A stretch of DNA of 64,000 nucleotides, from the NCBI RefSeq assembly GCF_000332075.2, contig NZ_ALVU02000002.1:186001-250000 (forward strand), in the 5' to 3' direction. Below the pieces are notes generated by a model. The model did no database searches. It was not told the origin of the DNA and saw nothing but the letters and a program-made list of their open reading frames with translations. Shown here piece by piece: positions 1 to 64,000 of this stretch; position 1 is the first letter of the stretch, and each line of letters starts with the position of its first letter. This DNA is from Synechocystis sp. PCC 7509 (lineage in GTDB: Bacteria; Cyanobacteriota; Cyanobacteriia; Cyanobacteriales; Chroococcidiopsidaceae). The translations under genes and the position numbers were made by a program.

Positions 1-36
1 AAACAAGCTGGACTAAAGGTAGAAAAAGTAAGGTAA
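1..36 (+). CDS. 3' end of a gene cut by the window edge
   Basis: The first 36 bases read as an open frame ending in TAA, with the last residues KQAGLKVEKVR. The rest of the gene lies outside the window, so no function can be given. The frame is the only support, and a chance open frame of this length is possible. Confidence 0.4.
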   Translation, partial: KQAGLKVEKVR

Positions 37-440
37 GGGCAAGCTCTATTGCCTTATCTCAGCTTTGAACCAAGTTAAAACCTTTAATATTGAACGAATG
101 GAGAACTATTTATGCTTACAGCAATATCTAAAATTATTTCCTTAAGTTCTACTTTGTGCGCTAGATCCCGTATAATACTTTCAATTGAATAAAGCTTCGT
201 GGGTGAGGAAAGTCTGTTAGAGCAGACTATTATCTTCCGCCACCGAAGGCTCCGACCCACAACCGTTAATCTGGAGGTCAGAACGTCAATGTTATTATTA
301 GTATTGTGCAACTTTAGTGTGCCTTTTGGCAAGTTATTTCCCAAAATAATTTCAAATTCTTTTGGTTCAAAGACATTAGATAACGGCAGCATAGGGATTA
401 CAGTCCCTGCGGCTACTCTCAAAGAAAAGGAGGGAGCTTC
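37..440. other. about 400 bases without a convincing gene
   Basis: Two overlapping open frames exist here, one on each strand (84-422 minus and 199-444 plus). Neither resembles a known family. The plus frame ends with ATGA overlapping the start of the helix-turn-helix gene at 441, which could mean translational coupling. The middle of the stretch, about 197-285, can instead be folded into nested hairpins and is listed separately as a possible structured RNA. The strong purine-rich ribosome-binding site at 426-436 belongs to the gene at 441. Confidence 0.4.
197..285 (+). ncRNA. possible structured RNA upstream of replication genes
   Basis: Several complementary segments nest inside one another. 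GTGGGT at 199-204 can pair with ACCCAC at 255-260 as an outer stem. Inside it GGAAAG (207-212) can pair with CTTCC (234-238), GTCTG (212-216) with CAGAC (223-227), and GCC (239-241) with GGC (248-250). A further TCTG/CAGA hairpin follows at about 271-284. The position, just ahead of a helix-turn-helix gene and a replication primase, would suit a plasmid copy-control or leader RNA, but that is inference from location. No known RNA family was recognised, and the pairing was done by eye. Confidence 0.3.
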
Positions 441-671
441 ATGAATGCTGCCGTCAAGGAGAAAAGCGAGTTAAGCCTATTCGTCAGACGAGAAATAGAT
501 GACTACGGGCTAGACACTTGCGAGTTTCGCATCTACGCCCGGATCACTCACCGCGCTGGTAATGGAGAAGCGTGGGAGAGCCTTAATAACATGGCTAGTG
601 CTTGCCGCATGACTTTGAGTCGAGTGCGCCTAGCATTACAAATTCTGAACTTAGCTGAAATTACCCAATAA
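441..671 (+). CDS. small helix-turn-helix protein
   Basis: A 76-residue protein preceded by a strong ribosome-binding site (AAGGAGGGAGC, 426-436). The second half has a helix-turn-helix look: SLNNMASACRMTLSRVRLAL at about residues 47-66 resembles the winged-helix segment of plasmid replication initiators and small plasmid regulators. It ends early, at a TAA where homologous folds would normally continue into a beta wing, so it may be truncated or complete as a minimal DNA-binding domain. It lies about 150 bases upstream of the primase-helicase gene on the same strand, which suggests a role in plasmid replication control. Target and activity are unknown. Confidence 0.6.
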   Translation: MNAAVKEKSELSLFVRREIDDYGLDTCEFRIYARITHRAGNGEAWESLNNMASACRMTLSRVRLALQILNLAEITQ

Positions 672-817
672 AAAAGCCGGGACAATCCCTACCTAGAAAT
701 AAACCTAGACTAGACTGCCACGACCTAATAGCAATCGTAAGTCTAACAAAATCTAGACAAATAAGCATAATTTATTTTTAGGGGTTGTCTTGGTTCAACA
801 TAAATAACGAGAACCAA

Positions 818-3800
818 ATGAACTACGCATTTCCTCAAACAGACCGCGAACTAGCCCAAAAGCAATTAATGTACCTTGGTTACACTTCTAGCCAAGTATT
901 TTTACGCTTTTTCTACCACTCAGATAATCCTAAAAAAGGCGATGATAAAGGGCGTAAATTAAATAATCTGGACTACAAAGCGATCGCATCTTACCAACAA
1001 GACGAGCGCGGCACGTATGTAGTAGTTAACGGTGCTGACGGCGGACACGAAGATAAAGATATCAAGCAGTGCGCGGCGATATTTTGCGAATGGGACGATC
1101 GCCCAATTGAAGATCAATTACTACATTGGGAGACATTAGGCTTTTTTGAGCCAACTTTCACGGTATATAGCGGCGACAAGTCTGCTCAACCCTACTGGGT
1201 GTTTGACACGCCAATAAATGTTGAACAGTGGCGGGAATTGCAACGACTTTTAATTGAGGTAATGGGGGCAGATCCAAGTAACAAAAACCCCTCAAGAGTA
1301 TTTAGACTTGCTGGCGGCTGGCACGTTAAACCCGGACGAGAACCGAGAAGAACGGAGATAGTCCAGGAATCAGGGCAAAAATATCCTTACGAACAATTAA
1401 GAGAGCGCCTCCAATCTCTAGCTAAACCCCCTATGGAACAAGCAACGCGCCCAATTACTTCAACACTTAGTTACCAGCGCTACGAGGATATAAGTTTACC
1501 TGTACCCCAAACTGTACCGATTGAAGTTTGTTTAGCGAAAGAGTCCCGTAGTTTACTCCAATCCGGCTGCGCCCAAGGTGGGCGTAATTTTGGTGGTGCT
1601 AAACTAGCCCGTGACCTAATTGGTACAGCTTCTTACTTACAAACCATCGGACAAAGTTTTGATGGCAATCCTCAATTGTTACTAGAAAATTACGGCACTC
1701 GTTGCTCTCCCCCTTTGCCAGCAAAAGAAATTGAATCAATTTGGGCATCGGCGGCTAAGAGCAATCCTGCGCCTAGCTGTACCCCTGATGGTGTAGAAAA
1801 CTGTCTCCGCGCCTGGTATTGGAAGAATTACGTCCAGAACAATAAACCTCACAATAATAAGCAATGCTTTGGTTTTAGCCCTAGTAGTAATCAGCCAAGC
1901 ACAAGCTCTAAGACAAATTTGTGCGATCGCATAAAACGTATTCTTACAAGCTACGAAACTGAATCAACCCAAACGGCGGCATTAATGGACCTAGCTGCCG
2001 ACGTTAGAAAATCATTTAATGAAATAAAGAATTTGGCGCGAATCATTCAGAGTGAGGGAGAGCAAGCAACCGAAGTAGTTACCGCCATTGAGTCCTTCAC
2101 GCCAATAATTAAAAACTGCCGCAAGCGCTTAGATATCAGGCGATACCTCAATCCCATCCTTGCCGAACCACTGATCGCAAAAGCTTCAGCAATGCCTACA
2201 GCGCCGGAGTACCTGTTTAATACGCTTTTACCATCTTGCGCTTCAAGAATTGGTACGAGCGCCAGGATTGTTATCGATCCCGTGTCCGGCTATACCCAGG
2301 ACTGCATATTTTGGACGGCAAATGTTAACCACTCTGGGCAAGCCAAAACACCACCGCAAAAAGAAGTAATCTCCCCCCTGGAAAAGATGGAAGGAGAAGC
2401 CAAAGATATTTACGATACTCTTCTTAGTGACTACGAACAAGATAAAAAATCCGAGGGCAAACCGCCTGTAAGAATGCGGCGACTTTTAAGTAATGTAACG
2501 ACTTCTACAAAAATCCGCATCCACCAAGAAAATCCGCGCGGACTGCTCGAATATATAGATGAACTTGTCGCTGATTACCAACGCTTAAACCAATACAAAG
2601 GGGGTGGGAAAGGAGACGACTTACAAGTAGAGCTAAGTTTTTTCAATGGTGCTGCCTGCAACTACGACCGCCACGACGCGAGATTATTTTTAAACCGCAC
2701 TGCTTTTAGTAAAACAGGCACATACCAGTGGGATACGTTAGCGCGGTTAATGGGTGATGACGTGAATTTTATTTCAAGCGGCTACAGCGCCAGGTTTTTG
2801 TATTGCTCAATTCTCGATGCGCCACTCCGGTATTTAGATTTGCTTACTCCAAAGATGAATAGCAATTTCACCGAGACTCTAGAGTGGCTGTACGAGCAAT
2901 TAGAGGGATTACCACAGCAAGACTATTTGTTAACGCGAGAAGCTAAAGTGCTATTTCAAGCCTGGAACCATACTTTAGCCGACGATGAAAGGGAAGAAAA
3001 CTACTTTGGCTTCTCGATTGTCTACGCAAAAATCGAAGCATACGCGGCAAGAATTGCCCTGTGGCTGCACATAGTTAACGCCGTTTGTGCTGGCAAGTTA
3101 CCGGAACCAACGATTGACGGTGAGACAATGCGTCACGCGATAGAGATTTCATCTTTCTACCTGTGGCAGCAAAAATTAATTCACGGCAATAACGCGCCAA
3201 CGCGAAAATTGGAAGGCATATTTTTCAAAGTCCAAACTCAAGCCGAGAAATACTTTGCCAAATCAAAGCAGGGACTAAATGCTTCGTTTCTCAAAACCAG
3301 AATTAACGCCCTCAAAAGTTGGGCAACAGAGAAAATCCGCACGGTAGTGTTTAAAACGTTGGCGGCGGCGGGACATGGGCGGATTGAAGGGGAGGGTAGT
3401 GAAATGAAATATTTTCCCCTGAGTCAACTATTGGTGGATGTTGGTGCAAAGTTGGTGGTATCACCAATAGCTCAAAGCCATACGAATGATGAAGTACAGA
3501 CAACTATTGGTGAAATTGGTGAATTAACTAATAAGGAAATACTTTCAGAGACAATACTCAGTAGCTTTGTACTGCCATCAGAAATTACCGCTTTAGCAGA
3601 TCCCGAAATAACTATCGAACTTGATGCTCAACAGCACCAACAAAAAGTATTAGATACGAGAGTCCACCAATTCACCAACTTAGAAGCTGGAAGTATTACT
3701 ATCGCAGACGTTGAGGCGGTTGGTGGTAGCACCAATGACCCACCAACATCACCAACATCAAATCCAGTTTTACTACTATTGCAACTGACAACTTGGGTAG

Positions 3801-4177
3801 AGATAGCTGACTCAATGCAAAAAGATAGTCAAAAATTAATTGATGCCATGAATCAGTTTGATAAAGAGCAAAAAAGAAAAATTGCCTCAGTATTAATTGA
3901 GTTTCTGTGTAATGAACCCCAGAGTCTTAAAGAACTAAATTGGATACCAATCAAAATGCTCAACTGGATATTCAAACGCCTGCAATTCACGATTTCCCGC
4001 ATTGGTGGTGATTCTATTGACCAAGCGCGGATGGAACAAGTTGAGAACTTGTCTTTTGTCTCGGTTGAAGGATTGGGTAGTAGTAAAGAGTTTTGGGTGT
4101 TCTGCGATCTGACAAGTGGTAGAAATATCCCAGTTTTTGGTACGGATGGAATTTGTGGAATCTCGGTCAGAAATTAA
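818..4177 (+). CDS. plasmid replication protein: primase-like domain plus DUF3987 helicase-like domain
   Basis: A 1119-residue protein from ATG 818; the TTG at 785 also keeps the frame but its AGGGG sits directly against it, so 818 is preferred. Residues about 60-220 look like a RepB/archaeo-eukaryotic-type primase domain: CEWDD, an FTVYSGDKSAQPYWVF segment and SRVFRLAGGWHV are typical of cyanobacterial plasmid primases. Residues about 450-800 match the DUF3987 family, a helicase-like domain found in mobile-element replication proteins. The C-terminal 300 residues are low in complexity and not recognised. It probably primes and helps unwind plasmid DNA. It overlaps no neighbour and is followed 23 bases later by the ParB-like gene. 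Confidence 0.75.
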   Translation: MNYAFPQTDRELAQKQLMYLGYTSSQVFLRFFYHSDNPKKGDDKGRKLNNLDYKAIASYQQDERGTYVVVNGADGGHEDKDIKQCAAIFCEWDDRPIEDQLLHWETLGFFEPTFTVYSGDKSAQPYWVFDTPINVEQWRELQRLLIEVMGADPSNKNPSRVFRLAGGWHVKPGREPRRTEIVQESGQKYPYEQLRERLQSLAKPPMEQATRPITSTLSYQRYEDISLPVPQTVPIEVCLAKESRSLLQSGCAQGGRNFGGAKLARDLIGTASYLQTIGQSFDGNPQLLLENYGTRCSPPLPAKEIESIWASAAKSNPAPSCTPDGVENCLRAWYWKNYVQNNKPHNNKQCFGFSPSSNQPSTSSKTNLCDRIKRILTSYETESTQTAALMDLAADVRKSFNEIKNLARIIQSEGEQATEVVTAIESFTPIIKNCRKRLDIRRYLNPILAEPLIAKASAMPTAPEYLFNTLLPSCASRIGTSARIVIDPVSGYTQDCIFWTANVNHSGQAKTPPQKEVISPLEKMEGEAKDIYDTLLSDYEQDKKSEGKPPVRMRRLLSNVTTSTKIRIHQENPRGLLEYIDELVADYQRLNQYKGGGKGDDLQVELSFFNGAACNYDRHDARLFLNRTAFSKTGTYQWDTLARLMGDDVNFISSGYSARFLYCSILDAPLRYLDLLTPKMNSNFTETLEWLYEQLEGLPQQDYLLTREAKVLFQAWNHTLADDEREENYFGFSIVYAKIEAYAARIALWLHIVNAVCAGKLPEPTIDGETMRHAIEISSFYLWQQKLIHGNNAPTRKLEGIFFKVQTQAEKYFAKSKQGLNASFLKTRINALKSWATEKIRTVVFKTLAAAGHGRIEGEGSEMKYFPLSQLLVDVGAKLVVSPIAQSHTNDEVQTTIGEIGELTNKEILSETILSSFVLPSEITALADPEITIELDAQQHQQKVLDTRVHQFTNLEAGSITIADVEAVGGSTNDPPTSPTSNPVLLLLQLTTWVEIADSMQKDSQKLIDAMNQFDKEQKRKIASVLIEFLCNEPQSLKELNWIPIKMLNWIFKRLQFTISRIGGDSIDQARMEQVENLSFVSVEGLGSSKEFWVFCDLTSGRNIPVFGTDGICGISVRN

Positions 4178-4200
4178 TCCTTTTACGAGAATCAATAATT

Positions 4201-5625
4201 ATGATTAGCGTTACGGAAGAAATATCGTTACTAACGAAGCAAGAAAACCGACTGCATACCAGTCTAGATAACTTGCGTGGACAAAAAAGCAAGGTTAAAG
4301 AACATAGACAGCTAGAGAAAGAACTGGCAATGGTTTTGGGTAAGCGCCAAAATTTACAGGCTTGGGCTGTTTTTGAAATTGGAATGCCCGTCCACCGACT
4401 TAATTTACCCCGCCTTGGAATTGTCAAGGAATTAAAAATCACGCCTGGAGGCATGGGAGAAGTATGGGTGAGTTGGGATGGTGTGCTACAAATTCCCGAA
4501 CAACCAAACCTATTACAGATTGATGGTGCGGCGCTGGCGAAAATTATTGCTGTGGGCGATCGCATAGAAATCGTTGAGGGTCATGAAGAAGCTGGCAAAA
4601 TCTTTACTGTAGAGCGGTTATTAGCGCGTGGGGCAGTAGAGACGACCGATGAGATGATTTTTGAGCGAGAGAAGTGGCAAAAAGTTGAAGAAGCTGATCA
4701 AAAAGTTGTACAGACTAGGAGCGAAGACGATGAGTATTCAATACATAACGGTAGTTTTAGCCAGGAAACCCAAATGGTTACCCAGTTAACAGAGGAATCA
4801 GGCAGTGAAAAGCCAGACACCATAGTTACGGTAAATACGACTGCTACTCAAATCGAAGAATTAAGTGAAGACGAGGAAAAAGAGCGGCATCGGTTGGAAT
4901 TAAAGGTAGAACGAGCATTCGTTGAGGCGGGGACGGCATTACGAAAACTGAGGGATAGACGGCTGTATCGCTCAACTCATAAGACTTTTGAGGAATATTG
5001 CTCTGACAGATTTGGTTTCAGCCGTCGCCATCCATATCGCTTGATTGACGCAGCCAACGTTGTTGAAAATTTAGAAAAGTTTTGTGTCCAATTTGGACAC
5101 ATACTACCAGCCAAAGAATTTGTTTGTCGTCCGTTGACGATTCTTAGACCCGATCAACAAAGAGAAGTTTGGCAAGAAATTTTGCAAGAGACAGAGGGTA
5201 AACACCCAACGGGTAAAGAAGTTAAAAGCATTGTCGAACGCCTCAAAGAAAAACCTTTGGTTAAAGCCAGTGATTTCTGTACTATTGGCGATCCGTTTAT
5301 CCTGACTAGATTAGAGGGGGCTGAACGAAAATATAATGGCTGCTGGGCGATCGCACGGGAGCATCGAGACTTTACAATAGCCGTTGATGTTTACGACGGA
5401 GAACTGGCTGTGAAACCAGAAAATCTTAACCCTATTGATTTACCTGATGTACGCCGTCAGTTACCAGAAACGCTCAAACGGATAAAAAGGCTGCGGAATA
5501 ACGCAGAAATGTTGGATCGGGGTGTTTATCACGCACTTGAAGGCTTGGGACGGCAAATATATCTAACAGATTTTGAGGATAAATTATTGACGTTTATGGA
5601 GCAGTGCTACGGCATTAATGACTAA
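4201..5625 (+). CDS. ParB-like plasmid maintenance protein (tentative)
   Basis: 474 residues from ATG 4201. The N-terminal 50 residues are a charged predicted coiled coil. Residues about 60-115 look like a small SH3/KOW-like barrel (GIVKELKITPGGMGEVWVSW). An acidic linker follows. Residues about 230-300 carry an all-helical DNA-binding-like segment with the phrase LRDRRLYRSTHKTFEEYC, which recurs in cyanobacterial plasmid proteins next to replication genes. A second barrel-like segment lies near residues 365-415. The position 23 bases after the primase suggests a joint role in plasmid replication or partition. No catalytic motif was seen and the ParB label is only by resemblance. Confidence 0.5.
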   Translation: MISVTEEISLLTKQENRLHTSLDNLRGQKSKVKEHRQLEKELAMVLGKRQNLQAWAVFEIGMPVHRLNLPRLGIVKELKITPGGMGEVWVSWDGVLQIPEQPNLLQIDGAALAKIIAVGDRIEIVEGHEEAGKIFTVERLLARGAVETTDEMIFEREKWQKVEEADQKVVQTRSEDDEYSIHNGSFSQETQMVTQLTEESGSEKPDTIVTVNTTATQIEELSEDEEKERHRLELKVERAFVEAGTALRKLRDRRLYRSTHKTFEEYCSDRFGFSRRHPYRLIDAANVVENLEKFCVQFGHILPAKEFVCRPLTILRPDQQREVWQEILQETEGKHPTGKEVKSIVERLKEKPLVKASDFCTIGDPFILTRLEGAERKYNGCWAIAREHRDFTIAVDVYDGELAVKPENLNPIDLPDVRRQLPETLKRIKRLRNNAEMLDRGVYHALEGLGRQIYLTDFEDKLLTFMEQCYGIND

Positions 5626-5828
5626 AAAATTACCATTAATACAAGTATAAAAAAGCTATTTATCAAGCGAACAGTTGGGTGGTGAACAGTTTTGAACTGA
5701 GGGTCGAAGATATTGATTATAGAATGCTCGTCACTAAAGAGGGTAGAGACAATCTAGCTGAAAACAGAAGTTTTATTTATTTGTATGCAGTGTCAAGTTA
5801 GGGTGAGGTTGATAGCGAGGGGATTATT

Positions 5829-6302
5829 TTAGCTGTGAGCTTTAGGTGGAGGAGTGATTAAGATTCTGGGCAGAGATTTTGAAAGGGGTGATTGTTCAAT
5901 CAGGTAAGGTGCTTGTTCCTGAATTTGTTCCCAAGCTAGGTTAAAGGCTCTGATGCTTAATGCAGTTCTGGGCTGCCAATAGTTGCGTTTCCCTGAAACG
6001 CCAGGAATAAATTTCTGAAAAAGAACGGGATGTTGCATCCAATGAGCATAATAGCCCTCATATTCTTGATTAGGAGTGCAATCGTATAATTCTGCTGCAC
6101 CAATAATTGCAGATATCATATCTTTGCTTTGTGGCTCTCCGTATTTGCTTCCTGTAGAGACGTGGAGCAACACAACTCCTCGAAAATTTGTTTTCCAACT
6201 TCGTCCCTCTGAGGGTTTTCTGCCTATTGCAATCAAATAAGCATAGGGACCTGCAATGCTTAAAGCGCGCAGATTATCTGGAAATTTGGGTTGGAGAACC
6301 AT
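5829..6302 (-). CDS. ASCH-domain protein
   Basis: 157 residues if started at the ATG giving MVLQPKF; an upstream ATG at 6338 would add 12 residues. The phrases ALSIAGPYAYLIAIGRKPSE, RSWKTNFRGVVLLHVS and IIGAAELYDC match the ASCH fold, a PUA-related beta barrel thought to bind RNA or modified nucleotides. Some ASCH proteins are nucleases or act in toxin-antitoxin or defence settings, but no catalytic assignment is possible here. It is convergent with the ParB-like gene and sits 80 bases downstream of topA on the same strand. Confidence 0.7.
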   Translation of the reverse strand: MVLQPKFPDNLRALSIAGPYAYLIAIGRKPSEGRSWKTNFRGVVLLHVSTGSKYGEPQSKDMISAIIGAAELYDCTPNQEYEGYYAHWMQHPVLFQKFIPGVSGKRNYWQPRTALSIRAFNLAWEQIQEQAPYLIEQSPLSKSLPRILITPPPKAHS

Positions 6303-6418
6303 GTCATCACTTAGAAGGTACAAGAATATTGTTCCCAATCCAAGGTCAGTTATAACAAATAACCTTGATTATTAGAACTGTAAAAGATAATTGCGGTATG
6401 TTTAGTTGTTACCGTTTG

Positions 6419-8668
6419 TCAGCAATCCAGTTTGAATGGCAATTCTCCAAACTTAGGACTCCACCAGCCTTTTACTGTATGGAAATAAACCGCTTCCTTA
6501 TGCTTAGAATCGCTCTTGGCATTGGAATCCGAACACCTCAGTAAACTCTTGGTTTGACCATCCTTTTGGTAACGGTATTCCTCCAAAGGTTTTTGGCAGA
6601 CGGGGCAGGAATATTGAGTTACTTGAGCATTTGCAGTTTCTAGTGGCGTGTCATTGGTTTGTCCAGTGTGGGGTAGCTGCCACTTTTTATCGCGCTCTGA
6701 CCAAAACATAACTGTATTGATACAACCACTGACACACTTGAGAAAATACTTTTTCTTCAGCTTTGAGCTTGGGATTTTAACTAAATAACTCTGACACTGG
6801 GGGCAACGGGTACGCGATTGGTTATGCTGCCCCGGTTGTTGTTTTGTCTGTGGTTGGGTTGAAGATAATTGGCGTAAAGGACTTCCAATTTGAGCAGCAG
6901 GATTATTGCTGAGGTGAAGCTTAATTACTTGCTTGGCTTTGGCTAAGGCTGGGACAAAATAATCTCGATTCCAAGCAGTCAAATACTGCTGCCAATCCTG
7001 CTTGCCAGCAGAGATCGCATCTAGCTGATTTTCCATCTCGGCAGTAAACTCTGTTTGGAGCAAGTCGGGCAAGGCATCGGCTAAGAAGCAATCTACTTCT
7101 AAGCCCAGTTTAGTCGGCTGTAAGTGACCTTTAATAAGCTCGGCATACTGTCTTTGCTTAAGGGTTTGAATTGTGGCGGCGTAAGTGCTAGGGCGACCAA
7201 TGCCTTTGCGTTCCATAACTTGAACTAATTTAGGTTCGCTGTAACGCGGTGGCGGTTGAGTCTGTTTCTGCTCGTGAAGTGCCTGTTGAAGCGTGAGAAT
7301 TTGCCCTTGCCGTAAGCTAGGCAGTTGGACATCAGCGCTGATGTTATTCCAGTATTTGGTGTAGCCAGGAAATTCAATTAGTTGTCCTTTGGCTTGCCAG
7401 AAAATATTCCCGGATTGAGTAACTATGAGTGTTTGGCGGATTCTCGCATTTTGGCACTGAGAGGCAACAGAGCGCTTCCAAATCATCACGTACAGGGCAA
7501 AGGCATCAGCAGACAATTGGACGCGCAAGTCGGCGCTCCTCTTGTGGATGTCTGTAGGGCGGATAGCTTCATGGGCTGCTTGCGCTCCTTTGACCTGCCT
7601 GTGTTGCGCTAACTTCCTCGGTACGTTGTCAGGGTCATGTACTTCCAACCAACTCCTGACGGCGGCGCAAAATTCTGGAGCTAGGGCAATACTGTCAGTC
7701 CGCATATAGGTAATTAACCCGGATTCATAAAGCGACTGGGCCACAAGCATTGTTTTTTCAGGACTGAACTTCAGCCTCGCTCCTGCGACTTGTTGTAAAG
7801 AAGATGTGACAAAAGCCGGGGGAGGAGTACGAGTAGTGCTTTTTCCTTCAGCAGAAACAATGTGATGTGGATTAGCTTTTGCCTGTTGAACTAAACTATC
7901 TGCGTGGGATGCACTTAAAACTTTGCTTGACTCAAAGTTCGCTTGCTCTTTAGTGTCGCTGGTGTCGTCGAGTAGTGGTGTTTCAGAAGGCTGTGAATCA
8001 TTTTGCTGATTTGTCCCCAAGTAGTAGGCGCGAAACCCCTCAACGTAATCAACATAAACGTTCCAATAATCTTGAGGAACGAAAGCTTGGATTTGCTGCT
8101 CCCTTTGACAAAGAATGTGTAGGGTAGCGCTTTGCACCCGACCCATACTTTTCGCCCCATTTTGAAGCTGCCACAGCAAGGGAGAGCCTTTGTAGCCAAC
8201 TAATTTATCAAGAACGCTCCGGCACAGTCCCGCATTGACCATGTTTTGGTCTATTTGTCGGGGACGAGCGAGCGCTCTTGTGACTGCTGTTGGGGTAATT
8301 TCGGTATAAATGACTCTTTGGGGGTTTTTTAGGTGTAAGGCTTGCCCAAGATGCCAAGCGATTGTTTCCCCTTCTCGGTCACAATCGGTTGCCAGAAAAA
8401 CTGTCTTGACCTGACGAACAGCCGCTTGTAGTTGTTTAATAGTCTGCTGCCCTTTCTCTTGGCGCAGAACAAAGCGACAAGTGACTGTACTACCCGTTAA
8501 GTCAAAGCCCAAAGCATCTTGTCCATCCGATGCTAATTCTCGGACATGACCCATGCTTGCTTTGACCAACCAGTCAGAGCCGAGGATTTGGCTGAGCTTT
8601 TTGATTTTGCCGGGACTTTCAACAATCAGGAGCTTGGTTGCCAAAGCAGTGTTTCCTTTGCACTTCAC
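6419..8668 (-). CDS. topA: DNA topoisomerase I (type IA), plasmid copy
   Basis: 749 residues from ATG 8668; an internal TTG at 8644 giving ATKLLIVESPGK is an equally good start and fits the family better. The enzyme relaxes negative supercoils by single-strand cutting. The N-terminal TOPRIM domain has LLIVESPGK and the acidic triad ATDCDREGETIAWHLG. The active-site tyrosine lies in GLITYMRTDS. The C-terminal part has a CPQC...C...C zinc ribbon and a second CPVC...C segment. It diverges from recD2 with about 115 bases between them, which probably hold both promoters. It is shorter than typical chromosomal cyanobacterial TopA, consistent with an accessory copy. Confidence 0.93.
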   Translation of the reverse strand: MKCKGNTALATKLLIVESPGKIKKLSQILGSDWLVKASMGHVRELASDGQDALGFDLTGSTVTCRFVLRQEKGQQTIKQLQAAVRQVKTVFLATDCDREGETIAWHLGQALHLKNPQRVIYTEITPTAVTRALARPRQIDQNMVNAGLCRSVLDKLVGYKGSPLLWQLQNGAKSMGRVQSATLHILCQREQQIQAFVPQDYWNVYVDYVEGFRAYYLGTNQQNDSQPSETPLLDDTSDTKEQANFESSKVLSASHADSLVQQAKANPHHIVSAEGKSTTRTPPPAFVTSSLQQVAGARLKFSPEKTMLVAQSLYESGLITYMRTDSIALAPEFCAAVRSWLEVHDPDNVPRKLAQHRQVKGAQAAHEAIRPTDIHKRSADLRVQLSADAFALYVMIWKRSVASQCQNARIRQTLIVTQSGNIFWQAKGQLIEFPGYTKYWNNISADVQLPSLRQGQILTLQQALHEQKQTQPPPRYSEPKLVQVMERKGIGRPSTYAATIQTLKQRQYAELIKGHLQPTKLGLEVDCFLADALPDLLQTEFTAEMENQLDAISAGKQDWQQYLTAWNRDYFVPALAKAKQVIKLHLSNNPAAQIGSPLRQLSSTQPQTKQQPGQHNQSRTRCPQCQSYLVKIPSSKLKKKYFLKCVSGCINTVMFWSERDKKWQLPHTGQTNDTPLETANAQVTQYSCPVCQKPLEEYRYQKDGQTKSLLRCSDSNAKSDSKHKEAVYFHTVKGWWSPKFGELPFKLDC

Positions 8669-8784
8669 TATAAAATTATAGTATTTGTGTACTATGAAAT
8701 TAGTGTAAAACCTTGCTTGAGGCTGGTAATTTATAGTAAGGAATGGAGGTTTGAGCAGTCGCTACTTTTAGTGAGGATGGAAAA

Positions 8785-10764
8785 GTGTCTGTTGAGGATG
8801 AGTCACTGGTAGGAGTAGTAGAACGCTTGACGTACCACTCGGCAGAGTCGGGGTATAGTGTAGCGCGGCTTAAAGCTTCAGGTCACAGAGACTTAGTAAC
8901 GATTGTAGGTAGCTTTCCTAATATTCAAGCAGGTCAAACACTAAAACTAGCTGGGATATGGCGGGAGCATCCCAAGTTCGGGCAACAGTTTCAAGTCACA
9001 CAGTATCAGGAAACTAAACCTGCCACGATTACAGGGATTGAAAAGTATTTAGGCTCCGGCTTGATTAAAGGGGTGGGGCCAGTCACCGCCAAACGCATCG
9101 TCGCTCACTTTGGGTTCGATACTTTGGATGTTATTGAACATTCAATTGAGCGCTTAAAAGAAGTCCCCGGCATCGCTACAAAGCGCGTGAAGATGATACA
9201 AGAAGCCTGGGATAAGCAGAAGGCGATTAAAGAAGTGATGGTCTTCTTGCAAGGGCATGGTGTTTCCACAACTTATGCAGTAAAAATTTACAAGCATTAT
9301 GGCGATGATTCGATCACAATTGTTACCAACAATCCGTACCAACTAGCAACGGATATTTATGGGATAGGTTTTGTAACAGCAGATGCGATCGCACGGAACT
9401 TAGGGATCGCACCAGATAGCGAGTATCGATACCGCGCGGGGATTATCCACGTCTTAGGCGAAGCAGCAGAAGACGGTCATTGTTTTTTACCCTATGTGCA
9501 ACTGGTCGAGAAAGTAGTAGAACGATTAACAATAGCCGATCATCAACCATCATCCCAGGTAGTAACCCAACTAATTTATGTAATGGCGATGGACGAGGAG
9601 TTGGTGATGCAGGGTCATCGGCAGCATCAATTTATTTGCTATCAATTACCATTTTTTAGCAGCGAACAGAATTTGGCTAAACGGCTGCATCAGTTGTTGA
9701 GCCGTCCGGTCGTAGTAGATAAAGAGAGAGTTGTTGGATGGATTGACAAGTTTACAAAAGCAACAGGGATGGAGTTATCATCTGGGCAAAGGCAAGCGGT
9801 AGAAATGGCAGCTACTCAAAAAGTCCTAATTCTTACTGGAGGACCTGGAACGGGCAAAACTTTCACAACTCGGACAATTGTGGCATTGTGGAAAGCAATG
9901 GGTAAATCAATTGCTCTAGCTTCGCCGACGGGCAGAGCCGCACAGCGATTGAGCGAGATGACGGGCTGCGAAGCCAAGACTATTCATCGCCTACTGGAAT
10001 TTGACCCCAAGACGATGAAATTCAAGCATGACCTAGAGAATCCAATAGAGGCGCAAGCAATCGGCATAGATGAAGCATCAATGCTTGACCTATTCTTGGC
10101 TCATTCACTGCTGAAAGCAATACCGAATGATGCCCAATTACTTTTAGTAGGGGACATCGATCAGCTTCCTAGTGTGGGACCAGGAAACGTGTTGCGCGAC
10201 CTGATTGCAAGTGAGCAAGTACCTGTAGTGCGATTAGAACAAGTATTTCGCCAAGCTCAAACAAGCCATATTGTCAGCAATGCCCATCGGATTAATTCTG
10301 GGCAGTACCCACGTCTTGAATCGGTATCTCTAAATCCGCGTTCCGATTGTTTATGGTTAAACGCTCCCGAACCTGAACATGGAGTTCAAGGTATTCGAGA
10401 ATTGTTAACAGATGTAATTCCAAAATTAGGTTTTGACCCAGCGAAGGATGTACAGGTGCTATGCCCAATGACTAGGGGAGAAGTGGGAACGCGCAATCTT
10501 AACGCGGTACTGCAAGAATTACTTAATCCACCGTACCAAGGTAAGGCTGAACTATTTCGAGGGGGGATGAAACTGCGCGTGGGCGATCGGGTAATTCAGC
10601 AAGTGAATGACTATAACCGCGAGGTGTTCAACGGTGACTTGGGGACAGTTGCCGCAATTGACACCGAGGAACAAGAGGTGACAGTGCAGTTTGAAGGGCG
10701 GAGTGTCACCTATGACTATGCGGACATTAATGAGTTAGCACTAGCATTTGCTGTGACTATTCAT
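8785..10764 (+). pseudogene. recD2: RecD2 helicase, 5' part, interrupted by a transposon
   Basis: A GTG start at 8785 opens a RecD2-type 5'-3' DNA helicase, a repair and recombination enzyme that works without RecBC. The N-terminal OB-like and helix-hairpin-helix segments are present, Walker A is GGPGTGKTFTT near residue 352, and DEASMLD is the Walker B region. The reading stays RecD-like to AVTIH at residue 660, then changes abruptly. The missing part, starting KAQGSEYPVV, is found in frame at 17884-18108. The join regenerates the TIHKAQGSEYP helicase motif, so the gene was split at this exact codon boundary. The frame runs on 51 codons into the transposon (to 10917), giving a 710-residue truncated product that lacks the final helicase motifs. 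Confidence 0.9.
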
Positions 10765-10888
10765 TATCTTTTACAGAATATTTATATTCAACAACAACAA
10801 CAACGAGTCTTTTTTTATTCATGGTGTAGGGATATCTCGTTACAAAATTTAGCTTATACAACGAGTATCATGACTATATACTTAGTAA

Positions 10889-11965
10889 ATGAAACTCACA
10901 CTGCAAAAAGGAATTGACCCAAACACTTTAGAGATAGTCTGGTTGATGCTAGACGGGGACTATCAGGTCATCGAACCTATTCAGAGGTACCTAACCTATC
11001 TCAGCACTAACAAATCACCTAAGACTGTCGAGGCATACGGTTACGACTTCAAATTGTGGTGGGCTTTTCTTGACAGTAGGCATCTAGACTGGCGGAATAT
11101 TAAGCTAAATGACATAGAAGACTTTGCCTATTGGCTCAGGGTTGGAGATACGTCTGTTTTGTCGATACAACCAGTAGAGGCTAAACGGTCAGAGAAAAGT
11201 ATTAATCGAGCTATCACAGCAATCATGGGTTTTTATGACTACCACATTGTTAATCAAACCGTTGATTTCAAGCAGTTTAATAGGTTTTACCTTCCGTATG
11301 GAATAACTAGACAAGGATTACTGGCAGGCATTGCTAAGAGTAATCCAATTCGACAGAAGCTAGTCAAACTAAAAGAGCCAAAGAAATTTCCTGGTTGTCT
11401 TACTGACGAACAGGTAGAAATTTTAGTCAATACTTGCCATCGCTTGCGAGACAAATTCATAATCCTAATGCTCAACGGAACGGGAATGAGAATCGGAGAG
11501 TTACTGGGACTACAACATGATGATGTTGGAGATGCCAATGACTATTTCATCCAAGTTAAGAAGCGAAATAATCTCAATGAAGCAAGAGCAAAAGGTCAGG
11601 AAAGGTTCATCCCTGTTATTCCTGAACTATTAAAGATGTATGACGACTACCTGATCTACGAGTACCCAGAAGTAGAATCGCCTTATGTATTCGTCAACAT
11701 TTGGGAAGGAGTAGTAGGTCAGCCGATGAAAGCGGGTGTAATCAACACCATGTTCTACCGCTTGAGTGAGAAAACGGGTATTAAGGTATATCCGCACCTG
11801 TTTCGGCATTCATACGCTACAAGGCTTCTCAAAGCCAAATACCCACCAGAGCGGGTAAAACATCTATTGGGACACGCGAGCATTCAAACAACCTTAGATA
11901 TTTATTCTCACGTACTTAGTGAAGGAAATCTCATAGAGGTAGTAGAAAGAGAGGAGAATAAATGA
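10889..11965 (+). CDS. tyrosine recombinase 1 of trio (TnpA-like)
   Basis: 358 residues. An N-terminal SAM-like core-binding domain (about residues 25-120) precedes a phage-integrase catalytic domain. The catalytic residues are visible: Arg in GTGMRIGELLGL, HLFRHSYATRLL for the His-x-x-Arg box, HLLGHAS, and the nucleophile Tyr in LDIYSHV. It should cut and rejoin DNA during excision and insertion of the element. It overlaps the next gene by 4 bases (ATGA), indicating one operon. It begins 124 bases inside the left end of the element, inside the run-on reading frame of the broken recD2. Confidence 0.92.
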   Translation: MKLTLQKGIDPNTLEIVWLMLDGDYQVIEPIQRYLTYLSTNKSPKTVEAYGYDFKLWWAFLDSRHLDWRNIKLNDIEDFAYWLRVGDTSVLSIQPVEAKRSEKSINRAITAIMGFYDYHIVNQTVDFKQFNRFYLPYGITRQGLLAGIAKSNPIRQKLVKLKEPKKFPGCLTDEQVEILVNTCHRLRDKFIILMLNGTGMRIGELLGLQHDDVGDANDYFIQVKKRNNLNEARAKGQERFIPVIPELLKMYDDYLIYEYPEVESPYVFVNIWEGVVGQPMKAGVINTMFYRLSEKTGIKVYPHLFRHSYATRLLKAKYPPERVKHLLGHASIQTTLDIYSHVLSEGNLIEVVEREENK

Positions 11966-13443
11966 ATTCATTTGAATTAATTCTAGAGAAAAATTATCCT
12001 TTTTTTAGTCAAAGTCAAGAAATTAAACAACTTCTTAAAAATCCATTGCTTAAAAAAAATGTTTGGCAAACTGTAGAAGACTTAGGATTAAAAATCAAAG
12101 ACCATCAAAAAATATCAACCATAAATTTTAATGGATTTTCACAACACTGGTTTGAGTTGTCAGTCAAAGTATATACGTTAGTAAAGGCTAAAATAGGTTT
12201 TTCAGTTAGCACAATTAAGATTTACGTAGGAAGTCTAAAAACTTTTTCTTGTTTTTTAAAAACTCAGTCCATAGACAATCCTGCTAAAATCAGCAACCAG
12301 ACTTTTGAAAGCTTTGATTACTACCTAAAGACAAAAAAAATAACTGAAGGAACAACCGAGGGATATTACAAAGCCTTGTGCAGCTTTTTTGAATTTTGTC
12401 GGATTGAGAACTTGTTTAACGTTAACACTTATTGGTTTAAGGGGAAATTTAAGTTAAGATGTCCAACTAATGAACAAATCAATTATATTCCTGAAAATAT
12501 TTGGAATCAATTAGAACAAAATCTGTATTATTTTCCTGAAACCCTACAAAGAATGGTTCTCGTGATAAGAACAACAGGAATGCGAATTGGGGAGCTTTTA
12601 AATATGCCTTTTGATTGTTTGAGAAAGAGAAAGAGCCAATGGCGGCTACGCTTTACTACTGAAAAATTTAACATAGAAGATGAATTACCAATACCGTTAG
12701 AATTAGTTGCTGTTATTAAAGAGCAGCAATACTATATTAGACAAAATTTGGATAAAGACTATGAGAAGCTATTTTGTGGAAGTAATGCCAAAACAAATGT
12801 TTCTAATAAACTGATATTTCAACCCCAGCCCAAGGTTATGTCTGGTTCAACATTTAATAAGTGGTTAAATAGATTGGCGAAGAAAAGTAATATTTGTTCT
12901 CATGAAGGAGAACTTTGGCATTTTACTTCTCATCAATTCCGCCGTACAGTTGCTACGGTAATGACCAATGCTGGTGTGAGAGATTTAATTATTCAAAAAT
13001 ATTTAAGACATCGTTCTCCTAATATGCAGCGTCATTACAAACATCTTCTTAAACAAGTTTTGGGAGAAGAATATCAAGAACTGATGCGAGAGAAAAAGTA
13101 TGTTGACATTGCTGGTAAAGTTATCACTACTTATCAACCTAAAAATCCTATCACTGAGTTAATAAGGCGGAAAATGCACTCTTTTACTACTCAGTACGGA
13201 GAATGTCATAGGCCAATCGTAAAATCTCCATGCCAAACAGTAAATGCTTGTTGGCGATGCGAACATTGGCGTACTTCCAATGAAGACTTAGTTTATTTAA
13301 AAGAAGATTTAAAGCGAGTTGAAGAAGAACTAAAAACTGCTCAAGTCTTGAAAATGGTTCGACAGCAGCAAGGTTTAGAAAACGACCAAAATAGCTTAAT
13401 GAGTTGTATTAAAGGATTGGAGAAGCTTGCTGATAATGATTGA
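11962..13443 (+). CDS. tyrosine recombinase 2 of trio (TnpB-like)
   Basis: 493 residues. Catalytic motifs are RTTGMRIGELLNMP, HQFRRTVATVM and LRHRSPNMQRHYKHL with the nucleophile Tyr. After the catalytic domain comes a cysteine-rich tail (CHRPIVKSPC...CWRC) that may bind zinc, followed by a coiled-coil end, as in the larger recombinases of Tn554-type elements. It overlaps the third recombinase by 17 bases. The gene is visibly A+T-rich compared with recD2, which fits transfer from elsewhere. Confidence 0.9.
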   Translation: MNSFELILEKNYPFFSQSQEIKQLLKNPLLKKNVWQTVEDLGLKIKDHQKISTINFNGFSQHWFELSVKVYTLVKAKIGFSVSTIKIYVGSLKTFSCFLKTQSIDNPAKISNQTFESFDYYLKTKKITEGTTEGYYKALCSFFEFCRIENLFNVNTYWFKGKFKLRCPTNEQINYIPENIWNQLEQNLYYFPETLQRMVLVIRTTGMRIGELLNMPFDCLRKRKSQWRLRFTTEKFNIEDELPIPLELVAVIKEQQYYIRQNLDKDYEKLFCGSNAKTNVSNKLIFQPQPKVMSGSTFNKWLNRLAKKSNICSHEGELWHFTSHQFRRTVATVMTNAGVRDLIIQKYLRHRSPNMQRHYKHLLKQVLGEEYQELMREKKYVDIAGKVITTYQPKNPITELIRRKMHSFTTQYGECHRPIVKSPCQTVNACWRCEHWRTSNEDLVYLKEDLKRVEEELKTAQVLKMVRQQQGLENDQNSLMSCIKGLEKLADND

Positions 13444-15049
13444 TATAGATTGGAAAGAGAACTACAAAATCGGTGAGTTTGCTTGTCCCAGTAAGGATTG
13501 TAATGCTAGAAATGTTAGACTATCTGGTAGCGGAAAAAAAGGAAAAAGAAAATTTTACTGTCCAACTTGCGGAATTTCAACTGTTCAATCAATAGATCTT
13601 ACTGCTAAAGTTCTTAGTCAATTCTCTGATCAAATACTAATTGGAAAAGAATTTAGCTTTGAAGATGAAGTATGGGATTTAAGAACTGTAACATCTTCCT
13701 ATCATGAGAGAGTTAGTAATTTGACTGTCAATTTTGCTACTGTTCATTTAGCTTGGTTTAGAAAATATGTAAAAAAATATATTTATCAACTTTGTAAACT
13801 TAATAAATCTTTTAGCTATATAATTACAAGTTCGCATCATCTTAGAATTTTTTCTCAATACTTAAATGAAAAAAACATTCAAGGAATTTTTGAGATAAAC
13901 CGCTGTTTAATCATTGATTTTATGGCTTGGGATAAATCAGGACATTATGGTAGACGGAACAGATTGTTAGCTCTGCGCGATTTTTTTATAACAGGAACAA
14001 TCAAAGACTTTTTCAATCTCGAACAAGAGCTGATTAGAAAATCTGACTTGCCCAAACAAATAATCAATAATCCTGATTCCATTCCCGATTTTGTTCTGGA
14101 AGAAATTGAGAAAAGGTTACATAAAATTCCTGACTCAATTGCCCGGATGTGGTTTATAGCATTTTTTACAGCTATGCGACCAAATGAACTAGCATTTTTA
14201 AGCAAAAATTGTTTGATTCAGGAAGGAGGGGGTTGGAAAATTGTTTGGCAACGTAACAAGACACAAGACCAGCACGAAATCCCAATTACTAGAATCATTG
14301 CTAAAGTTGTTCAACAACAGCAGAAATATATTCAGGATCTCTGGGGTGATGAGTGGGATTATTTATTTTGCGATTATCAATACTTTTCTAGAACAGATCC
14401 AAGTCAACCTAATTTGAAGCCTGTTAAAAAAGTAATCCATAAATCTCACAATCCCTTGAATATAATTATTAGATGCCTCATCAATGCTGAAAATATTCAA
14501 GATGAAAATGGTGAATTAGCTAAATTTAGTTCTTGTTTAGTTAGACCTACTCGCTTAACACAACTGTTTGAACAAGGACACGATCTGGCAGTGGTTAGTG
14601 CGTGGGCTGGACATAAACGATTAGTAACTACTAGCACTTACTACACTCATATAAGCTGTGATTTAATTGAAAAAGAAGCTGGACATATCCAGAAAGCTCT
14701 TCTTAATGCAGAGGGAAAACCGTTGCACTACGAATCTTTACCTAAATCCTTTTGGGAAGATCCAACGGCCCATCAACTCGAACTCTTTGGCGACCACATC
14801 AACACTCCTATTTATGGCTATTGTGGTCTGCCATTGGACGAGCGTTGTGAGAAGTTCCGAGCCTGTTATACCTGTCGCTGTTTTGTCGCTGTACTTGAAA
14901 AGTTACCTCAATACATCAAAGTTCGGGATGAATTGAGAGCGAAGGAATCTAGAGCCAAAGTCAACGGACAAGACGTGCTTGTTGAGCAGTTCGGACGGCA
15001 ATCCGACCAGTTAGACAAGATTATTGCATCATTACAGGAGGCAGCATGA
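13427..15049 (+). CDS. tyrosine recombinase 3 of trio, zinc-ribbon N-terminus
   Basis: 540 residues. The N-terminus has a zinc-ribbon pattern, CPSKDC then CPTC about 30 residues later. The catalytic half has FTAMRPNELAFL for the first Arg, AWAGHKRL, and YYTHIS for the Tyr. The usual His-x-x-Arg box reads CLVRPTRLTQLF, so the His appears replaced while an Arg is kept. This protein may be less active alone and act within a heteromer of the three recombinases; that is inference. A cysteine cluster CGL...C...CYTCRCF lies near the C-terminus. It overlaps the following gene by 4 bases (ATGA). Confidence 0.87.
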   Translation: MLIMIDIDWKENYKIGEFACPSKDCNARNVRLSGSGKKGKRKFYCPTCGISTVQSIDLTAKVLSQFSDQILIGKEFSFEDEVWDLRTVTSSYHERVSNLTVNFATVHLAWFRKYVKKYIYQLCKLNKSFSYIITSSHHLRIFSQYLNEKNIQGIFEINRCLIIDFMAWDKSGHYGRRNRLLALRDFFITGTIKDFFNLEQELIRKSDLPKQIINNPDSIPDFVLEEIEKRLHKIPDSIARMWFIAFFTAMRPNELAFLSKNCLIQEGGGWKIVWQRNKTQDQHEIPITRIIAKVVQQQQKYIQDLWGDEWDYLFCDYQYFSRTDPSQPNLKPVKKVIHKSHNPLNIIIRCLINAENIQDENGELAKFSSCLVRPTRLTQLFEQGHDLAVVSAWAGHKRLVTTSTYYTHISCDLIEKEAGHIQKALLNAEGKPLHYESLPKSFWEDPTAHQLELFGDHINTPIYGYCGLPLDERCEKFRACYTCRCFVAVLEKLPQYIKVRDELRAKESRAKVNGQDVLVEQFGRQSDQLDKIIASLQEAA

Positions 15050-15975
15050 GTAGGGGGGATACTAGGGAGTCTAGGATTGATATCCTTAAACAGACCCAAG
15101 AAGCTCGTAAGCAGGATTCTCTTGACCGAGTGTACAAAGCTATCGAACGGCTACGGAAGCTCAATGCCAAAATTAACTTTCAGACCATTGCTAAAGAAGC
15201 CAATGTTAGCGTTAGCTACCTATATAAGTACCCTGAACTAAAACGCCATATTGCCGAGTTACGGTCTAAACAGAATTCAATGCCTGTTACTCCTGTAGCT
15301 CAACCCAATTCGTCTGCTACGGGAAAGATTATTGCTAGGCTAAAAGAGCGTATTCGACAACTAGAGCAGGAAAACAGCGAACTCAAACGTAAAAATGAAG
15401 CATTAGCAGGGCAGGTCTACCGAGTTCACTATCTACAAGAGCAAGTAGAACGACAGCAGCAAACAATTGTTGATTTGCAAACTCGTATAAAAGAGCGAGT
15501 GGGAGAGAGCAGTGCAGTTAAGGTCACTCCCATTGCTCAAGCTAAAAGCCGTCAAGTGAGTGATGTAGTTCAAGATGAACTGAAGAGTTTAAGGATTCGG
15601 TCTACAGAAAGCCTAAACCGAGTAATCCGTGAACATGATGAAGAAACTGTTTTATTTGCTATTGAAGCCTTTAGGCAGTACAAAAAGACTCATGAAATTC
15701 AGAGTCTTGCTGGTTGCCTAAGACGGGCTATTGAGGAAGGTTGGGTTCCGAACGAAGCAGCAGAACCGTCAACTTTTGAGCATAACGAGTTTGACCAGTT
15801 CTATGCAGATGCAGTGGCTAAAGGTTTCCTGCTTGATGTCCCCAAGAACCACCTTTCAGTGCAGGGAGGAGAGTTTGTAGTCAAAATTGATCGAGCTTCA
15901 GTTTACGGTTCTTGGACTCCTATGCCTTGGCATCAGGCTAAAGCTGAATACGAGGAAGAATATACTGACTGCTAA
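15046..15975 (+). CDS. DUF6262-type accessory protein (TnpC-like) of the recombinase operon
   Basis: 309 residues. The N-terminal 70 residues contain a helix-turn-helix (FQTIAKEANVSVSYLYKYPE) of the type seen in Tn554 TnpC/DUF6262 proteins. Residues about 95-155 form a strong coiled coil (RLKERIRQLEQENSELKRKN). The C-terminal 120 residues are less conserved in appearance. Such proteins always follow the recombinase genes and probably bind the element ends or steer the reaction. Overlap by ATGA with the third recombinase supports a single four-gene transposition operon. Confidence 0.8.
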   Translation: MSRGDTRESRIDILKQTQEARKQDSLDRVYKAIERLRKLNAKINFQTIAKEANVSVSYLYKYPELKRHIAELRSKQNSMPVTPVAQPNSSATGKIIARLKERIRQLEQENSELKRKNEALAGQVYRVHYLQEQVERQQQTIVDLQTRIKERVGESSAVKVTPIAQAKSRQVSDVVQDELKSLRIRSTESLNRVIREHDEETVLFAIEAFRQYKKTHEIQSLAGCLRRAIEEGWVPNEAAEPSTFEHNEFDQFYADAVAKGFLLDVPKNHLSVQGGEFVVKIDRASVYGSWTPMPWHQAKAEYEEEYTDC

Positions 15976-16100
15976 TCACTTTTCTTCATTATCTCGCATA
16001 GTTTTGATGTTCTAAGATTCTTTTCGTAGATGCAATATGCTTTTACACAGCTTTATTTTGCTTTGTTTAAAATAATAAAAGTCTAAATGGCAATACATCC

Positions 16101-17714
16101 GTGGTCTTTAATCTAGCAATCCCTCCCTCTGTAGGCGAACCACTCAATCTTACTATCAACCTCGGAGAACACCTGTTCATCCTTGGTGCCAACGGTACAG
16201 GTAAGTCCAGCCTTATGCAACATTTATATACTTCTCACAATACTACCGCAAGATGGATATCAGCACATCGCCAAAATTGGTTTTCTTCTAACGCAATGTC
16301 TCTATCGTCCCAGCAGAAGCGAGACTTTGAATCCAATATCCGAAGTGCAGACACTAATCAACAGTCGCGCTGGAAAGATGATTACGCTACACAACGCGCA
16401 AGCATTGCAATCTATGGTCTCATTGATGCTGAAAACGTCCGTGCGCGATCAATTACTGGTGCAGTTGATAGTGAAAATATTGAGCTTGCAAAAACTCTTG
16501 CAAAGAAAGATGCTCCTATAAAAATTATCAACGAGCTTTTACGTCTTTCAAATGTTCCCATTGAGATTTCTGTCCATGAGAATGATGAAGTAGTTGCTAA
16601 AAAACATGAAGGTGTTGCTTATAGCATTGCAGAGTTATCAGATGGTGAACGTAATGCTTTGTTAATTGCGGCGGATGTGTTAACTGTTAAGGATGGTACA
16701 TTAATACTCATTGACGAACCGGAACGCCATCTTCATCGCTCTATCATTTCACCGCTCTTGACACTTTTGTTTTCCAAACGAAGTGACTGTGCATTCATTG
16801 TATCTACACACGAGGTGATGTTGCCCTCCGATAATCCAAGCGCACGTACATTACTCATTCGAGACTGCACTTATACTGGTGCTTCCGTAAGTAGTTGGGA
16901 TGCAGATATTGTTTCCTCCGGCAGTGAAATAGATGATGATCTCAAAAAAGACATTCTTGGTGCGCGCAGAAAGCTCCTATTTATTGAAGGTACTGAGCAA
17001 AGTCTTGACAAGCCGCTTTATAGTCTAGTATTTCCAACCGTCTCTATCGTTGCGAAATCAAGCTGCCGCGATGTCGAACATGCCGTTTCTAGCCTTCGGG
17101 AATCTGGTGATCTGCACTGGCTTCATGCTTTTGGTGTTGTTGATAATGATCGGCGAATGGAAAATGACATTAATCGACTCAAAGAGAAGGGTATATATGC
17201 TCTTTCGGTGTTTTCAGTTGAGTCGATCTATTACCATCCGCAAGTTCAATGGTTTGTTGCACAGCGTCATGCAGCTGTTACTGGGAATGATGCCTCTACA
17301 CACCTCGCTAATGCTAAAACTGCTGCGCTCGAAGCAATTAAACCACACATCCAACGCTTGAGTGAGCGAACTGCTGAAAAGGCACTTCGTGAGGAAGTTT
17401 TTCGGCATCTGCCTCGAAGACAAGAAATCGTAGAGGGGAAGCCTATAAATATTGCTATTGACGTGGCTAGTGCTGTCACAGCAGAGCGTGAACGGCTACA
17501 AAATGCCTTTAATGCTGGCAATTTGACGGAGATTATTTCACAATATCCAGTTCGTGAGACACCTGCCTTACAAAAGCTTGTAAAGGAGCTTGGATTTCAA
17601 GACTGTGAACAGTATCAAGGGGCTGTACGGAAACTATTAATGGATAATAACGAAGCATTAGCTTTTGTTAAATCTCTTTTTGGCACGCTGGAATCCGATA
17701 TTGAGGCAGTATGA
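16101..17714 (+). CDS. AAA ATPase fused to DUF4435 (TOPRIM) domain; single-gene PARIS-like defence protein
   Basis: 537 residues from GTG 16101. The N-terminal half is an ABC/AAA15-type ATPase: Walker A GANGTGKSS at residues 29-37, an ABC signature ELSDGE at 178-183 and Walker B LILIDEPERH with Asp205-Glu206. The C-terminal half matches DUF4435: LLFIEGTEQS with Glu296 and VVDNDRR with Asp348 and Asp350, the acidic set of a TOPRIM nuclease. In PARIS the ATPase AriA senses phage anti-restriction proteins and releases the DUF4435 protein AriB, which kills the cell; fused versions are known. The function here is inferred from domain order. It is the only cargo gene of the element and ends 170 bases from its right end. 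Confidence 0.8.
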   Translation: MVFNLAIPPSVGEPLNLTINLGEHLFILGANGTGKSSLMQHLYTSHNTTARWISAHRQNWFSSNAMSLSSQQKRDFESNIRSADTNQQSRWKDDYATQRASIAIYGLIDAENVRARSITGAVDSENIELAKTLAKKDAPIKIINELLRLSNVPIEISVHENDEVVAKKHEGVAYSIAELSDGERNALLIAADVLTVKDGTLILIDEPERHLHRSIISPLLTLLFSKRSDCAFIVSTHEVMLPSDNPSARTLLIRDCTYTGASVSSWDADIVSSGSEIDDDLKKDILGARRKLLFIEGTEQSLDKPLYSLVFPTVSIVAKSSCRDVEHAVSSLRESGDLHWLHAFGVVDNDRRMENDINRLKEKGIYALSVFSVESIYYHPQVQWFVAQRHAAVTGNDASTHLANAKTAALEAIKPHIQRLSERTAEKALREEVFRHLPRRQEIVEGKPINIAIDVASAVTAERERLQNAFNAGNLTEIISQYPVRETPALQKLVKELGFQDCEQYQGAVRKLLMDNNEALAFVKSLFGTLESDIEAV

Positions 17715-17883
17715 TTGCGTGTATTCATATTCTGCCTCAGTGTCTAACAATCTCATTGCATATCGGCACGTTGAGTAACCACTCAGTTGCGAGGACTTAA
17801 ATTTTACATCGTGGAATATATACACAACAATAAAACTATCATTACATCATCGTTGTAGATGTTATGTAATACATAAAATACAT

Positions 17884-18108
17884 AAGGCACAGGGTTCAGA
17901 GTATCCAGTGGTAATCCTGCCTATATTCATGCAGCATTACTTGATGCTGTCGCGCAATTTGATTTATACGGGTTTAACTCGTGCTAAAAAGTTAGCAATT
18001 GTCGTTGGGACAACTAAAGCAATTGGTTTAGCTATTAGGCAAGTTAGAGATCAAGAGCGATACACTTATTTGCAAGACCGATTGAAATTGCTATCAGTAT
18101 CAACCTAA
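17884..18108 (+). pseudogene. recD2: RecD2 helicase, 3' part
   Basis: This 74-residue frame starts KAQGSEYPVV and includes MQHYLMLSRNLIYTGLTRAK, the last conserved helicase motifs of RecD2. It has no start codon of its own at the junction and is the missing end of the gene begun at 8785. Together the halves would encode 734 residues, a normal RecD2 length. The only internal ATG, at 17929, would give a fragment with no activity expected. Confidence 0.9.
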
Positions 18109-18113
18109 TTAAC

Positions 18114-18146
18114 ACTAACTAATAAGTTAGTAGCGCTAGTTTTCTT
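18114..18146 (+). terminator. hairpin after recD2 3' end
   Basis: ACTAAC and GTTAGT (18114-18119 and 18126-18131) form a 6-bp stem with a 6-base loop, followed by a T-rich stretch about 10 bases later. It lies 6 bases after the recD2 stop. The stem is weak in G+C and the T tract is not adjacent, so this is only a possible terminator. Confidence 0.3.
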
Positions 18147-18418
18147 ATTATCTCAATTTTACTATTCAACTATAAAATTAGGTTGAAATTGATAGTGGTT
18201 TCAATAGAGTTAAGAATTCTACACACCTTTGGCTTTGGCTCGATAAAACTATTAGTTCTTAAACTTTTCCACTACATTATTAACTTTCTTTTCTTAAGTA
18301 GGGAGTTGCTGTTAACTGTGGAAAAGATGGGTGAGAATATTAGTAAGGCTAAGATGTTTGACGAAACAGCTTTTTTATAGATGGGAGTTGATCTACTATT
18401 AAAGCAAATAAGCATGGG

Positions 18419-19822
18419 TTGGTAATTGGCGGCAGTATGGCTGGTTTAGTAGCTGCACGAGTTTTAGCAGACTGCTTTGAGACAGTAACGATTGTAGAGA
18501 AAGATTACTTACCAACAACTTGCCAACCACGCCGAGGTGTACCTCAGTCCTGGCAAGTACATGTGTTGCTAGTGCAGGGACAACGAATTTTGGAACAGCT
18601 TTTTCCTGGTTTAGAAGCGGAACTAACTGCTGCTGGTGCAGCCACCATAGATTGGACATTAGATTGCGCCATGTTTGGTTTTGGTGGTTGGGAGCCTCGC
18701 TTCAAGTCAGGGTTGATTACGCGCACCTGTAGCCGAAATTTACTAGAGTGGTCAATCCGTCATCGACTGGAGGCTTACAGCAATATCCGCTTCATAGAAA
18801 ATAGCCAAGTAGTGGGATTGCTGTCCAATCCTGACCAAACTAGAGTTAGTGGTGTTCGAGTGCATCCTAACTATCCGGTGCAGGGTCGCAGTGTGGCTGA
18901 AACAGCGTTAACAGCCAATTTAGTAGTGGATGCTAGTGGTCGTACTTCTGAAGCTTCGCAGTGGTTAGAGGCATTAGGCTATCCAGTACCGCAAGAGAGC
19001 GTCATTAATGCTTTCGTAGGTTATGCTAGTCGCTGGTATCAGCGTTCAGATATTTCTGTAGCTGATGGGCAAAGTCTATTGGTATGGCCCAAACCACCTA
19101 ATAGCTCTCGTGCTGGCATGCTCTACCCGATCGAGGGCGAACGCTGTATTGTGACGCTCACAGGTGTAGGTCGAGATTACCCGCCGACTGATGAGGCTGG
19201 CTTCTTAGAATTCGCACGTAGTTTGCGTACTCCAAGTTTATACGAAGCGATTAAAAATGCCCAGCCACTATCGCCGATCTACAGCTATCGCCGCACGGAG
19301 AATCGCTTACGTCACTACGAACGACTGTCTAGATATCCCGAAGGTTTCGTAGCACTAGGGGATGCAGCTTGTGCCTTTAATCCTATTTATGGTCAAGGTA
19401 TGACCGTTGCTGCTATGGACGCTGTGGCTTTAGCTCAATGCTTGGCAGAGCAAAATCAACAAGGTAACGAGTTAGCTGGTTTAACCCGACGTTTTCATAA
19501 GCAGCTAGCAAAAGTTAATGGTATTGCGTGGATGATGGCAACTAGCGAAGACTTGCGATGGTCTACTACTGAAGGTGGTCAGACTAGCATAATTAATCGA
19601 CTGATGCAATGGTATATAGATCGAGTACGGTCAGTCACTATCAACAATCCCAAGGCTTTAGAAGCCTTTCTGGAGGTACTACATTTAGTCAAGCCGCCCA
19701 CTACACTTTTTCAGCCGAATATCTTAGCATCAGTTCTCAAGCACCTAGTCAAAGGTATTAACTCTAGGGCAGCACATAAAGCAGTCTTACTTAGCCAAAA
19801 AAGTATGGAATCAATTCAATAA
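18419..19822 (+). CDS. FAD-dependent monooxygenase/oxidoreductase
   Basis: 467 residues from TTG 18419. The frame remains open upstream to an ATT at 18398 that lies 10 bases after GGGAG; starting there would give the fuller N-terminus IKANKHGLVIGG, so an unusual ATT start is possible. The dinucleotide-binding motif is GGSMAGLVAARVL with an acidic VEKD strand end. The second FAD motif is GDAACAFNPIYGQGM at about residue 312. It belongs to the aromatic-ring/geranylgeranyl-reductase-like flavoprotein group. It converges on and overlaps the P450 gene by 7 bases, so the two may serve one oxidative pathway, though they are not co-transcribed. Substrate unknown. Confidence 0.8.
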   Translation: MVIGGSMAGLVAARVLADCFETVTIVEKDYLPTTCQPRRGVPQSWQVHVLLVQGQRILEQLFPGLEAELTAAGAATIDWTLDCAMFGFGGWEPRFKSGLITRTCSRNLLEWSIRHRLEAYSNIRFIENSQVVGLLSNPDQTRVSGVRVHPNYPVQGRSVAETALTANLVVDASGRTSEASQWLEALGYPVPQESVINAFVGYASRWYQRSDISVADGQSLLVWPKPPNSSRAGMLYPIEGERCIVTLTGVGRDYPPTDEAGFLEFARSLRTPSLYEAIKNAQPLSPIYSYRRTENRLRHYERLSRYPEGFVALGDAACAFNPIYGQGMTVAAMDAVALAQCLAEQNQQGNELAGLTRRFHKQLAKVNGIAWMMATSEDLRWSTTEGGQTSIINRLMQWYIDRVRSVTINNPKALEAFLEVLHLVKPPTTLFQPNILASVLKHLVKGINSRAAHKAVLLSQKSMESIQ

Positions 19823-21300
19823 CTAGGCAAGTTCACCATATCCCGCACGTTACCACGCACCTGCCCTACCCCCAAATTTAACAAGCGGTCTTGCTTATGA
19901 ACAATCATGGGCATTCCCTGTTTAGGAGCCATAACAATTAATCCAGTGCGGTCAACTTTGATCCGCGGGACACATTGTAGACGGAAGCGCTGTAAGAGCA
20001 TTGCTAAGACAATCTTGATTTCCATCATGGCAAAGGCTGCACCGATACAAGTGCGCGGTCCTGCACTAAAGGGATTGTATTCAAAAGTATTAAGGGCAAG
20101 CGCTTCAGGGCGATGAGGATTAAACGCCTCTGGATGAGAATATAGTTCGGGCATATGATGGGTTTGGTAGATGCTAACGAATACCTCTGTGCCTGTAGGC
20201 AAGGTATAGCCGCCTAATTGGGTTGGACTTGCGGTGACGCGCCCGTTCCAAGGTACAGGTGGCAGGATGCGAAGACTTTCCTTAATTACTCGCTCCAGCA
20301 AAGGTAACTGTGACAATTGTTCGACTGTTGGAGCTTCACCCTTAAGCAAGCTATCTAACTCGTCTAAAAGGTCGGCAGCGATTTGTGGGTGTTGCGTCAG
20401 TAAAAATAACGTCCAAGTTAAGGCATTAGAGCTAGTTTCGTGACCAGCGGCAAAGATTACACCAGTATGTCCTAAAAGTTCATCTTCACTCAAGAAAGCG
20501 CCACTTTCTTCGTCTCGTGCCTGAAGTAACATTGATAGTACATCTGGCTGGTCACTACCTCTACCGCGCTTGTGTTGGATCAGCGCACGCATTTGATCGT
20601 CCAGTTGAGCCATGAGGTTGAGCAAGCGGTGATAAGGGAATCCAGGGAGATCCCAAGGCAGGAGGGCTACCTGCGGTGTTCCTAACAGAGCTAATGTATC
20701 TTGCAATAGTCTGCCAGTATTGCCACCTTCAATGCCAATATCTTCACCAAATAAGGTTTTGGTTGCCACTCGTAAGGTGAGCAGCCGCATGATTTCTGCA
20801 ATGTCATACTGCTGTACCACCCCTAACTGGTCGAGGACAACTTGAGTAATGCTAACTATATCGTTTCGGTAAGACTCAATGCGCTGTTTGTGAAAGGCAG
20901 GCATCAATAATTGGCGATGCTGACGGTGCTGTTCGCTATTGACACCGAACAGTCCCACACCAAAGTGCTTGAGAGGTTCGGTTCGTTCGCAGCGCGATCG
21001 CTGGCGGTACATCTTTCCTGATAAAGGATATTTATAATAAACTTCGTGTTCAGTGGCTACTTGACGGACAAATTCTGGTCCATAGACGAAGACCGTCCCA
21101 GGGCAGTTAGGCAAAGGTGAGTAGATATTAGTACCACCACCATAGGCAAGAGAAACTATCGGACCATAGGTTTCAAATAACTGGCGCGTGTAGCCAACAG
21201 AGTCTTTAACAAAGCGAAATAAATTAGTGCTGCGTCCAAAGAGCTTTGCTGGCTGAGGTCCAGGAACTGTTAAGGCAAGATTATTTGTAGTCGTTGCCAT
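19816..21300 (-). CDS. cytochrome P450
   Basis: 494 residues. The I-helix oxygen-binding motif AGHET is at residues 285-289, the ExxR pair at Glu341-Arg344 (ESLR), and the heme-binding loop FSAGPRTCIG has its Cys at 418. It is cytosolic, with no N-terminal membrane anchor visible. It resembles cyanobacterial P450s acting on terpenoids or fatty acids, but the substrate cannot be read from the sequence. The reductant would be a ferredoxin supplied by the cell. It converges on the FAD monooxygenase with a 7-base overlap. Confidence 0.92.
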   Translation of the reverse strand: MATTTNNLALTVPGPQPAKLFGRSTNLFRFVKDSVGYTRQLFETYGPIVSLAYGGGTNIYSPLPNCPGTVFVYGPEFVRQVATEHEVYYKYPLSGKMYRQRSRCERTEPLKHFGVGLFGVNSEQHRQHRQLLMPAFHKQRIESYRNDIVSITQVVLDQLGVVQQYDIAEIMRLLTLRVATKTLFGEDIGIEGGNTGRLLQDTLALLGTPQVALLPWDLPGFPYHRLLNLMAQLDDQMRALIQHKRGRGSDQPDVLSMLLQARDEESGAFLSEDELLGHTGVIFAAGHETSSNALTWTLFLLTQHPQIAADLLDELDSLLKGEAPTVEQLSQLPLLERVIKESLRILPPVPWNGRVTASPTQLGGYTLPTGTEVFVSIYQTHHMPELYSHPEAFNPHRPEALALNTFEYNPFSAGPRTCIGAAFAMMEIKIVLAMLLQRFRLQCVPRIKVDRTGLIVMAPKQGMPMIVHKQDRLLNLGVGQVRGNVRDMVNLPSY

Positions 21301-21416
21301 TGGTGTCTTCTCGTAGGAGGATATTTTCTAACTGATAAGAGAGCTTGACTTGGTATTATATGGAGTATCGCTGGGCAACAAATCCATACAGGATATTTTT
21401 ACATCTTTTATTCAGT

Positions 21417-21911
21417 CTAGCTGCTCATCTTAATCATTGGTTGTGCTACTTCAATCAGACCAATGGGCAGATTTTGCAAAGTTTCAGGAGTTACCTTTTG
21501 TTCCTTGAGCCGTCTAATTAACTTACCCTCAATCCTTAATTCCCTTAACCTGTGATTGTCGCTTTCTAATAAAAACATTTCTTCATACTTACCTGCGTTA
21601 ATAATTAACTTATTTTCCGCAAGCATACGGTAATCAAATATCCGAGGTGGACTATTATCGGTTAGGCTTTTGTTAGTAAAGACTTGCGGTTGGTCGGCAT
21701 CAACACACCAACACATATCACCCGAATCTGATTTTTTGTTATATTGCCAACCCATCTTTACACCAAATTCGGTTGCGCTCAGACAGTGAATCTGGCTAAT
21801 TGCTGCTAGTTCTTGGTTATCTAACCAATTTACTGACACGGTTACAAGTTGAGAAATCCAAATACCTTGCGAACGTAACCAAAAATTATAAAGTTGAGAG
21901 TGTGTAAGCAT
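21417..21911 (-). CDS. CpcS/CpeS-like bilin lyase family protein
   Basis: 164 residues with no signal peptide. The phrases FWLRSQGIWISQ near the N-terminus, TEFGVKMGW, and YEEMFLLESDNHRLRELR follow the pattern of the lipocalin-like CpcS/CpeS lyases, which attach bilins to phycobiliproteins. The assignment rests on this overall pattern. If right, a plasmid copy beside light-related genes (OCP, photolyase, phytochrome) is of interest. It has a ribosome-binding-like AGGAGGT just before its ATG on the minus strand. Confidence 0.5.
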   Translation of the reverse strand: MLTHSQLYNFWLRSQGIWISQLVTVSVNWLDNQELAAISQIHCLSATEFGVKMGWQYNKKSDSGDMCWCVDADQPQVFTNKSLTDNSPPRIFDYRMLAENKLIINAGKYEEMFLLESDNHRLRELRIEGKLIRRLKEQKVTPETLQNLPIGLIEVAQPMIKMSS

Positions 21912-22261
21912 ACCTACCTCCTGTAGTTGCTCAACCTAATTAAGCCAACTCTCACTATTTAACTCTGGTTTATTAGCTCAACTAATATTTTTCATCTTGC
22001 AAATAAACATAATTTTAAACAGTATGAAGTAGGCTACCTTATTGTTAACTATTAAGTTATTCAATAAAATTAGAGATATTTCCAGGAAATATGTCGTTAA
22101 TTTATATTTAAACTAATCCAAAACTTTAGTTTGAGAAGGAGTATTTTTTATATTGTAAAATCTTGTTTCAGTTTCTCCGACGGTACAAGAATAGAAATCT
22201 ATAGACTTGATTTTCCATAGCAGTGCTATAAGAAAAAGTATCGCAATAAAGGAAAACAATC
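21912..22261. other. 350-base intergenic region between divergent genes
   Basis: A+T-rich sequence between the divergent lyase-like and FinO-like genes. It must hold both promoters, but no clear pair of -35/-10 boxes stood out. AAGGA just upstream of 22262 is the ribosome-binding site of the FinO-like gene. No open frame or hairpin of note was seen. Confidence 0.6.
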
Positions 22262-22579
22262 ATGCCCACAGCAGGAAAGTTAGAATTGACCATCAAAATA
22301 AACGAATTTCCAGTAGACGTACAGACATTAGAAAGTGGTCACAAGCAGTTTGATATTGATGCAGGTGAACAAATAGTTACTGTCAGCCTCAAGCCCAAGT
22401 TATTCAAAAAATTAGAGCAAGCCCAAGAGAATTATCCGATGTGGGTAGCAGCGATCGCTGGGCTGATGGGGGAGAAGACTGATTCGGGTTTTGTACTCAA
22501 GGAGCCGAATGTACAGACCTTCGAGAAAAAGCCAAAGGAATCAAAGGAAACTACACCTGTTGTTAGTGCGGCTAGTTGA
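22262..22579 (+). CDS. small FinO-like/hypothetical cyanobacterial protein
   Basis: 105 residues. The pattern KLELTIKINEFP, then VTVSLKPKLFKKLEQAQENYPMW and a final EPNVQTFEKKPK, matches a small cyanobacterial family that is often labelled fertility-inhibition FinO-like. FinO itself is an RNA chaperone controlling plasmid transfer; whether this family does that is unproven. The last 15 residues are a charged unstructured tail. It has a good ribosome-binding site (AAGGA) and converges on dinB with 18 bases between. Confidence 0.6.
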   Translation: MPTAGKLELTIKINEFPVDVQTLESGHKQFDIDAGEQIVTVSLKPKLFKKLEQAQENYPMWVAAIAGLMGEKTDSGFVLKEPNVQTFEKKPKESKETTPVVSAAS

Positions 22580-22597
22580 GCTAAAAGCCTTAACAGT

Positions 22598-23734
22598 TTA
22601 TTCAAACAAGCATAATTGAACTGGTTTTGGTTCTTGGGCGCAGTCGAGATTTGATAGGGAAATACCTAATAGCCGGACGCTGCGCCCCTCTAAAGAAATT
22701 GCTGCTAACAGTTCCTCAGCTATTTGGCTAATTGCCTGTGCTTCGCCAATAGCAGCAGATACGGTTTTACTGCGCGTAATTTGCTGATAGTCGGCAAACT
22801 TGACTTTTAGGGTGATGGTGCGTCCCAAAGCTTGGTAGTTTTCTAAGCGATGCTGGAGGGTTTGAGCAATATTTTCTAATTCCAGTAGCATTATTTTTAG
22901 TTCGTCTAAGTCTTTGGTGAACGAAGTTTCTGCTCCGATTGATTTGCGAATGCGGTTAGGCTCAACTATGCGGTTATCCTCTGCCCTAGCAATGAGGTAA
23001 TAGAAATGTCCTACTTTGCCGAAGTGACGCACTAAATCGGCTTGGCTGTATTGCTTCAAGTCTATTCCAGTATGGATGCCCAAATTGTTCATTTTGGTGG
23101 CAGTGACTTCTCCAATCCCGTGAAACTTCTCAATAGGTAGGGCAGCAACAAAATCTACGGCGTGTTCGGGTAGAATTACCGTTAATCCGTTGGGCTTATT
23201 CATGCCTGATGCCATTTTTGCCAGGAACTTATTTACAGAAACTCCTGCACTTGCCGTTAGGCTAGTTTCTGCCAGAATTGCTGCCTTAATCTGCCGAGCA
23301 ATAGTTGTAGCGTAAGGCAGCCCTAGTTTATTTTGGCTGACATCAAGGTATGCCTCATCTAAGGCTACAGGCTCTACTAGATCCGTATAGCGCTTAAAGA
23401 TAGCGTGAATTTCCGCACTAATGCTGCGGTAGACCTCGAAGCGGGGTGGAGCAAAGACCAGAGCAGGACATTTTTGCAGGGCGAGGTAGGAGGGCATGGC
23501 AGAATGAACACCAAACTTCCTAGCCCCGTAACTAGCAGCAACTACTACACCACGCTCCTGGGGTAATCCACCGACCACAAGGGGTTTCCCTCGGTAGTTA
23601 TGGTTGTCCCGTTGTTCAACCGAGGCATAAAAAGCATCGAGATCGACGTGCAGGATCTTTCTCAGAGTTTTAAAGAATAAGTAAACATTAAATGTGGAAT
23701 TAGGTTGGCAACTACTATAGGCTATTGACAACAA
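22598..23734 (-). CDS. dinB: DNA polymerase IV (Y family)
   Basis: 378 residues. The translesion polymerase motifs are clear: ILHVDLDAFYASVEQRD with the first metal-binding Asp, VALDEAYLDVS with the Asp-Glu pair, ASAGVSVNKFLAKMAS, and a helix-hairpin-helix FHGIGEVTATKM. The last residues QLCLFE look like a beta-clamp binding motif. The ATG at 23734 gives about 25 extra residues before RKILHVDLDA, longer than usual, but no other normal start lies closer. It probably gives the plasmid a mutagenic repair function. Confidence 0.9.
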   Translation of the reverse strand: MLSIAYSSCQPNSTFNVYLFFKTLRKILHVDLDAFYASVEQRDNHNYRGKPLVVGGLPQERGVVVAASYGARKFGVHSAMPSYLALQKCPALVFAPPRFEVYRSISAEIHAIFKRYTDLVEPVALDEAYLDVSQNKLGLPYATTIARQIKAAILAETSLTASAGVSVNKFLAKMASGMNKPNGLTVILPEHAVDFVAALPIEKFHGIGEVTATKMNNLGIHTGIDLKQYSQADLVRHFGKVGHFYYLIARAEDNRIVEPNRIRKSIGAETSFTKDLDELKIMLLELENIAQTLQHRLENYQALGRTITLKVKFADYQQITRSKTVSAAIGEAQAISQIAEELLAAISLEGRSVRLLGISLSNLDCAQEPKPVQLCLFE

Positions 23735-23781
23735 GAATTTTTTTCAACATAACTCAAGAGGCTCCATCTGAGGAATTGTTA

Positions 23782-24906
23782 TCAATTAAGCTTGAACGTT
23801 CCAGATTCTTGATAAGCAGGAAAATCAACGTAACCTTCTTTATCAAACGAATACCAGATACTTGGATCGGCGGGTGGATTTAGAGGCCAACTATTAGCAA
23901 AACGCTCCACTAAATCAGGATTGCTAATTAACGGTCGTCCAAAAGCAATCAAGTCAGCATAATTATCCTTAATCGCTGCTTCGGCCGTTTCTTGTGTATA
24001 GCCGCAATTAGCTATGAGTGGACCTGTGAACACACCGCGAAATTCAGCTAATACCATCGGCTCTCCCAAGTCGTGAAAGCCAAACCCCAGTCCATCTACT
24101 ATATGTAAGTAAGCTAGATCGTAAGTGTTCAACTGCTGTGCGACATACAGAAAGGTTTCTCGGAAATCTGGCGAACCCATGTCGTTGAAATTACCGTTTG
24201 GAGACAGTCGAATTCCTGCTCGGTGAGCGGGCCATACAGTTAGGCTAGCCTCTACAATTTCTTTAAGAAGACGATAGCGATTCTCTAAGCTACCGCCGTA
24301 TTGGTCTATTCGCTGGTTTGTCTTAGATTGCAAAAATTGATCGATTAAGTAGCCATTAGCTGCATGGATTTCTATCCCATCAAAACCAGCATTTTTTGCT
24401 CGTTGAGCAGCAGAACGATAATCTTCTACCACTAGAGGAATTTCGTTCGTCTCTAAAGATCGGGGTGTTTCGTAGGGTTGTTTGCCAATAGGAGTGTAAA
24501 TGTATTCTGCCTGAAGTTTGACAGCAGAAGCGGAAACTGGCAGTTGACCATTTTCCTGAAAACTACTGTGACTCGCTCGACCCATGTGCCAAAGCTGGAG
24601 AAAAAACGGAGTTCCTTTAGCATGAACTGCATCTACAACCTGCTTCCAGGCTTGCGCTTGCTCGTCTGAATAAATACCAGGGCTATTTAACCAACCATTA
24701 GCCTGTTTCGAGATCACCGTAGCTTCCGCAATCATCAGACCAACGGTTGCCCGTTGAGCGTAATATTCCGCCATGAGAGAGTTAGGCATACGCTCCTCGC
24801 CTGCGCGAGCGCGAGTCAAGGGAGGCATTACTACTCTATTGTTGAGGGTTAAATCTCCTACTTTAAAAGGGCTAAGTAGCATTGTAGACATTGGTTGAGG
24901 GGTCAT
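23782..24906 (-). CDS. old yellow enzyme family alkene reductase
   Basis: 374 residues. This FMN-dependent NAD(P)H reductase family reduces activated double bonds. Signals are LLSPFKVGDLTLNNRVVMPPLTR at the start (first 20 residues of the barrel), FLQLWHMGRASH, the catalytic HAANGYLIDQFLQ segment with NxxxDQYGGS-like residues afterwards, and IAFGRPLISNPDLVERF at the phosphate site. Length is normal for the family. It is transcribed in the same direction as dinB, 47 bases upstream. Confidence 0.92.
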   Translation of the reverse strand: MTPQPMSTMLLSPFKVGDLTLNNRVVMPPLTRARAGEERMPNSLMAEYYAQRATVGLMIAEATVISKQANGWLNSPGIYSDEQAQAWKQVVDAVHAKGTPFFLQLWHMGRASHSSFQENGQLPVSASAVKLQAEYIYTPIGKQPYETPRSLETNEIPLVVEDYRSAAQRAKNAGFDGIEIHAANGYLIDQFLQSKTNQRIDQYGGSLENRYRLLKEIVEASLTVWPAHRAGIRLSPNGNFNDMGSPDFRETFLYVAQQLNTYDLAYLHIVDGLGFGFHDLGEPMVLAEFRGVFTGPLIANCGYTQETAEAAIKDNYADLIAFGRPLISNPDLVERFANSWPLNPPADPSIWYSFDKEGYVDFPAYQESGTFKLN

Positions 24907-25284
24907 TCGTTTGTTGTTTCAAAATAATGTGGTTGTGTTGCCAGAAATTCGTGAGGATAGAAAAGCCTGTCATTCCACTAGCATAATCTCCATGCCACAA
25001 TGAGCGCAAGTTCATGTACTGTCAAGAGTTTGGGTTGTTTTATTCATAGAATATGGTTGGCGTTTCTGCTAGAGGCGGTTTAGTCGAAAGGGTAACGGCT
25101 TTTAGATAAGCGGATTGTCCAAAAAGTTAGAGAGCAAACGTTGCTACTACAGATAGTAATATTTCCTGAAGTATTGCCTGTCACGCCACCTCAAAAGCAG
25201 CAACTTTTTCTCACTTTCAATCCGCCCATAGCTTGTAACACTTTGTAAATATTATTGGGCTTGCTTTGGCAAGAATTAAGAATA
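24907..25284. other. 378 bases without a gene
   Basis: No convincing frame on either strand. The stretch includes the probable promoter of the old yellow enzyme gene on the minus strand near 24920-24960. Nothing else recognisable was seen. Confidence 0.6.
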
Positions 25285-25983
25285 TCAACGCTTCTTTTTG
25301 CGCTGGCGTAAGGGTTTGCGCTCAATTAGCTGCTGCGGTTTTTCATTTTTTGGCAAGTCGTCTAAACAGTATTTCCCGACTTCATACTCAACCGGAGACA
25401 GCATTGATAAGGAAGCGACCGCTCCTAATACTTGCGCCTCTGCCACCTCTAAATATTTTTGTAGTTGGCTTAAATCTCTGTGACCTGATATCTCTTGAAT
25501 AATTCTTAACCCAATTCCCGCATTGCTCATGTTGGTCAAAGCAGTGCGCCGAAAACTGTGGGTTGAAACTCCTTCTAACCCCACTAGGCAGCAAGCTTTT
25601 CGTAGAATCCTCGCCGCCGAATCCGGGTTAATATGGCTGCCATCGTAACGACCGGGAAACAGATAGTTCTGACCCTTGACTAGGCTATAGCTAGATAGAA
25701 GCGCTCTCAAGTCAGCAATTACGGGGATAGTACGGGTGGCTAATTTCCCTTTAGTACTACCCTTGCGAATAATTAAATAAGGTCTAACTCTTGCTCTGGT
25801 GTCATAAACGTCTATTACCTGCAAAGTACAGGCTTCATTAATTCGGCAAGCGGTAAACAGGCACACGCCAAACAAAGCACGATCTCGATTGGTGGCGAAT
25901 CCTTGGTTGAACAACAACCGAATCTCGGCTTGTGTGAGGACTTTGGCTCTACCATGCCTGTCTATTTTCATGCCCAGCGCCAC
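25285..25983 (-). CDS. tyrosine recombinase/integrase
   Basis: 232 residues from 25983; the ATG giving MKIDRHGRAK at 25971 is an equally likely start. It holds essentially only the catalytic domain. Visible catalytic residues are Arg in ACRINEACTL, HSFRRTALTNM, ISGHRDLSQLQKYL with the nucleophile Tyr, so all core positions are present. The C-terminus is a basic tail (PLRQRKKKR). The lack of a core-binding domain makes it similar to small plasmid-resolving integrases. A solo gene with no attachment site recognised nearby. Confidence 0.85.
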   Translation of the reverse strand: MALGMKIDRHGRAKVLTQAEIRLLFNQGFATNRDRALFGVCLFTACRINEACTLQVIDVYDTRARVRPYLIIRKGSTKGKLATRTIPVIADLRALLSSYSLVKGQNYLFPGRYDGSHINPDSAARILRKACCLVGLEGVSTHSFRRTALTNMSNAGIGLRIIQEISGHRDLSQLQKYLEVAEAQVLGAVASLSMLSPVEYEVGKYCLDDLPKNEKPQQLIERKPLRQRKKKR

Positions 25984-26120
25984 CTGTCAGTAATATATTT
26001 CCAGGCTAAACCGTCTAATTTCTGTATGAGGTATAACACCAGCACCAAAAGCTAAATATTTTTATCCTTGGAGCAGTGGAGGTTTCGAGTGGTTAAGCTT
26101 TAGTTAGAACTTTCAGTTTG

Positions 26121-26392
26121 TTATGCTGCGGAGTCATTTTCTACTGCTGCTTTTGAACTACTGTACCTACCAGCAAGCCCTCGATACCATTTTCCTTTTT
26201 TCGCACCAACGGAAAGGACATTCGAGACACGTTCTCGCGCTTTGCTTCTTACCTCTTTTGGGATCTCCTCTATAAAAATGGCATCTAGGATTGCTGTAAT
26301 CTCTAATACCTGCTCCGAGTGCTGTTGCATAACTTCAGCGACAGCCTCCGCTAGACTAGCGTTAATAAAGTCTTCTTTTACATACTGCTGCC
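26121..26392 (-). pseudogene. C-terminal fragment of a hypothetical plasmid protein, cut by IS6 copy 1
   Basis: Reading from the IS6 end, about 90 residues (RQQYVKEDFINAS onward) are open to a stop at 26121. The 5' part is missing, because the frame runs into the insertion sequence. Helical with a basic end; no family recognised. A chimeric frame starts inside the IS at 26444, so a fusion product is possible but unlikely to be functional. Confidence 0.5.
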
Positions 26393-27224
26393 GGTTGTGT
26401 TGCAAAAAATGGTAGGCTGAAATAATTCCGCTAGAGAAAATCATTGTACCGGCCTCTAATGAATTCTAAATCCCCCTTCAAGTGGCGGCATTATCAGTCA
26501 GAAATCATCCTACGTTGTGTTCGGTGGTATCTAAGCTATCCGCTTTCCTATCGCCAAGTAACAGAGATGGTGAACGAGCGGGGATTAGATATACATCACA
26601 GCACCGTCTTCCGTTGGGTGCAAGAATATAGTCCAGAAATGGACAAACGAGTCAGACCGTATCTAAAGCTTACTAATGACTCATGGCGGGTAGATGAAAC
26701 CTATATTTTGGTCAAAGGCAAGCAGAAGTATTTATACCGAGCAGTCGATTCGGCAGGGAACACCTTAGACTTCCTCCTCACAGCGAAGCGGGATGCGAAA
26801 GCGGCGAAACGGTTTTTGCGTAAGACATTGAAAGCAATTCACACTTCCGTACCAAGAGTCATCACTGTGGATAAGAACCCTGCTTATCCAAAAGCGATTA
26901 ACGTACTCAAAGCTGCCAATAAGTTACCCGAAGTAGTGAAATTACGACAGATTAAATATCTCAATAATATTGTGGAGCAAGACCATCGGGGGATAAAACG
27001 ATTAGTCAAACCAGGAATGGGATTTGGCTCCTTCAACACTGCAAGAAGAACCATTCGGGGATATGAAACTCTGAACATGGTTAGAAAAGGACAAGTTATT
27101 GGTGTTCCCAGGGGAGCCATCAAAGAGCGACTTGTCTTTATCTATCAAATCTTTGGGGTAGTTGCATAATTTCAACTCCTGCCACAGGGGTTTTCTGTCT
27201 TCACTAAGTTTTTGCAACACAACC
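26393..27224 (+). mobile_element. IS6-family insertion sequence, copy 1
   Basis: 832 bp with perfect 16-bp terminal inverted repeats GGTTGTGTTGCAAAAA. Left outer flank CTGCTGCC and right outer flank CTCCGCAC do not match, so there is no target duplication. The element truncates a gene on each side, which fits formation by IS6-type replicative recombination with loss of the original partner. Confidence 0.95.
26459..27169 (+). CDS. IS6-family transposase
   Basis: 236 residues from ATG 26459 (a TTG at 26444 keeps the frame). The DDE catalytic residues fall in WRVDETYILVKG, ITVDKNPAYPKA and IVEQDHRGIKR, typical of the family. An N-terminal helix-turn-helix (YPLSYRQVTEMVNERG) should bind the ends. 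The product is identical in the complete copies 1, 2 and 3 and in the visible part of copy 4. Confidence 0.95.
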   Translation: MNSKSPFKWRHYQSEIILRCVRWYLSYPLSYRQVTEMVNERGLDIHHSTVFRWVQEYSPEMDKRVRPYLKLTNDSWRVDETYILVKGKQKYLYRAVDSAGNTLDFLLTAKRDAKAAKRFLRKTLKAIHTSVPRVITVDKNPAYPKAINVLKAANKLPEVVKLRQIKYLNNIVEQDHRGIKRLVKPGMGFGSFNTARRTIRGYETLNMVRKGQVIGVPRGAIKERLVFIYQIFGVVA

Positions 27225-27656
27225 CTCCGCACTATGGAAGACTTGCTAGGGATCAACTACGTGGGGATGAATGACGCTAATGCTGAACCAATGGTAGATG
27301 CTTTTACAAGAGTGCCTAACTTTAAGCCTTATAAAGCTGTTATTCCTGGGAATTTGTGTACTACACCTGTAGACCCTAATCTCGTCCCAGCTTGCAAAGA
27401 TCCTCAAGCTGTGAAAACCGTAGCAATGCCTTTAAAGCGTGATCGCCAGTGGTGGGCAAAAGCAACGGCAGGCTTCAATTTTGAAGTAGAGGATAAGGTT
27501 GATAGCGAGGCATTTAATCGCGTTTCGTGGGCAGGAATTAAAGGCGATAATGTGCCTTATCCCACTGAGCGTAGTCAGGCAGATTTACGCCAAAATCGCG
27601 CTCAATTGTTAGAAAAAAGGAGTTCAAGCAAAGTTTTATCTATTAGCTCCAAATAG
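27225..27656 (+). pseudogene. C-terminal fragment of an alkaline phosphatase/phosphoesterase family protein
   Basis: The frame enters from the IS6 end as LRTMEDLLGI and continues about 143 residues to a stop. LRTMEDLLG...NDANAEPMVDAFT...PNFKPY matches the last conserved block of phosphoesterase (phospholipase C/alkaline phosphatase-like) proteins. All catalytic metal-binding parts would be upstream and are missing. An ATG at 27234 could start a short product without expected activity. Confidence 0.6.
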
Positions 27657-27714
27657 ATTGACTGATTTTTGATAAGTAAGCTTAGAGGTTTATTCTAAGC
27701 TTACTTCTTGCTTT

Positions 27715-28011
27715 TCAAGGTGATTGATTATCTGAAGCGTAGGCATTACCTGTCCCTCGTCTAAATTGAGATTTGGCAACGCGACTACCTAAATTGGTTT
27801 TCGGTGACGAATTTTTACTACACAGCTTTTGCAGGTCTAAAGTTGTGCCATTAGACATTTGCATATAGCAAAGTGGTCGATCAATTTGAGAATTTTGTAC
27901 TTTTGGATATCGAGAATGTTGGGTCAATGGAGCGCTAAATGTAGCCGAAGAATATACAGTAAGAGCGAGCGGTACAGCTAGGTTCTTAATTAAGCAATGC
28001 AATTTCAACAT
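27715..28011 (-). CDS. small secreted hypothetical protein
   Basis: 98 residues. The first 27 residues look like a signal peptide (basic start, LAVPLALTVYSSATFSA then a likely cleavage). The mature part contains CYMQMSNGTTLDLQKLC, a two-cysteine motif found in many small periplasmic cyanobacterial proteins of unknown role. Convergent with the phosphoesterase remnant. Confidence 0.65.
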   Translation of the reverse strand: MLKLHCLIKNLAVPLALTVYSSATFSAPLTQHSRYPKVQNSQIDRPLCYMQMSNGTTLDLQKLCSKNSSPKTNLGSRVAKSQFRRGTGNAYASDNQSP

Positions 28012-28267
28012 AATTTTAATATCTATGGTTAGCTTGATGTTGTTATTTCATCAACATATTTAAAATTTATAGAAAATAAATTGCGGAAAATTACCATAAA
28101 ATTTAATTACCCAATGAGTTATATTATAAAGCCTCTTGATATATGTGCGATCGCAGTTCTAAATTTTATGTCTTATCAGTTACAAAAACTCAGTTAATTG
28201 TATGCTGGGCAATATCGGCTTGACGATAGATATCGTCAAAGGTAATTTAGTTTTGGAGAGTTCGATT

Positions 28268-29227
28268 ATGTCTTTTACTATCGAGTCTGCACGCTCCATT
28301 TTTCCTGACACTCAAGTTGCTAATGCGATTCCAGCTACAGTTGAATCTTTTGAGCGACTCAAGGCTGAGGATCAGTTAGCTTTACTTTGGTTTGCTTACA
28401 CGGAGATGGGAATTACGATCACTGCTGCCGCTATGCAGGTAGTAGATATGGTCTTCGCCGAAAAAACCCTGACTCAAATTAAACAGATGCCGGATATGGA
28501 GCAAACGCAAGTTATGTGCGATCTAGTTAATCATACTGACACTCCTATCTGCCGTACTTACTCAGCTTTCGGCACAAATGTCAAATTAGGCTTTTGGTAT
28601 CAGTTAAGCGAGTGGATGAAACAAGGGATTGTTGCTCCGATTCCAGAAGGTTATAAATTGTCTGCAACGGCATCAGAGGTGCTGGAAGCCATCCGTCAAC
28701 TTGAAGGGGGTCAGCAGTTGACAGTATTACGAGATATTGTCCTTAACATGGGATATAGCTCAAACATGGCTACTCAAGAAGTTGACGAACCTGTAGTTCC
28801 ACCTAAAGATGTCAAACCTCGAACTAAAATCAGCATTGAGGGCATCAACAACTCTATAGTTCTGAGCTATATGGAGAATATGAACGCCTTTGACTTTCCG
28901 GCGGCGGTAGCTTTATTTGCTAAAGATGGTGCATTGCAACCGCCTTTTGAGGAACCGATTGTGAGCCAAGAGTCTATCCTTACCTATATGCGTGAAGAAT
29001 GCTACGGACTCAAGCTGATACCTGAGCAGGGAATCTCGGAGCCAGCAGCAGGCGGATTTACCCAGATTAAAGTGACAGGTAAAGTGCAGACTCCGTGGGC
29101 TGGTGACAGTGTTGGTATTCCTCTAGCATGGCGGTTTTTGCTTAATCCTCAAAGTGAGATTTACTTTGTGGCAATTGACGTGCTTGCCTCTCCCCAGGAA
29201 CTGCTAAATCTAGGTTTAGTAAAGTAA
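28268..29227 (+). CDS. ocp: orange carotenoid protein (full length)
   Basis: 319 residues from ATG 28268, with GGAGAG 8 bases upstream; a TTG at 28202 is in frame but would add residues outside the family. OCP binds a ketocarotenoid, turns red in blue light, and quenches phycobilisome energy. The all-helical N-domain spans about 1-165, a linker rich in Pro (VVPPKDVKP) follows, and the NTF2-like C-domain ends the protein. Carotenoid contacts Tyr44 and Trp110, and the C-domain Tyr in VLSYMEN and Trp in AWRFLLNP are all kept. Asn104 is kept, but position 27 is Ser rather than the Arg of classic OCP1. No fluorescence recovery protein gene is seen in this window, which fits an OCP2/OCPX-type protein. 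Confidence 0.93.
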   Translation: MSFTIESARSIFPDTQVANAIPATVESFERLKAEDQLALLWFAYTEMGITITAAAMQVVDMVFAEKTLTQIKQMPDMEQTQVMCDLVNHTDTPICRTYSAFGTNVKLGFWYQLSEWMKQGIVAPIPEGYKLSATASEVLEAIRQLEGGQQLTVLRDIVLNMGYSSNMATQEVDEPVVPPKDVKPRTKISIEGINNSIVLSYMENMNAFDFPAAVALFAKDGALQPPFEEPIVSQESILTYMREECYGLKLIPEQGISEPAAGGFTQIKVTGKVQTPWAGDSVGIPLAWRFLLNPQSEIYFVAIDVLASPQELLNLGLVK

Positions 29228-29341
29228 AACTTTCTGAGGTTGACAGAGATAATTTCTTCAGAATGTTTACAGGCAATTCGTCAAAAATCGTTTACCAACT
29301 GATAAATAACGATAATTCACTCCGAGCGTTGGTGGTAAGTC

Positions 29342-30265
29342 ATGACTCAGACTACTGAAATCCCAAGTACACAGTTTTATGCTTGGAAAAACTATCGCTG
29401 TGCTTACGAAAACTACTCCCCGGATGTTGGGGAAGATCGGCATAGCACTCCTTTACTACTGATTCACCCGATTGGTGTTGGCTTATCCCGACGATTCTGG
29501 CATCGCTTCTGTGATGATTGGTGTCAAAGCGGATGCACCAACCCCATTTACAATCCTGATCTCTTAGGTTGCGGAGAGAGCGAGATGCCCCACGTCGCCT
29601 ACACTCCGGCTGATTGGGCTGCCCAACTGCAACACTTTTTGCAAACAGTCATCCAAAAACCTGTTACCTTAGTCGTGCAAGGAGCGCTGCTACCTGTAGC
29701 ACTTGAATTAGTGCAGTTGCAAACTCAACCAAATCTTATCCAAAAACTGGTGCTGGCTAGTCCCCCAGCGATGGCACTCATGACCCAAGCTACAGGAACC
29801 AGAAAGCAAAAATTAACTTGGAATTTGCTAGATTCGCCCCTTGGTGCTGCTTTTTATTTATATGCTAGAAGACCGCAGTTTTTGAGTTCTTTTTCTACTC
29901 GCCAACTATTTGCAAATACTGAGCAAGTCGATAGAGAATGGTTGGATCTGCTAGCACTAGGTGCGGCAAATCCCGCCAGCCGTCACGCAGTTTTTTCCTT
30001 TTTAGCTGGTTTCTGGAGGCAGAACTATCGAGATGCGATCGCCGCAATTACTCAACCAACATTAGTTGTCATGGGCGATCGCGCGTCAAGTATTAGTAAA
30101 AATAAGCAGGATACTCCAGAGCGAAGATTAGTAGATTACCTCAAGTGCTTGCCTCATGGCGAAGGCGTAAAGATAGCTGGTCGTAATGTTCTGCCCTACG
30201 AGTCAACATCTGAGTTTACTGCTACGTTAGCAGGATTTGAAAACACAAAGTTAACAGTGCAGTAG
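29342..30265 (+). CDS. alpha/beta-hydrolase-fold protein lacking the catalytic Ser and His
   Basis: 307 residues, 114 bases after ocp on the same strand. The fold signals are LLLIHPIGVG after the second strand, PDLLGCGES, and VVMGDRAS with the expected acid. At the nucleophile elbow, where family members have GHSxG, the sequence is VVQGALLP with Gly114 in place of Ser. At the His loop it reads AGRNVLPYES, so the catalytic His also appears lost. It is probably a non-catalytic binding protein, perhaps for a hydrophobic ligand. The link to OCP is only from position. Confidence 0.8.
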   Translation: MTQTTEIPSTQFYAWKNYRCAYENYSPDVGEDRHSTPLLLIHPIGVGLSRRFWHRFCDDWCQSGCTNPIYNPDLLGCGESEMPHVAYTPADWAAQLQHFLQTVIQKPVTLVVQGALLPVALELVQLQTQPNLIQKLVLASPPAMALMTQATGTRKQKLTWNLLDSPLGAAFYLYARRPQFLSSFSTRQLFANTEQVDREWLDLLALGAANPASRHAVFSFLAGFWRQNYRDAIAAITQPTLVVMGDRASSISKNKQDTPERRLVDYLKCLPHGEGVKIAGRNVLPYESTSEFTATLAGFENTKLTVQ

Positions 30266-30372
30266 TTATGAAATTCTCATGTACTAATGAAGACACAGAG
30301 CAGGATAAAACTCCAGACTTTTGCTATTTATTCTGTCCATAAGTTGATATTAGCAGCTTATTCTTAAGTTAC

Positions 30373-31884
30373 TTAAGCTTCATGCCAAGCGGCTGCTAGT
30401 TGGCGTATCTGCTGTAATTCTTCTGGTGGTATGCGTTCCAGATTCCGCAAAATTAACGACATCCGATGATTGTTCTTGAGCTTGTCATAATGACGTGCTA
30501 GGAAGTCCCAATAAAAGAAGTTGAAGGGACAAGCATTATCTCCAGTGCGACTGCGCGGGTTATAGATACAGTGCTTGCAATAATCACTCATGTTGTTGAT
30601 ATAGTTAGCAGAAGCAGCATAAGGCTTAGAAGCGATTGCTCCTCCATCAGCAAATTGTCCCATGCCAATTACATTGGTTTGCATTACCCAGTCGTAAGCA
30701 TCGATAAATGCAGCATGAAACCAGTCTTCAAGTTCTTGAGGTGAAATTCCTGCAATCAAGCCGAAGTTGTTTAGCACCATTAATCGCTGAATGTGATGGG
30801 CGTAGCCAATTTCTTTAACTTGCGTCAGTATTTGATGCAGGCAATTCATCTGCGTCTGACCTGTCCAATAAAAATCAGGTAGAGGCTGGGTATGGTTGAA
30901 CCAGTTGCGTTCTGGATAATCCTCGCCCATGTAGATGTAGATACCGTGCATATACTCGCGCCAGCCGAGTACCTGACGGATAAATCCTTCGACACTGCTT
31001 AGTTCCCACTGTTGATTTTGGGAATAAGCTTGCTGTGCTGCTTCAACGACTTCTAACGGGTGTATTAAGCCTAAATTGAGGTAAGGGGAGAGCATGGCGT
31101 GCCACATTGTCTGTTCTTTTGTCACCATCGCGTCTTGGTAGGGACCAAAATCGGACAAGCGGGTTTGGATAAAAAACTCCAACACTTGGAGGGCTTGTTG
31201 CCTTGTCACTCCCCAGCGAAAAGGCTGTAGTTGCCAATACTCGTGACTGCTCTTGAAGGCTGCCGAATTCAATGAATTAATGACATCGGTTGTTATGTCA
31301 TCTGGTTCAAACCAAAGAGCTTCGGGTATCGTCAGCTTGCCCTTGGGCGGTTTGCGATTGTCGCGGTCAAAATTCCACCGCCCTCCCGCAGGTTGATTAC
31401 CTACCATCAAAATGTCAAAGCGCTGCCGTCCCTCTCGGTAAAAGTCTTCCATAATCAAATGCTTGCGCTTAGATGCCCAATCGTGAAAGTCTAGGTCGCT
31501 CCAGATAAATCGATTGTTGGGCGTGAAAGTCACTGGACATGGAAGATTGAGTCTAGCAATTAGTTTTGCAAACGGGCGATCGCTTGGAGTCATTACCCGT
31601 AACTCGGTTATTTTGTTTTGCTCAATCCACTCTATTAAGGGAGAGTGAAAATCTTCGGCGATCTTGTAGGTAACACTCCAACCTGCTTGCTCCAATTCTT
31701 GCGCGAAGTGGCGCATAGCGGACCAGACTAATACCAACTTTTGTAAGTGGTAGGGCAGTTCTTGGGCATGGTGAAGTGACTCGATGAAAATTACTTGGCT
31801 CTGCGATTTTTCTTCAGCACAATTAGCAAGTGCTGATTGTTCAGTCCAAAGTTGGTCGCCGAGAACCCATACTCCATTGGTCAT
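30373..31884 (-). CDS. iron-sulfur bacterial cryptochrome/(6-4) photolyase (FeS-BCP)
   Basis: 503 residues. It matches the deoxyribodipyrimidine photolyase-related family, which repairs (6-4) photoproducts using blue light, FAD, a lumazine-type antenna and a 4Fe-4S cluster. Start VWVLGDQL is the family's antenna-domain opening. The cluster cysteines are present: one in MNCLHQI, a CKHC pair, and a fourth 13 residues later in NACPF, the spacing of Agrobacterium PhrB. The FAD-binding part has VEGFIRQVLGWREY and GQFADGG. It converges on the hydrolase-like gene. A light-related function suits the neighbouring OCP. Confidence 0.93.
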   Translation of the reverse strand: MTNGVWVLGDQLWTEQSALANCAEEKSQSQVIFIESLHHAQELPYHLQKLVLVWSAMRHFAQELEQAGWSVTYKIAEDFHSPLIEWIEQNKITELRVMTPSDRPFAKLIARLNLPCPVTFTPNNRFIWSDLDFHDWASKRKHLIMEDFYREGRQRFDILMVGNQPAGGRWNFDRDNRKPPKGKLTIPEALWFEPDDITTDVINSLNSAAFKSSHEYWQLQPFRWGVTRQQALQVLEFFIQTRLSDFGPYQDAMVTKEQTMWHAMLSPYLNLGLIHPLEVVEAAQQAYSQNQQWELSSVEGFIRQVLGWREYMHGIYIYMGEDYPERNWFNHTQPLPDFYWTGQTQMNCLHQILTQVKEIGYAHHIQRLMVLNNFGLIAGISPQELEDWFHAAFIDAYDWVMQTNVIGMGQFADGGAIASKPYAASANYINNMSDYCKHCIYNPRSRTGDNACPFNFFYWDFLARHYDKLKNNHRMSLILRNLERIPPEELQQIRQLAAAWHEA

Positions 31885-32366
31885 GTTTTCCCCTCAGTAC
31901 AAAATGCAAAGTTTCCTATAATCTCCTAGCGTAATTTCTTTTGCAGTTTTAGTTTTTAGGAAAATTAGAAGGAGATCGCTTTTCTTATTTTGAACTAAAA
32001 ATATTTGCAAATTGTTTTAAGTGACAGCCCATAAAATAGATCATTTGATACATAACTTTAGCGATTTAGATTAAGTCATCTTGCTAGTTACAAGCTGGGC
32101 AGCTACCGTCACAACATTGTGTCCTGTCTGCCATAGGGCTGTAATACTCAAGTGCTTAACTATTTATATGAGCTTTAGTAATGCTTGCTCCTCACACTTG
32201 ATTCAACTTTTACCCTCTTAATGCAATGTCGCGTAGGAGGGTCTTTTATTGACTCAGTTCTTGTTGTCTGCTAACTACGGCGCTTTTGAACCGTGAGAAG
32301 CTGGCGCGGGTACGATGCGATCGCCACCAATTAATTAAGAAAGCTTTTGCACTATTGCTGATGAGC
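31885..32366. other. about 480 bases without a gene
   Basis: A+T-rich sequence upstream of the photolyase gene on the minus strand, so its promoter is probably at 31890-31960. No open frame, repeat or strong hairpin was seen in the rest. Confidence 0.6.
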
Positions 32367-32821
32367 TTACACTGAATCATCTACCCATCCGCAACTTGGA
32401 CAATCAAAATGAACGAGGTGAAAATTCACTTGTGGGAAATGGTCCTTGCACTCAGGATAAACGCTAGTAAAAAGCGGGTGATTATCTAACAGCCACAACT
32501 GTTCCTCTCTTGTCTTTTGCTGCTTAGGCTGTAGGATTAATTCGCCATTGTAGTAACTAGCTCCCTCTGGTTCCCACTGTTCCTCATAGGATTTAGAGCA
32601 AAAGGATTGCTAGATGGCTCGTTGCCATTGCGATCGCTTTCGATCTGCTGTAGCAATCCCAGAAAATCTACAAATTTTCTTATTTCCAGGTCTGGATTTT
32701 GCTGGAAGTCTGGACGGGTGTGGTCAAAAGTAGTTAGTTGCGAAGGGGAGGTGTGAATGAGTAATTCGCCACAAAGCTTGCATTGCAACAAACTTCCTTT
32801 TTTTGCTCGGTTAAACTTCAA
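32367..32821 (-). pseudogene. zinc-ribbon hypothetical protein with a frameshift
   Basis: The first frame, from ATG 32821, gives a CKLC pair and about 80 plausible residues up to FALNP, then runs into unrelated sequence and stops at 32537. A second frame on the same strand picks up as YEEQWEPEGASYYNG and continues to a natural end with CPSCGWVDDSV and a TAA at 32367-32369. A -1 shift, or one restored base, near 32590-32597 joins the two and unites both CxxC pairs into one small zinc-binding protein. No slippery sequence is visible, so a mutation is more likely than programmed shifting. Confidence 0.7.
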
Positions 32822-33218
32822 TGCCTACCAACAGGTTTTGACCACACCCTAACTGCTTAGAATAGTTAGATGAATTTTTGTGTAATTTAATACCCAACTC
32901 CCGATCTCTTTAACTTAAAAGCTGGTTTTTTGCGGAAGCCAAAATAACTCAGTTTCAGAAAGTTCATCATCGGCTTTATGCAAAATAGCGGCTGCTCTCA
33001 ATCGCTCGAACGCATTTTAAAAGCAAACGATAAAGCTATTACACTACTGAATTTACCTTTTGTATTTTTGCAACATACCCTAAGTTAAGCTATGACTTGG
33101 ACAATACACTGTTTGCCATAGTCTAATGGAGATGGGTAGTGAGTAGTAGTTTTTTTAGCTAGAACTCCAGTTACAATCGAGGTACACATAAAAAACAAAT
33201 AATATTTGTGTAAATACA
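32822..33218. other. about 400 bases without a gene
   Basis: Sequence between the frameshifted zinc-ribbon gene and the propeptide-like gene, transcribed away from each other. It probably contains the promoter of the peptidase/hydrolase cluster. No individual element could be recognised. Confidence 0.55.
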
Positions 33219-33551
33219 GTGTCTTCCAAAATCTCACCTAACCTAGCTGCTCATTTGCAAAAGCTTGATACAAGTGAACCCCTTGATGTTGTTCTGGAGT
33301 TAACCTTACCAATCCAGCAGATCCAAGAGGGACAGTCAAGACAACAGAAAATTACAACCTTGAAAGAAGCCTTCAACGAAAATACAGCGCCGATTGAACA
33401 AGTTATTCATCAAGTAGGAGGCACAGTAATTGGTAGAGGATGGCTCAACCAAACGCTACGAGCATACATACCTGCCTACGGTTTGAAGCAACTCTCCGAA
33501 CTTGATGTTGTGTCAGCACTAGACATTCCGAAAACTATTGAACGTGACTAA
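33219..33551 (+). CDS. stand-alone subtilase propeptide/inhibitor I9-like protein
   Basis: 110 residues from GTG 33219. The layout, LDVVLELTLP then a helix, GGTVIGRGWLNQTLRAYIPA, and LSELDVVSALDIPK, is that of subtilisin propeptides and inhibitor I9 proteins. The phrase WLNQTLR (residues 75-81) is nearly repeated as WLNQSLR (157-163) in the N-terminal region of the S8 peptidase encoded two genes downstream, which is good evidence that this small protein is a separate copy of that peptidase's propeptide. It may act in trans as chaperone or inhibitor. No signal peptide. Confidence 0.7.
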   Translation: MSSKISPNLAAHLQKLDTSEPLDVVLELTLPIQQIQEGQSRQQKITTLKEAFNENTAPIEQVIHQVGGTVIGRGWLNQTLRAYIPAYGLKQLSELDVVSALDIPKTIERD

Positions 33552-33681
33552 TTTAGCAAAGGAGGCTCTAAAACCGATGTTATTAACTTATATGTAGAAA
33601 ATACGGAAAAATCCGCTTCTTTCTGGAAATGCTTATTCTTCCTTTGAAGACTTACATATAAATGCCAAAGGATGAAAGGCA

Positions 33682-34233
33682 ATGGACAATTTAGACGCGG
33701 CTCAGAACTCAGTCTACGAAGAAGAGGAGCAGGATGTAGATCCATTTCACGAAGAGGGAATGAATCTTGACACGGAAGACATCTCGGAAGCAGGTTCTTC
33801 AGATATTGATCGCCTAAACCTCGATTCTGACGTGGCAGACAAAGCACGAGAGCTACGCCGACGAGCGCCAGGTGTAATTTTTACTAGCGGGCGGCGAGAC
33901 ATTGCCAGACAAGCGCGGGCTATGGCAGGTAATGTTGTTGTCAACAGGAGGTGGATTGAGCAAACCTACCGCAGTACTACAGCTATCCGATCGCTACAGC
34001 AGTGGGTAAATTCTCATCCAAATGCTGACACAGTGGATGAAATTGCTAGGGGTCTCACCGATCTAATGAATGCTATGCCGGAGGCACAGCGAATGGGTAT
34101 TTCAAAGCATCTATCAGGTCGTGCCTTTGATGTGAAACCAAATAGTTGCCCCACATCTGCCATCACAGCGCTTAGTCCACGCCAGTTCTTGCAACGGGAA
34201 GGAGGGCTTGTTATCTGGCACGTTGGGTTCTGA
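33682..34233 (+). CDS. M15-type D-Ala-D-Ala carboxypeptidase-like protein
   Basis: 183 residues. The first 50 residues are acidic and look disordered. The rest resembles peptidase M15/VanY-like zinc enzymes: SGRRDIARQARAMA and the zinc motif KHLSGRAFDVKP (Ser-x-His...Gly-x-Ala-x-Asp type), with a final WHVGF giving the last zinc His. It should cut peptidoglycan stem peptides. No signal peptide is present, like its neighbours. A 40-base gap separates it from the IS1 element that now cuts the operon. Confidence 0.7.
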   Translation: MDNLDAAQNSVYEEEEQDVDPFHEEGMNLDTEDISEAGSSDIDRLNLDSDVADKARELRRRAPGVIFTSGRRDIARQARAMAGNVVVNRRWIEQTYRSTTAIRSLQQWVNSHPNADTVDEIARGLTDLMNAMPEAQRMGISKHLSGRAFDVKPNSCPTSAITALSPRQFLQREGGLVIWHVGF

Positions 34234-34273
34234 TGAGAGTATCAAGTAGAACTTAATTTTTAGTATAGGAAAC

Positions 34274-35162
34274 GGTGGTGTTCTCAATCTGTAGAAACCT
34301 TGTTAGGAATAGAGACAAACTGCTAAAGTGGGGTTAAGTATTCTATGAGGTTACATGACTGTTTGGCTTGCTGTTCAATGTCCTGATTGCCACTCTACTG
34401 ATGTCTCTAAACATGGCAAATCTACCGAAGGCAAGAAGCGCTACGCCTGTAATAATTCTGAATGTCTGCGACGCACTTTTATCCTCGACAACAGTCATCC
34501 GGGACGAAAGCGAAGTGTCAAGCACCAAATTGTCGAGATGAGCATCAATGGTAGTGGAGTCAGAGATATTGCGCGGGTACTTCATGTCAGCCCCTCTACG
34601 GTGATTCGAGAATTAAAGAAAAAGAAGCCGCATTTGCAAGCAGTTAATCAGAAATTGTTAAAGACTATTCGACCAGAGCAGGTAGAAGTAGAAATCTACA
34701 AGGTCGAAGAAGAAAAGGAGCCAGAGCCAGGAATCAAATCATCTGAGTTAGACGAGATGTGGAGCTTTGTAGGCAATAAGAAAAATCCTCGATGGCTATG
34801 GCATGCGATAGACCGCAGTACAGGGAAAGTTCTAGCATATGTTTTCGGCAGACGAAAAGATGAAGTTTTTCTCAAGCTGAAAGAACTGTTAGAGCCGTTT
34901 GGTATCAAGAGATATTGTACGGATGGTTGGGGAGCTTATGAACGCAACTTGCCGGAAGACAAGCATGAAGTTGGGAAGAAAAACACTCAGAGGATTGAGC
35001 GTAAACATCTAAATCTGAGGACGAGGATTAAGCGATTAGCCAGGAAGACTATTTGTTTCTCTAAGTTAGAAGAGATGCATGATTTAGTAATTGGCTTATT
35101 CGTTAACTGTTATGAGTTTGGTTTATCGATTTAGAGCTAAGTCACAGATCGAGAACACCACC
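34274..35162 (+). mobile_element. IS1-family insertion sequence, copy A
   Basis: 889 bp. The left end GGTGGTGTTCTCAATCTGT (34274-34292) and the inverted right end (35144-35162) agree at 18 of 19 positions. It is flanked by a perfect 8-bp target duplication TAGGAAAC at 34266-34273 and 35163-35170. Removing the element and one duplicate restores the spacer between the M15 gene and the S8 peptidase. The right-hand duplicate supplies AGGA 7 bases before the S8 ATG, so the ribosome-binding site survived. Confidence 0.95.
34355..35134 (+). CDS. IS1-family transposase, single reading frame
   Basis: 259 residues in one uninterrupted frame, unlike classical IS1 which needs a frameshift. An N-terminal zinc finger (CPDC...C...C), a helix-turn-helix (GVRDIARVLHVSPSTVIREL) and a DDE domain with DEMWSFVGNKKN, YCTDGWGAYE and IERKHLNLRTR are visible. 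Confidence 0.93.
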   Translation: MTVWLAVQCPDCHSTDVSKHGKSTEGKKRYACNNSECLRRTFILDNSHPGRKRSVKHQIVEMSINGSGVRDIARVLHVSPSTVIRELKKKKPHLQAVNQKLLKTIRPEQVEVEIYKVEEEKEPEPGIKSSELDEMWSFVGNKKNPRWLWHAIDRSTGKVLAYVFGRRKDEVFLKLKELLEPFGIKRYCTDGWGAYERNLPEDKHEVGKKNTQRIERKHLNLRTRIKRLARKTICFSKLEEMHDLVIGLFVNCYEFGLSI

Positions 35163-35174
35163 TAGGAAACTACT

Positions 35175-36620
35175 ATGGAATCATCAGAACAACGACAAAT
35201 CATCCAGGAAGCACGTGCTAGGATTCGCACTCAATATGGCTCTTTGCTTGCCGAAAAAGCCAGTGACGAGTTCTGTCTGACACACGCAAGTCCATCTGCG
35301 TTTGCTGCTGCCGAAGCTTTCCCTAGCTCTATTTCACTCTTGAGTTCCATCATTGAGTTCGCCACAGAAGACCAGGCAAATGGCGAAATCCTTGAAGCTG
35401 CTCAACCACAAAGAATGCTGACATGGGAACCAATCAAAGAGTCACTAGCCCAGTTAAATCTATCCCAGCAAGAGCAACTACGGCTATATACTGGATTGCG
35501 CCAGACTAGAGTTGCTGCTGAACGAGAGCAGGTTTTAAAATCCGTTAGCCCGATTACTGCTGAACTAGAACGCCACATTGAACGGCTGTTTGCCTTGCAC
35601 TCTGAAGCACTGAGAGAACCGTCTTCTCTAACCCAAGTCTGCTGGCTAAATCAGTCGCTCCGCACCCTTGCTGACCCTACAGTGCTAGCTGAGGTGGTGG
35701 CAGACCCAAAAATCGCCAAGGTAGACCTGCCGCGTCGGTTGGAGGCAGAGGTGATGGTGACTGGCTCTACCGTTGGAGCGGTTCAATACCGGGAAAAGTA
35801 TGAGCTTACAGGACGTGGGATCGTTATTGCGATTATTGACTCAGAAGTAGCCATAAGTCACCCTGCATTCCAGCATCGAGTCATTCATAGACAAAATTAT
35901 ACTCAAGAGCCTTGGGGTTCTCCAGATAAACACGGCACTGCTGTCGCTGGTATTGCTGCCGCTAACCATGCAGATTTAATTGGCATGGCACCAGAGGCAA
36001 CAGTTTACAACTACAAGGTGCTAGCAACTAACAGGAGTTTAAACGCGAACAACTTTGAAGGCTCACTGGCGCTCCAACAGGCACTCGAAGATGGAGTTCA
36101 CATTGCCAACTGCTCTTGGGGGGTAGGACTAGCTAATGGTGAAACCCGCGAAGTCCTGGCGTGCAACAAAGCCTGGTCTCTTGGTATGACCATTGTCAAA
36201 AGTGCTGGTAATCGAGGTCCTGGTTCCGGCACCGTGACAAACCCAGGTCAGGCGGACGGCATTATCGTTGTAGGAGCTACAGACCGAAACGGTATCGGTG
36301 TGCAGGACTATAGCAGCAGGGGATCGCTACAGGGCGGCTTAAAGCGCCCACATTTTGTAGCTCCAGGTGGTACTGAGAGCGATAGTGTTTTCAGTTGCCT
36401 AGTGGGAGGCGGATTTGGTAATCAAGGTGTATATGGTACTAGCTTTGCGGCTCCGCACGTGACAGGACTATTAGCACTGCTTTTAGAAAAAGTACCAGAC
36501 TTATCACCAGACGAGCAGAGAGATTTGCTTCTAAGAGCTTGTACAGCATTTCAAAACGTGGATGCTAACACACAGGGCTTAGGACTGATTTCCTTAAAGG
36601 CTTTGATTGAAGAACAATAA
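35175..36620 (+). CDS. S8 family subtilase without signal peptide
   Basis: 481 residues. The catalytic triad is Asp222 (IAIIDSEV), His253 (KHGTAVAG) and Ser423 (GTSFAAPH); oxyanion Asn in VKSAGNRG near 346. The 210-residue N-terminal part includes a propeptide-like segment (CWLNQSLRTLADP, 156-168) similar to the small protein at 33219. No secretion signal is seen, so it acts inside the cell or leaves by an unusual route. Gene spacing of 21 bases to the following amidase indicates an operon. The IS1 element just upstream may have cut it off from the cluster promoter. Confidence 0.9.
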   Translation: MESSEQRQIIQEARARIRTQYGSLLAEKASDEFCLTHASPSAFAAAEAFPSSISLLSSIIEFATEDQANGEILEAAQPQRMLTWEPIKESLAQLNLSQQEQLRLYTGLRQTRVAAEREQVLKSVSPITAELERHIERLFALHSEALREPSSLTQVCWLNQSLRTLADPTVLAEVVADPKIAKVDLPRRLEAEVMVTGSTVGAVQYREKYELTGRGIVIAIIDSEVAISHPAFQHRVIHRQNYTQEPWGSPDKHGTAVAGIAAANHADLIGMAPEATVYNYKVLATNRSLNANNFEGSLALQQALEDGVHIANCSWGVGLANGETREVLACNKAWSLGMTIVKSAGNRGPGSGTVTNPGQADGIIVVGATDRNGIGVQDYSSRGSLQGGLKRPHFVAPGGTESDSVFSCLVGGGFGNQGVYGTSFAAPHVTGLLALLLEKVPDLSPDEQRDLLLRACTAFQNVDANTQGLGLISLKALIEEQ

Positions 36621-36641
36621 ATTTAAGCAAGGAGAAATAAC

Positions 36642-37532
36642 ATGGCTCGTTGTCCTTTTGCTGTTTGGAAACCGATAACAGGTTCTAGCGGTTCTTATTT
36701 AGGTGGTCCTTTCAAAATCGTTCATCACACCACAGAAGGTTTTAAAGCATCTGATGCTATGAGAGCATATCGAGATAATCGTTCAGATCCTCATTTCACT
36801 GTAGATGCAACCACTATTTATCAACATATTGATACAGGGGCTGGTGCTCGGTCGTTGGAAAATTTAGATGGCGGCGTACAAACTAACAGAGATTCTGCGG
36901 TACAAATTGAAGTGGTGGGTTTTGCTGGTCGCCCTAAAGATCGAGAAACCTTAGCAAATGTAGAGCGACTCTGCCGTTGGATAGAAACTACTCATGGGAT
37001 TCCCAAAGTATGGCCTAATGGATTTCCCCGGTTTGGAGCAAGAGATCCGGGAGGACATAATCGAAATAGGACGAATTGGGATACTAAAGGTGGACATTAT
37101 GGACATTCTCATGTGCCTGAGAACGATCACTGGGATCCAGGTTACACGCGAGCCGAGGTAGAAATCGTCATGGGCGGGATTTTGGAGTCATTAGAGCCTG
37201 AACTAGAAGCCTTTGCTTTGCTCCTCCCTTCTGAGATAGAAGTCGAAATTGATAATCTTGTCCTAACTACTTATCTGGTAACGGTGCCTTTAGATGCTAA
37301 AGGACAGGGGGTTATTTCTTTAGATGTTGTTTGGGAGCGAGTAATATCTATCATTCCCAAAATTGAAAAAAATGGGGATGGGGTTTGGCAAACTTGCACA
37401 GTAGCGTTAGCAGAAGAAGACGGACAAACCCTATTAGTCGCTACTGGAGGAATGCCAGAAACAACCATTACTGTGCTGGTTAAAACATTAGATGCTAATA
37501 ATCTAAGTGCAGAATCAGTCGGTTGTCCTTGA
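36642..37532 (+). CDS. N-acetylmuramoyl-L-alanine amidase-type protein
   Basis: 296 residues with AAGGAG ahead of the ATG. Residues about 1-180 match the amidase_2/PGRP fold: FKIVHHTTEGF, DPHFTVDATTIYQHI, and GHYGHSHVPENDHWDPG with the zinc-binding histidines. This family splits the bond between the glycan and the stem peptide of peptidoglycan. The last 100 residues form a separate beta-rich domain of unknown role. There is no signal peptide. Confidence 0.85.
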   Translation: MARCPFAVWKPITGSSGSYLGGPFKIVHHTTEGFKASDAMRAYRDNRSDPHFTVDATTIYQHIDTGAGARSLENLDGGVQTNRDSAVQIEVVGFAGRPKDRETLANVERLCRWIETTHGIPKVWPNGFPRFGARDPGGHNRNRTNWDTKGGHYGHSHVPENDHWDPGYTRAEVEIVMGGILESLEPELEAFALLLPSEIEVEIDNLVLTTYLVTVPLDAKGQGVISLDVVWERVISIIPKIEKNGDGVWQTCTVALAEEDGQTLLVATGGMPETTITVLVKTLDANNLSAESVGCP

Positions 37533-37561
37533 ACTTAATTACAGCCACTCTAATGTATTTC

Positions 37562-37702
37562 GGCGTTGCTGAACCGAAGTATGAATTGCTGTCATGATTC
37601 TTGCCTTGCCCCTTAAATTCCCCAACTATAAAGGACTTTGATAATCGGTTCCCCAAAATTGGGGGCTAGGAGGGCGAAATTATATCTGAATTCAGCAACG
37701 CC
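37562..37702. mobile_element. MITE-like element with 12-bp inverted repeats
   Basis: 141 bp bounded by perfect inverted repeats GGCGTTGCTGAA (37562-37573) and TTCAGCAACGCC (37691-37702). It encodes nothing. The inner sequence includes a C-rich half and a G-rich half that can pair (CCCCAAAATTGGGG inside). Similar short cyanobacterial elements are moved by transposases supplied from elsewhere. The flanks show no clear duplication. Confidence 0.7.
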
Positions 37703-37727
37703 TGTATTTCTTCCTCAAGCTTACTAG

Positions 37728-37982
37728 AAGTCTGCTGATGGGCTGATTAATGGTGGAGAGCCGGAAAAAAACTATCGTCAATCACTTGATGATTGGGATG
37801 CAATAGGTGCGCCTAGAAACAAGATTGTCTCAATGGCAGGGGAACTAGAATTTTCCACAGCAGCACAAATAGATAAATATGCAGAAGAAGCTAAAAAACA
37901 AGGAATTGCTAGTAGGCATTTTTATACCGCAACTGAAGATGTCAAATCTGCCATTTGGGAGGCGGTAGCACAAGCAGGATAA
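37728..37982 (+). pseudogene. C-terminal fragment of a probable glycosidase
   Basis: An open frame without a start codon, SADGLINGGEPEKNYRQS and on to VAQAG, ends at TAA 37980-37982. GAPRNKIVSMAGELEF and the helix that follows look like the end of a TIM-barrel glycosidase. The 5' part is gone, the MITE lying 25 bases upstream. It is probably what remains of an extra cluster gene between the amidase and SH3b genes. Confidence 0.5.
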
Positions 37983-37986
37983 TCCT

Positions 37987-38061
37987 AATAAAATTCGTGG
38001 TATTTGGTTGACCACTGCTGCTATTAATGTGCTGGCCTTCCAATCAAAGCTGATAGTTTAA
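37987..38061 (+). pseudogene. N-terminal scrap of a GH10-like (GHL10) gene
   Basis: Twenty-odd codons read NKIRGIWLTTAAINVLAF before a stop. They match the opening of the GH10-like gene at 42305 (VRGVWLTLDDSNVL). This suggests a second, deleted copy of that glycosidase gene stood here. Confidence 0.55.
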
Positions 38062-38513
38062 CTCTTGTAAACACAATTCTTTCAAGGTGAATAATCATGG
38101 CAACATTAAAAGTTAAAACTGATAGTCTGAATCTTCGCAATTCCCCAGAGATCAAAGATGGCAATATTATTACCGCTTTACCACTTGCCCAAGAGGTAGA
38201 AGTTGTAAATGGCAATCCAACCGATAGATTTTGGGAAGTTAAAACAGTAGTTAACGGTAACACTTTAACAGGGTTTGCTAGTGCAGCCTTTCTACGTCAA
38301 CCTGTAAGCGCAGCTAAAGAGGCACTAATTAGTGCCGCAGTTAAAGAATGGCTGCGATTTGAACGTGGAGATAAATTAGAAAATCAAGATCCTCAATATA
38401 AATATGTGGGAGAGTATTGGTCAAAAATTGGCTCAAGTTTTACTGGCAGGGATCGAGATCAACCTTGGTCAGCAGCTTTTATTTCTTTTGTTGCTCGTGC
38501 TGCTGGTTATAAC

Positions 38514-39417
38514 GGTAGTGCGTCAATTCAATGTGGGATGATATAGTGACAGGGTGGTTTTAAACTCGAAGCATCTCTATGGATTGTCCTCTGTGTGGTC
38601 ACATTAAAGCCCATAAACATGGCAAGATGCCGAACGGACATCAACGTTACCTGTGTCCCGCTTGCCATCAAACGTTCTCGGAATCCTTCGACAGTTTGTA
38701 CTATCGTCGACATATTAGTCCTGAACAAATTCGCCAAGTGTTGCAAGCACATAGTGAGGGCAGTAGTTTACGAGGGATTAGTAGAACAACTGGGCTTGCC
38801 TACAACACAGTTGTGAGTATTGTTCGCGCTGCCAGTCAAAAAGCCCAATTGGTTCACAATGCCGAAGTCCAAGCTGTACAAACAGAGGAGGTAAGTGCCG
38901 ATGAGATGTGGTCATTTGTCTCAAAAAACAGAAACAGTGTTGCGCTCAAGAACTAGAAGTCGGGGATTGTTGGATCGGTCTGAGTCTTGCCGATTCAAGT
39001 GGCTTAATTCTGGCGGCGCGAGTTGGCAAACACACTGATGAACTGATTGGTCAGTTAGTCCTCAACACCGAGGGAAAAACAAATTGCAAGCAATTTAACA
39101 GTGATGCTTGGGGCGGGTATGAGCGAGTTCTACCTCCTGAAATTCACCACTACATTGGCAAAGACAAAACGCAGCGATTAGAACGTACTAATGGTACTGT
39201 GCGACAACAAACCGGAAGATGGCATCGACGACAGAACAAGTTTGGTAAGGTGTGGGAACAGACAAAAGTGACAACTCGATTAGTGGTGAGTTACTTCAAC
39301 TGGATTTGGCAGCATAGCCGATTCAAAACAACTGCTGCACAACGAGCCGGATTAGCAACGAGAGCGTGGAGTTGGCATGATATTGCTACCTATCCCACAT
39401 TAATTTGATGCATCACC
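38514..39417 (+). mobile_element. IS1-family insertion sequence, copy B
   Basis: 904 bp with imperfect inverted ends (GGTAGTGCGTCAA left, GGTGATGCATCAA read inward from the right). A perfect 8-bp target duplication GTTATAAC, itself a palindrome, lies at 38506-38513 and 39418-39425. It belongs to a different IS1 subgroup from copy A, with a two-frame transposase. Confidence 0.95.
38579..39408 (+). CDS. IS1-family transposase made by programmed -1 frameshift
   Basis: Two overlapping frames. The first (38579-38956) encodes a zinc finger and helix-turn-helix (InsA-like) and continues to DEMWSFVSKN. The second, one frame back, continues with the DDE part to 39408 (TEGKT..., SDAWGGYE, QRLERTNGTVRQ). 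At 38923-38929 the message has AAAAAAC positioned as A-AAA-AAC in the first frame, the same slippery heptamer that IS1 uses. The fused product should be about 276 residues. Confidence 0.9.
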
Positions 39418-40736
39418 GTTATAACGATTTCAAATTTGCTCCGGCTCACTCTACATACGTTTATGATGCAGTTGATAAACGCAAGTCAAATGTTACCACT
39501 GCACCTTTTTGGGGATTTAAAATTAACGATCATAAACCTCAATTGGGTGATTTAGTCTGCCGTTGGCGAGAGAACCCCATTACTTCCATTGATGCGCTCC
39601 CAAGTGGAGGATTTAAGAGTCACTGTGACATTGTAGTAGAAATTCGGGATACAGAAGTTCGTACTCTTGGGGGTAATGTTAACCAGTCAGTATCAATAGC
39701 TGCATACCCATTGAATGCTAGTGGTTTTCTCAGACCAGTTAACAATGTTTATGGTGTTCTGAGAAACAATTTTTAATTAAACTGGAAGATTGAAATCATG
39801 TCGACTTTACAAGATGTTATTACTAATAATTCATCATTGACACGCACTCAATTAAAAGCCGATAAAGCTTTAGTAATGGAAATTCAAACTAAACTAAGTG
39901 CTTTAGGATTTTACCCTGGAGGTGGATGGATTGATGGCGATTTAGGCGGTGTCAGCAGCTTTTCTTGGAAAGGATTAATTAATTTCTGTGGAACAGTTGG
40001 TAGTGTTACTGTACCATCAGATACTGTTGCTATCAATCTAGGTGTAGCCAAAAAGCTACTGGAAACTCTAAAAGTAGATTCTATTTTAGATGAAGCTAAA
40101 AATACCTCGTTTACTTTAGAAAAGCTGACAAAAATTCAAACTGCTTCCATAATTGTCAATCCAAATACAGAAGCTGCTGCATTTGTTGCCAGAACAACAA
40201 GCAAGTCACCTTTCCAGAAATTTATCAATGACTATCCAGCTTATTTAGAACAAAAACCTGATGGTAGTTCTGTTATTTCCTATGGAGACAGCTTTACTCT
40301 GTCTACTGGTGTCACAGTTAATTTTAATGATTATCCCGATACCGGAGATAAACCAAATATTGATAATACAGGCTTAAACTTTCTTTCTAGTAATATCAGT
40401 AATGCCTGTGTTTGTGTAGGTAGTTTCGCTGGTAGAGGTAGTGATATTAAAGCTCACTGGTTAGGGAAAAATGCATTTGAACCAGAACAGTTTCTTAGCA
40501 CTACTAAATTTATTGGTGTTTTAAATGCTGTTTGTCAAATCAATAGTAACTCTATCAATACGGATGTTGATGATTGTGTCATTGAATCCCCAAGATTTCG
40601 TTTTAATGCTTTAGTTAGGGACATGGTAACTTACAAGTGGGAATTTGGTTCATCCAACGCCATTGGTGCTATGTTTAAACGCTTCACTAAACGCCCAATC
40701 CTAGAACAATGGATCGTAGATCAAACAGGTAATAGT

Positions 40737-41715
40737 ACGTCAGTTCGGGATAAGGAAAAAGCTAAAAAAGGGGCAAAACAGGTAGTCTGAAAGTACCAAC
40801 TAATCAATCTACCTGGATGCCTTATGCTTAGTTTAGAAGACCTATTCTGCTCCGTCGATGATTTTTGCCAAATCTTTGAACCACGGTGGGAGCAGCAATT
40901 GCTCAGTCATAATTTAAGAAAGCGCAAACGTTCACGTACCCTATGCTTGAGCGAAATCATGACGATTGTGATTAGCTTTCATCAGTCTTGTTACCGGAAT
41001 TTTAAAACTTACTACTTGGAAAAGGTGCAAAAACATTGGCAGGCTTATTTTCCCAGACTTGTAAGCTACAATCGGTTTGTGGAATGGCTCCCTAGCATTT
41101 TAATACCCTTATGCGCCTATCTACGTTCTCGTTTTGGCGCTTGTAGTGGGATCAGTTTCATGGACTCCACTAGCCTCCGGGTCTGTCACAATAAGCGCAT
41201 CCATCAGCATCAAGTATTTCAAAATCTTGCTGCTCGTGGCAAGACCTCGGTAGATTGGTTTTTTGGTTTTAAACTACATTTGGTCGTCAATGACAAAGGT
41301 GAGTTACTTAACTGTCAAATAACTCCAGGCAATATTGACGACCGTAAACCTGTTCCTAAATTGCTACAACAACTTTTCGGTAAAGTGTTTGCAGATAAAG
41401 GCTACATTTCTCTACAACTTGCCAAAGATTTGTGGAAAAGTGCTGGCATCCAACTTATAACTAAGCTCAAGCGCAACATGAAGCAGCGTTTAATGCCTCT
41501 AGGCGAACGACTGCTATTACGTAAACGTGCAGTGATCGAAACTATTATCGACCAATTAAAAAATATCTCCCAGATAGAGCATTCAAGGCATCGTTCGCCA
41601 GTCAACTGCTTTGTCAACATCCTCTGTGGATTGATTGCTTATTGCCATCAACCAAAGAAGCCAAGTATTGCTACCATCCATAATTTGCTGCCTTCTGCTT
41701 AACCCGAACTGACGT
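40737..41715 (+). mobile_element. IS982-family insertion sequence
   Basis: 979 bp with inverted ends ACGTCAGTTCGGG (perfect for 13 bases). A 7-bp target duplication TAATAGT lies at 40730-40736 and 41716-41722. Excision with one duplicate restores the host gene frame exactly. Confidence 0.95.
40824..41702 (+). CDS. IS982-family transposase
   Basis: 292 residues. [13 protein letters not shown] holds the first catalytic Asp, [12 protein letters not shown] the second, and [13 protein letters not shown] the Glu, the DDE arrangement of this family. It appears intact. Confidence 0.94.
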
Positions 41716-42304
41716 TAATAGTGGGATTGAATTTCGTGGAGGATATGGCGAAGATCCATTGATTGCCGATCCAAAAGTCAAAGATACTACGAGTGGAAAC
41801 TTTGTTTTATCCTCTGGTGGTATAGGTGCTACTGGCAACAATTCAGTCTCTGCTTACGACTTAGTACGTTTAATTTCAATGCTAGGATGGCACTTACACT
41901 TACCAAATACTGCTAAATTACCATCAGCCCAATGGAAAAGTTTAGAAAGTGTAGTTAGAGCTATGGGCAATGATACTGCCCGTTATGTAGATGTGGCACT
42001 AGAAACTTTAGGGATAGTTAATGTAATTAGTAAACCAGTTATTATCTCTAAAGTAGGTTGGGGTAATAGTTCCATGACCTATGCTGCATTAGTAAAGTTT
42101 GTCGATAATCGAATAACTCCATCTAAGCTGAGAACATTTGCCTTGGCACTGCGATGTCCGACTCCAGCCTCGAATAAATCTAGAGATACTCATTTAGCCG
42201 CAGCCGTTACAGAAATCGTCCGGCGGATTGTCAATGAGGAACTAGCTTAAAAAAAATCTTGTATCCTAAAGTCCAATCGTTAATTATTTGGAGATATTGA
42301 GGCA

Positions 42305-42820
42305 ATGGTTGACTTAGAAGTTAGAGGAGTTTGGCTGACGCTTGATGACAGTAACGTTCTCAAATCGGAAACAAATATTAGAGAGGCGCTGACAAAGCTA
42401 AAGTCCCACGGTTTCAACACTATTTATCCTGCTGTGTGGCATAGCGGTCATACCCTTTACCATAGTCAGGTTGCTGAGAATTTTATGGGTGTAGCCGTTA
42501 AACCTGACAAAGATTTTGAAGACCGAAAGCTTATGGAAGAACTCGTTAAAGTTTCAAAAGAACAAGACTTTCGACTAATTCCTTGGTTTGAATTCGGTTT
42601 AATGGTTCCTCCTAACTCGCCTATCGACAAGCTTGAGGATAAAGATCCAAGCAAATTCAAAGACTTAATTACCAGAACTAAAGATGGTGGGAAAATTCGG
42701 ATTAAAGAAGATGATTTAGGGCAGTTAATGCGCGATGATTCAGGAAAATTAGTACCTGATGATTTTGTCTGGATGAATCCCTGCCATCCTGAAGTTCAAA
42801 ACTTTATGGTGGAGCTTATT
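42305..42820 (+). pseudogene. GH10-like (GHL10) glycosidase, 3' end cut off by a Tn3 element
   Basis: 172 residues match the start of family-10-like glycosyl hydrolases of the GHL10 type: RGVWLTLDDSNVL, GFNTIYPAVWHSGHTLYHS, LIPWFEFGLM and a final WMNPCHPEVQNFMVELI, the order of these TIM-barrel strands. The natural sequence ends at GAGCTTATT, where GGGG of a Tn3-type end begins; a few foreign codons follow to a stop at 42844. About half the barrel is missing. GHL10 proteins are thought to act on cell-wall or other glycans. Confidence 0.8.
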
Positions 42821-44818
42821 GGGGTAAAAGTAGCGAAGAGCTAAATTGCCGCCGCGCGACGGTTGAAAAACTTACCCAGATTAGGTTTCAGAAAAAAATT
42901 AAGTATTAGCAGCATCAATTTGTAATCGCTCGTTCATATCCAGTCGAAAAGTGCCGTAAGGGTTAACGTGTACCCAAATCAACGGTGATAACGCCCGGAA
43001 ATCTTCTTTTCTCATTTGCTTCATCCAAGTAGCTTCTGCCAAAACCCTTTGAATCATCAGTGTATTGATGTAAACAAGGCTAATTTGCAATAGGTGCAGG
43101 GATAAAACCGATAATTCTTGCTCATCCAGGCGGTTAGTGGCAATTTCACTATTTTTGCCGTAAAAAATAAACCCATTAGCACTATTCCAATTTTCCACCA
43201 CATTCAGCCCTTCATTAATCTCACGCCGTAAAGCTTCAGAATTGAGGTAGTGACAGAGAAAGATGGTTTTAACCGCTCTACCTAGCTCAGAAAGTGCTTT
43301 TTGTGTCGGATGTTGAGGAGAAGAACGGCTAAAACGTTTCAAAATCGTGTCGGCTTCCGCCGTTCCTAAACGTAAAGCAGTAGTGTATTTAATCATCTGG
43401 TCATACTGCTGGCGAATCAGTTCCCAATCAATCGCTTTAGTAAGGACAAGTTGCAAGTTAGGAAAATCTTGTCTTTGTCCAGCACTTGGTAGATATAACT
43501 TTTGGGAACCAATGCGCTTGATCCGAGGCATCAACTCAAAGCCCAGTAAACGGCAGAAGCCAAAGGCAATTTCATTTTGACCATGAGTGTCTACATAGTT
43601 TTTCTTTACTTTCATATCAGTGCAATGACGTAAGAGTCCCTCAATCATTGCTGCCACTTCACTAGAAGAGCAAGTCTTCAGTTGAGAGTAGATGCAAGCA
43701 GATTTTTTCTCAACGTGCCAGTAGATCATCACCCCCCGACCGCCGTAGCGGATATGCCACTCTGTCATCAAATTTTGATCCCACGAGCCAAACTTTTTAG
43801 AATCACTAGCACACGCTGTCGTACCTTCGCCCCAAATTGCTACCTTACGAATATTGAAAGTAGCATTTACAACTTCTGCAATAGCATTCCGCAAGTGTTC
43901 TCGGTGAATATAGTGCTTTTTGACATAACGCAGATCGTACTCTAAGTCACTATTAATTCCTCCGCACATACGCTTGAGTCCGGTATTGCTACCCAATCCG
44001 TACAAACACAACAACAATCGTCGTTGTAGGGTTTCTCGGTCTAGGTTAGAGCGCACACCCGTATTCTTGAAATGATTAGTAAAACCAATCCGCAGGTCGG
44101 CTTCTTTCAGCATATCTAGCAAACTGGTCAAGGGCCAGCGTCTTTCTATCTCACGTTTAAGTTGCAAGAGATTGAGTGGTTCTGGCTGTGCTTCTGGAGG
44201 GGAGAGGCTAATCCAGCCATTTTTCTGCTTTTGAATTTTGACTTTAGTATTGCTGGGCATTCCAGTATCTAGCATTGTTAAAGCCTGAGTCATTTCCTGC
44301 TGGAGTTGGCTGATAAAGGTGAGAGCATCTAATGGTTGCCCTAAAGCCTTGTAGTAGGTTTCTCGATGTACTTCAAAGTCTTGGGGCAAGTCTTCTTCTG
44401 GGTTACAGTAGCGTTTAGCCCCAACTACCCAAATTTCCTTTGAGCGCAGCTTACCTCGTAGTGTCTGTAATACGCAGATTTCGTAGTTAGCACGATTAAC
44501 TCTTTCTTGTCCATCTTCCATTATTTCTATAACCAAACCATGCCAGCCACTTTTCAGCACACCTTCAATAAATATCTCCTCTCCTTCTTCGTAATATCGT
44601 TGATTACTATTTTGGTATCTTTTGAGCAATTTTAAGGCGGAAATTACTGGGCGGTGAGTGTTGTTGTTAGAGCAAAATTCTAAAGTGGACAGCAGTTGGG
44701 GTACCATACGCCGATAATGATGCAGGTATGATGAGCGCATCACGGTGTAAACTTTCTCCTGATAGGTGGGAGTATTTGACTTGTACTCTCTGATTAGCGC
44801 TTGTAGCGTTTTTGGACT
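42821..44818 (-). mobile_element. Tn3-family transposon, one end only
   Basis: One terminus begins GGGGTAAAAGTAGCGAAGAG at 42821 (Tn3-family ends commonly start GGGG) and abuts the broken glycosidase. The rest is a transposase gene that is itself cut by IS6 copy 2 at 44818. The opposite terminus and any resolvase or cargo are missing, so it cannot move alone. Confidence 0.7.
42899..44817 (-). pseudogene. tnpA: Tn3-family transposase, N-terminal third missing
   Basis: The frame is open from the IS6 junction ([14 protein letters not shown]) to a stop at 42899, about 639 residues against roughly 1000 in the family. [15 protein letters not shown] and the long helical region are typical. The catalytic residues are present: Asp in CASDSKKFG, Asp in YVDTHGQNE, and Glu in [13 protein letters not shown]. 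The N-terminal DNA-binding part is lost. An ATG at 44743 could start a shorter product. Confidence 0.9.
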
Positions 44819-45650
44819 GGTTGTGTTGCAAAAAATGGTAGGCTGAAATAATTCCGCTAGAGAAAATCATTGTACCGGCCTCTAATGAATTCTAAATCCC
44901 CCTTCAAGTGGCGGCATTATCAGTCAGAAATCATCCTACGTTGTGTTCGGTGGTATCTAAGCTATCCGCTTTCCTATCGCCAAGTAACAGAGATGGTGAA
45001 CGAGCGGGGATTAGATATACATCACAGCACCGTCTTCCGTTGGGTGCAAGAATATAGTCCAGAAATGGACAAACGAGTCAGACCGTATCTAAAGCTTACT
45101 AATGACTCATGGCGGGTAGATGAAACCTATATTTTGGTCAAAGGCAAGCAGAAGTATTTATACCGAGCAGTCGATTCGGCAGGGAACACCTTAGACTTCC
45201 TCCTCACAGCGAAGCGGGATGCGAAAGCGGCGAAACGGTTTTTGCGTAAGACATTGAAAGCAATTCACACTTCCGTACCAAGAGTCATCACTGTGGATAA
45301 GAACCCTGCTTATCCAAAAGCGATTAACGTACTCAAAGCTGCCAATAAGTTACCCGAAGTAGTGAAATTACGACAGATTAAATATCTCAATAATATTGTG
45401 GAGCAAGACCATCGGGGGATAAAACGATTAGTCAAACCAGGAATGGGATTTGGCTCCTTCAACACTGCAAGAAGAACCATTCGGGGATATGAAACTCTGA
45501 ACATGGTTAGAAAAGGACAAGTTATTGGTGTTCCCAGGGGAGCCATCAAAGAGCGACTTGTCTTTATCTATCAAATCTTTGGGGTAGTTGCATAATTTCA
45601 ACTCCTGCCACAGGGGTTTTCTGTCTTCACTAAGTTTTTGCAACACAACC
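44819..45650 (+). mobile_element. IS6-family insertion sequence, copy 2
   Basis: 832 bp with the same GGTTGTGTTGCAAAAA ends as copy 1 and in the same orientation. The outer flanks, TTTGGACT and AAAAAAAG, do not match. It truncates the Tn3 transposase on its left and a hypothetical gene on its right. Confidence 0.95.
44885..45595 (+). CDS. IS6-family transposase
   Basis: Identical in protein sequence to the copy at 26459, with the same DDE motifs. The ATG at 44885 is the preferred start. Confidence 0.95.
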   Translation: MNSKSPFKWRHYQSEIILRCVRWYLSYPLSYRQVTEMVNERGLDIHHSTVFRWVQEYSPEMDKRVRPYLKLTNDSWRVDETYILVKGKQKYLYRAVDSAGNTLDFLLTAKRDAKAAKRFLRKTLKAIHTSVPRVITVDKNPAYPKAINVLKAANKLPEVVKLRQIKYLNNIVEQDHRGIKRLVKPGMGFGSFNTARRTIRGYETLNMVRKGQVIGVPRGAIKERLVFIYQIFGVVA

Positions 45651-45652
45651 AA

Positions 45653-45982
45653 AAAAAGCAAAAAGGCTATAAACCATCAGTGCTTGATACTAAGTCGGTA
45701 GAAATAAAGCTTATCCACCGAGCTTTGGAGTTACTAGAACAACTAAAAAGTAAAAGCTATTACAACACCGAAACTATCGACGAATACTTAAGTCTAGTCC
45801 CAACTCCTTTAGGTACAAAAATCGACCCTTTTGTAATTCTATCAAAGCTTCCAGAAATTAATAGGCACGAACAATTGTTACGAGAATTACTACCAAAAGT
45901 AGAAGTAGCAACTGCAAACCAAGAAATACCAAAAGTTATTTCGCTTAAAGGTCTTTCTAACTTGTTTTGGAAGATTGACTAA
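45653..45982 (+). pseudogene. hypothetical protein, 5' end cut by IS6
   Basis: An open frame of about 110 residues runs out of the IS without a normal native start; a GTG at 45680 could still begin a 101-residue product. Helical and not recognised. Its last residues, SLKGLSNLFWKID, closely resemble the end of the next protein (SLKRFSKLFWSTKT), a hint that the two share a C-terminal peptide signal. Confidence 0.5.
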
Positions 45983-46053
45983 TACTTTAATCGTACCTTT
46001 AAGTATTAGTAATAACACTAAAGATAAATGTTACTAATATTTAAACTACTACC

Positions 46054-46746
46054 ATGAAAATTGAATTTAGTTCAGAACTTCATCCAGATAGAAAAGTATC
46101 AATTACTCTACCGGAAAGCCCCTTTTTGCTGAGACTGAATAAGCAGGTAGGGTGTTTCGCTACAGGCTTAATTGAACAGTACAACCATGAGTCAATGGAA
46201 ACTTATGGGCGTGGGAAGTGGTTGGAGTGTGCGATCGCCAAGTTTGATGATGACTTGCACGGAATCGTCGGTATGGGAGAAAGCAAGCAGTGGGGTTTTG
46301 TTAGCGCCATAGTGACTAGGGCTGACGATTTCCGAATTGAGCCAGGTTGCCTTGTTCACTTTTTAACCTACAGAGCGGAACGAATTAGTTGCACCAGGTT
46401 AGAAAATGAAAACACCCGTAAAGTACCTTATATACTAAGGATAAACTTTAATTTATCAATCCCGACTCAACATGGAAAGGTAATTAGACCACCTTCCATA
46501 TCCAAGCACCAACCGAACCGTATAGAATCGCAATACTTGGAATCTGCTAAAAGTATAGTTAAAAATTATCCAGATTACTTGCCAGACGCAACTTCTTTGT
46601 ATCCCGCAAAGTATAATAGTCAAACAAATAAGTTAATCTCAGGATTAGTGCATCGGAAAACTTTAGTAGTACCAAAAGCTACAAATAGTATCAACTTGAC
46701 TTCACTAAAAAGATTCTCTAAGTTGTTTTGGAGTACAAAAACATGA
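46054..46746 (+). CDS. hypothetical plasmid protein
   Basis: 230 residues, not recognised. The first 130 residues look beta-rich (KIEFSSELHPDRKVSITLP, then WGFVSAIVTRADDF). It ends with SLKRFSKLFWSTKT, similar to the end of the preceding gene's product. Same strand, 70 bases after it. No signal peptide or membrane segment. Confidence 0.6.
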   Translation: MKIEFSSELHPDRKVSITLPESPFLLRLNKQVGCFATGLIEQYNHESMETYGRGKWLECAIAKFDDDLHGIVGMGESKQWGFVSAIVTRADDFRIEPGCLVHFLTYRAERISCTRLENENTRKVPYILRINFNLSIPTQHGKVIRPPSISKHQPNRIESQYLESAKSIVKNYPDYLPDATSLYPAKYNSQTNKLISGLVHRKTLVVPKATNSINLTSLKRFSKLFWSTKT

Positions 46747-46795
46747 TGAAATTACAAAAAAAAACTGCGCTACGTGTCCTTTTGTTAACTCAGAT

Positions 46796-47020
46796 ATGTT
46801 ACAACCAGAGGAAATAGCAAAAATACATAGTTATTTAATTTCTGGTGCAAATCATTTATGCAATAGCGATCGCAGTAATCGTACTATTTGCTTAGGCGGT
46901 CGCAATTTTCAGCTAGATATATGGCACAAAATGGGAATAATTAGCGAACCGACAAACGAGGCATTGGCGATCGCTATGCGCGAAGCTAGCGTAGAACCAG
47001 AAAAGCATATCTGTGCTTAA
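46796..47020 (+). CDS. small hypothetical protein
   Basis: 74 residues from ATG 46796. LQPEEIAKIHSYLISGANHL and LDIWHKMGIISEPT are the clear features; no family recognised. It overlaps the convergent dsRBD-like gene by 4 bases at its stop. Confidence 0.55.
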   Translation: MLQPEEIAKIHSYLISGANHLCNSDRSNRTICLGGRNFQLDIWHKMGIISEPTNEALAIAMREASVEPEKHICA

Positions 47021-47598
47021 AGTGCGATCGTTTTTGACTGTAAAGTGCCAAGCAAAACTTCTAATTCCATAGGTGCATTAATAGTAAGAATTTGCTTGCT
47101 GAAACGTCGCCATAGTAAAGCTTCAACTAAAGTAGCTTTTCGCTTTTCACTTAGATATGTTCCCCAAATTGCTAATTCGGGGTTGCTTTGAGCTTTCCAA
47201 CAGTCAAATATTTTTGCAAGATTAGAATCAGACTCCAATTGTTGTAGTTGTTTGGATTTATCGTGCGAATTCTTTGACTGATTAGAAAGATAAACACTTA
47301 ATTTAATCAATGCGTCGCCTGCCTGCGCCTCAATATTAATTTCGTCCCAATTAACTAAAAATTCCGGGTAATTGCTTAATATTCGATCAAAAGTATGCTG
47401 TGCTACTAGCAAATTAGCCTCAGACTTACTCTCATTCTCAACATTTTCGCAAATTACTTGACCATTAGGAAACTCTATTATAATTGTGGAACGGTAAAGA
47501 TTAGGCGAAAGACAGATGAACTTAAAATCAATACAATTATTACATCCAAGGTTTTGGAGTAGTTCTAAAAGTTGATTTTTGGCATTATTATTATTCAT
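47017..47598 (-). CDS. dsRNA-binding/RNase III-like protein, domains in reversed order (tentative)
   Basis: 193 residues. Residues about 5-75 follow the double-stranded-RNA-binding pattern: NQLLELLQNLG, an FPNGQVICEN strand, then SKSEANLLVAQHTFDRI as the last helix. Residues about 90-175 resemble a reduced RNase III domain: AGDALIKLSVYLS in place of the LGDAVL signature and SEKRKATLVEALLWRRF in place of the second acidic helix. Some catalytic acids appear altered, so it may bind dsRNA without cutting. In normal RNase III the order is the opposite. This is a pattern reading and needs a structure prediction. Confidence 0.45.
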   Translation of the reverse strand: MNNNNAKNQLLELLQNLGCNNCIDFKFICLSPNLYRSTIIIEFPNGQVICENVENESKSEANLLVAQHTFDRILSNYPEFLVNWDEINIEAQAGDALIKLSVYLSNQSKNSHDKSKQLQQLESDSNLAKIFDCWKAQSNPELAIWGTYLSEKRKATLVEALLWRRFSKQILTINAPMELEVLLGTLQSKTIAL

Positions 47599-47606
47599 TT
47601 ACTAGG

Positions 47607-47837
47607 ATGCAGAAAAAGAAAATGGATAAACAAAAACTTTTAAATTATGCTCGCATTCTTGGAGCCGAAGCTAGAGCTAATCAGAAAGCCTCCTTTATGA
47701 CGGCTGATGATAGAAAAGATTTGATTGCCAGCGCTGGTGTATCAAAATGGGGTGACTTACCCGATGAAATAACCAATGAACTTCAATCCGCATTTTACAC
47801 TGGCTTCCAGTCCGAGTCTAAAAACTATCTTAGTTGA
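47607..47837 (+). CDS. small hypothetical protein
   Basis: 76 residues from ATG 47607, or 71 from ATG 47622. Helical, with KLLNYARILGAEARANQKA and a C-terminal LQSAFYTGFQSESK. It diverges from the RNase III-like gene with only 8 bases between, so transcription signals must overlap the coding ends. Not recognised. Confidence 0.5.
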   Translation: MQKKKMDKQKLLNYARILGAEARANQKASFMTADDRKDLIASAGVSKWGDLPDEITNELQSAFYTGFQSESKNYLS

Positions 47838-47956
47838 TTTACTGCCAAGTGCCGAAAGTTATAAGATGCGATCGCTCTTAACAGATTTTTTATATCAGAT
47901 AGTTAACCTGAATAATTGCTAGTGCAATCAGCAAGTGAAAATTATCAGGTAAATCA

Positions 47957-48187
47957 ATGTCTCTAATCAATTTTTTGTCTGAAATCGAGTGGAATTTCAG
48001 TTACGGAGTTTTCCAAGGAACTATCGAACGCAGCGAGAGTGTAGCGGCAATTTTGGGAAATGCCGATAGCGGCATTCTCCCTGTAAAAAGTTCTGAACTA
48101 AGTGGCAGCCAGCAAACAAAATTAGCTTGGTTTGTTGACGAAGAATATGTAAAATTCCGAGTTCTTAACATTACAGAGCCAATTTAG
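47957..48187 (+). CDS. small hypothetical protein
   Basis: 76 residues. INFLSEIEWNFSYGVFQGTI and SSELSGSQQTKLAWFVDEEY are the only notable segments; no family recognised. It has AGGT 8 bases before the ATG. Lone gene between small plasmid genes. Confidence 0.5.
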   Translation: MSLINFLSEIEWNFSYGVFQGTIERSESVAAILGNADSGILPVKSSELSGSQQTKLAWFVDEEYVKFRVLNITEPI

Positions 48188-48258
48188 CACAGCAGCAAGA
48201 GATAGTTTGCACTGTCTCTTCCTTTAAAAAATATCTTTTCGAGCATTAGTGAAATACA

Positions 48259-49149
48259 ATGATTGACCACGATCGCTTATTTAAGGAACTGCTTACCACC
48301 TTTTTTAGGGAATTTCTAGAACTATTTGTACCAGAAATTGCTAACACTATTGATTTTAGTTCAATTCGATTTCTTCCTCAAGAGTATTTTGGAGACTTAA
48401 CAGCAGGTGAAGACAAAATTATCGATTTGCTTGTTGAGGTTAAGCAGGCGGGGGAGGATATTGGCTTTCTCGTTCATGTTGAAGCACAATCTTATTCGCA
48501 AGCAGATTTTGCCCGAAGAATGTTTTTCTATTTTGCGAGATTGTATCAAAAGTACGTGCAGAAAATTTATCCCATTGTTGTCTTTTCCTTCGATGAACCT
48601 TTAAGACCAGAACCGGAATCCCATAGTGTTAATTTCCCAGGTTTGAAAGTTTTGGAATTTAACTTTGCGGCAATTCAGTTAAATAGGTTAAGCTGGCGGG
48701 ATTTTCTTAATCAACAAAACCCAGTTGCCGCAGCATTAATGGCAAAAATGCAAATTGCTCCAAAAGATCGCCCTTTAGTTAAAGCAGAATGTTTGCGAAT
48801 ATTAGCCACCTTGCGATTAGATGGAGCTAGAACAAGATTAATTTCAAGCTTTGTCGATACTTATTTGATTCTAGACGAATCGGAAGAAAGATTGTTTGCT
48901 GAGGAAGTTGGTAAATTAGAAACATCAGAACAGGAGCGTGTTATGGAAATTAAAACAAGTTGGGGAGAGAGAGCAGAACGCAGTCTGGTTCAAAAGCAGC
49001 TTACACGCAGATTTGGAGAAGTACCGGAGTCAGTTCAAACACTCGTTGCGGCATTACCAAGCGAACAAATCGAATCATTAGCGTTAGACCTACTCGACTT
49101 TGGCGACCTAACAGACCTAGAAAAATGGTTAGAACATCCCCAAGGTTAA
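48259..49149 (+). CDS. Rpn-type PD-(D/E)XK nuclease/DUF4351 protein
   Basis: 296 residues. HDRLFKELLTTFFREFLELF is the opening of the Rpn/transposase_31-type nuclease fold. The PD-(D/E)XK core shows IIDLLVEVK and FLVHVEAQSYS with the acidic and Gln positions. The last 70 residues are a DUF4351 domain (SLVQKQLTRRFGEVPESVQT, then LDLLDFGDLTDLEKWL). Rpn proteins are recombination-promoting nucleases that are common in cyanobacteria, though their cellular role is not settled. Confidence 0.88.
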   Translation: MIDHDRLFKELLTTFFREFLELFVPEIANTIDFSSIRFLPQEYFGDLTAGEDKIIDLLVEVKQAGEDIGFLVHVEAQSYSQADFARRMFFYFARLYQKYVQKIYPIVVFSFDEPLRPEPESHSVNFPGLKVLEFNFAAIQLNRLSWRDFLNQQNPVAAALMAKMQIAPKDRPLVKAECLRILATLRLDGARTRLISSFVDTYLILDESEERLFAEEVGKLETSEQERVMEIKTSWGERAERSLVQKQLTRRFGEVPESVQTLVAALPSEQIESLALDLLDFGDLTDLEKWLEHPQG

Positions 49150-49209
49150 AGTAACTTAGCTTGGCAAATAGCGCTTCGCGCCCTTTATCGCGGAGCGCTA
49201 TTGCTGTAA

Positions 49210-50109
49210 ACTCCACCAATAACTCAAAAATCTAAGTGCTTAAAAAAATTTCACATCCAGTCTTTAGCTTTAGCCCTCAAAGAATTACCAATTCACTGGC
49301 TGCTTACACCAACAATTGACAAGCAACCAGTAGAATTTGAATGGCAAAAACATCCATTTACGCCCGAAAGCCTCTTTGAGCAACTTAATACCTGCGGTCA
49401 AGTACGAGTCAAAAGCAAATTAAAAGGCTCCAGTAGCATTACCCCCACAGGTTTTGCGATAGTTTGCGGACAAAACAGTCTTGAATATTTAATCGCCATT
49501 GATTGCGATGGCGAGAGGGTTCATGAAGCAATTCCTACTTTGCCACCCACCGTCGCTTTTACTTCGGGGCGACCAGGACGAGCGCAGTATTTGTACAAAA
49601 CTAACATCAGTTGCGACCGTTTAAAATCAAGAAAGATTGCCATTACACCTATTGAGAAATTAGAGCTTCGAGGTACAGGTCATGCTTCGGTATTACCACC
49701 ATCCAAACATCCAATAACTGGAAGATACTATTGGCTACCGGGGCGCAGTCCCAAACAAATTGAAGTGGCTACAGCACCTGACTTTGCGATCGCGCAAATG
49801 TTGATTACACCGCCTAGTCTCAAAGCGCAAAATACTGTTGTGACTTACTACCCCAAAAGCGCAGATAGGGAAGAAAAAAGGGCATTACATTATCTCCAAA
49901 AGATTCCTGCTCACTTTGCCGATGATTACCACTCTTGGCTACAAATTGGCATGGCACTAAAAAGCGTTAGCCCAGACCTATTAGATGCTTGGGACAAGTG
50001 GAGCCAACAATCTCCGAAATACAAACCAGGAGAATGTCAGTGGCGCTGGCAATCGTTTAAAAATCTTCGTTCTACCATTGGAACGCTTTATTACTTTGCA
50101 CACAAATAG
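49210..50109 (+). pseudogene. bifunctional primase-polymerase, 5' end damaged or unusual start
   Basis: The frame is open from 49210 and is protein-like from at least LALALKELPIHWLLTP (49264). The primase-polymerase core includes GFAIVCG, LIAIDCDG with the acidic pair, and RPGRAQYLYKT. The C-terminal region (FADDYHSWLQIGMALKS, WDKWSQQS) is the primase C-terminal domain. No ATG, GTG or TTG occurs in frame before the TTG at 49540, which would delete the catalytic centre; upstream only ATA and ATC are present. So the gene has lost its start or uses a rare one. It lies 11 bases before the PRTRC genes on the same strand. Confidence 0.7.
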
Positions 50110-50120
50110 GTGAATCAACC

Positions 50121-50534
50121 ATGTCAGAAGATTTTGAAAATGACGATACTGAGGATACTGAAGACATTGAGAACGATAAAGCCGCGTCTTCAAGCGGTCT
50201 TCAAGACAAATACAGTTTTGATGCCACGACTTTATTAATAGGCTTGCAAATACTACCGGGAGTTGAAGGCAGTAGACAAGTGTTAGTTACAGCAGGCATT
50301 AAAGGAGAGCCACCAATTATCACTAGCACTGTTTTGGCAGAAATTGCCCAAAGTTCTGTGTTAGCTGAGGCATTAGAGCAATTAAAGCAGTTGCTACCAC
50401 AAAGAGCTAAGGAAGCCGCAACTAAAGAAGCTGCTTTGATTGCTTCTACTAAAACCAAAACAAAAGTGCCAATCCCAGACCTTCCTGTTCCTCATAATAC
50501 AACCGAACCAAGTCAACTCACCTTATTTACATAA
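50121..50534 (+). CDS. PRTRC system protein E
   Basis: 137 residues. The first 30 are acidic. LLIGLQILPGVEGSRQVLVTAGIKG and a helix with EALEQLKQLLPQRAKEAATK correspond to protein E of the ParB-related, ThiF-related cassette, and the end LTLFT resembles the short hydrophobic tails found there. The assignment is weak on sequence alone but is supported by position: it starts the run E-C-F-B-A-ThiF. Function unknown. It is followed 3 bases later by protein C. Confidence 0.6.
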   Translation: MSEDFENDDTEDTEDIENDKAASSSGLQDKYSFDATTLLIGLQILPGVEGSRQVLVTAGIKGEPPIITSTVLAEIAQSSVLAEALEQLKQLLPQRAKEAATKEAALIASTKTKTKVPIPDLPVPHNTTEPSQLTLFT

Positions 50535-50537
50535 TCC

Positions 50538-50969
50538 ATGCCCTACAAATTATTCCTCGAAGGTCAAGAGATACCCTTATCCGATGAAATTGCAGCTACC
50601 GATGACAATTTACGAGGTGCAATAGCTCCCTACTTTCCAGAAGTAGGCACTGCGGAAATTGTTCGTCAAGAGAAAAATGGAATTACAGAAATTCGCCTGA
50701 TCAAACGGGCGGGAACAAAAGGAAATAACGCTCTCCAAAGCTTGATGGCTAGTGAGACAGAAGTTAACCCAGCTTTAGAACTAACCTGGCAATTAAAGCA
50801 GTTAGAACAACAAGGCAATTTGAGCATTGAAACTCTAATTAGCCTCCAAGACCAAATAGATAACGCGGTCAAAACTGGCGAAGACTGGGAAAGAACAATA
50901 ACTGATAGTTTAAAAGTTTTAAGCAAATGTTCGCCAATTCCTGCACAATTTCCTATTATCGGGATTTAA
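50538..50969 (+). CDS. PRTRC system protein C, beta-grasp (ubiquitin-like) with a C-terminal extension
   Basis: 143 residues. Residues 1-61 (PYKLFLEGQEIPLSDE to KRAGTKG) match the short protein C of PRTRC cassettes, which has a ubiquitin-like beta-grasp look and usually ends at GTKG. Here about 80 more residues follow as helices. An E1-like enzyme and a JAMM peptidase are encoded three and four genes downstream, so processing after the GTKG is conceivable, though there is no direct evidence. It overlaps protein F by 43 bases. Confidence 0.7.
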   Translation: MPYKLFLEGQEIPLSDEIAATDDNLRGAIAPYFPEVGTAEIVRQEKNGITEIRLIKRAGTKGNNALQSLMASETEVNPALELTWQLKQLEQQGNLSIETLISLQDQIDNAVKTGEDWERTITDSLKVLSKCSPIPAQFPIIGI

Positions 50970-51676
50970 CTGCTTTTAAGCTGCCTCTTACCGTTCCAGA
51001 CTCTGTATCGTACTTAAGCAACCTAAATCAAAAGACAATTCTGCTTGCCCTTTATCAACACTATTTTCCCGACGAGTGGGCAAGCTCTCAAGTAGATTGG
51101 TTGACTTGCACTAATGACTGTTTGTGTAGCGATCGTGAAATTGAGTTTTTAACTTTAGTCAACGATCGCTTATTTCCTCTTGGGGAAGTAGACAATCTCG
51201 ATAGAGATGAAAGGTTGTCAGAAATCCTCCTATATCCGCAAAATACCGATTGGTACGATGCGGAACTTGAGCAATTAACTGATACCGAGCAATTTTTGAT
51301 CTCAGTTTTGGGCTGTGGTTACTTGCTAACCAATTGGTTGGAAGAATTCAAGTTTGAACCGGAAAAGTTAGTAAGTGCCGAACAAATAGATTTTGAGAAG
51401 CTAAAGTTGCTATGCGACGAACACACTTCTCCCTTATCACTTCTATACGATGTTTTAAGTCTAATTGACCACAGTACAGGTTGCATTTGGCTCGATATTG
51501 TTTGGGAAGATTACGAATGCTTCACTTGGGAGCAAAAATCTATTGACTATTTAACTCAAGACTGGGTAATCGCTCAACCCTACTTAACCAAGATGACAGA
51601 ATTCGACCAATGGCTGCAAGCCGACATAAATAACCGCAAGGAAGTTGTTGAATTATGGAACAGTGCCAAGAAATAA
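50927..51676 (+). CDS. PRTRC system protein F-like
   Basis: 249 residues from ATG 50927, inside the end of protein C. Recognisable features are few: KLPLTVPDSV near the start and many Trp/Asp/Leu-rich helices, with DWLTCTNDC and WLDIVWEDYECF. The name comes mainly from its place between proteins C and B in the standard gene order. No catalytic motif seen. Overlaps protein B by 22 bases. Confidence 0.55.
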   Translation: MFANSCTISYYRDLTAFKLPLTVPDSVSYLSNLNQKTILLALYQHYFPDEWASSQVDWLTCTNDCLCSDREIEFLTLVNDRLFPLGEVDNLDRDERLSEILLYPQNTDWYDAELEQLTDTEQFLISVLGCGYLLTNWLEEFKFEPEKLVSAEQIDFEKLKLLCDEHTSPLSLLYDVLSLIDHSTGCIWLDIVWEDYECFTWEQKSIDYLTQDWVIAQPYLTKMTEFDQWLQADINNRKEVVELWNSAKK

Positions 51677-52389
51677 GTAAACAGGCGCTAAATACTAGCG
51701 ACATTGCCCGAAGTCTCGCAAATAGAACCGATAACCCAAATATTCAAGCCCAACTCCTATTTATGGAGGGGCAGTACCTTTTTGTTGACAATCAAACAGA
51801 TCGCAAAACTTACAAGTTTCTGTCCCCTAGCAGCGTTAAAGAAGCTTTTAGCAATCTCCCTTTGAGTTCGGGATTTTTACCCGCCAATACTATTCAATGG
51901 GGAATGCGGGATGCCTGCGAATACCTAGTGCAGTATATCCCACCGCATCAGCAAGCTTTAACTCTTAGTAATGCTGGGGGCGATCGCTTAGTGACGATTA
52001 CGATACCAATTCCTGGAATGCTATTTATGGGCTGGGGACTAAAATATTGGCTTTGGTCGGTAAAAGATAAGCAACTTACCCCAGAGTCGCAACTATTCCA
52101 CGCACCATTGCCTAACGTGATGGAAACTGGTGCTATTTGTTTTGGAACCACACCGTTTAGTCCCTGTTCTGCTTCAAACATAGTCAAAACTTGGGATGGA
52201 TTTTGGCACAGTCCTTTTAACGATCATGTAGTGCAATCGAAATCTAACAAATTCCCCAAAGATGTGCGTTCTCAACTACTCCAATTGCACGGAAAAGAAA
52301 AAAAAGCCAGAACTTATCCCCTTAGCGATCTAATCAGCTTTAAACAAAATGTCAGTAGTGTTATCAAGTCAATTATTGAAGCTCGGTAG
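51655..52389 (+). CDS. PRTRC system protein B
   Basis: 244 residues. KFLSPSSVKEAFSNLPLSSG, TIQWGMRDACEYLVQYIPP, IPIPGMLFMGWG and WDGFWHSPFNDH follow the protein B pattern. Its biochemical role is unknown. It overlaps protein A by 41 bases, as expected for a tightly coupled operon. Confidence 0.75.
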   Translation: MEQCQEISKQALNTSDIARSLANRTDNPNIQAQLLFMEGQYLFVDNQTDRKTYKFLSPSSVKEAFSNLPLSSGFLPANTIQWGMRDACEYLVQYIPPHQQALTLSNAGGDRLVTITIPIPGMLFMGWGLKYWLWSVKDKQLTPESQLFHAPLPNVMETGAICFGTTPFSPCSASNIVKTWDGFWHSPFNDHVVQSKSNKFPKDVRSQLLQLHGKEKKARTYPLSDLISFKQNVSSVIKSIIEAR

Positions 52390-52990
52390 TACGTTTGTAT
52401 CTTACAATATTGCTACAAGCATTTTGCTTCCGCCTATTAGCTCCAATCTTCAAGAGTATTGGTTAGCAGGAAACGGAGTATTTCTAAGAGGAGCTAGAAA
52501 TGGAATTCATGTATGCGCTCACTTATGCGCGTTAAATATTCCAGGCTTGCCAAAACTTGAGCCTTACTTTAATTTCACCTTTCCTTGCGTACCGCCGCAT
52601 TTACTATCTACGATGCTAGAACTATCTGTTGCTGCCGGACAAGAGGAAGTTTTATTCTATTTGGCTTTTACAGAAGGTATTTGGCAGCTATTAATCCCCG
52701 ACCAAATTGCTACAGAGTATAGTGTTACCCCAACTAATCCCCTCGATCCTTTCTACGAGTCAGCGATCATAGAAGTTCACTCTCATCACCAGATGGAAGC
52801 GGAATTTTCTTTTACTGACGATAAAGAAGAATCTGGCAAATTTAGGCTGTTTGCAGTTTTGGGAGAAATATTTACAAGTTCCACCATTAGCGTCCGGGTG
52901 GGTATCTACAATCATTTTCAAGTTCTACCTGCTTCTAAAGTATTTCAACTACCACCAGGTATTACCGATGCAAATAGATTTGTCTTATAG
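52349..52990 (+). CDS. PRTRC system protein A, JAMM-type metallopeptidase
   Basis: 213 residues. A full JAMM motif is visible: His144-x-His146, seven residues, Ser154, two residues, Asp157 (HSHHQMEAEFSFTDD), with a Glu in the QEEVLFYLAF strand near residue 98 as the likely fourth ligand. Such enzymes remove ubiquitin-like proteins or process precursors. RVGIYNHF follows. In this cassette it stands next to an E1-like gene, so it probably acts on a protein carrying the beta-grasp fold. Overlaps ThiF by 23 bases. Confidence 0.8.
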   Translation: MSVVLSSQLLKLGSTFVSYNIATSILLPPISSNLQEYWLAGNGVFLRGARNGIHVCAHLCALNIPGLPKLEPYFNFTFPCVPPHLLSTMLELSVAAGQEEVLFYLAFTEGIWQLLIPDQIATEYSVTPTNPLDPFYESAIIEVHSHHQMEAEFSFTDDKEESGKFRLFAVLGEIFTSSTISVRVGIYNHFQVLPASKVFQLPPGITDANRFVL

Positions 52991-53798
52991 CCAATCTGTA
53001 CCGCTAGTTGTCTCCCAGCATGACCATGTAATGTTTCTATTGGTTGGTGCAGGCGGAACGGGAGGATTTTTAATTGGTGCGATCGCCAGATTAATGAAGG
53101 AAATTGAGGCAACTACTAATAAAACTACTTCATGTACAGTTATTGACCCGGATATTATCGAAGCAAAAAATATCCCTAGGCAAAACTTCCAACCTGGAGA
53201 TATTGGTTTACCGAAAGCCGAAGTCTTGGCAGCAAGGTACGCTCTTGCTATGGGCTGTAATATTGGTGCTATTAATCAGCACTTTACGATTGAAATGGCA
53301 AAAGCACACTGGCATACTCTAATCATCGTAGTTGGTTGCGTAGACAATGCCGCCGCTCGTCAGACAATTGCTGAAAGTCTTGGTAGAGGAAATGGAACTT
53401 ATTATTTGCCCGATACTTGGTGGCTCGATTGCGGCAACCACCGTACTTCTGGGCAAGTTCTACTCGGTTCGTCAAGTTGCTTCAAGTTTGAAAAAGCCTT
53501 CGATAACTTAGCTCAACCAAACTTCTGTAAGCATCTGCCTAGTCCCGCTCTTGTTCATCCTGAATTACTACAACCTTTGCCAGAGGAGATTGCCCAAACT
53601 CCTCTTTCTTGTGCGGAATTAATAGCTCGAAACCAACAGAGTTTGTTTGTCAATCAGCACGTTGCCGCGATCGCCAGTGAATATCTATTAGCTCTTACTT
53701 TAACAGGGGGGTTGAGAAAATTTGCGACTTACTTTGATATCAATTCTGGTTCGTCGCGGAGCTTATATACTCACCCCGATACTTTAGCCAGGTATTAA
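52968..53798 (+). CDS. PRTRC system ThiF family (E1-like) protein
   Basis: 276 residues from ATG 52968. The nucleotide-binding motif is VGAGGTGGFL at residues 26-35; DPDIIEAKNIPRQNF and GCVDNAAARQ are the usual E1/ThiF adenylation residues (Asp, Arg). TWWLDCGNHRTSGQVLLG contains a Cys in the region used as a switch or thiolate in the family. These enzymes adenylate the C-terminus of a ubiquitin-like protein. The gene closes the operon 11 bases before IS6 copy 3; the PRTRC D and ParB genes of the standard set are not seen. Confidence 0.85.
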   Translation: MQIDLSYSQSVPLVVSQHDHVMFLLVGAGGTGGFLIGAIARLMKEIEATTNKTTSCTVIDPDIIEAKNIPRQNFQPGDIGLPKAEVLAARYALAMGCNIGAINQHFTIEMAKAHWHTLIIVVGCVDNAAARQTIAESLGRGNGTYYLPDTWWLDCGNHRTSGQVLLGSSSCFKFEKAFDNLAQPNFCKHLPSPALVHPELLQPLPEEIAQTPLSCAELIARNQQSLFVNQHVAAIASEYLLALTLTGGLRKFATYFDINSGSSRSLYTHPDTLARY

Positions 53799-53809
53799 AC
53801 AGTACGAAC

Positions 53810-54641
53810 GGTTGTGTTGCAAAAACTTAGTGAAGACAGAAAACCCCTGTGGCAGGAGTTGAAATTATGCAACTACCCCAAAGATTTGATAGATAAAGAC
53901 AAGTCGCTCTTTGATGGCTCCCCTGGGAACACCAATAACTTGTCCTTTTCTAACCATGTTCAGAGTTTCATATCCCCGAATGGTTCTTCTTGCAGTGTTG
54001 AAGGAGCCAAATCCCATTCCTGGTTTGACTAATCGTTTTATCCCCCGATGGTCTTGCTCCACAATATTATTGAGATATTTAATCTGTCGTAATTTCACTA
54101 CTTCGGGTAACTTATTGGCAGCTTTGAGTACGTTAATCGCTTTTGGATAAGCAGGGTTCTTATCCACAGTGATGACTCTTGGTACGGAAGTGTGAATTGC
54201 TTTCAATGTCTTACGCAAAAACCGTTTCGCCGCTTTCGCATCCCGCTTCGCTGTGAGGAGGAAGTCTAAGGTGTTCCCTGCCGAATCGACTGCTCGGTAT
54301 AAATACTTCTGCTTGCCTTTGACCAAAATATAGGTTTCATCTACCCGCCATGAGTCATTAGTAAGCTTTAGATACGGTCTGACTCGTTTGTCCATTTCTG
54401 GACTATATTCTTGCACCCAACGGAAGACGGTGCTGTGATGTATATCTAATCCCCGCTCGTTCACCATCTCTGTTACTTGGCGATAGGAAAGCGGATAGCT
54501 TAGATACCACCGAACACAACGTAGGATGATTTCTGACTGATAATGCCGCCACTTGAAGGGGGATTTAGAATTCATTAGAGGCCGGTACAATGATTTTCTC
54601 TAGCGGAATTATTTCAGCCTACCATTTTTTGCAACACAACC
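53810..54641 (-). mobile_element. IS6-family insertion sequence, copy 3
   Basis: 832 bp, same ends as copies 1 and 2 but inverted. Outer flanks GTACGAAC and AGTAGTAG do not match. It cuts off whatever followed the PRTRC ThiF gene and the start of the coiled-coil gene on its right. Confidence 0.95.
53865..54575 (-). CDS. IS6-family transposase
   Basis: Identical in protein sequence to the other complete copies; ATG at 54575 preferred (TTG at 54590 also in frame). Confidence 0.95.
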   Translation of the reverse strand: MNSKSPFKWRHYQSEIILRCVRWYLSYPLSYRQVTEMVNERGLDIHHSTVFRWVQEYSPEMDKRVRPYLKLTNDSWRVDETYILVKGKQKYLYRAVDSAGNTLDFLLTAKRDAKAAKRFLRKTLKAIHTSVPRVITVDKNPAYPKAINVLKAANKLPEVVKLRQIKYLNNIVEQDHRGIKRLVKPGMGFGSFNTARRTIRGYETLNMVRKGQVIGVPRGAIKERLVFIYQIFGVVA

Positions 54642-54642
54642 A

Positions 54643-55398
54643 GTAGTAGAGCGCGTTGATAAGCGGACTAACGAAATGCTGGCTACCTTACAGTCTTCTA
54701 GCCCATCGCTCAATACGCTGCGCGATTGGTACAGAGCCGCCAGGGAGTTAAATAAATCCCCAAAGCATCTTGACCGGATTTCTGAAATTGGTAACGAGTT
54801 CAAAATAGGAATACCTTTAACTGATAAAGCTGTAACAGCTATGAAGACAGACTTTCAGGCGTACTATAAACAATTAATGGTGGTTGAGCAGTTGAGTAAC
54901 CTGAGCGATGGGGATCTGGTCAACCTCAACCAAAATATCACCAACTACTTAAACACGCCTCCACCGGGATCTCCACCTCTAGCTGACCGACAAAAAGTTG
55001 AGTCGGAGGTTAAGCAGATTACGGACTATATCAACACTTTGGGAAGCAAGCAATCTGAGCAGTTAGCGACCGTTGAAGCTATGCAGAAAAGCCCTTTCCG
55101 CAGTTGGAATGGGAAATACGACTTAGCTGTTGCCCAGGTAGAACAGACGGCAAACAAGCTAGAGAATGCGATCGCCCATTTGCAGCAAAGAGAACACCAA
55201 TTAGGGCAATGGAATAAGCTGGAAAGAGCTTACTCTTTATGGGATAAAGCATCGCAAACTATGGAGATGCGGAGTCTTGCCCAAGGGCTAAAGTCTCCTC
55301 AGTTGCAAGAGCGTCTAAGTAGCATTGCTAAAGTGGAACGACAGGAATTTGCGCGTAGCCAAGCTTCCAACGCTCGACAGGCTGGGTTATCAGCGTGA
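54643..55398 (+). pseudogene. C-terminal part of a coiled-coil plasmid protein
   Basis: About 251 residues are open from the IS6 junction (VVERVDKRTNEMLATLQ) to a stop at 55398; an internal ATG at 54676 could start a 240-residue product. It is almost all helical coiled coil (QTANKLENAIAHLQQREHQ, LSSIAKVERQEF), with no enzyme motif. Such tails occur in large mobilization and conjugation proteins, but the head that would decide this is missing. Confidence 0.6.
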
Positions 55399-55542
55399 AC
55401 CAGGAGGGGCAGGAACAATCAGCAACTCACCCTCTGCAATCTTGGCTAGTAATCCAGCAATCCAAGGCTTATTGCCATACTTGCACCCATACTGAAGGGC
55501 TATTTTCTCTAAGGTGGCTCGTGTTTCTTCAGACATTCTCAT
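55390..55542 (-). CDS. small ribbon-helix-helix-like protein
   Basis: 50 residues from ATG 55542, or 48 from ATG 55536. MRMSEETRATLEKIALQYG is the beginning typical of small ribbon-helix-helix repressors, and NKPWIAGLLAKIAEGEL follows as the second helix. It overlaps the 3' end of the coiled-coil gene by 9 bases. It is too short to be called by most gene finders. It may be a plasmid regulator or antitoxin. No partner toxin is adjacent. Confidence 0.55.
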   Translation of the reverse strand: MRMSEETRATLEKIALQYGCKYGNKPWIAGLLAKIAEGELLIVPAPPGSR

Positions 55543-55933
55543 TGCTACGGGGTAGCATATTTTTATGTAAAATTACGACTTTGATAAAAATTGATAAGAA
55601 ACTTAAAATTTTAGTTAAATAAAAAAACTGTTTGTTAGTAGCAACTTACAAAATAAGTCGGACAAGTATCAATGATTCTGCACTTACCGAGCCAAAAACA
55701 AGTATAAATTATCAATAAGTCGATGGACAAATCAATTTTCAACATTTGCTTGTGAAACCCTACCTAGTTTGTGGCGATCGCACCGTTGAACTAAAGGTTA
55801 TAATAACAACTTGCAAGGTAAGTATTAAATTGCTACTTTAAGGGAGCTTTAAGTAATAGTTGATTGCTAAGACAGTGAATACCATCGATCTATTGTAATT
55901 GCGATCGCCTTTTGGCAAAATAAGAGAATCGTC
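55543..55933. other. about 390 bases of intergenic sequence ahead of the phytochrome operon
   Basis: A+T-rich, with two HIP1-like motifs (GGCGATCGCA near 55772 and GCGATCGCC near 55902). It should hold the promoter of the phytochrome operon and, on the minus strand, that of the small ribbon-helix-helix gene. No hairpin or other gene was seen. Confidence 0.6.
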
Positions 55934-58234
55934 ATGAAAATCGATTTACAAGTTCAAGGCATCAACAGCTTTGAAGAAAGAGTGATTAAAGCAAGTAAAA
56001 TTCAAGCTCACGGCTTGCTTTTAGTTTTGCAAGAGCCAGAATTGACTGTAGTTCAAGTTAGTAGCAATACAGCTAAGGTTTTTAGCTTGGCTTGTGAAGA
56101 AGTTTTGCACAAAAGCTTAGAAGAATTACTCGATCCCTTTCAAGTAGAAAAAATCCGGGTAGGATTAGCAGAAGATAGTCTTGATTATATTAATTCCACC
56201 AAAATTTGGGTAAAAAACCAAGCCAACGATTACTTAATATTTGATGGGATATTTCATCGCAATATTGACGGATTTTTAATTTTAGAATTAGAGCCAGCTA
56301 TTTCTCAAGAAAATATCCCTTTTCTCAGTTTTTACAACTTAGCTAGAGCATCTATCAATCAACTTCAAGAAACCTCAAGCTTGCGCGAGTTCTGTCAAAT
56401 TATTGTTAAAGAGGTACGGAAGGTTACGGGTTTTGATCGAGTAATGTTGTACAAGTTTGATACTGATGGACATGGTTCGGTGCTAGCGGAAGAAAAACTT
56501 GCAAGTATGGAAACTTACTTAGGGTTGCACTATCCAGAATCAGATATTCCCCAAGCTGCTAGAAAATTATTTAGCGCTAATTGGATGAGATTAATCCCTG
56601 ACACTCAAGCGGAATCTGTAGAAATTTATCCCGCCCAAAATCCAACTAACGAGCGTCCACTAGATTTAACTTATTCTACTTTAAGAAGCGCATCCCCTTG
56701 TCATTTAGAATACTTGCATAATATGGGTGTTGGGGCTTCTTTAACTATATCTTTAACTAAAGATGGCAACCTAGACGGCAAACTTTGGGGACTAATAGCT
56801 TGTCATCATCAAACACCCAAATATATTTCTTACGAACTGCGTAAAGCTTGCGAATTTTTGGGACGAGTAATATTTGCCGAAATTTTTACAAAAGAAGAAA
56901 CAAAAGATTACGACTATCGAATCCAACTAAGTCATATTCAGTTAGCTTTGATTGAGTATATGTCTCAAGAAGAAAATTTTATTGATGGCTTAGTGAAATA
57001 CCAGCCTAATCTTCTCAATCTTACTAGCGCTCAAGGAGCCGCCATTGGTGTTGGCAATAACTGCACGGTAATCGGAAATACTCCTAAAGAAGACGAGATT
57101 AATTTTTTAGTTGAATGGCTAAAAAATAATGTTAAAGAAGAAATTTTTTATACTAATTCTTTGGCACAAATTTATCCTGATGCGGAAAAGTTTAAAAATG
57201 TTGCTAGTGGTTTATTAGCAATTCAAATATCTAAGCGTCATTATGTACTTTGGTTTAGACAAGAAGTAATTCAAACTGTAAATTGGGGAGGCGATCCTAA
57301 TAAAGCATTTGAAACTATCCAATCAAACGGAAATATCCGCCTATCTCCACGTAAATCCTTCGATTTATGGAAAGAAACTGTACGTTTAACTTCTTTACCC
57401 TGGAAACAAATAGAAATTGAAGCCGCCCTTGAACTGAGAAAGGCAATTGTAAATATTGTTCTACGTCAAGCTGACGAATTAGCTCAATTGGCTCAAGACT
57501 TAAAACGCTCTAATGCGGACTTAAAAAAGTTTGCTTATGTTGCTTCCCACGACTTGCAAGAACCCCTCAATCAAGTAGCAAACTACGTGCAGCTATTAGA
57601 AATGCGCTACAAAGAGCAACTTGGTGAAGATGCGAAAGAGTTTATTAATTTTGCTGTAGAAGGAGTTAGCTTGATGCAAACTTTAATTGACGACGTGCTG
57701 ACCTATTCTAAAGTAGAGTTGCTCTCAGTTGAGTTTCAGCCAATAGATGTAGAAACAGCCTTAAACCGCGCCCTAACTAACCTGCGAGGACGCATTAACG
57801 AAACTGGCGCAACAATTACGAGCGACGAACTACCAACAGTTTTAGCTGATGGGACACAGCTAATGCAGCTATTCCAAAACTTAATTAGTAACGCCATTAA
57901 GTTCCATAGTAGTAATTTACCTCAAATCCATATCGGTGCTACTCGCTTAGACGATGAGTGGTTATTTGCCGTTAAAGACAACGGTATGGGGATCGAGGAG
58001 CAATTTAGCGATCGCATTTTTGTAATTTTCCAACGCCTGCATACGCGGGATGAGTATCCTGGTACAGGTATGGGTTTAGCGATATGTAAGAAAATCGTCG
58101 AATGTCACCGAGGACGAATCTGGGTAGAATCAAAATTAGGACAAGGCGCAACTTTCTACTTTACTATTCCCGTAGGAGGGCGCAAGCATGAGCGTAGAAA
58201 CGGACAAAAGACACAAAACGATATTTTTAGTTGA
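55934..58234 (+). CDS. Cph1-type phytochrome histidine kinase
   Basis: 766 residues. Order: PAS (about 20-120), GAF (140-310), PHY (325-505), HisKA (530-600) and HATPase (640-755). The bilin-binding Cys256-His257 pair is in SASPCHLEYLHNMG, and the GAF DIP motif is at 204-206, so it should bind phycocyanobilin covalently through the GAF cysteine. There is no N-terminal Cys as in biliverdin-binding forms. The PHY tongue motif PRKSF is near 474. The phospho-acceptor His539 is in VASHDLQEPL. It senses red/far-red light and passes phosphate to the regulator that overlaps it by 47 bases. Confidence 0.95.
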   Translation: MKIDLQVQGINSFEERVIKASKIQAHGLLLVLQEPELTVVQVSSNTAKVFSLACEEVLHKSLEELLDPFQVEKIRVGLAEDSLDYINSTKIWVKNQANDYLIFDGIFHRNIDGFLILELEPAISQENIPFLSFYNLARASINQLQETSSLREFCQIIVKEVRKVTGFDRVMLYKFDTDGHGSVLAEEKLASMETYLGLHYPESDIPQAARKLFSANWMRLIPDTQAESVEIYPAQNPTNERPLDLTYSTLRSASPCHLEYLHNMGVGASLTISLTKDGNLDGKLWGLIACHHQTPKYISYELRKACEFLGRVIFAEIFTKEETKDYDYRIQLSHIQLALIEYMSQEENFIDGLVKYQPNLLNLTSAQGAAIGVGNNCTVIGNTPKEDEINFLVEWLKNNVKEEIFYTNSLAQIYPDAEKFKNVASGLLAIQISKRHYVLWFRQEVIQTVNWGGDPNKAFETIQSNGNIRLSPRKSFDLWKETVRLTSLPWKQIEIEAALELRKAIVNIVLRQADELAQLAQDLKRSNADLKKFAYVASHDLQEPLNQVANYVQLLEMRYKEQLGEDAKEFINFAVEGVSLMQTLIDDVLTYSKVELLSVEFQPIDVETALNRALTNLRGRINETGATITSDELPTVLADGTQLMQLFQNLISNAIKFHSSNLPQIHIGATRLDDEWLFAVKDNGMGIEEQFSDRIFVIFQRLHTRDEYPGTGMGLAICKKIVECHRGRIWVESKLGQGATFYFTIPVGGRKHERRNGQKTQNDIFS

Positions 58235-58634
58235 AGACAATAAAGCCGATATTCGTTTAATTGAAGAAGCGTTTAAAAGTAGCACTGTAACCCATCAAGT
58301 CGTCGCAGTCAGAAACGGTATAGATGCTATGGCTTATTTACGTCAAGAGGGCGAGTACACTCTTGCTGCTCGTCCTGACTTGATCTTGCTGGATTTGAAT
58401 TTGCCGAGGAAAGATGGTAGAGAAGTATTAGCAGAAATTAAAGCAGACCCTCTGCTCAAAAGCATTCCCGTAGTAATGCTGACAACTTCTAGTAATGATG
58501 AAGACATAGCTCAAAGCTACGATTTGCAGGTAAATTGCTACATTACAAAACCTCGTAATATCCGCCAGCTATTTATAATCATTAAAGAGATTGAAGAATT
58601 TTGGCTAGAAATTGTTACTTTACCTTCAGAATAA
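58188..58634 (+). CDS. Rcp1-like single-domain response regulator
   Basis: 148 residues, overlapping the phytochrome gene by 47 bases in another frame. A lone REC domain: acidic pocket VEDNKAD, phospho-acceptor Asp69 in LLDLNLP, Lys in YITKP. It has no output domain, as in Rcp1 regulators paired with Cph1, and so must act through protein contacts. The stop is directly followed by the start of the hybrid kinase. Confidence 0.93.
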   Translation: MSVETDKRHKTIFLVEDNKADIRLIEEAFKSSTVTHQVVAVRNGIDAMAYLRQEGEYTLAARPDLILLDLNLPRKDGREVLAEIKADPLLKSIPVVMLTTSSNDEDIAQSYDLQVNCYITKPRNIRQLFIIIKEIEEFWLEIVTLPSE

Positions 58635-59810
58635 ATGCAGTCTATGTCTACAGCAATCAAAGTTTTATTAATTGAGGACAACAAAGCCGAAGCTAGACTG
58701 TTGCACGAATTTTTGCAAGCTTCCCAGAGTAAACAGTTTAGTCTGGTTCATGTCACGCGCTTAAAAGAAGCTTTAACGCAACTTGAGGAAAGTTGCTTTG
58801 ATATAATTTTGTTGGATCTAACTTTACCAGATAGTCAAGGACTAGACTCTTTGACCCCTTTAAAGGATTTAGCACCTAGTTTACCGATTGTGGTGCTAAC
58901 AAATACTAATGATGAAGAATTAGCAATTGAAGCAGTACGTCAGGGAGCGCAAGATTATTTAGTCAAGCGTCAAGTCAACAATACAGAAGTTTTAGTGCGA
59001 TCGCTAGTTTACGCAATCGAACGCAAACAAGTAGCAGAGCAATTGCGATCGGCAAATCAGACGCTACAAGGGAAAGTTATTGAAGAAACGGCGCAATTGG
59101 TTAAAGCCAAGGAAGTAAATCAACAAACATCGGCTTTTGTCTCGATGTTTTCTCACGACTTCCGCAACCCGTTAACAGCAATTTTACTCTCCACAGGACT
59201 GCTGCAAGACCACGAGCATGAATTGAGTCAAGAAACAAAGTCTAATCAATACCAGCTAATTCGCGCAGCGATTTTTAATATGGATCGCTTGCTAGAAGAA
59301 GTTTTATTAATTGGTAAAGCCGATGTCGGTAAGCTTGAGTGCAATCTTGAATCGCTCAATTTAGAATCTCTCTGTCGTCGAATAGTTGCGGAAACTCAGC
59401 CTTTCCTTTCTCCCAGCCATCAACTAATTTTTACCAGCACCGGAGAATTAACAGTAGGTTTATGGGATCAAAGCTTGCTGCAACACATTTTAACCAATCT
59501 CCTTTCCAACGCTCTCAAGTATTCACCTAGCGGCGGTACAGTCCATTTTGATTTAACTTTTCAAGCAAAAACCGTAACTTTTCAAATCAAAGATTCAGGC
59601 ATTGGTATCCCAAAATCGGATTTTTTAAAGCTATTTCAGCCGTTTCATCGGGCAGAAAATACGGACAAAATTCCTGGTACGGGTTTAGGACTAGCGATTG
59701 TTAAAAAGTGCGTGGAAGTTTACGGCGGTCAAATTTCTGTGCAAAGTGAAATCGGTATAGGTAGTGTATTTACGGCAATTTTACCTTTACAAAACTTTTC
59801 TAATGACTAA
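58635..59810 (+). CDS. response regulator-histidine kinase (REC-HisKA-HATPase)
   Basis: 391 residues from ATG 58635 directly after the Rcp1 stop; ATG 58644 is a good alternative. REC domain with phospho-acceptor Asp61 (LLDLTLP), a coiled coil at about 135-165, HisKA with His174 in MFSHDFRNPL, then N-, G1- and G2-boxes (NLLSNALKYSP, DSGIGIP, GTGLGLAI). It probably receives phosphate from the phytochrome branch and passes it further, completing a three-gene light-signalling operon. Confidence 0.92.
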   Translation: MQSMSTAIKVLLIEDNKAEARLLHEFLQASQSKQFSLVHVTRLKEALTQLEESCFDIILLDLTLPDSQGLDSLTPLKDLAPSLPIVVLTNTNDEELAIEAVRQGAQDYLVKRQVNNTEVLVRSLVYAIERKQVAEQLRSANQTLQGKVIEETAQLVKAKEVNQQTSAFVSMFSHDFRNPLTAILLSTGLLQDHEHELSQETKSNQYQLIRAAIFNMDRLLEEVLLIGKADVGKLECNLESLNLESLCRRIVAETQPFLSPSHQLIFTSTGELTVGLWDQSLLQHILTNLLSNALKYSPSGGTVHFDLTFQAKTVTFQIKDSGIGIPKSDFLKLFQPFHRAENTDKIPGTGLGLAIVKKCVEVYGGQISVQSEIGIGSVFTAILPLQNFSND

Positions 59811-59843
59811 CCCAGAGGATAAATTCAATTAGCTCATACCAAT

Positions 59844-60008
59844 TTAAACGGTGTTTAGGGCTGATAGGGCATCCAAAATGAAAGAATAACCAGGTGTACT
59901 GTTTTGTTTAATGTCATTTTTCAACGATCCCAAAATTGCCTCAATAACACTAATACGATCTTCAATCGAGGCATTTTGTAGTTTTTCAAAAGTTTTGTCG
60001 TCAATCAT
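59844..60008 (-). CDS. small hypothetical protein (possible antitoxin)
   Basis: 54 residues from ATG 60008 with a strong ribosome-binding site (AGGAGAG, 4 bases upstream). DDKTFEKLQNASIEDRISVI and EAILGSLKNDIKQ resemble the opening helices of small cyanobacterial antitoxins. No toxin gene is adjacent on the minus strand. Convergent with the hybrid kinase. Confidence 0.55.
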   Translation of the reverse strand: MIDDKTFEKLQNASIEDRISVIEAILGSLKNDIKQNSTPGYSFILDALSALNTV

Positions 60009-60122
60009 TGTTCTCTCCTGAGCAGAACCATATTATCATCCCTCAATTTTAAAACGGAATCCTTTTAAAACGCTGGAAATGATTATGTTGCTTGTTTTGT
60101 CAAAGCCACCGCACTTTATTCT

Positions 60123-60416
60123 TCAAGCGGCTACTAGATTTACGCTGATAGATCCGATAGTCTGCTGTACTGGCAACTGCCATCGCACTGTTACAAAGCT
60201 GCCGTCGGCGATCTGATAGGAAAGAAAATTAGGATGAGATCGCCTCCAACCTTTGCCGCTAGAGTTTCGGCAATACGCCGATTCATTTATATTTGGTTGT
60301 GGTTTCCCACGCTCCCAATACAACCGACAGAGTGGGTCCGAAATCACCTGATAACGAAAGCTGCCACCAGGAGAAACGATGACTTCGCCTAAGCACTCGG
60401 CGCTCAATTGGCGCAA
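60123..60416 (-). CDS. hypothetical plasmid protein
   Basis: 97 residues from TTG 60416. The frame remains open upstream, with sensible residues (PAPTRFYAPIRLFTDEDL), but no normal start is present there, so the true N-terminus is uncertain. SPGGSFRYQVISDPLCRLYW and YQIADGSFVTVRWQ suggest a small beta-rich fold. Not recognised. It follows another small gene on the same strand. Confidence 0.5.
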   Translation of the reverse strand: MRQLSAECLGEVIVSPGGSFRYQVISDPLCRLYWERGKPQPNINESAYCRNSSGKGWRRSHPNFLSYQIADGSFVTVRWQLPVQQTIGSISVNLVAA

Positions 60417-60493
60417 ATCTTCGTCAGTAAATAGTCTTATTGGAGCGTAAAATCTCGTTGGGGCAGGTTCTAAAGCCGTGCATTTATTCGTGA

Positions 60494-60697
60494 TTAGGGT
60501 TTGAATAATAATAAATGCTGTTCAACCGTTTCCAACTTTACCCATGCCCCACTTTTTTCCTGAGCGCTAACTTTAGCAGAGTTAGTCGCGTTGAGGTAGA
60601 GTAATTTTGCTTGCTCAAAATTTATCATTGCCGCCTCCGCTTGGAATAACAAGTGCCTTAAGCCACGACGAATTCTCTGACTAAAATCTAGGCTCAT
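60494..60697 (-). CDS. small hypothetical protein
   Basis: 67 residues: a helical hairpin (RRGLRHLLFQAEAAMINFEQ and a second helix WVKLETVEQHLLL). Not recognised. Probably in one operon with the gene downstream, whose frame starts close to or overlaps its stop. Confidence 0.5.
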   Translation of the reverse strand: MSLDFSQRIRRGLRHLLFQAEAAMINFEQAKLLYLNATNSAKVSAQEKSGAWVKLETVEQHLLLFKP

Positions 60698-60826
60698 CCT
60701 ACTTTTAAGTTATTCGTAGATACCTTCAATTGCCAGTCTACCTATCTTGCGGAAGAACATTTTTGCGGCTAATTTTGCTGCAATATACAACAACGTTCTA
60801 TTACTAGACATCCGAGCAAGTAATTT

Positions 60827-61516
60827 GTGATTGAAGCTATAATTTTTGACATCGACGGAACACTGGTTGATACTGTTGACTTTCATGCCCAGTCCTGGGA
60901 GAGAACCTTTACTCACTTTGGTCATCAGATTCCTTATGAGCAGATCCGCTTCCAGATTGGTAAAGGCAGTGACAAGTTAATGCCAGTCTTTTTTTCCCTG
61001 GAAGAACTTAACCAATCAAATGATGGTCAAAGTCCCACTTTCGACGAACGGATGCGAGATTATCGCAGGGAACTGTACAAGAACGAATATCATCCCCGGA
61101 TCAAAGCTTTTCCTCAAGTGCGTGAGTTGTTCGTGGCAATCAAAGCAGACGGCAAACGCATTGCTCTAGCTTCCTCGGCTACCAAGGACGATGTGGCAGC
61201 CTACATAAAGATCCTGAATGTTAAAGAACTGGTCGATGCTGCAACCACTACTATGGAGGTGAAATCGTCTAAGCCAGATCCAGATTTGTTCTTGGTCACA
61301 TTGGATAAGTTAGGGGACGTTGCTCCTAATAATGTCATTGTGGTGGGTGATACACCCTATGACGCAGAAGCGGCAGCTAAGGCGAATTTACGCACGATTG
61401 GTGTACTTTCTGGTGGTTTCTCCCCAGAAAAACTACGCCGGGCAGGTTGCATTGCCATCTACCAAGATATAGCCGCCGACCTGATGGCACACTACGACGA
61501 GTCTCCGCTCAAGTGA
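60827..61516 (+). CDS. HAD-superfamily phosphatase (beta-phosphoglucomutase/CbbY-like)
   Basis: 229 residues from GTG 60827. Motif I is IIFDIDGTLVDTVD with the nucleophile Asp, motif II is ALASSATKD, motif III Lys in VKSSKPDPDLF and motif IV VVGDTPYDAEAA, so all catalytic positions are present. A helical cap follows motif I. The substrate, a sugar phosphate or similar, cannot be told. Lone gene, diverging from the small minus-strand genes. Confidence 0.92.
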   Translation: MIEAIIFDIDGTLVDTVDFHAQSWERTFTHFGHQIPYEQIRFQIGKGSDKLMPVFFSLEELNQSNDGQSPTFDERMRDYRRELYKNEYHPRIKAFPQVRELFVAIKADGKRIALASSATKDDVAAYIKILNVKELVDAATTTMEVKSSKPDPDLFLVTLDKLGDVAPNNVIVVGDTPYDAEAAAKANLRTIGVLSGGFSPEKLRRAGCIAIYQDIAADLMAHYDESPLK

Positions 61517-61757
61517 TTTTTGGTGGATGCCAAGTTATAATGAGTGTTCAAGTGATTGCTTGAATCGTTTAGCCTAATGGTAAGCCTACTAATGTGAAAA
61601 TAGGCAGTGTCACGCTTCAATTTATGAAGGTTTGAGAAAGACTTTCACTTATCGAGCGTCCCAATGATTTAGTTTGATTCAATAAGGTTATTTATATACT
61701 TTTTCTGCCTCAATTTTGTGCGCTCGATGACTCCTGTGTTGGCGGTGCTAGCAAGAC

Positions 61758-62447
61758 TTATGCCACGTCGGGAAAATGCTGGCGCACACAATTATCACAA
61801 ATGCTATGAGTAAATTCCACGCCTGAATGCTGCATGATGAACTTTTCGACCGTTGACCAATAACCTTGGTCATCGCGAATTCCTTTGCAGTATGAACAAA
61901 TTGGCACCAATCCTGCGATTTGCTCGATCTTATTGAGGGCATTGGCTAGATTTAAAGACACCCGCCGTAACTCTAATTGGGTTACTACCTGCCGCGCCAG
62001 AGCCTCCAGTGCTATCTTTTGTAAGTCTGACAAATCTCGTGGTTGATGATCGATTACACACAATGAACCAAGGATATATCCTGCCGAAGTGATTAGCGGC
62101 GCGCCCGCATAAAACCGAATACCCGGTGCAGAGGTAACAAGAGGATTATCGCAAAAGCGTTCATCACATAGTGTATCCTTAACCACCAATGTTCGCTCAC
62201 TTAAAATCACGTTTTCACAAAACGAGATATTTCGAGCAGTCTGAGCTACCTCTAATCCGATTTTTGACTTAAACCACTGACGCTCTGCGTCAACAAAACT
62301 GAGCAGAGCAATCGGAACTTGGCAGATAAAAGAGGTTAATAAGGTAAAGTCATCATATGCTTGTTCTGAAGAAGTATCTGAAATACTGTATTGTCTCAGT
62401 GCTTCAAGTCTAGCAGCTTCCTGGTTGAATTTTATTGCTGGTTTCAT
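61758..62447 (-). CDS. GAF-domain protein with a C-terminal cysteine-rich motif
   Basis: 229 residues. A GAF domain spans about 25-160 (YDDFTLLTSFICQVPIALLS, FYAGAPLITSAGYILGSLCV). After a short helix comes LVPICSYCKGIRDDQGYWST and HSICDNCVRQHFP, two CxxC pairs that probably bind zinc or another metal and are common at the end of bacterial signalling proteins. It has no enzyme output of its own. Ligand unknown. Confidence 0.85.
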   Translation of the reverse strand: MKPAIKFNQEAARLEALRQYSISDTSSEQAYDDFTLLTSFICQVPIALLSFVDAERQWFKSKIGLEVAQTARNISFCENVILSERTLVVKDTLCDERFCDNPLVTSAPGIRFYAGAPLITSAGYILGSLCVIDHQPRDLSDLQKIALEALARQVVTQLELRRVSLNLANALNKIEQIAGLVPICSYCKGIRDDQGYWSTVEKFIMQHSGVEFTHSICDNCVRQHFPDVA

Positions 62448-63101
62448 AGGAGATGTCTGTTTTTGTCGAACAGCAAAAGTCAGCAGTTATCAGCAACTTT
62501 TGCTTTTGAGCTAATGTACGCTTGTATCAATGCCTTGCACCTAGGGTTAAACTGCACAAAGATAGTTCACCTGTACAGACCGCTCCTAACACCTCAACTG
62601 TCCTCAAGTAATAGTGGATAAGGTGAGTTAGTTTAACCCTTTACTTATAAGCATAACTAGCCGTGATTGTAAACAATAAAAAGATTGACAGTGCTTAACA
62701 TAATTAACTAAACCAATTGTGTTAAGCCCAGGTCTAAGCCATATTTAAGTACAAAAAGGGTAAAAAGATATTCCAGAAAAAGCAAATCTTGTTTTATCTA
62801 TCTTGAACAATTCTTTGAAACAGATAGCTTAAAATGATTGCTTTTATTGGAAGTGAGTTTTCTAATCCAGTATTACTAATAAGTTAGCCTGCTAGGGAGT
62901 TAGAAAAAATTAAAGTACCTTGTAACTGTTTTATTCATAGGTACTCTGCGAGGTGTCACCAGTCATTAGGGGGTAAAGACAAGATACGCGCAAAATTTAT
63001 CACGATGTAAAGTTTCGTAAATTAGAAATGTATTAAAGGCTAAAAAACATCGCCTAGTTTGAGTCAATTTAGGCAATGTATGATGGAAGAAGAAACCTAT
63101 T
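62448..63101. other. about 650 bases without a gene
   Basis: A+T-rich sequence between divergent genes. It should hold the promoters of the GAF gene and of the integrase remnant. No open frame worth reporting and no clear repeat was seen. Confidence 0.6.
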
Positions 63102-63578
63102 ATGAGGCTTTTAGCCATCCTTACCGAACTCGACCAACTTCTCTTTTCGGCAAAGTCTGTTTCTCGCTCTCCTCCACCCGTGAAAGTCCCTTCAAAACGA
63201 GAGCGGGAATATTTGCGTCCTTCAGAAGTTGCAGCGATGCTCAGTGCGGCTCATTCATTTGGTCGGCATGGAGTTCGAGATGCAGCGATTATCTTGCTCA
63301 TGTTTCGGCATGGGTTGCGCACGGCAGAGTTAGTTGCACTGAAATGGTCACAGGTCGATTTAAGTGGAGGCTACATTGAGATCCGAAGAGTAAAACACGG
63401 ACATGATAGCACCCATCCCTTACGCGCTCCTGAGCTGAGAGCATTACGTCAGATTCAGCGAGACTATCCCGAAACCCAGTATGTGTTTGTCTCCGAACGC
63501 AAAGCCCCTCTGTCTACTAGAACTATTCGTCATATAACCCTCTTCTGTCACTTTCCGAGATTAAAAAGTAGTAAATAA
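63102..63578 (+). pseudogene. tyrosine recombinase (FimB/FimE-like), truncated
   Basis: The N-terminal and first catalytic parts are normal: REREYLRPSEVAAMLSAAHS, then Arg in MFRHGLRTAELVAL, and the frame is sound to STRTIRHI near residue 145. It then turns into TLFCHFPRLKSSK and stops. The His-x-x-Arg box and the Tyr nucleophile are missing, so the protein cannot catalyse recombination. The junction was probably made by an insertion or deletion; its other side was not recognised. Confidence 0.75.
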
Positions 63579-63674
63579 AGCATTTCATCCAGAAGAATAA
63601 AAGGGTTTGAATTGATTCATGGCACTGATTAGATGATTAAATCCAAGCAATAAATCAGAATTGGGAAAAATATC

Positions 63675-64000
63675 GGTTGTGTTGCAAAAACTTAGTGAAG
63701 ACAGAAAACCCCTGTGGCAGGAGTTGAAATTATGCAACTACCCCAAAGATTTGATAGATAAAGACAAGTCGCTCTTTGATGGCTCCCCTGGGAACACCAA
63801 TAACTTGTCCTTTTCTAACCATGTTCAGAGTTTCATATCCCCGAATGGTTCTTCTTGCAGTGTTGAAGGAGCCAAATCCCATTCCTGGTTTGACTAATCG
63901 TTTTATCCCCCGATGGTCTTGCTCCACAATATTATTGAGATATTTAATCTGTCGTAATTTCACTACTTCGGGTAACTTATTGGCAGCTTTGAGTACGTTA
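63675..64000 (-). mobile_element. IS6-family insertion sequence, copy 4 (runs off the window)
   Basis: Begins GGTTGTGTTGCAAAAA at 63675 and reads as copy 3 to the end of the window. The outer flank is AAAATATC. Same orientation as copy 3, so the two could flank a movable segment of 54642-63674. Confidence 0.95.
63730..64000 (-). CDS. IS6-family transposase (partial in window)
   Basis: The C-terminal part of the same transposase as in copies 1-3, with EQDHRGIKR containing the catalytic Glu. The rest lies beyond the window. Confidence 0.95.
   Translation of the reverse strand, partial: NVLKAANKLPEVVKLRQIKYLNNIVEQDHRGIKRLVKPGMGFGSFNTARRTIRGYETLNMVRKGQVIGVPRGAIKERLVFIYQIFGVVA

Follow-up and report, generated by a model that had tools for sequence, protein, structure and literature searches.

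A diverged PRTRC-type ubiquitin-like cassette in Synechocystis sp. PCC 7509 carries a putative sliding-clamp-binding motif

Introduction

An E1/E2/JAB/ubiquitin-like (Ubl) logic for cassettes of the PRTRC type was predicted in 2006 by Iyer, Burroughs and Aravind, whose operon type 6d comprises a small Ubl with a conserved C-terminal glycine, a helical protein, an E2 with a cysteine, a JAB protein with an N-terminal domain and an E1 (PMC1779556, section 14). That section mentions neither a clamp motif nor a link to dnaN. A first-pass annotation of the DNA studied here had called the function undescribed, which holds for experiments, none of which we found for PRTRC-type cassettes in the open-access literature, but not for the predicted enzymology. 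Among anti-phage systems, Bil (BilABCD) likewise combines a Ubl, an E1, an E2 and a JAMM peptidase that exposes the Ubl glycine, according to the accessible part of its description (PMC11354881). Bub operons share the general logic, as far as the available text of PMC13373217 goes, and their E1-like domain is a distant homologue of the one described below.

Here we analyse a cassette in a 64,000-nucleotide stretch (the window) of a 332,442 bp contig of the cyanobacterium Synechocystis sp. PCC 7509, which we take to be a plasmid, in line with the first-pass annotation. It resembles type 6d in its components, but its Ubl continues into a tail instead of ending in glycine. Judged against those same parts of the Bil and Bub accounts, it differs from Bil in having a single Ubl domain with a helical tail, two further proteins (E and F), replication genes nearby in relatives and no defence evidence, and from Bub in that E1 and E2 are separate genes.

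Results

Six intact, co-directional open reading frames between positions 50121 and 53798 of the window follow the order E-C-F-B-A-ThiF (Table 1), as in annotated PRTRC cassettes such as that of Cupriavidus pHG1 (ParB-E-C-F-B-A-ThiF). Both this order and the overlaps of 22-43 bases from C to ThiF had been reported in the first-pass annotation and were recovered (C/F 43, F/B 22, B/A 41 and A/ThiF 23 bases, with the ATG start of ThiF chosen by reading of the frame). Its term 'complete' applies to these six genes but not to the PRTRC ParB, for which model TIGR03734 matched nothing in the whole genome. A search for protein D (TIGR03739) was uninformative, with no match in this genome or in any control genome. 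The HMM search that had been proposed as a check placed ThiF above its curated cut-off (TIGR03736, 148.7 bits; cut-off 144.75) but B and A below theirs (TIGR03737, 59.8 bits; cut-off 131.45; TIGR03735, 36.3 bits; cut-off 101.8). E, C and F had no NCBIfam match at E<=1 and nothing above noise in Pfam, where any hit stayed under cut-off with an E-value of at least 0.048. Because no ParB match exists in the genome, the cassette is a diverged PRTRC-type variant rather than a full PRTRC cassette: gene order, ThiF and recognisable B and A are shared, whereas E, C and F escape the models, a helical tail is fused to C and a PrimPol frame occupies the upstream place of ParB. This frame matches a PrimPol profile over 49210-50109 (E 2e-92) and PF08707 plus PF09250 over 49540-50109; PrimPol is annotated at the equivalent place in three relatives (L033, L035 and L036), and a profile search detects it at 25 of the 80 genome loci.

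Table 1. Features of the cassette and its flanks (window positions)
Feature	Position	Strand	Basis or remark
PrimPol (bifunctional DNA primase/polymerase) frame	49210..50109	+	Lies upstream of E; no ATG/GTG/TTG before 49540
Protein E (137 aa), a small domain followed by a variable linker and a putative clamp-binding motif at the C terminus	50121..50534	+	No NCBIfam match
QLTLF, putative beta-clamp-binding motif, residues 132-136 of E	50514..50528	+	Motif match
Protein C	50538-50969	+	Predicted Ubl domain, then helical tail
Predicted Ubl domain of C, residues 1-62, ends AGTKG	50538..50723	+	Predicted bb-a-bb; hhalign to PRTRC C
G-T-K-G of C (residues 59-62), where JAMM is predicted to cut and leave the mature C terminus	50712..50723	+	Conservation, model, split genes
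Helical tail X of C, residues 63-143	50724..50966	+	Separate gene in some relatives
Protein F, 249 aa	50927..51676	+	Same position in relatives; no family match
Protein B, E2-like (Prok-E2_D)	51655..52389	+	PF14460 E 2.5e-29; TIGR03737 E 2e-16
Cys162 of B, predicted E2 active-site cysteine (PLPN..ETGAICFG)	52138..52140	+	Conservation
Protein A, JAMM peptidase	52349..52990	+	TIGR03735 E 4e-9, PF14464 E 6.5e-5, both below cut-off
JAMM motif H144-S-H146-x7-S154-x2-D157	52778..52819	+	Invariant in 16/16 aligned A
ThiF, E1-like activating enzyme, 276 aa	52968..53798	+	TIGR03736 above cut-off
Cys215 of ThiF (LSCAE), candidate catalytic cysteine	53610..53612	+	Invariant 17/17
IS transposase gene	53865..54590	-	66 bp past ThiF stop

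The family assignments bear out the earlier identification of a PRTRC-type cassette with a ubiquitin-like system: E1, E2 and JAMM families are recognised and C is a predicted Ubl. ThiF, already described as E1-like, matched UBA6, UBA5, ThiF, NEDD8 and SUMO E1s and BubCD when its profile was compared with the PDB. Cys215 is a candidate catalytic cysteine on grounds of conservation, because the PDB sequence alignment stopped short of the E1 cysteine; an SC pair that is invariant in 10/10 wider E1 proteins was equated with Cys215 by context. Protein B exceeded the Prok-E2_D cut-off (PF14460, 102.6 bits; cut-off 25), and its residues P151, N154, C162 and G164 are invariant in all 17 aligned sequences. 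An E2-like B is present at 227 of the 229 loci with enough upstream DNA, one exception having B elsewhere on the plasmid. The trio of C, JAMM and ThiF proposed earlier had overlooked this protein; with this E2 and its invariant Cys162 included, the cassette encodes an E1-E2-JAMM-Ubl set and no trio. The precursor tail of C, the clamp motif of E and the dnaN neighbours in relatives had also gone unnoticed.

Single-sequence folding of C was poor (pLDDT 59), and an alignment-based model was used instead. It predicts a beta-beta-alpha-beta-beta domain (block pLDDT 67-82, pTM 0.37), with residues 59-63 as the sole run of three or more positions below pLDDT 50 and KG as a low-confidence linker joining two folded parts. 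Aligned by hhalign with PRTRC C proteins, three of which match Prok_Ub, C gave a probability of 83.5 and an E-value of 8e-6, and the alignment ran through GTKG. The PRTRC C model TIGR03738 weakly matched 2 of 19 aligned C proteins (best E 0.035) and not the one here, and a Foldseek search with the model returned no significant match (best E 0.2), with named UBL chains among the best 50. K61 and G62 are invariant in 19/19 aligned proteins, and in relatives with split C genes the Ubl gene terminates at the KG position.

Protein A falls just under the Prok-JAB cut-off (PF14464, 23.2 bits; cut-off 25) and contains the full H-x-H-x7-S-x2-D motif noted earlier. Glu100, which we take to be the JAMM glutamate, is likewise invariant (16/16), and the E + HxHx7SxxD metal site is complete. 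Across 210 related loci, C had residues beyond KG at 150 of 165 loci with JAMM versus 0 of 45 without it (117/131 versus 0/42 after removal of near-duplicates). A JAMM regular expression used as a control recovered 131/131 of the positive loci; among the 42 negative loci, unlike open reading frames occurred in 7 and an HSH core in none. At 20 of the 229 loci with enough upstream DNA the Ubl was undetectable, and these were left uncounted save Chroococcidiopsis, where the Ubl gene lies elsewhere on the same plasmid. On Planktothrix plasmid p1 there is no A between B and ThiF, and the Ubl gene stops exactly at the glycine; p1 was absent among 37 plasmid records that match the Oscillatoria JAMM. 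The three Planktothrix loci represent one lineage, and one of them (L128) has broken F and ThiF genes. Because the C extension occurs only at loci with JAMM, A is most likely the maturation protease of C, judging from a comparison with few independent JAMM changes (5), and C appears to be a precursor trimmed by the cassette's own protease.

Sliding-clamp ligands follow a terminal Q-phi-x-[LM]-[FL] consensus, as given in the accessible parts of PMC12309361 and PMC11139829, and the QLTLF sequence, one residue short of the end of E, fits it. Within the last 12 residues, the strict motif occurred in 66 of 78 E proteins of this clade versus 0 of 537 other cassette proteins, and in 23 of 35 E clusters versus a mean of 0.028 (maximum 1) in shuffles. 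In a wider set of E proteins the strict form was found in 0/99, many of which end in acidic runs, and a looser [QT]xx[LM]F in 21/99 versus 1/656 other proteins. E carries a canonical putative sliding-clamp-binding motif, and this docking signal suggests that the cassette works at the replication machinery.

The clamp gene dnaN flanks 50 of 269 loci (44 distinct), always on the strand of the cassette, a raw count and not an enrichment; by set these are a minority (27/80 genome loci and 16/160 viral loci). At L216, L219, L229, L286, L291, L300, L311 and L314 it lies within 13 nt of the E open frame or overlaps it, and at L323 it overlaps the ThiF frame. Three DnaN Pfam domains were present in 4/4 neighbours tested. 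Among the ThiF matches listed, at least 23 of 36 cyanobacterial records also carry dnaN, on the same record and not always nearby. In Chlorogloea, the nearest relative, dnaN-dnaX come next, and collinearity breaks at the IS element downstream of ThiF; neither gene was found on this contig, nor a plasmid-borne clamp in the genome. Neither the JAMM/extension rule nor the clamp motif of E and the dnaN neighbourhood was found in the open-access literature.

Discussion

On balance, we favour a Ubl-conjugation system that is matured by JAMM and docked through E on the replication clamp. Comparative evidence indicates that C would be made as a Ubl with a helical tail and cut by A after KG, exposing a C-terminal glycine. 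By homology, ThiF would adenylate this glycine, and the Ubl would pass to the invariant cysteine of ThiF and on to Cys162 of B. Motif and neighbourhood point to E as the tether to the beta sliding clamp, which here would have to be the chromosomal one because the genome shows no plasmid clamp. With E docked in this way, our guess is that the substrates may be the clamp or proteins bound to it. A could remove the tag as well, because some loci with JAMM have nothing to process.

Clamp modification has a eukaryotic precedent in the ubiquitylation and SUMOylation of PCNA, and on that model the system might serve to control how the plasmid is replicated or repaired. The proposed likeness is a modifier conjugation guided by a clamp-binding motif; the differences are that modification of the clamp is only proposed here and that no E3 was identified. 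Casting PRTRC as a bacterial counterpart of PCNA ubiquitylation, in which a plasmid E1-E2-JAMM set covalently tags the clamp or clamp-bound proteins while E docks and JAMM cuts the precursor, is a more tentative step, somewhat less probable than its opposite. If true, sliding clamps in bacteria can be under ubiquitin-style control. Together with the dnaN genes nearby in relatives, the clamp motif and the JAMM/extension rule make an unexplained Ubl cassette open to precise tests.

The association between JAMM and the extension could reflect shared ancestry, with A having no maturation role and the extensions being neutral tails. The tree has 5 independent JAMM changes, of which 3 fall on branches with support; a sign test gives p 0.25, and 15 of the 165 JAMM-positive loci lack an extension, as this reading would allow. 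Yet none of the 45 JAMM-negative loci has any residue past the terminal glycine position, split C genes with JAMM retain 2-6 extra residues (16/17) where Planktothrix without A has none, and none of the 10 extension changes falls in the JAMM-negative part (28.7% of tree length; a spread-by-length estimate for the rule gives P about 0.034), making shared ancestry alone an improbable account. We give still less credence to a sulphur carrier of the ThiS/MoaD kind, in which ThiF and C would supply sulphur for small-molecule or tRNA modification. ThiF/MoeB homology and a carrier ending in glycine would suit it, and JAMM proteins are able to process carriers according to the available part of PMC1779556; it fits poorly with the near-universal E2-like B, whose cysteine is invariant in 17/17 aligned sequences, and no carrier-pathway gene is annotated in 28 annotated stretches, where many genes are 'hypothetical'.

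A JAMM-matured conjugation that is not clamp-directed is the strongest of the competing readings, though still rather unlikely: the E motif would merely co-localise the plasmid machinery, and the substrates would be proteins that serve partition or transfer (PRTRC ParB, relaxase, T4SS). A ParB gene precedes the cassette in Cupriavidus, Pseudoalteromonas, Manganitrophus and Marinobacter, a four-sequence ParB profile matches 6/80 genome loci and 35/160 viral loci, and 17 of 27 records in one list are conjugative plasmids. This genome, however, yielded no PRTRC ParB, and ParB occurs in only 1 of 18 annotated-plasmid loci and those 6 of 80 genome loci, yet the E motif is kept there. Anti-phage or anti-plasmid defence of the Bil, CBASS or Bub kind, hinted at in the first-pass annotation, would account for an enzyme logic the same as that of Bil and Bub and for the CRISPR or CBASS genes adjoining some plasmid cassettes. 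PADLOC returned generic E1-E2 models for ThiF (best E 4e-6) and a CRISPR-neighbour label for C, but no specific system model matched, four of the six proteins matched nothing, and replication genes recurred as neighbours in a scan of chosen genes, which leaves defence a poor prospect. The 'Type III-C specific' label, whose model matches all but one of the 19 aligned C proteins, was rejected as an assignment to a CRISPR accessory, since 0/19 loci have cmr-like genes and it looks like a neighbourhood artefact.

PRTRC-type cassettes occur on many large plasmids. The ThiF of this cassette matches 293 of 72,556 plasmid records, 60 of which are listed, with PRTRC membership of each not assured. None of the six cassette proteins matched PHROGs. 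Viral contigs gave no match to a proteobacterial ThiF used alone as query and did give matches to an alignment, and phage records contained 6 distant ThiF matches.

Gene content and active-site residues

The first-pass annotation had described a complete PRTRC operon, and six open reading frames (ORFs) do follow one another in the order E-C-F-B-A-ThiF, with successive overlaps from C to ThiF of 43, 22, 41 and 23 bases, within the range it gave. The PRTRC HMMs supported the assignment in part: ThiF scored above the cut-off and B and A matched below it, but E, C and F did not match. Protein B is an E2: it matched Pfam PF14460 (E = 2.5 × 10−29), and its Cys162 (context PLPN...ICFG) was kept in 17 out of 17 aligned B proteins. 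The full JAMM motif noted earlier was borne out by a complete site in all 16 A proteins. ThiF carries GxGGxG, and Cys215 was kept in 17 out of 17 aligned ThiF proteins; an SC that we equate with this residue was invariant in the wider PRTRC E1 proteins (10/10). Together, B as E2, the JAMM site in A and the ThiF residues argue that the cassette is an E1–E2–JAMM–Ubl set. A 2006 study predicted a set of this kind, its operon type 6d (PMC1779556, section 14), and the features listed there suggest to us that 6d and PRTRC are the same.

Features of the window and of related loci (window coordinates unless a locus is named)
Feature	Location	Observation
Cassette E-C-F-B-A-ThiF	50121–53798	Six same-strand ORFs, all intact
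Match of PADLOC PDLC01077 to protein C	50538–50969	E = 2.6 × 10−34
Tail X of protein C	50724–50966	Here ends FPIIGI; in relatives often IPxGF or SKYPVL, across lineages, fused or separate
PrimPol frame	49210–50109	First ATG/GTG/TTG at 49540, mid-domain; start may be lost or non-standard
Blocks shared with Chlorogloea sp. CCALA 695 (L077)	between 46001 and 53813	Four blocks at 74–85%
241-residue transposase	26444–27169; 44870–45595; 53865–54590	Three copies, the last directly behind ThiF
topA–recD2 pair (our reading)	6419–10917; L042 1511–5228 (C2:41511–45228)	Twice on contig C2, opposite orientation
DinB-like polymerase frame (gene name our reading)	22598–23734	Ends QLCLFE, a clamp-binding motif like that of E
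Cassette of Planktothrix sp. PCC 11201	L128 7114–10852	F frame broken by about 1.2 kb, ThiF frame split; looks decayed
CBASS-like pair on the Oscillatoria plasmid	L065 12931–16128	DncV-like nucleotidyltransferase and SAVED protein, adjoining ThiF

Distribution of the cassette

ThiF matched 293 of 72,556 plasmid records, 60 of which were listed, and protein C matched 27. The ThiF model had matches at E 0.001 in 183 of 292 sampled cyanobacterial genomes, and one of these exceeded the cut-off. Strong matches (98–148 bits) came from five genomes only (the present one, G000, with G197, G127, G167 and G129), the next best scoring 54 bits; we read the remainder as ThiF/MoeB proteins of other kinds. 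A genome-collection scan (best 80 of 168 loci) found cassettes in cyanobacteria, Acidobacteriota, Chloroflexota and others, and two viral-contig scans gave 160 loci (best 80 of 167 and best 80 of 121), the two sets overlapping in some contigs. PRTRC-type cassettes occur on many IMG/VR contigs classed as viral (L157–L236 and L245–L324), be they phages, phage-plasmids or misfiled plasmids.

Component profiles built from hand-picked seeds recovered the cassette order. Where the sequence reached 4.5 kb or more upstream of ThiF (229 loci), we detected B in 227, the Ubl in 209, E in 172, A in 170 and F in 121. Since F and E have diverged furthest, profile misses of these two are no proof of absence.

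Protein C as a probable Ubl precursor

Protein C of the window has 143 residues, with a Ubl part up to residue 62 (..IKRAGTKG) and an 81-residue tail. In a profile comparison, its alignment to PRTRC C proteins extended through GTKG (probability 83.5, E = 8 × 10−6). Pfam Prok_Ub matched the three of those proteins tested but none of three relatives on the window's side. A structure model from 19 sequences (mean pLDDT 77, pTM 0.37) contains strands at residues 3–7, 10–14, 40–46 and 49–55 and short helices between 16 and 38; pLDDT is below 50 at residues 59–63, with helices beyond reaching block means of up to 91. Foldseek returned no significant match to this model, and its first 50 entries include named UBL chains beside protein L/G and others. 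In Oscillatoria, Planktothrix, Pseudanabaena and some Acidobacteriota, two genes encode Ubl and tail separately, the break coming directly after the KG. Ubiquitin-fusion precursors have the same layout. We infer that protein C is likewise a precursor, composed of Ubl and tail.

A different label comes from PADLOC, whose CRISPR accessory model PDLC01077 ('C3a152, Type III-C specific') matches 18 of the 19 aligned C proteins. None of the 19 loci encoding the aligned proteins shows cmr-like genes, which were seen only at L033, L034 and L080. The label looks like a neighbourhood artefact.

JAMM and the Ubl extension

The comparison covered 210 loci in which ThiF is present and the Ubl could be read. 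JAMM occurred with an extension (at least one residue past the KG position; observed range 1 to 125) in 150 and without one in 15; 45 loci had neither, and no extension was found without JAMM. Removal of near-duplicates (173 rows) left 117, 14, 42 and 0, respectively. This sample leaves out loci cut by contig ends or lacking a detectable Ubl (20 of the 229 with enough upstream DNA). Of these, Chroococcidiopsis was retained, as another part of its plasmid encodes the Ubl. Five ambiguous ends were assigned by eye, as extended in L179 and L180 and as unextended in L219 (ending TKA rather than TKG), L228 and L249.

Standalone Ubl genes that sit next to JAMM encode 2–6 extra residues in 16 out of 17 cases (VK, AV, TV, GI, RSADSH and others) and 82 in the other. 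At three Planktothrix loci without JAMM, among them L128 with its broken F and ThiF, the protein stops exactly at ..GSKG; the Planktothrix plasmid p1 was not among 37 plasmid records matching the JAMM of Oscillatoria, a relative. In the stretches fetched from two Deinococcus, one Parabacteroides, one Pseudoalteromonas and one Marinobacter plasmid, A was not seen and the Ubl ends at G; Cupriavidus, Polaromonas and Manganitrophus have both A and extensions. Absence of JAMM was scored at the locus rather than across whole genomes. A relaxed JAMM pattern matched 131 of 131 JAMM-positive rows; in the 42 negative rows it met only unlike ORFs, in seven, none with the HSH core.

On a FastTree phylogeny of ThiF (173 rows), at least 5 changes were counted for JAMM and 14 for the extension. 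Supported branches held three independent pairs; on average the extension moved with JAMM in 2.9 of them, and it moved against JAMM in none (p = 0.25, too few for significance). Ten changes of the extension had no accompanying JAMM change, and all fell outside the JAMM-negative part, which makes up 28.7% of tree length (P = 0.034 if spread by length, a rough parsimony estimate). Because 15 JAMM loci lack an extension, the peptidase may serve a further purpose, for example removing the tag.

A putative clamp-binding motif in protein E

Protein E of the window ends SQLTLFT. Bacterial sliding-clamp ligands have the consensus QL[S/D]LF, in its broader form Q-phi-x-[L/M]-[F/L] (PMC12309361, PMC11139829). 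In the cyanobacterial–acidobacterial set, 66 of 78 E proteins (23 of 35 clusters) carried the motif in their final 12 residues, compared with none of the 537 remaining proteins of the cassette (80 U, 79 X, 91 F, 94 B, 92 A and 101 ThiF; a fused C frame counts once as U and once as X, and near-identical loci are included). When the final 40 residues of E were shuffled, the motif turned up in a mean of 0.028 of 35 clusters. Among the 12 clusters whose representative lacks the strict motif, seven have a QxxLF-like end (QQSLFG, QANLFAS, QRSLF and others). The strict motif was found in 0 of 99 E proteins of the wider set. There [QT]xx[LM]F occurred in 21 of 99, versus 1 of 656 others, and acidic runs terminate many of the E proteins. 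The motif is therefore firm within the cyanobacterial–acidobacterial clade and variable outside it.

The clamp gene itself recurs beside the cassette. Plasmids of Anabaena, Sphaerospermopsis, Trichormus, Scytonema and Chroococcidiopsis carry dnaN, dnaX and a DNA polymerase 1–5 kb after it in the same direction, with PrimPol preceding it (some genes found by profile); in Chroococcidiopsis, E-C-F-B lies about 34 kb from A-ThiF. A dnaN profile matched flanks of 6/18 annotated-plasmid, 27/80 genome and 6/80 and 10/80 viral loci, plus L240, giving a raw count, not an enrichment, of 50 out of 269 loci scanned (44 distinct, six contigs being counted twice). All 50 lie on the cassette's strand. At L216, L219, L229, L286, L291, L300, L311 and L314, dnaN overlaps the E frame or lies within 13 nt of it, and at L323 it overlaps the ThiF frame. 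Each of four flanking products tested has all three DnaN Pfam domains. Of 36 cyanobacterial records among the ThiF matches listed, at least 23 are also among the dnaN records listed (60 of 293), not always near the cassette.

In a search of mainly open-access literature, including passages of PMC1779556 (with its section 14), PMC5868059, PMC12309361, PMC13373217, PMC11354881 and PMC11139829, we found no published report linking the cassette to the sliding clamp.

A proposed conjugation system at the replication clamp

Genes, families, residues, the conserved motif, neighbours and the JAMM/extension pattern were observed. The best explanation of the whole is Ubl conjugation with a JAMM-matured C and with E docked at the replication clamp: A would cut C after KG, ThiF and B would charge and then transfer the Ubl, and E would dock on the sliding clamp. 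The substrate, at a guess, may be the clamp or a clamp client. We lean towards this explanation only modestly, given that of the six proteins ThiF alone clears its PRTRC model's cut-off and that one Planktothrix cassette is broken.

Probable loss of the clamp module in this genome

The window covers positions 186001–250000 of contig C2 (332,442 bp), in a 4.9-Mb genome of four contigs; C2 is probably a plasmid, since the cassettes of relatives sit on annotated plasmids. In the nearest relative found, L077 (ThiF 82%), the collinear part is followed by a 97-residue ORF, dnaN, dnaX, holA and holB (our reading), then topA and recD2. In the window, an IS transposase gene begins 66 bp past the ThiF stop. 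Both dnaN and above-cut-off dnaX were found in this genome on contig C1 only, and tblastn of the four L077 clamp-module proteins found no match on C2. Given this absence and the IS gene behind ThiF, the module was most likely lost through an IS-linked rearrangement, which would leave the cassette intact but orphaned of it. L077 topA and recD2 each match two places on C2, and the doubled pair hints at a composite plasmid.
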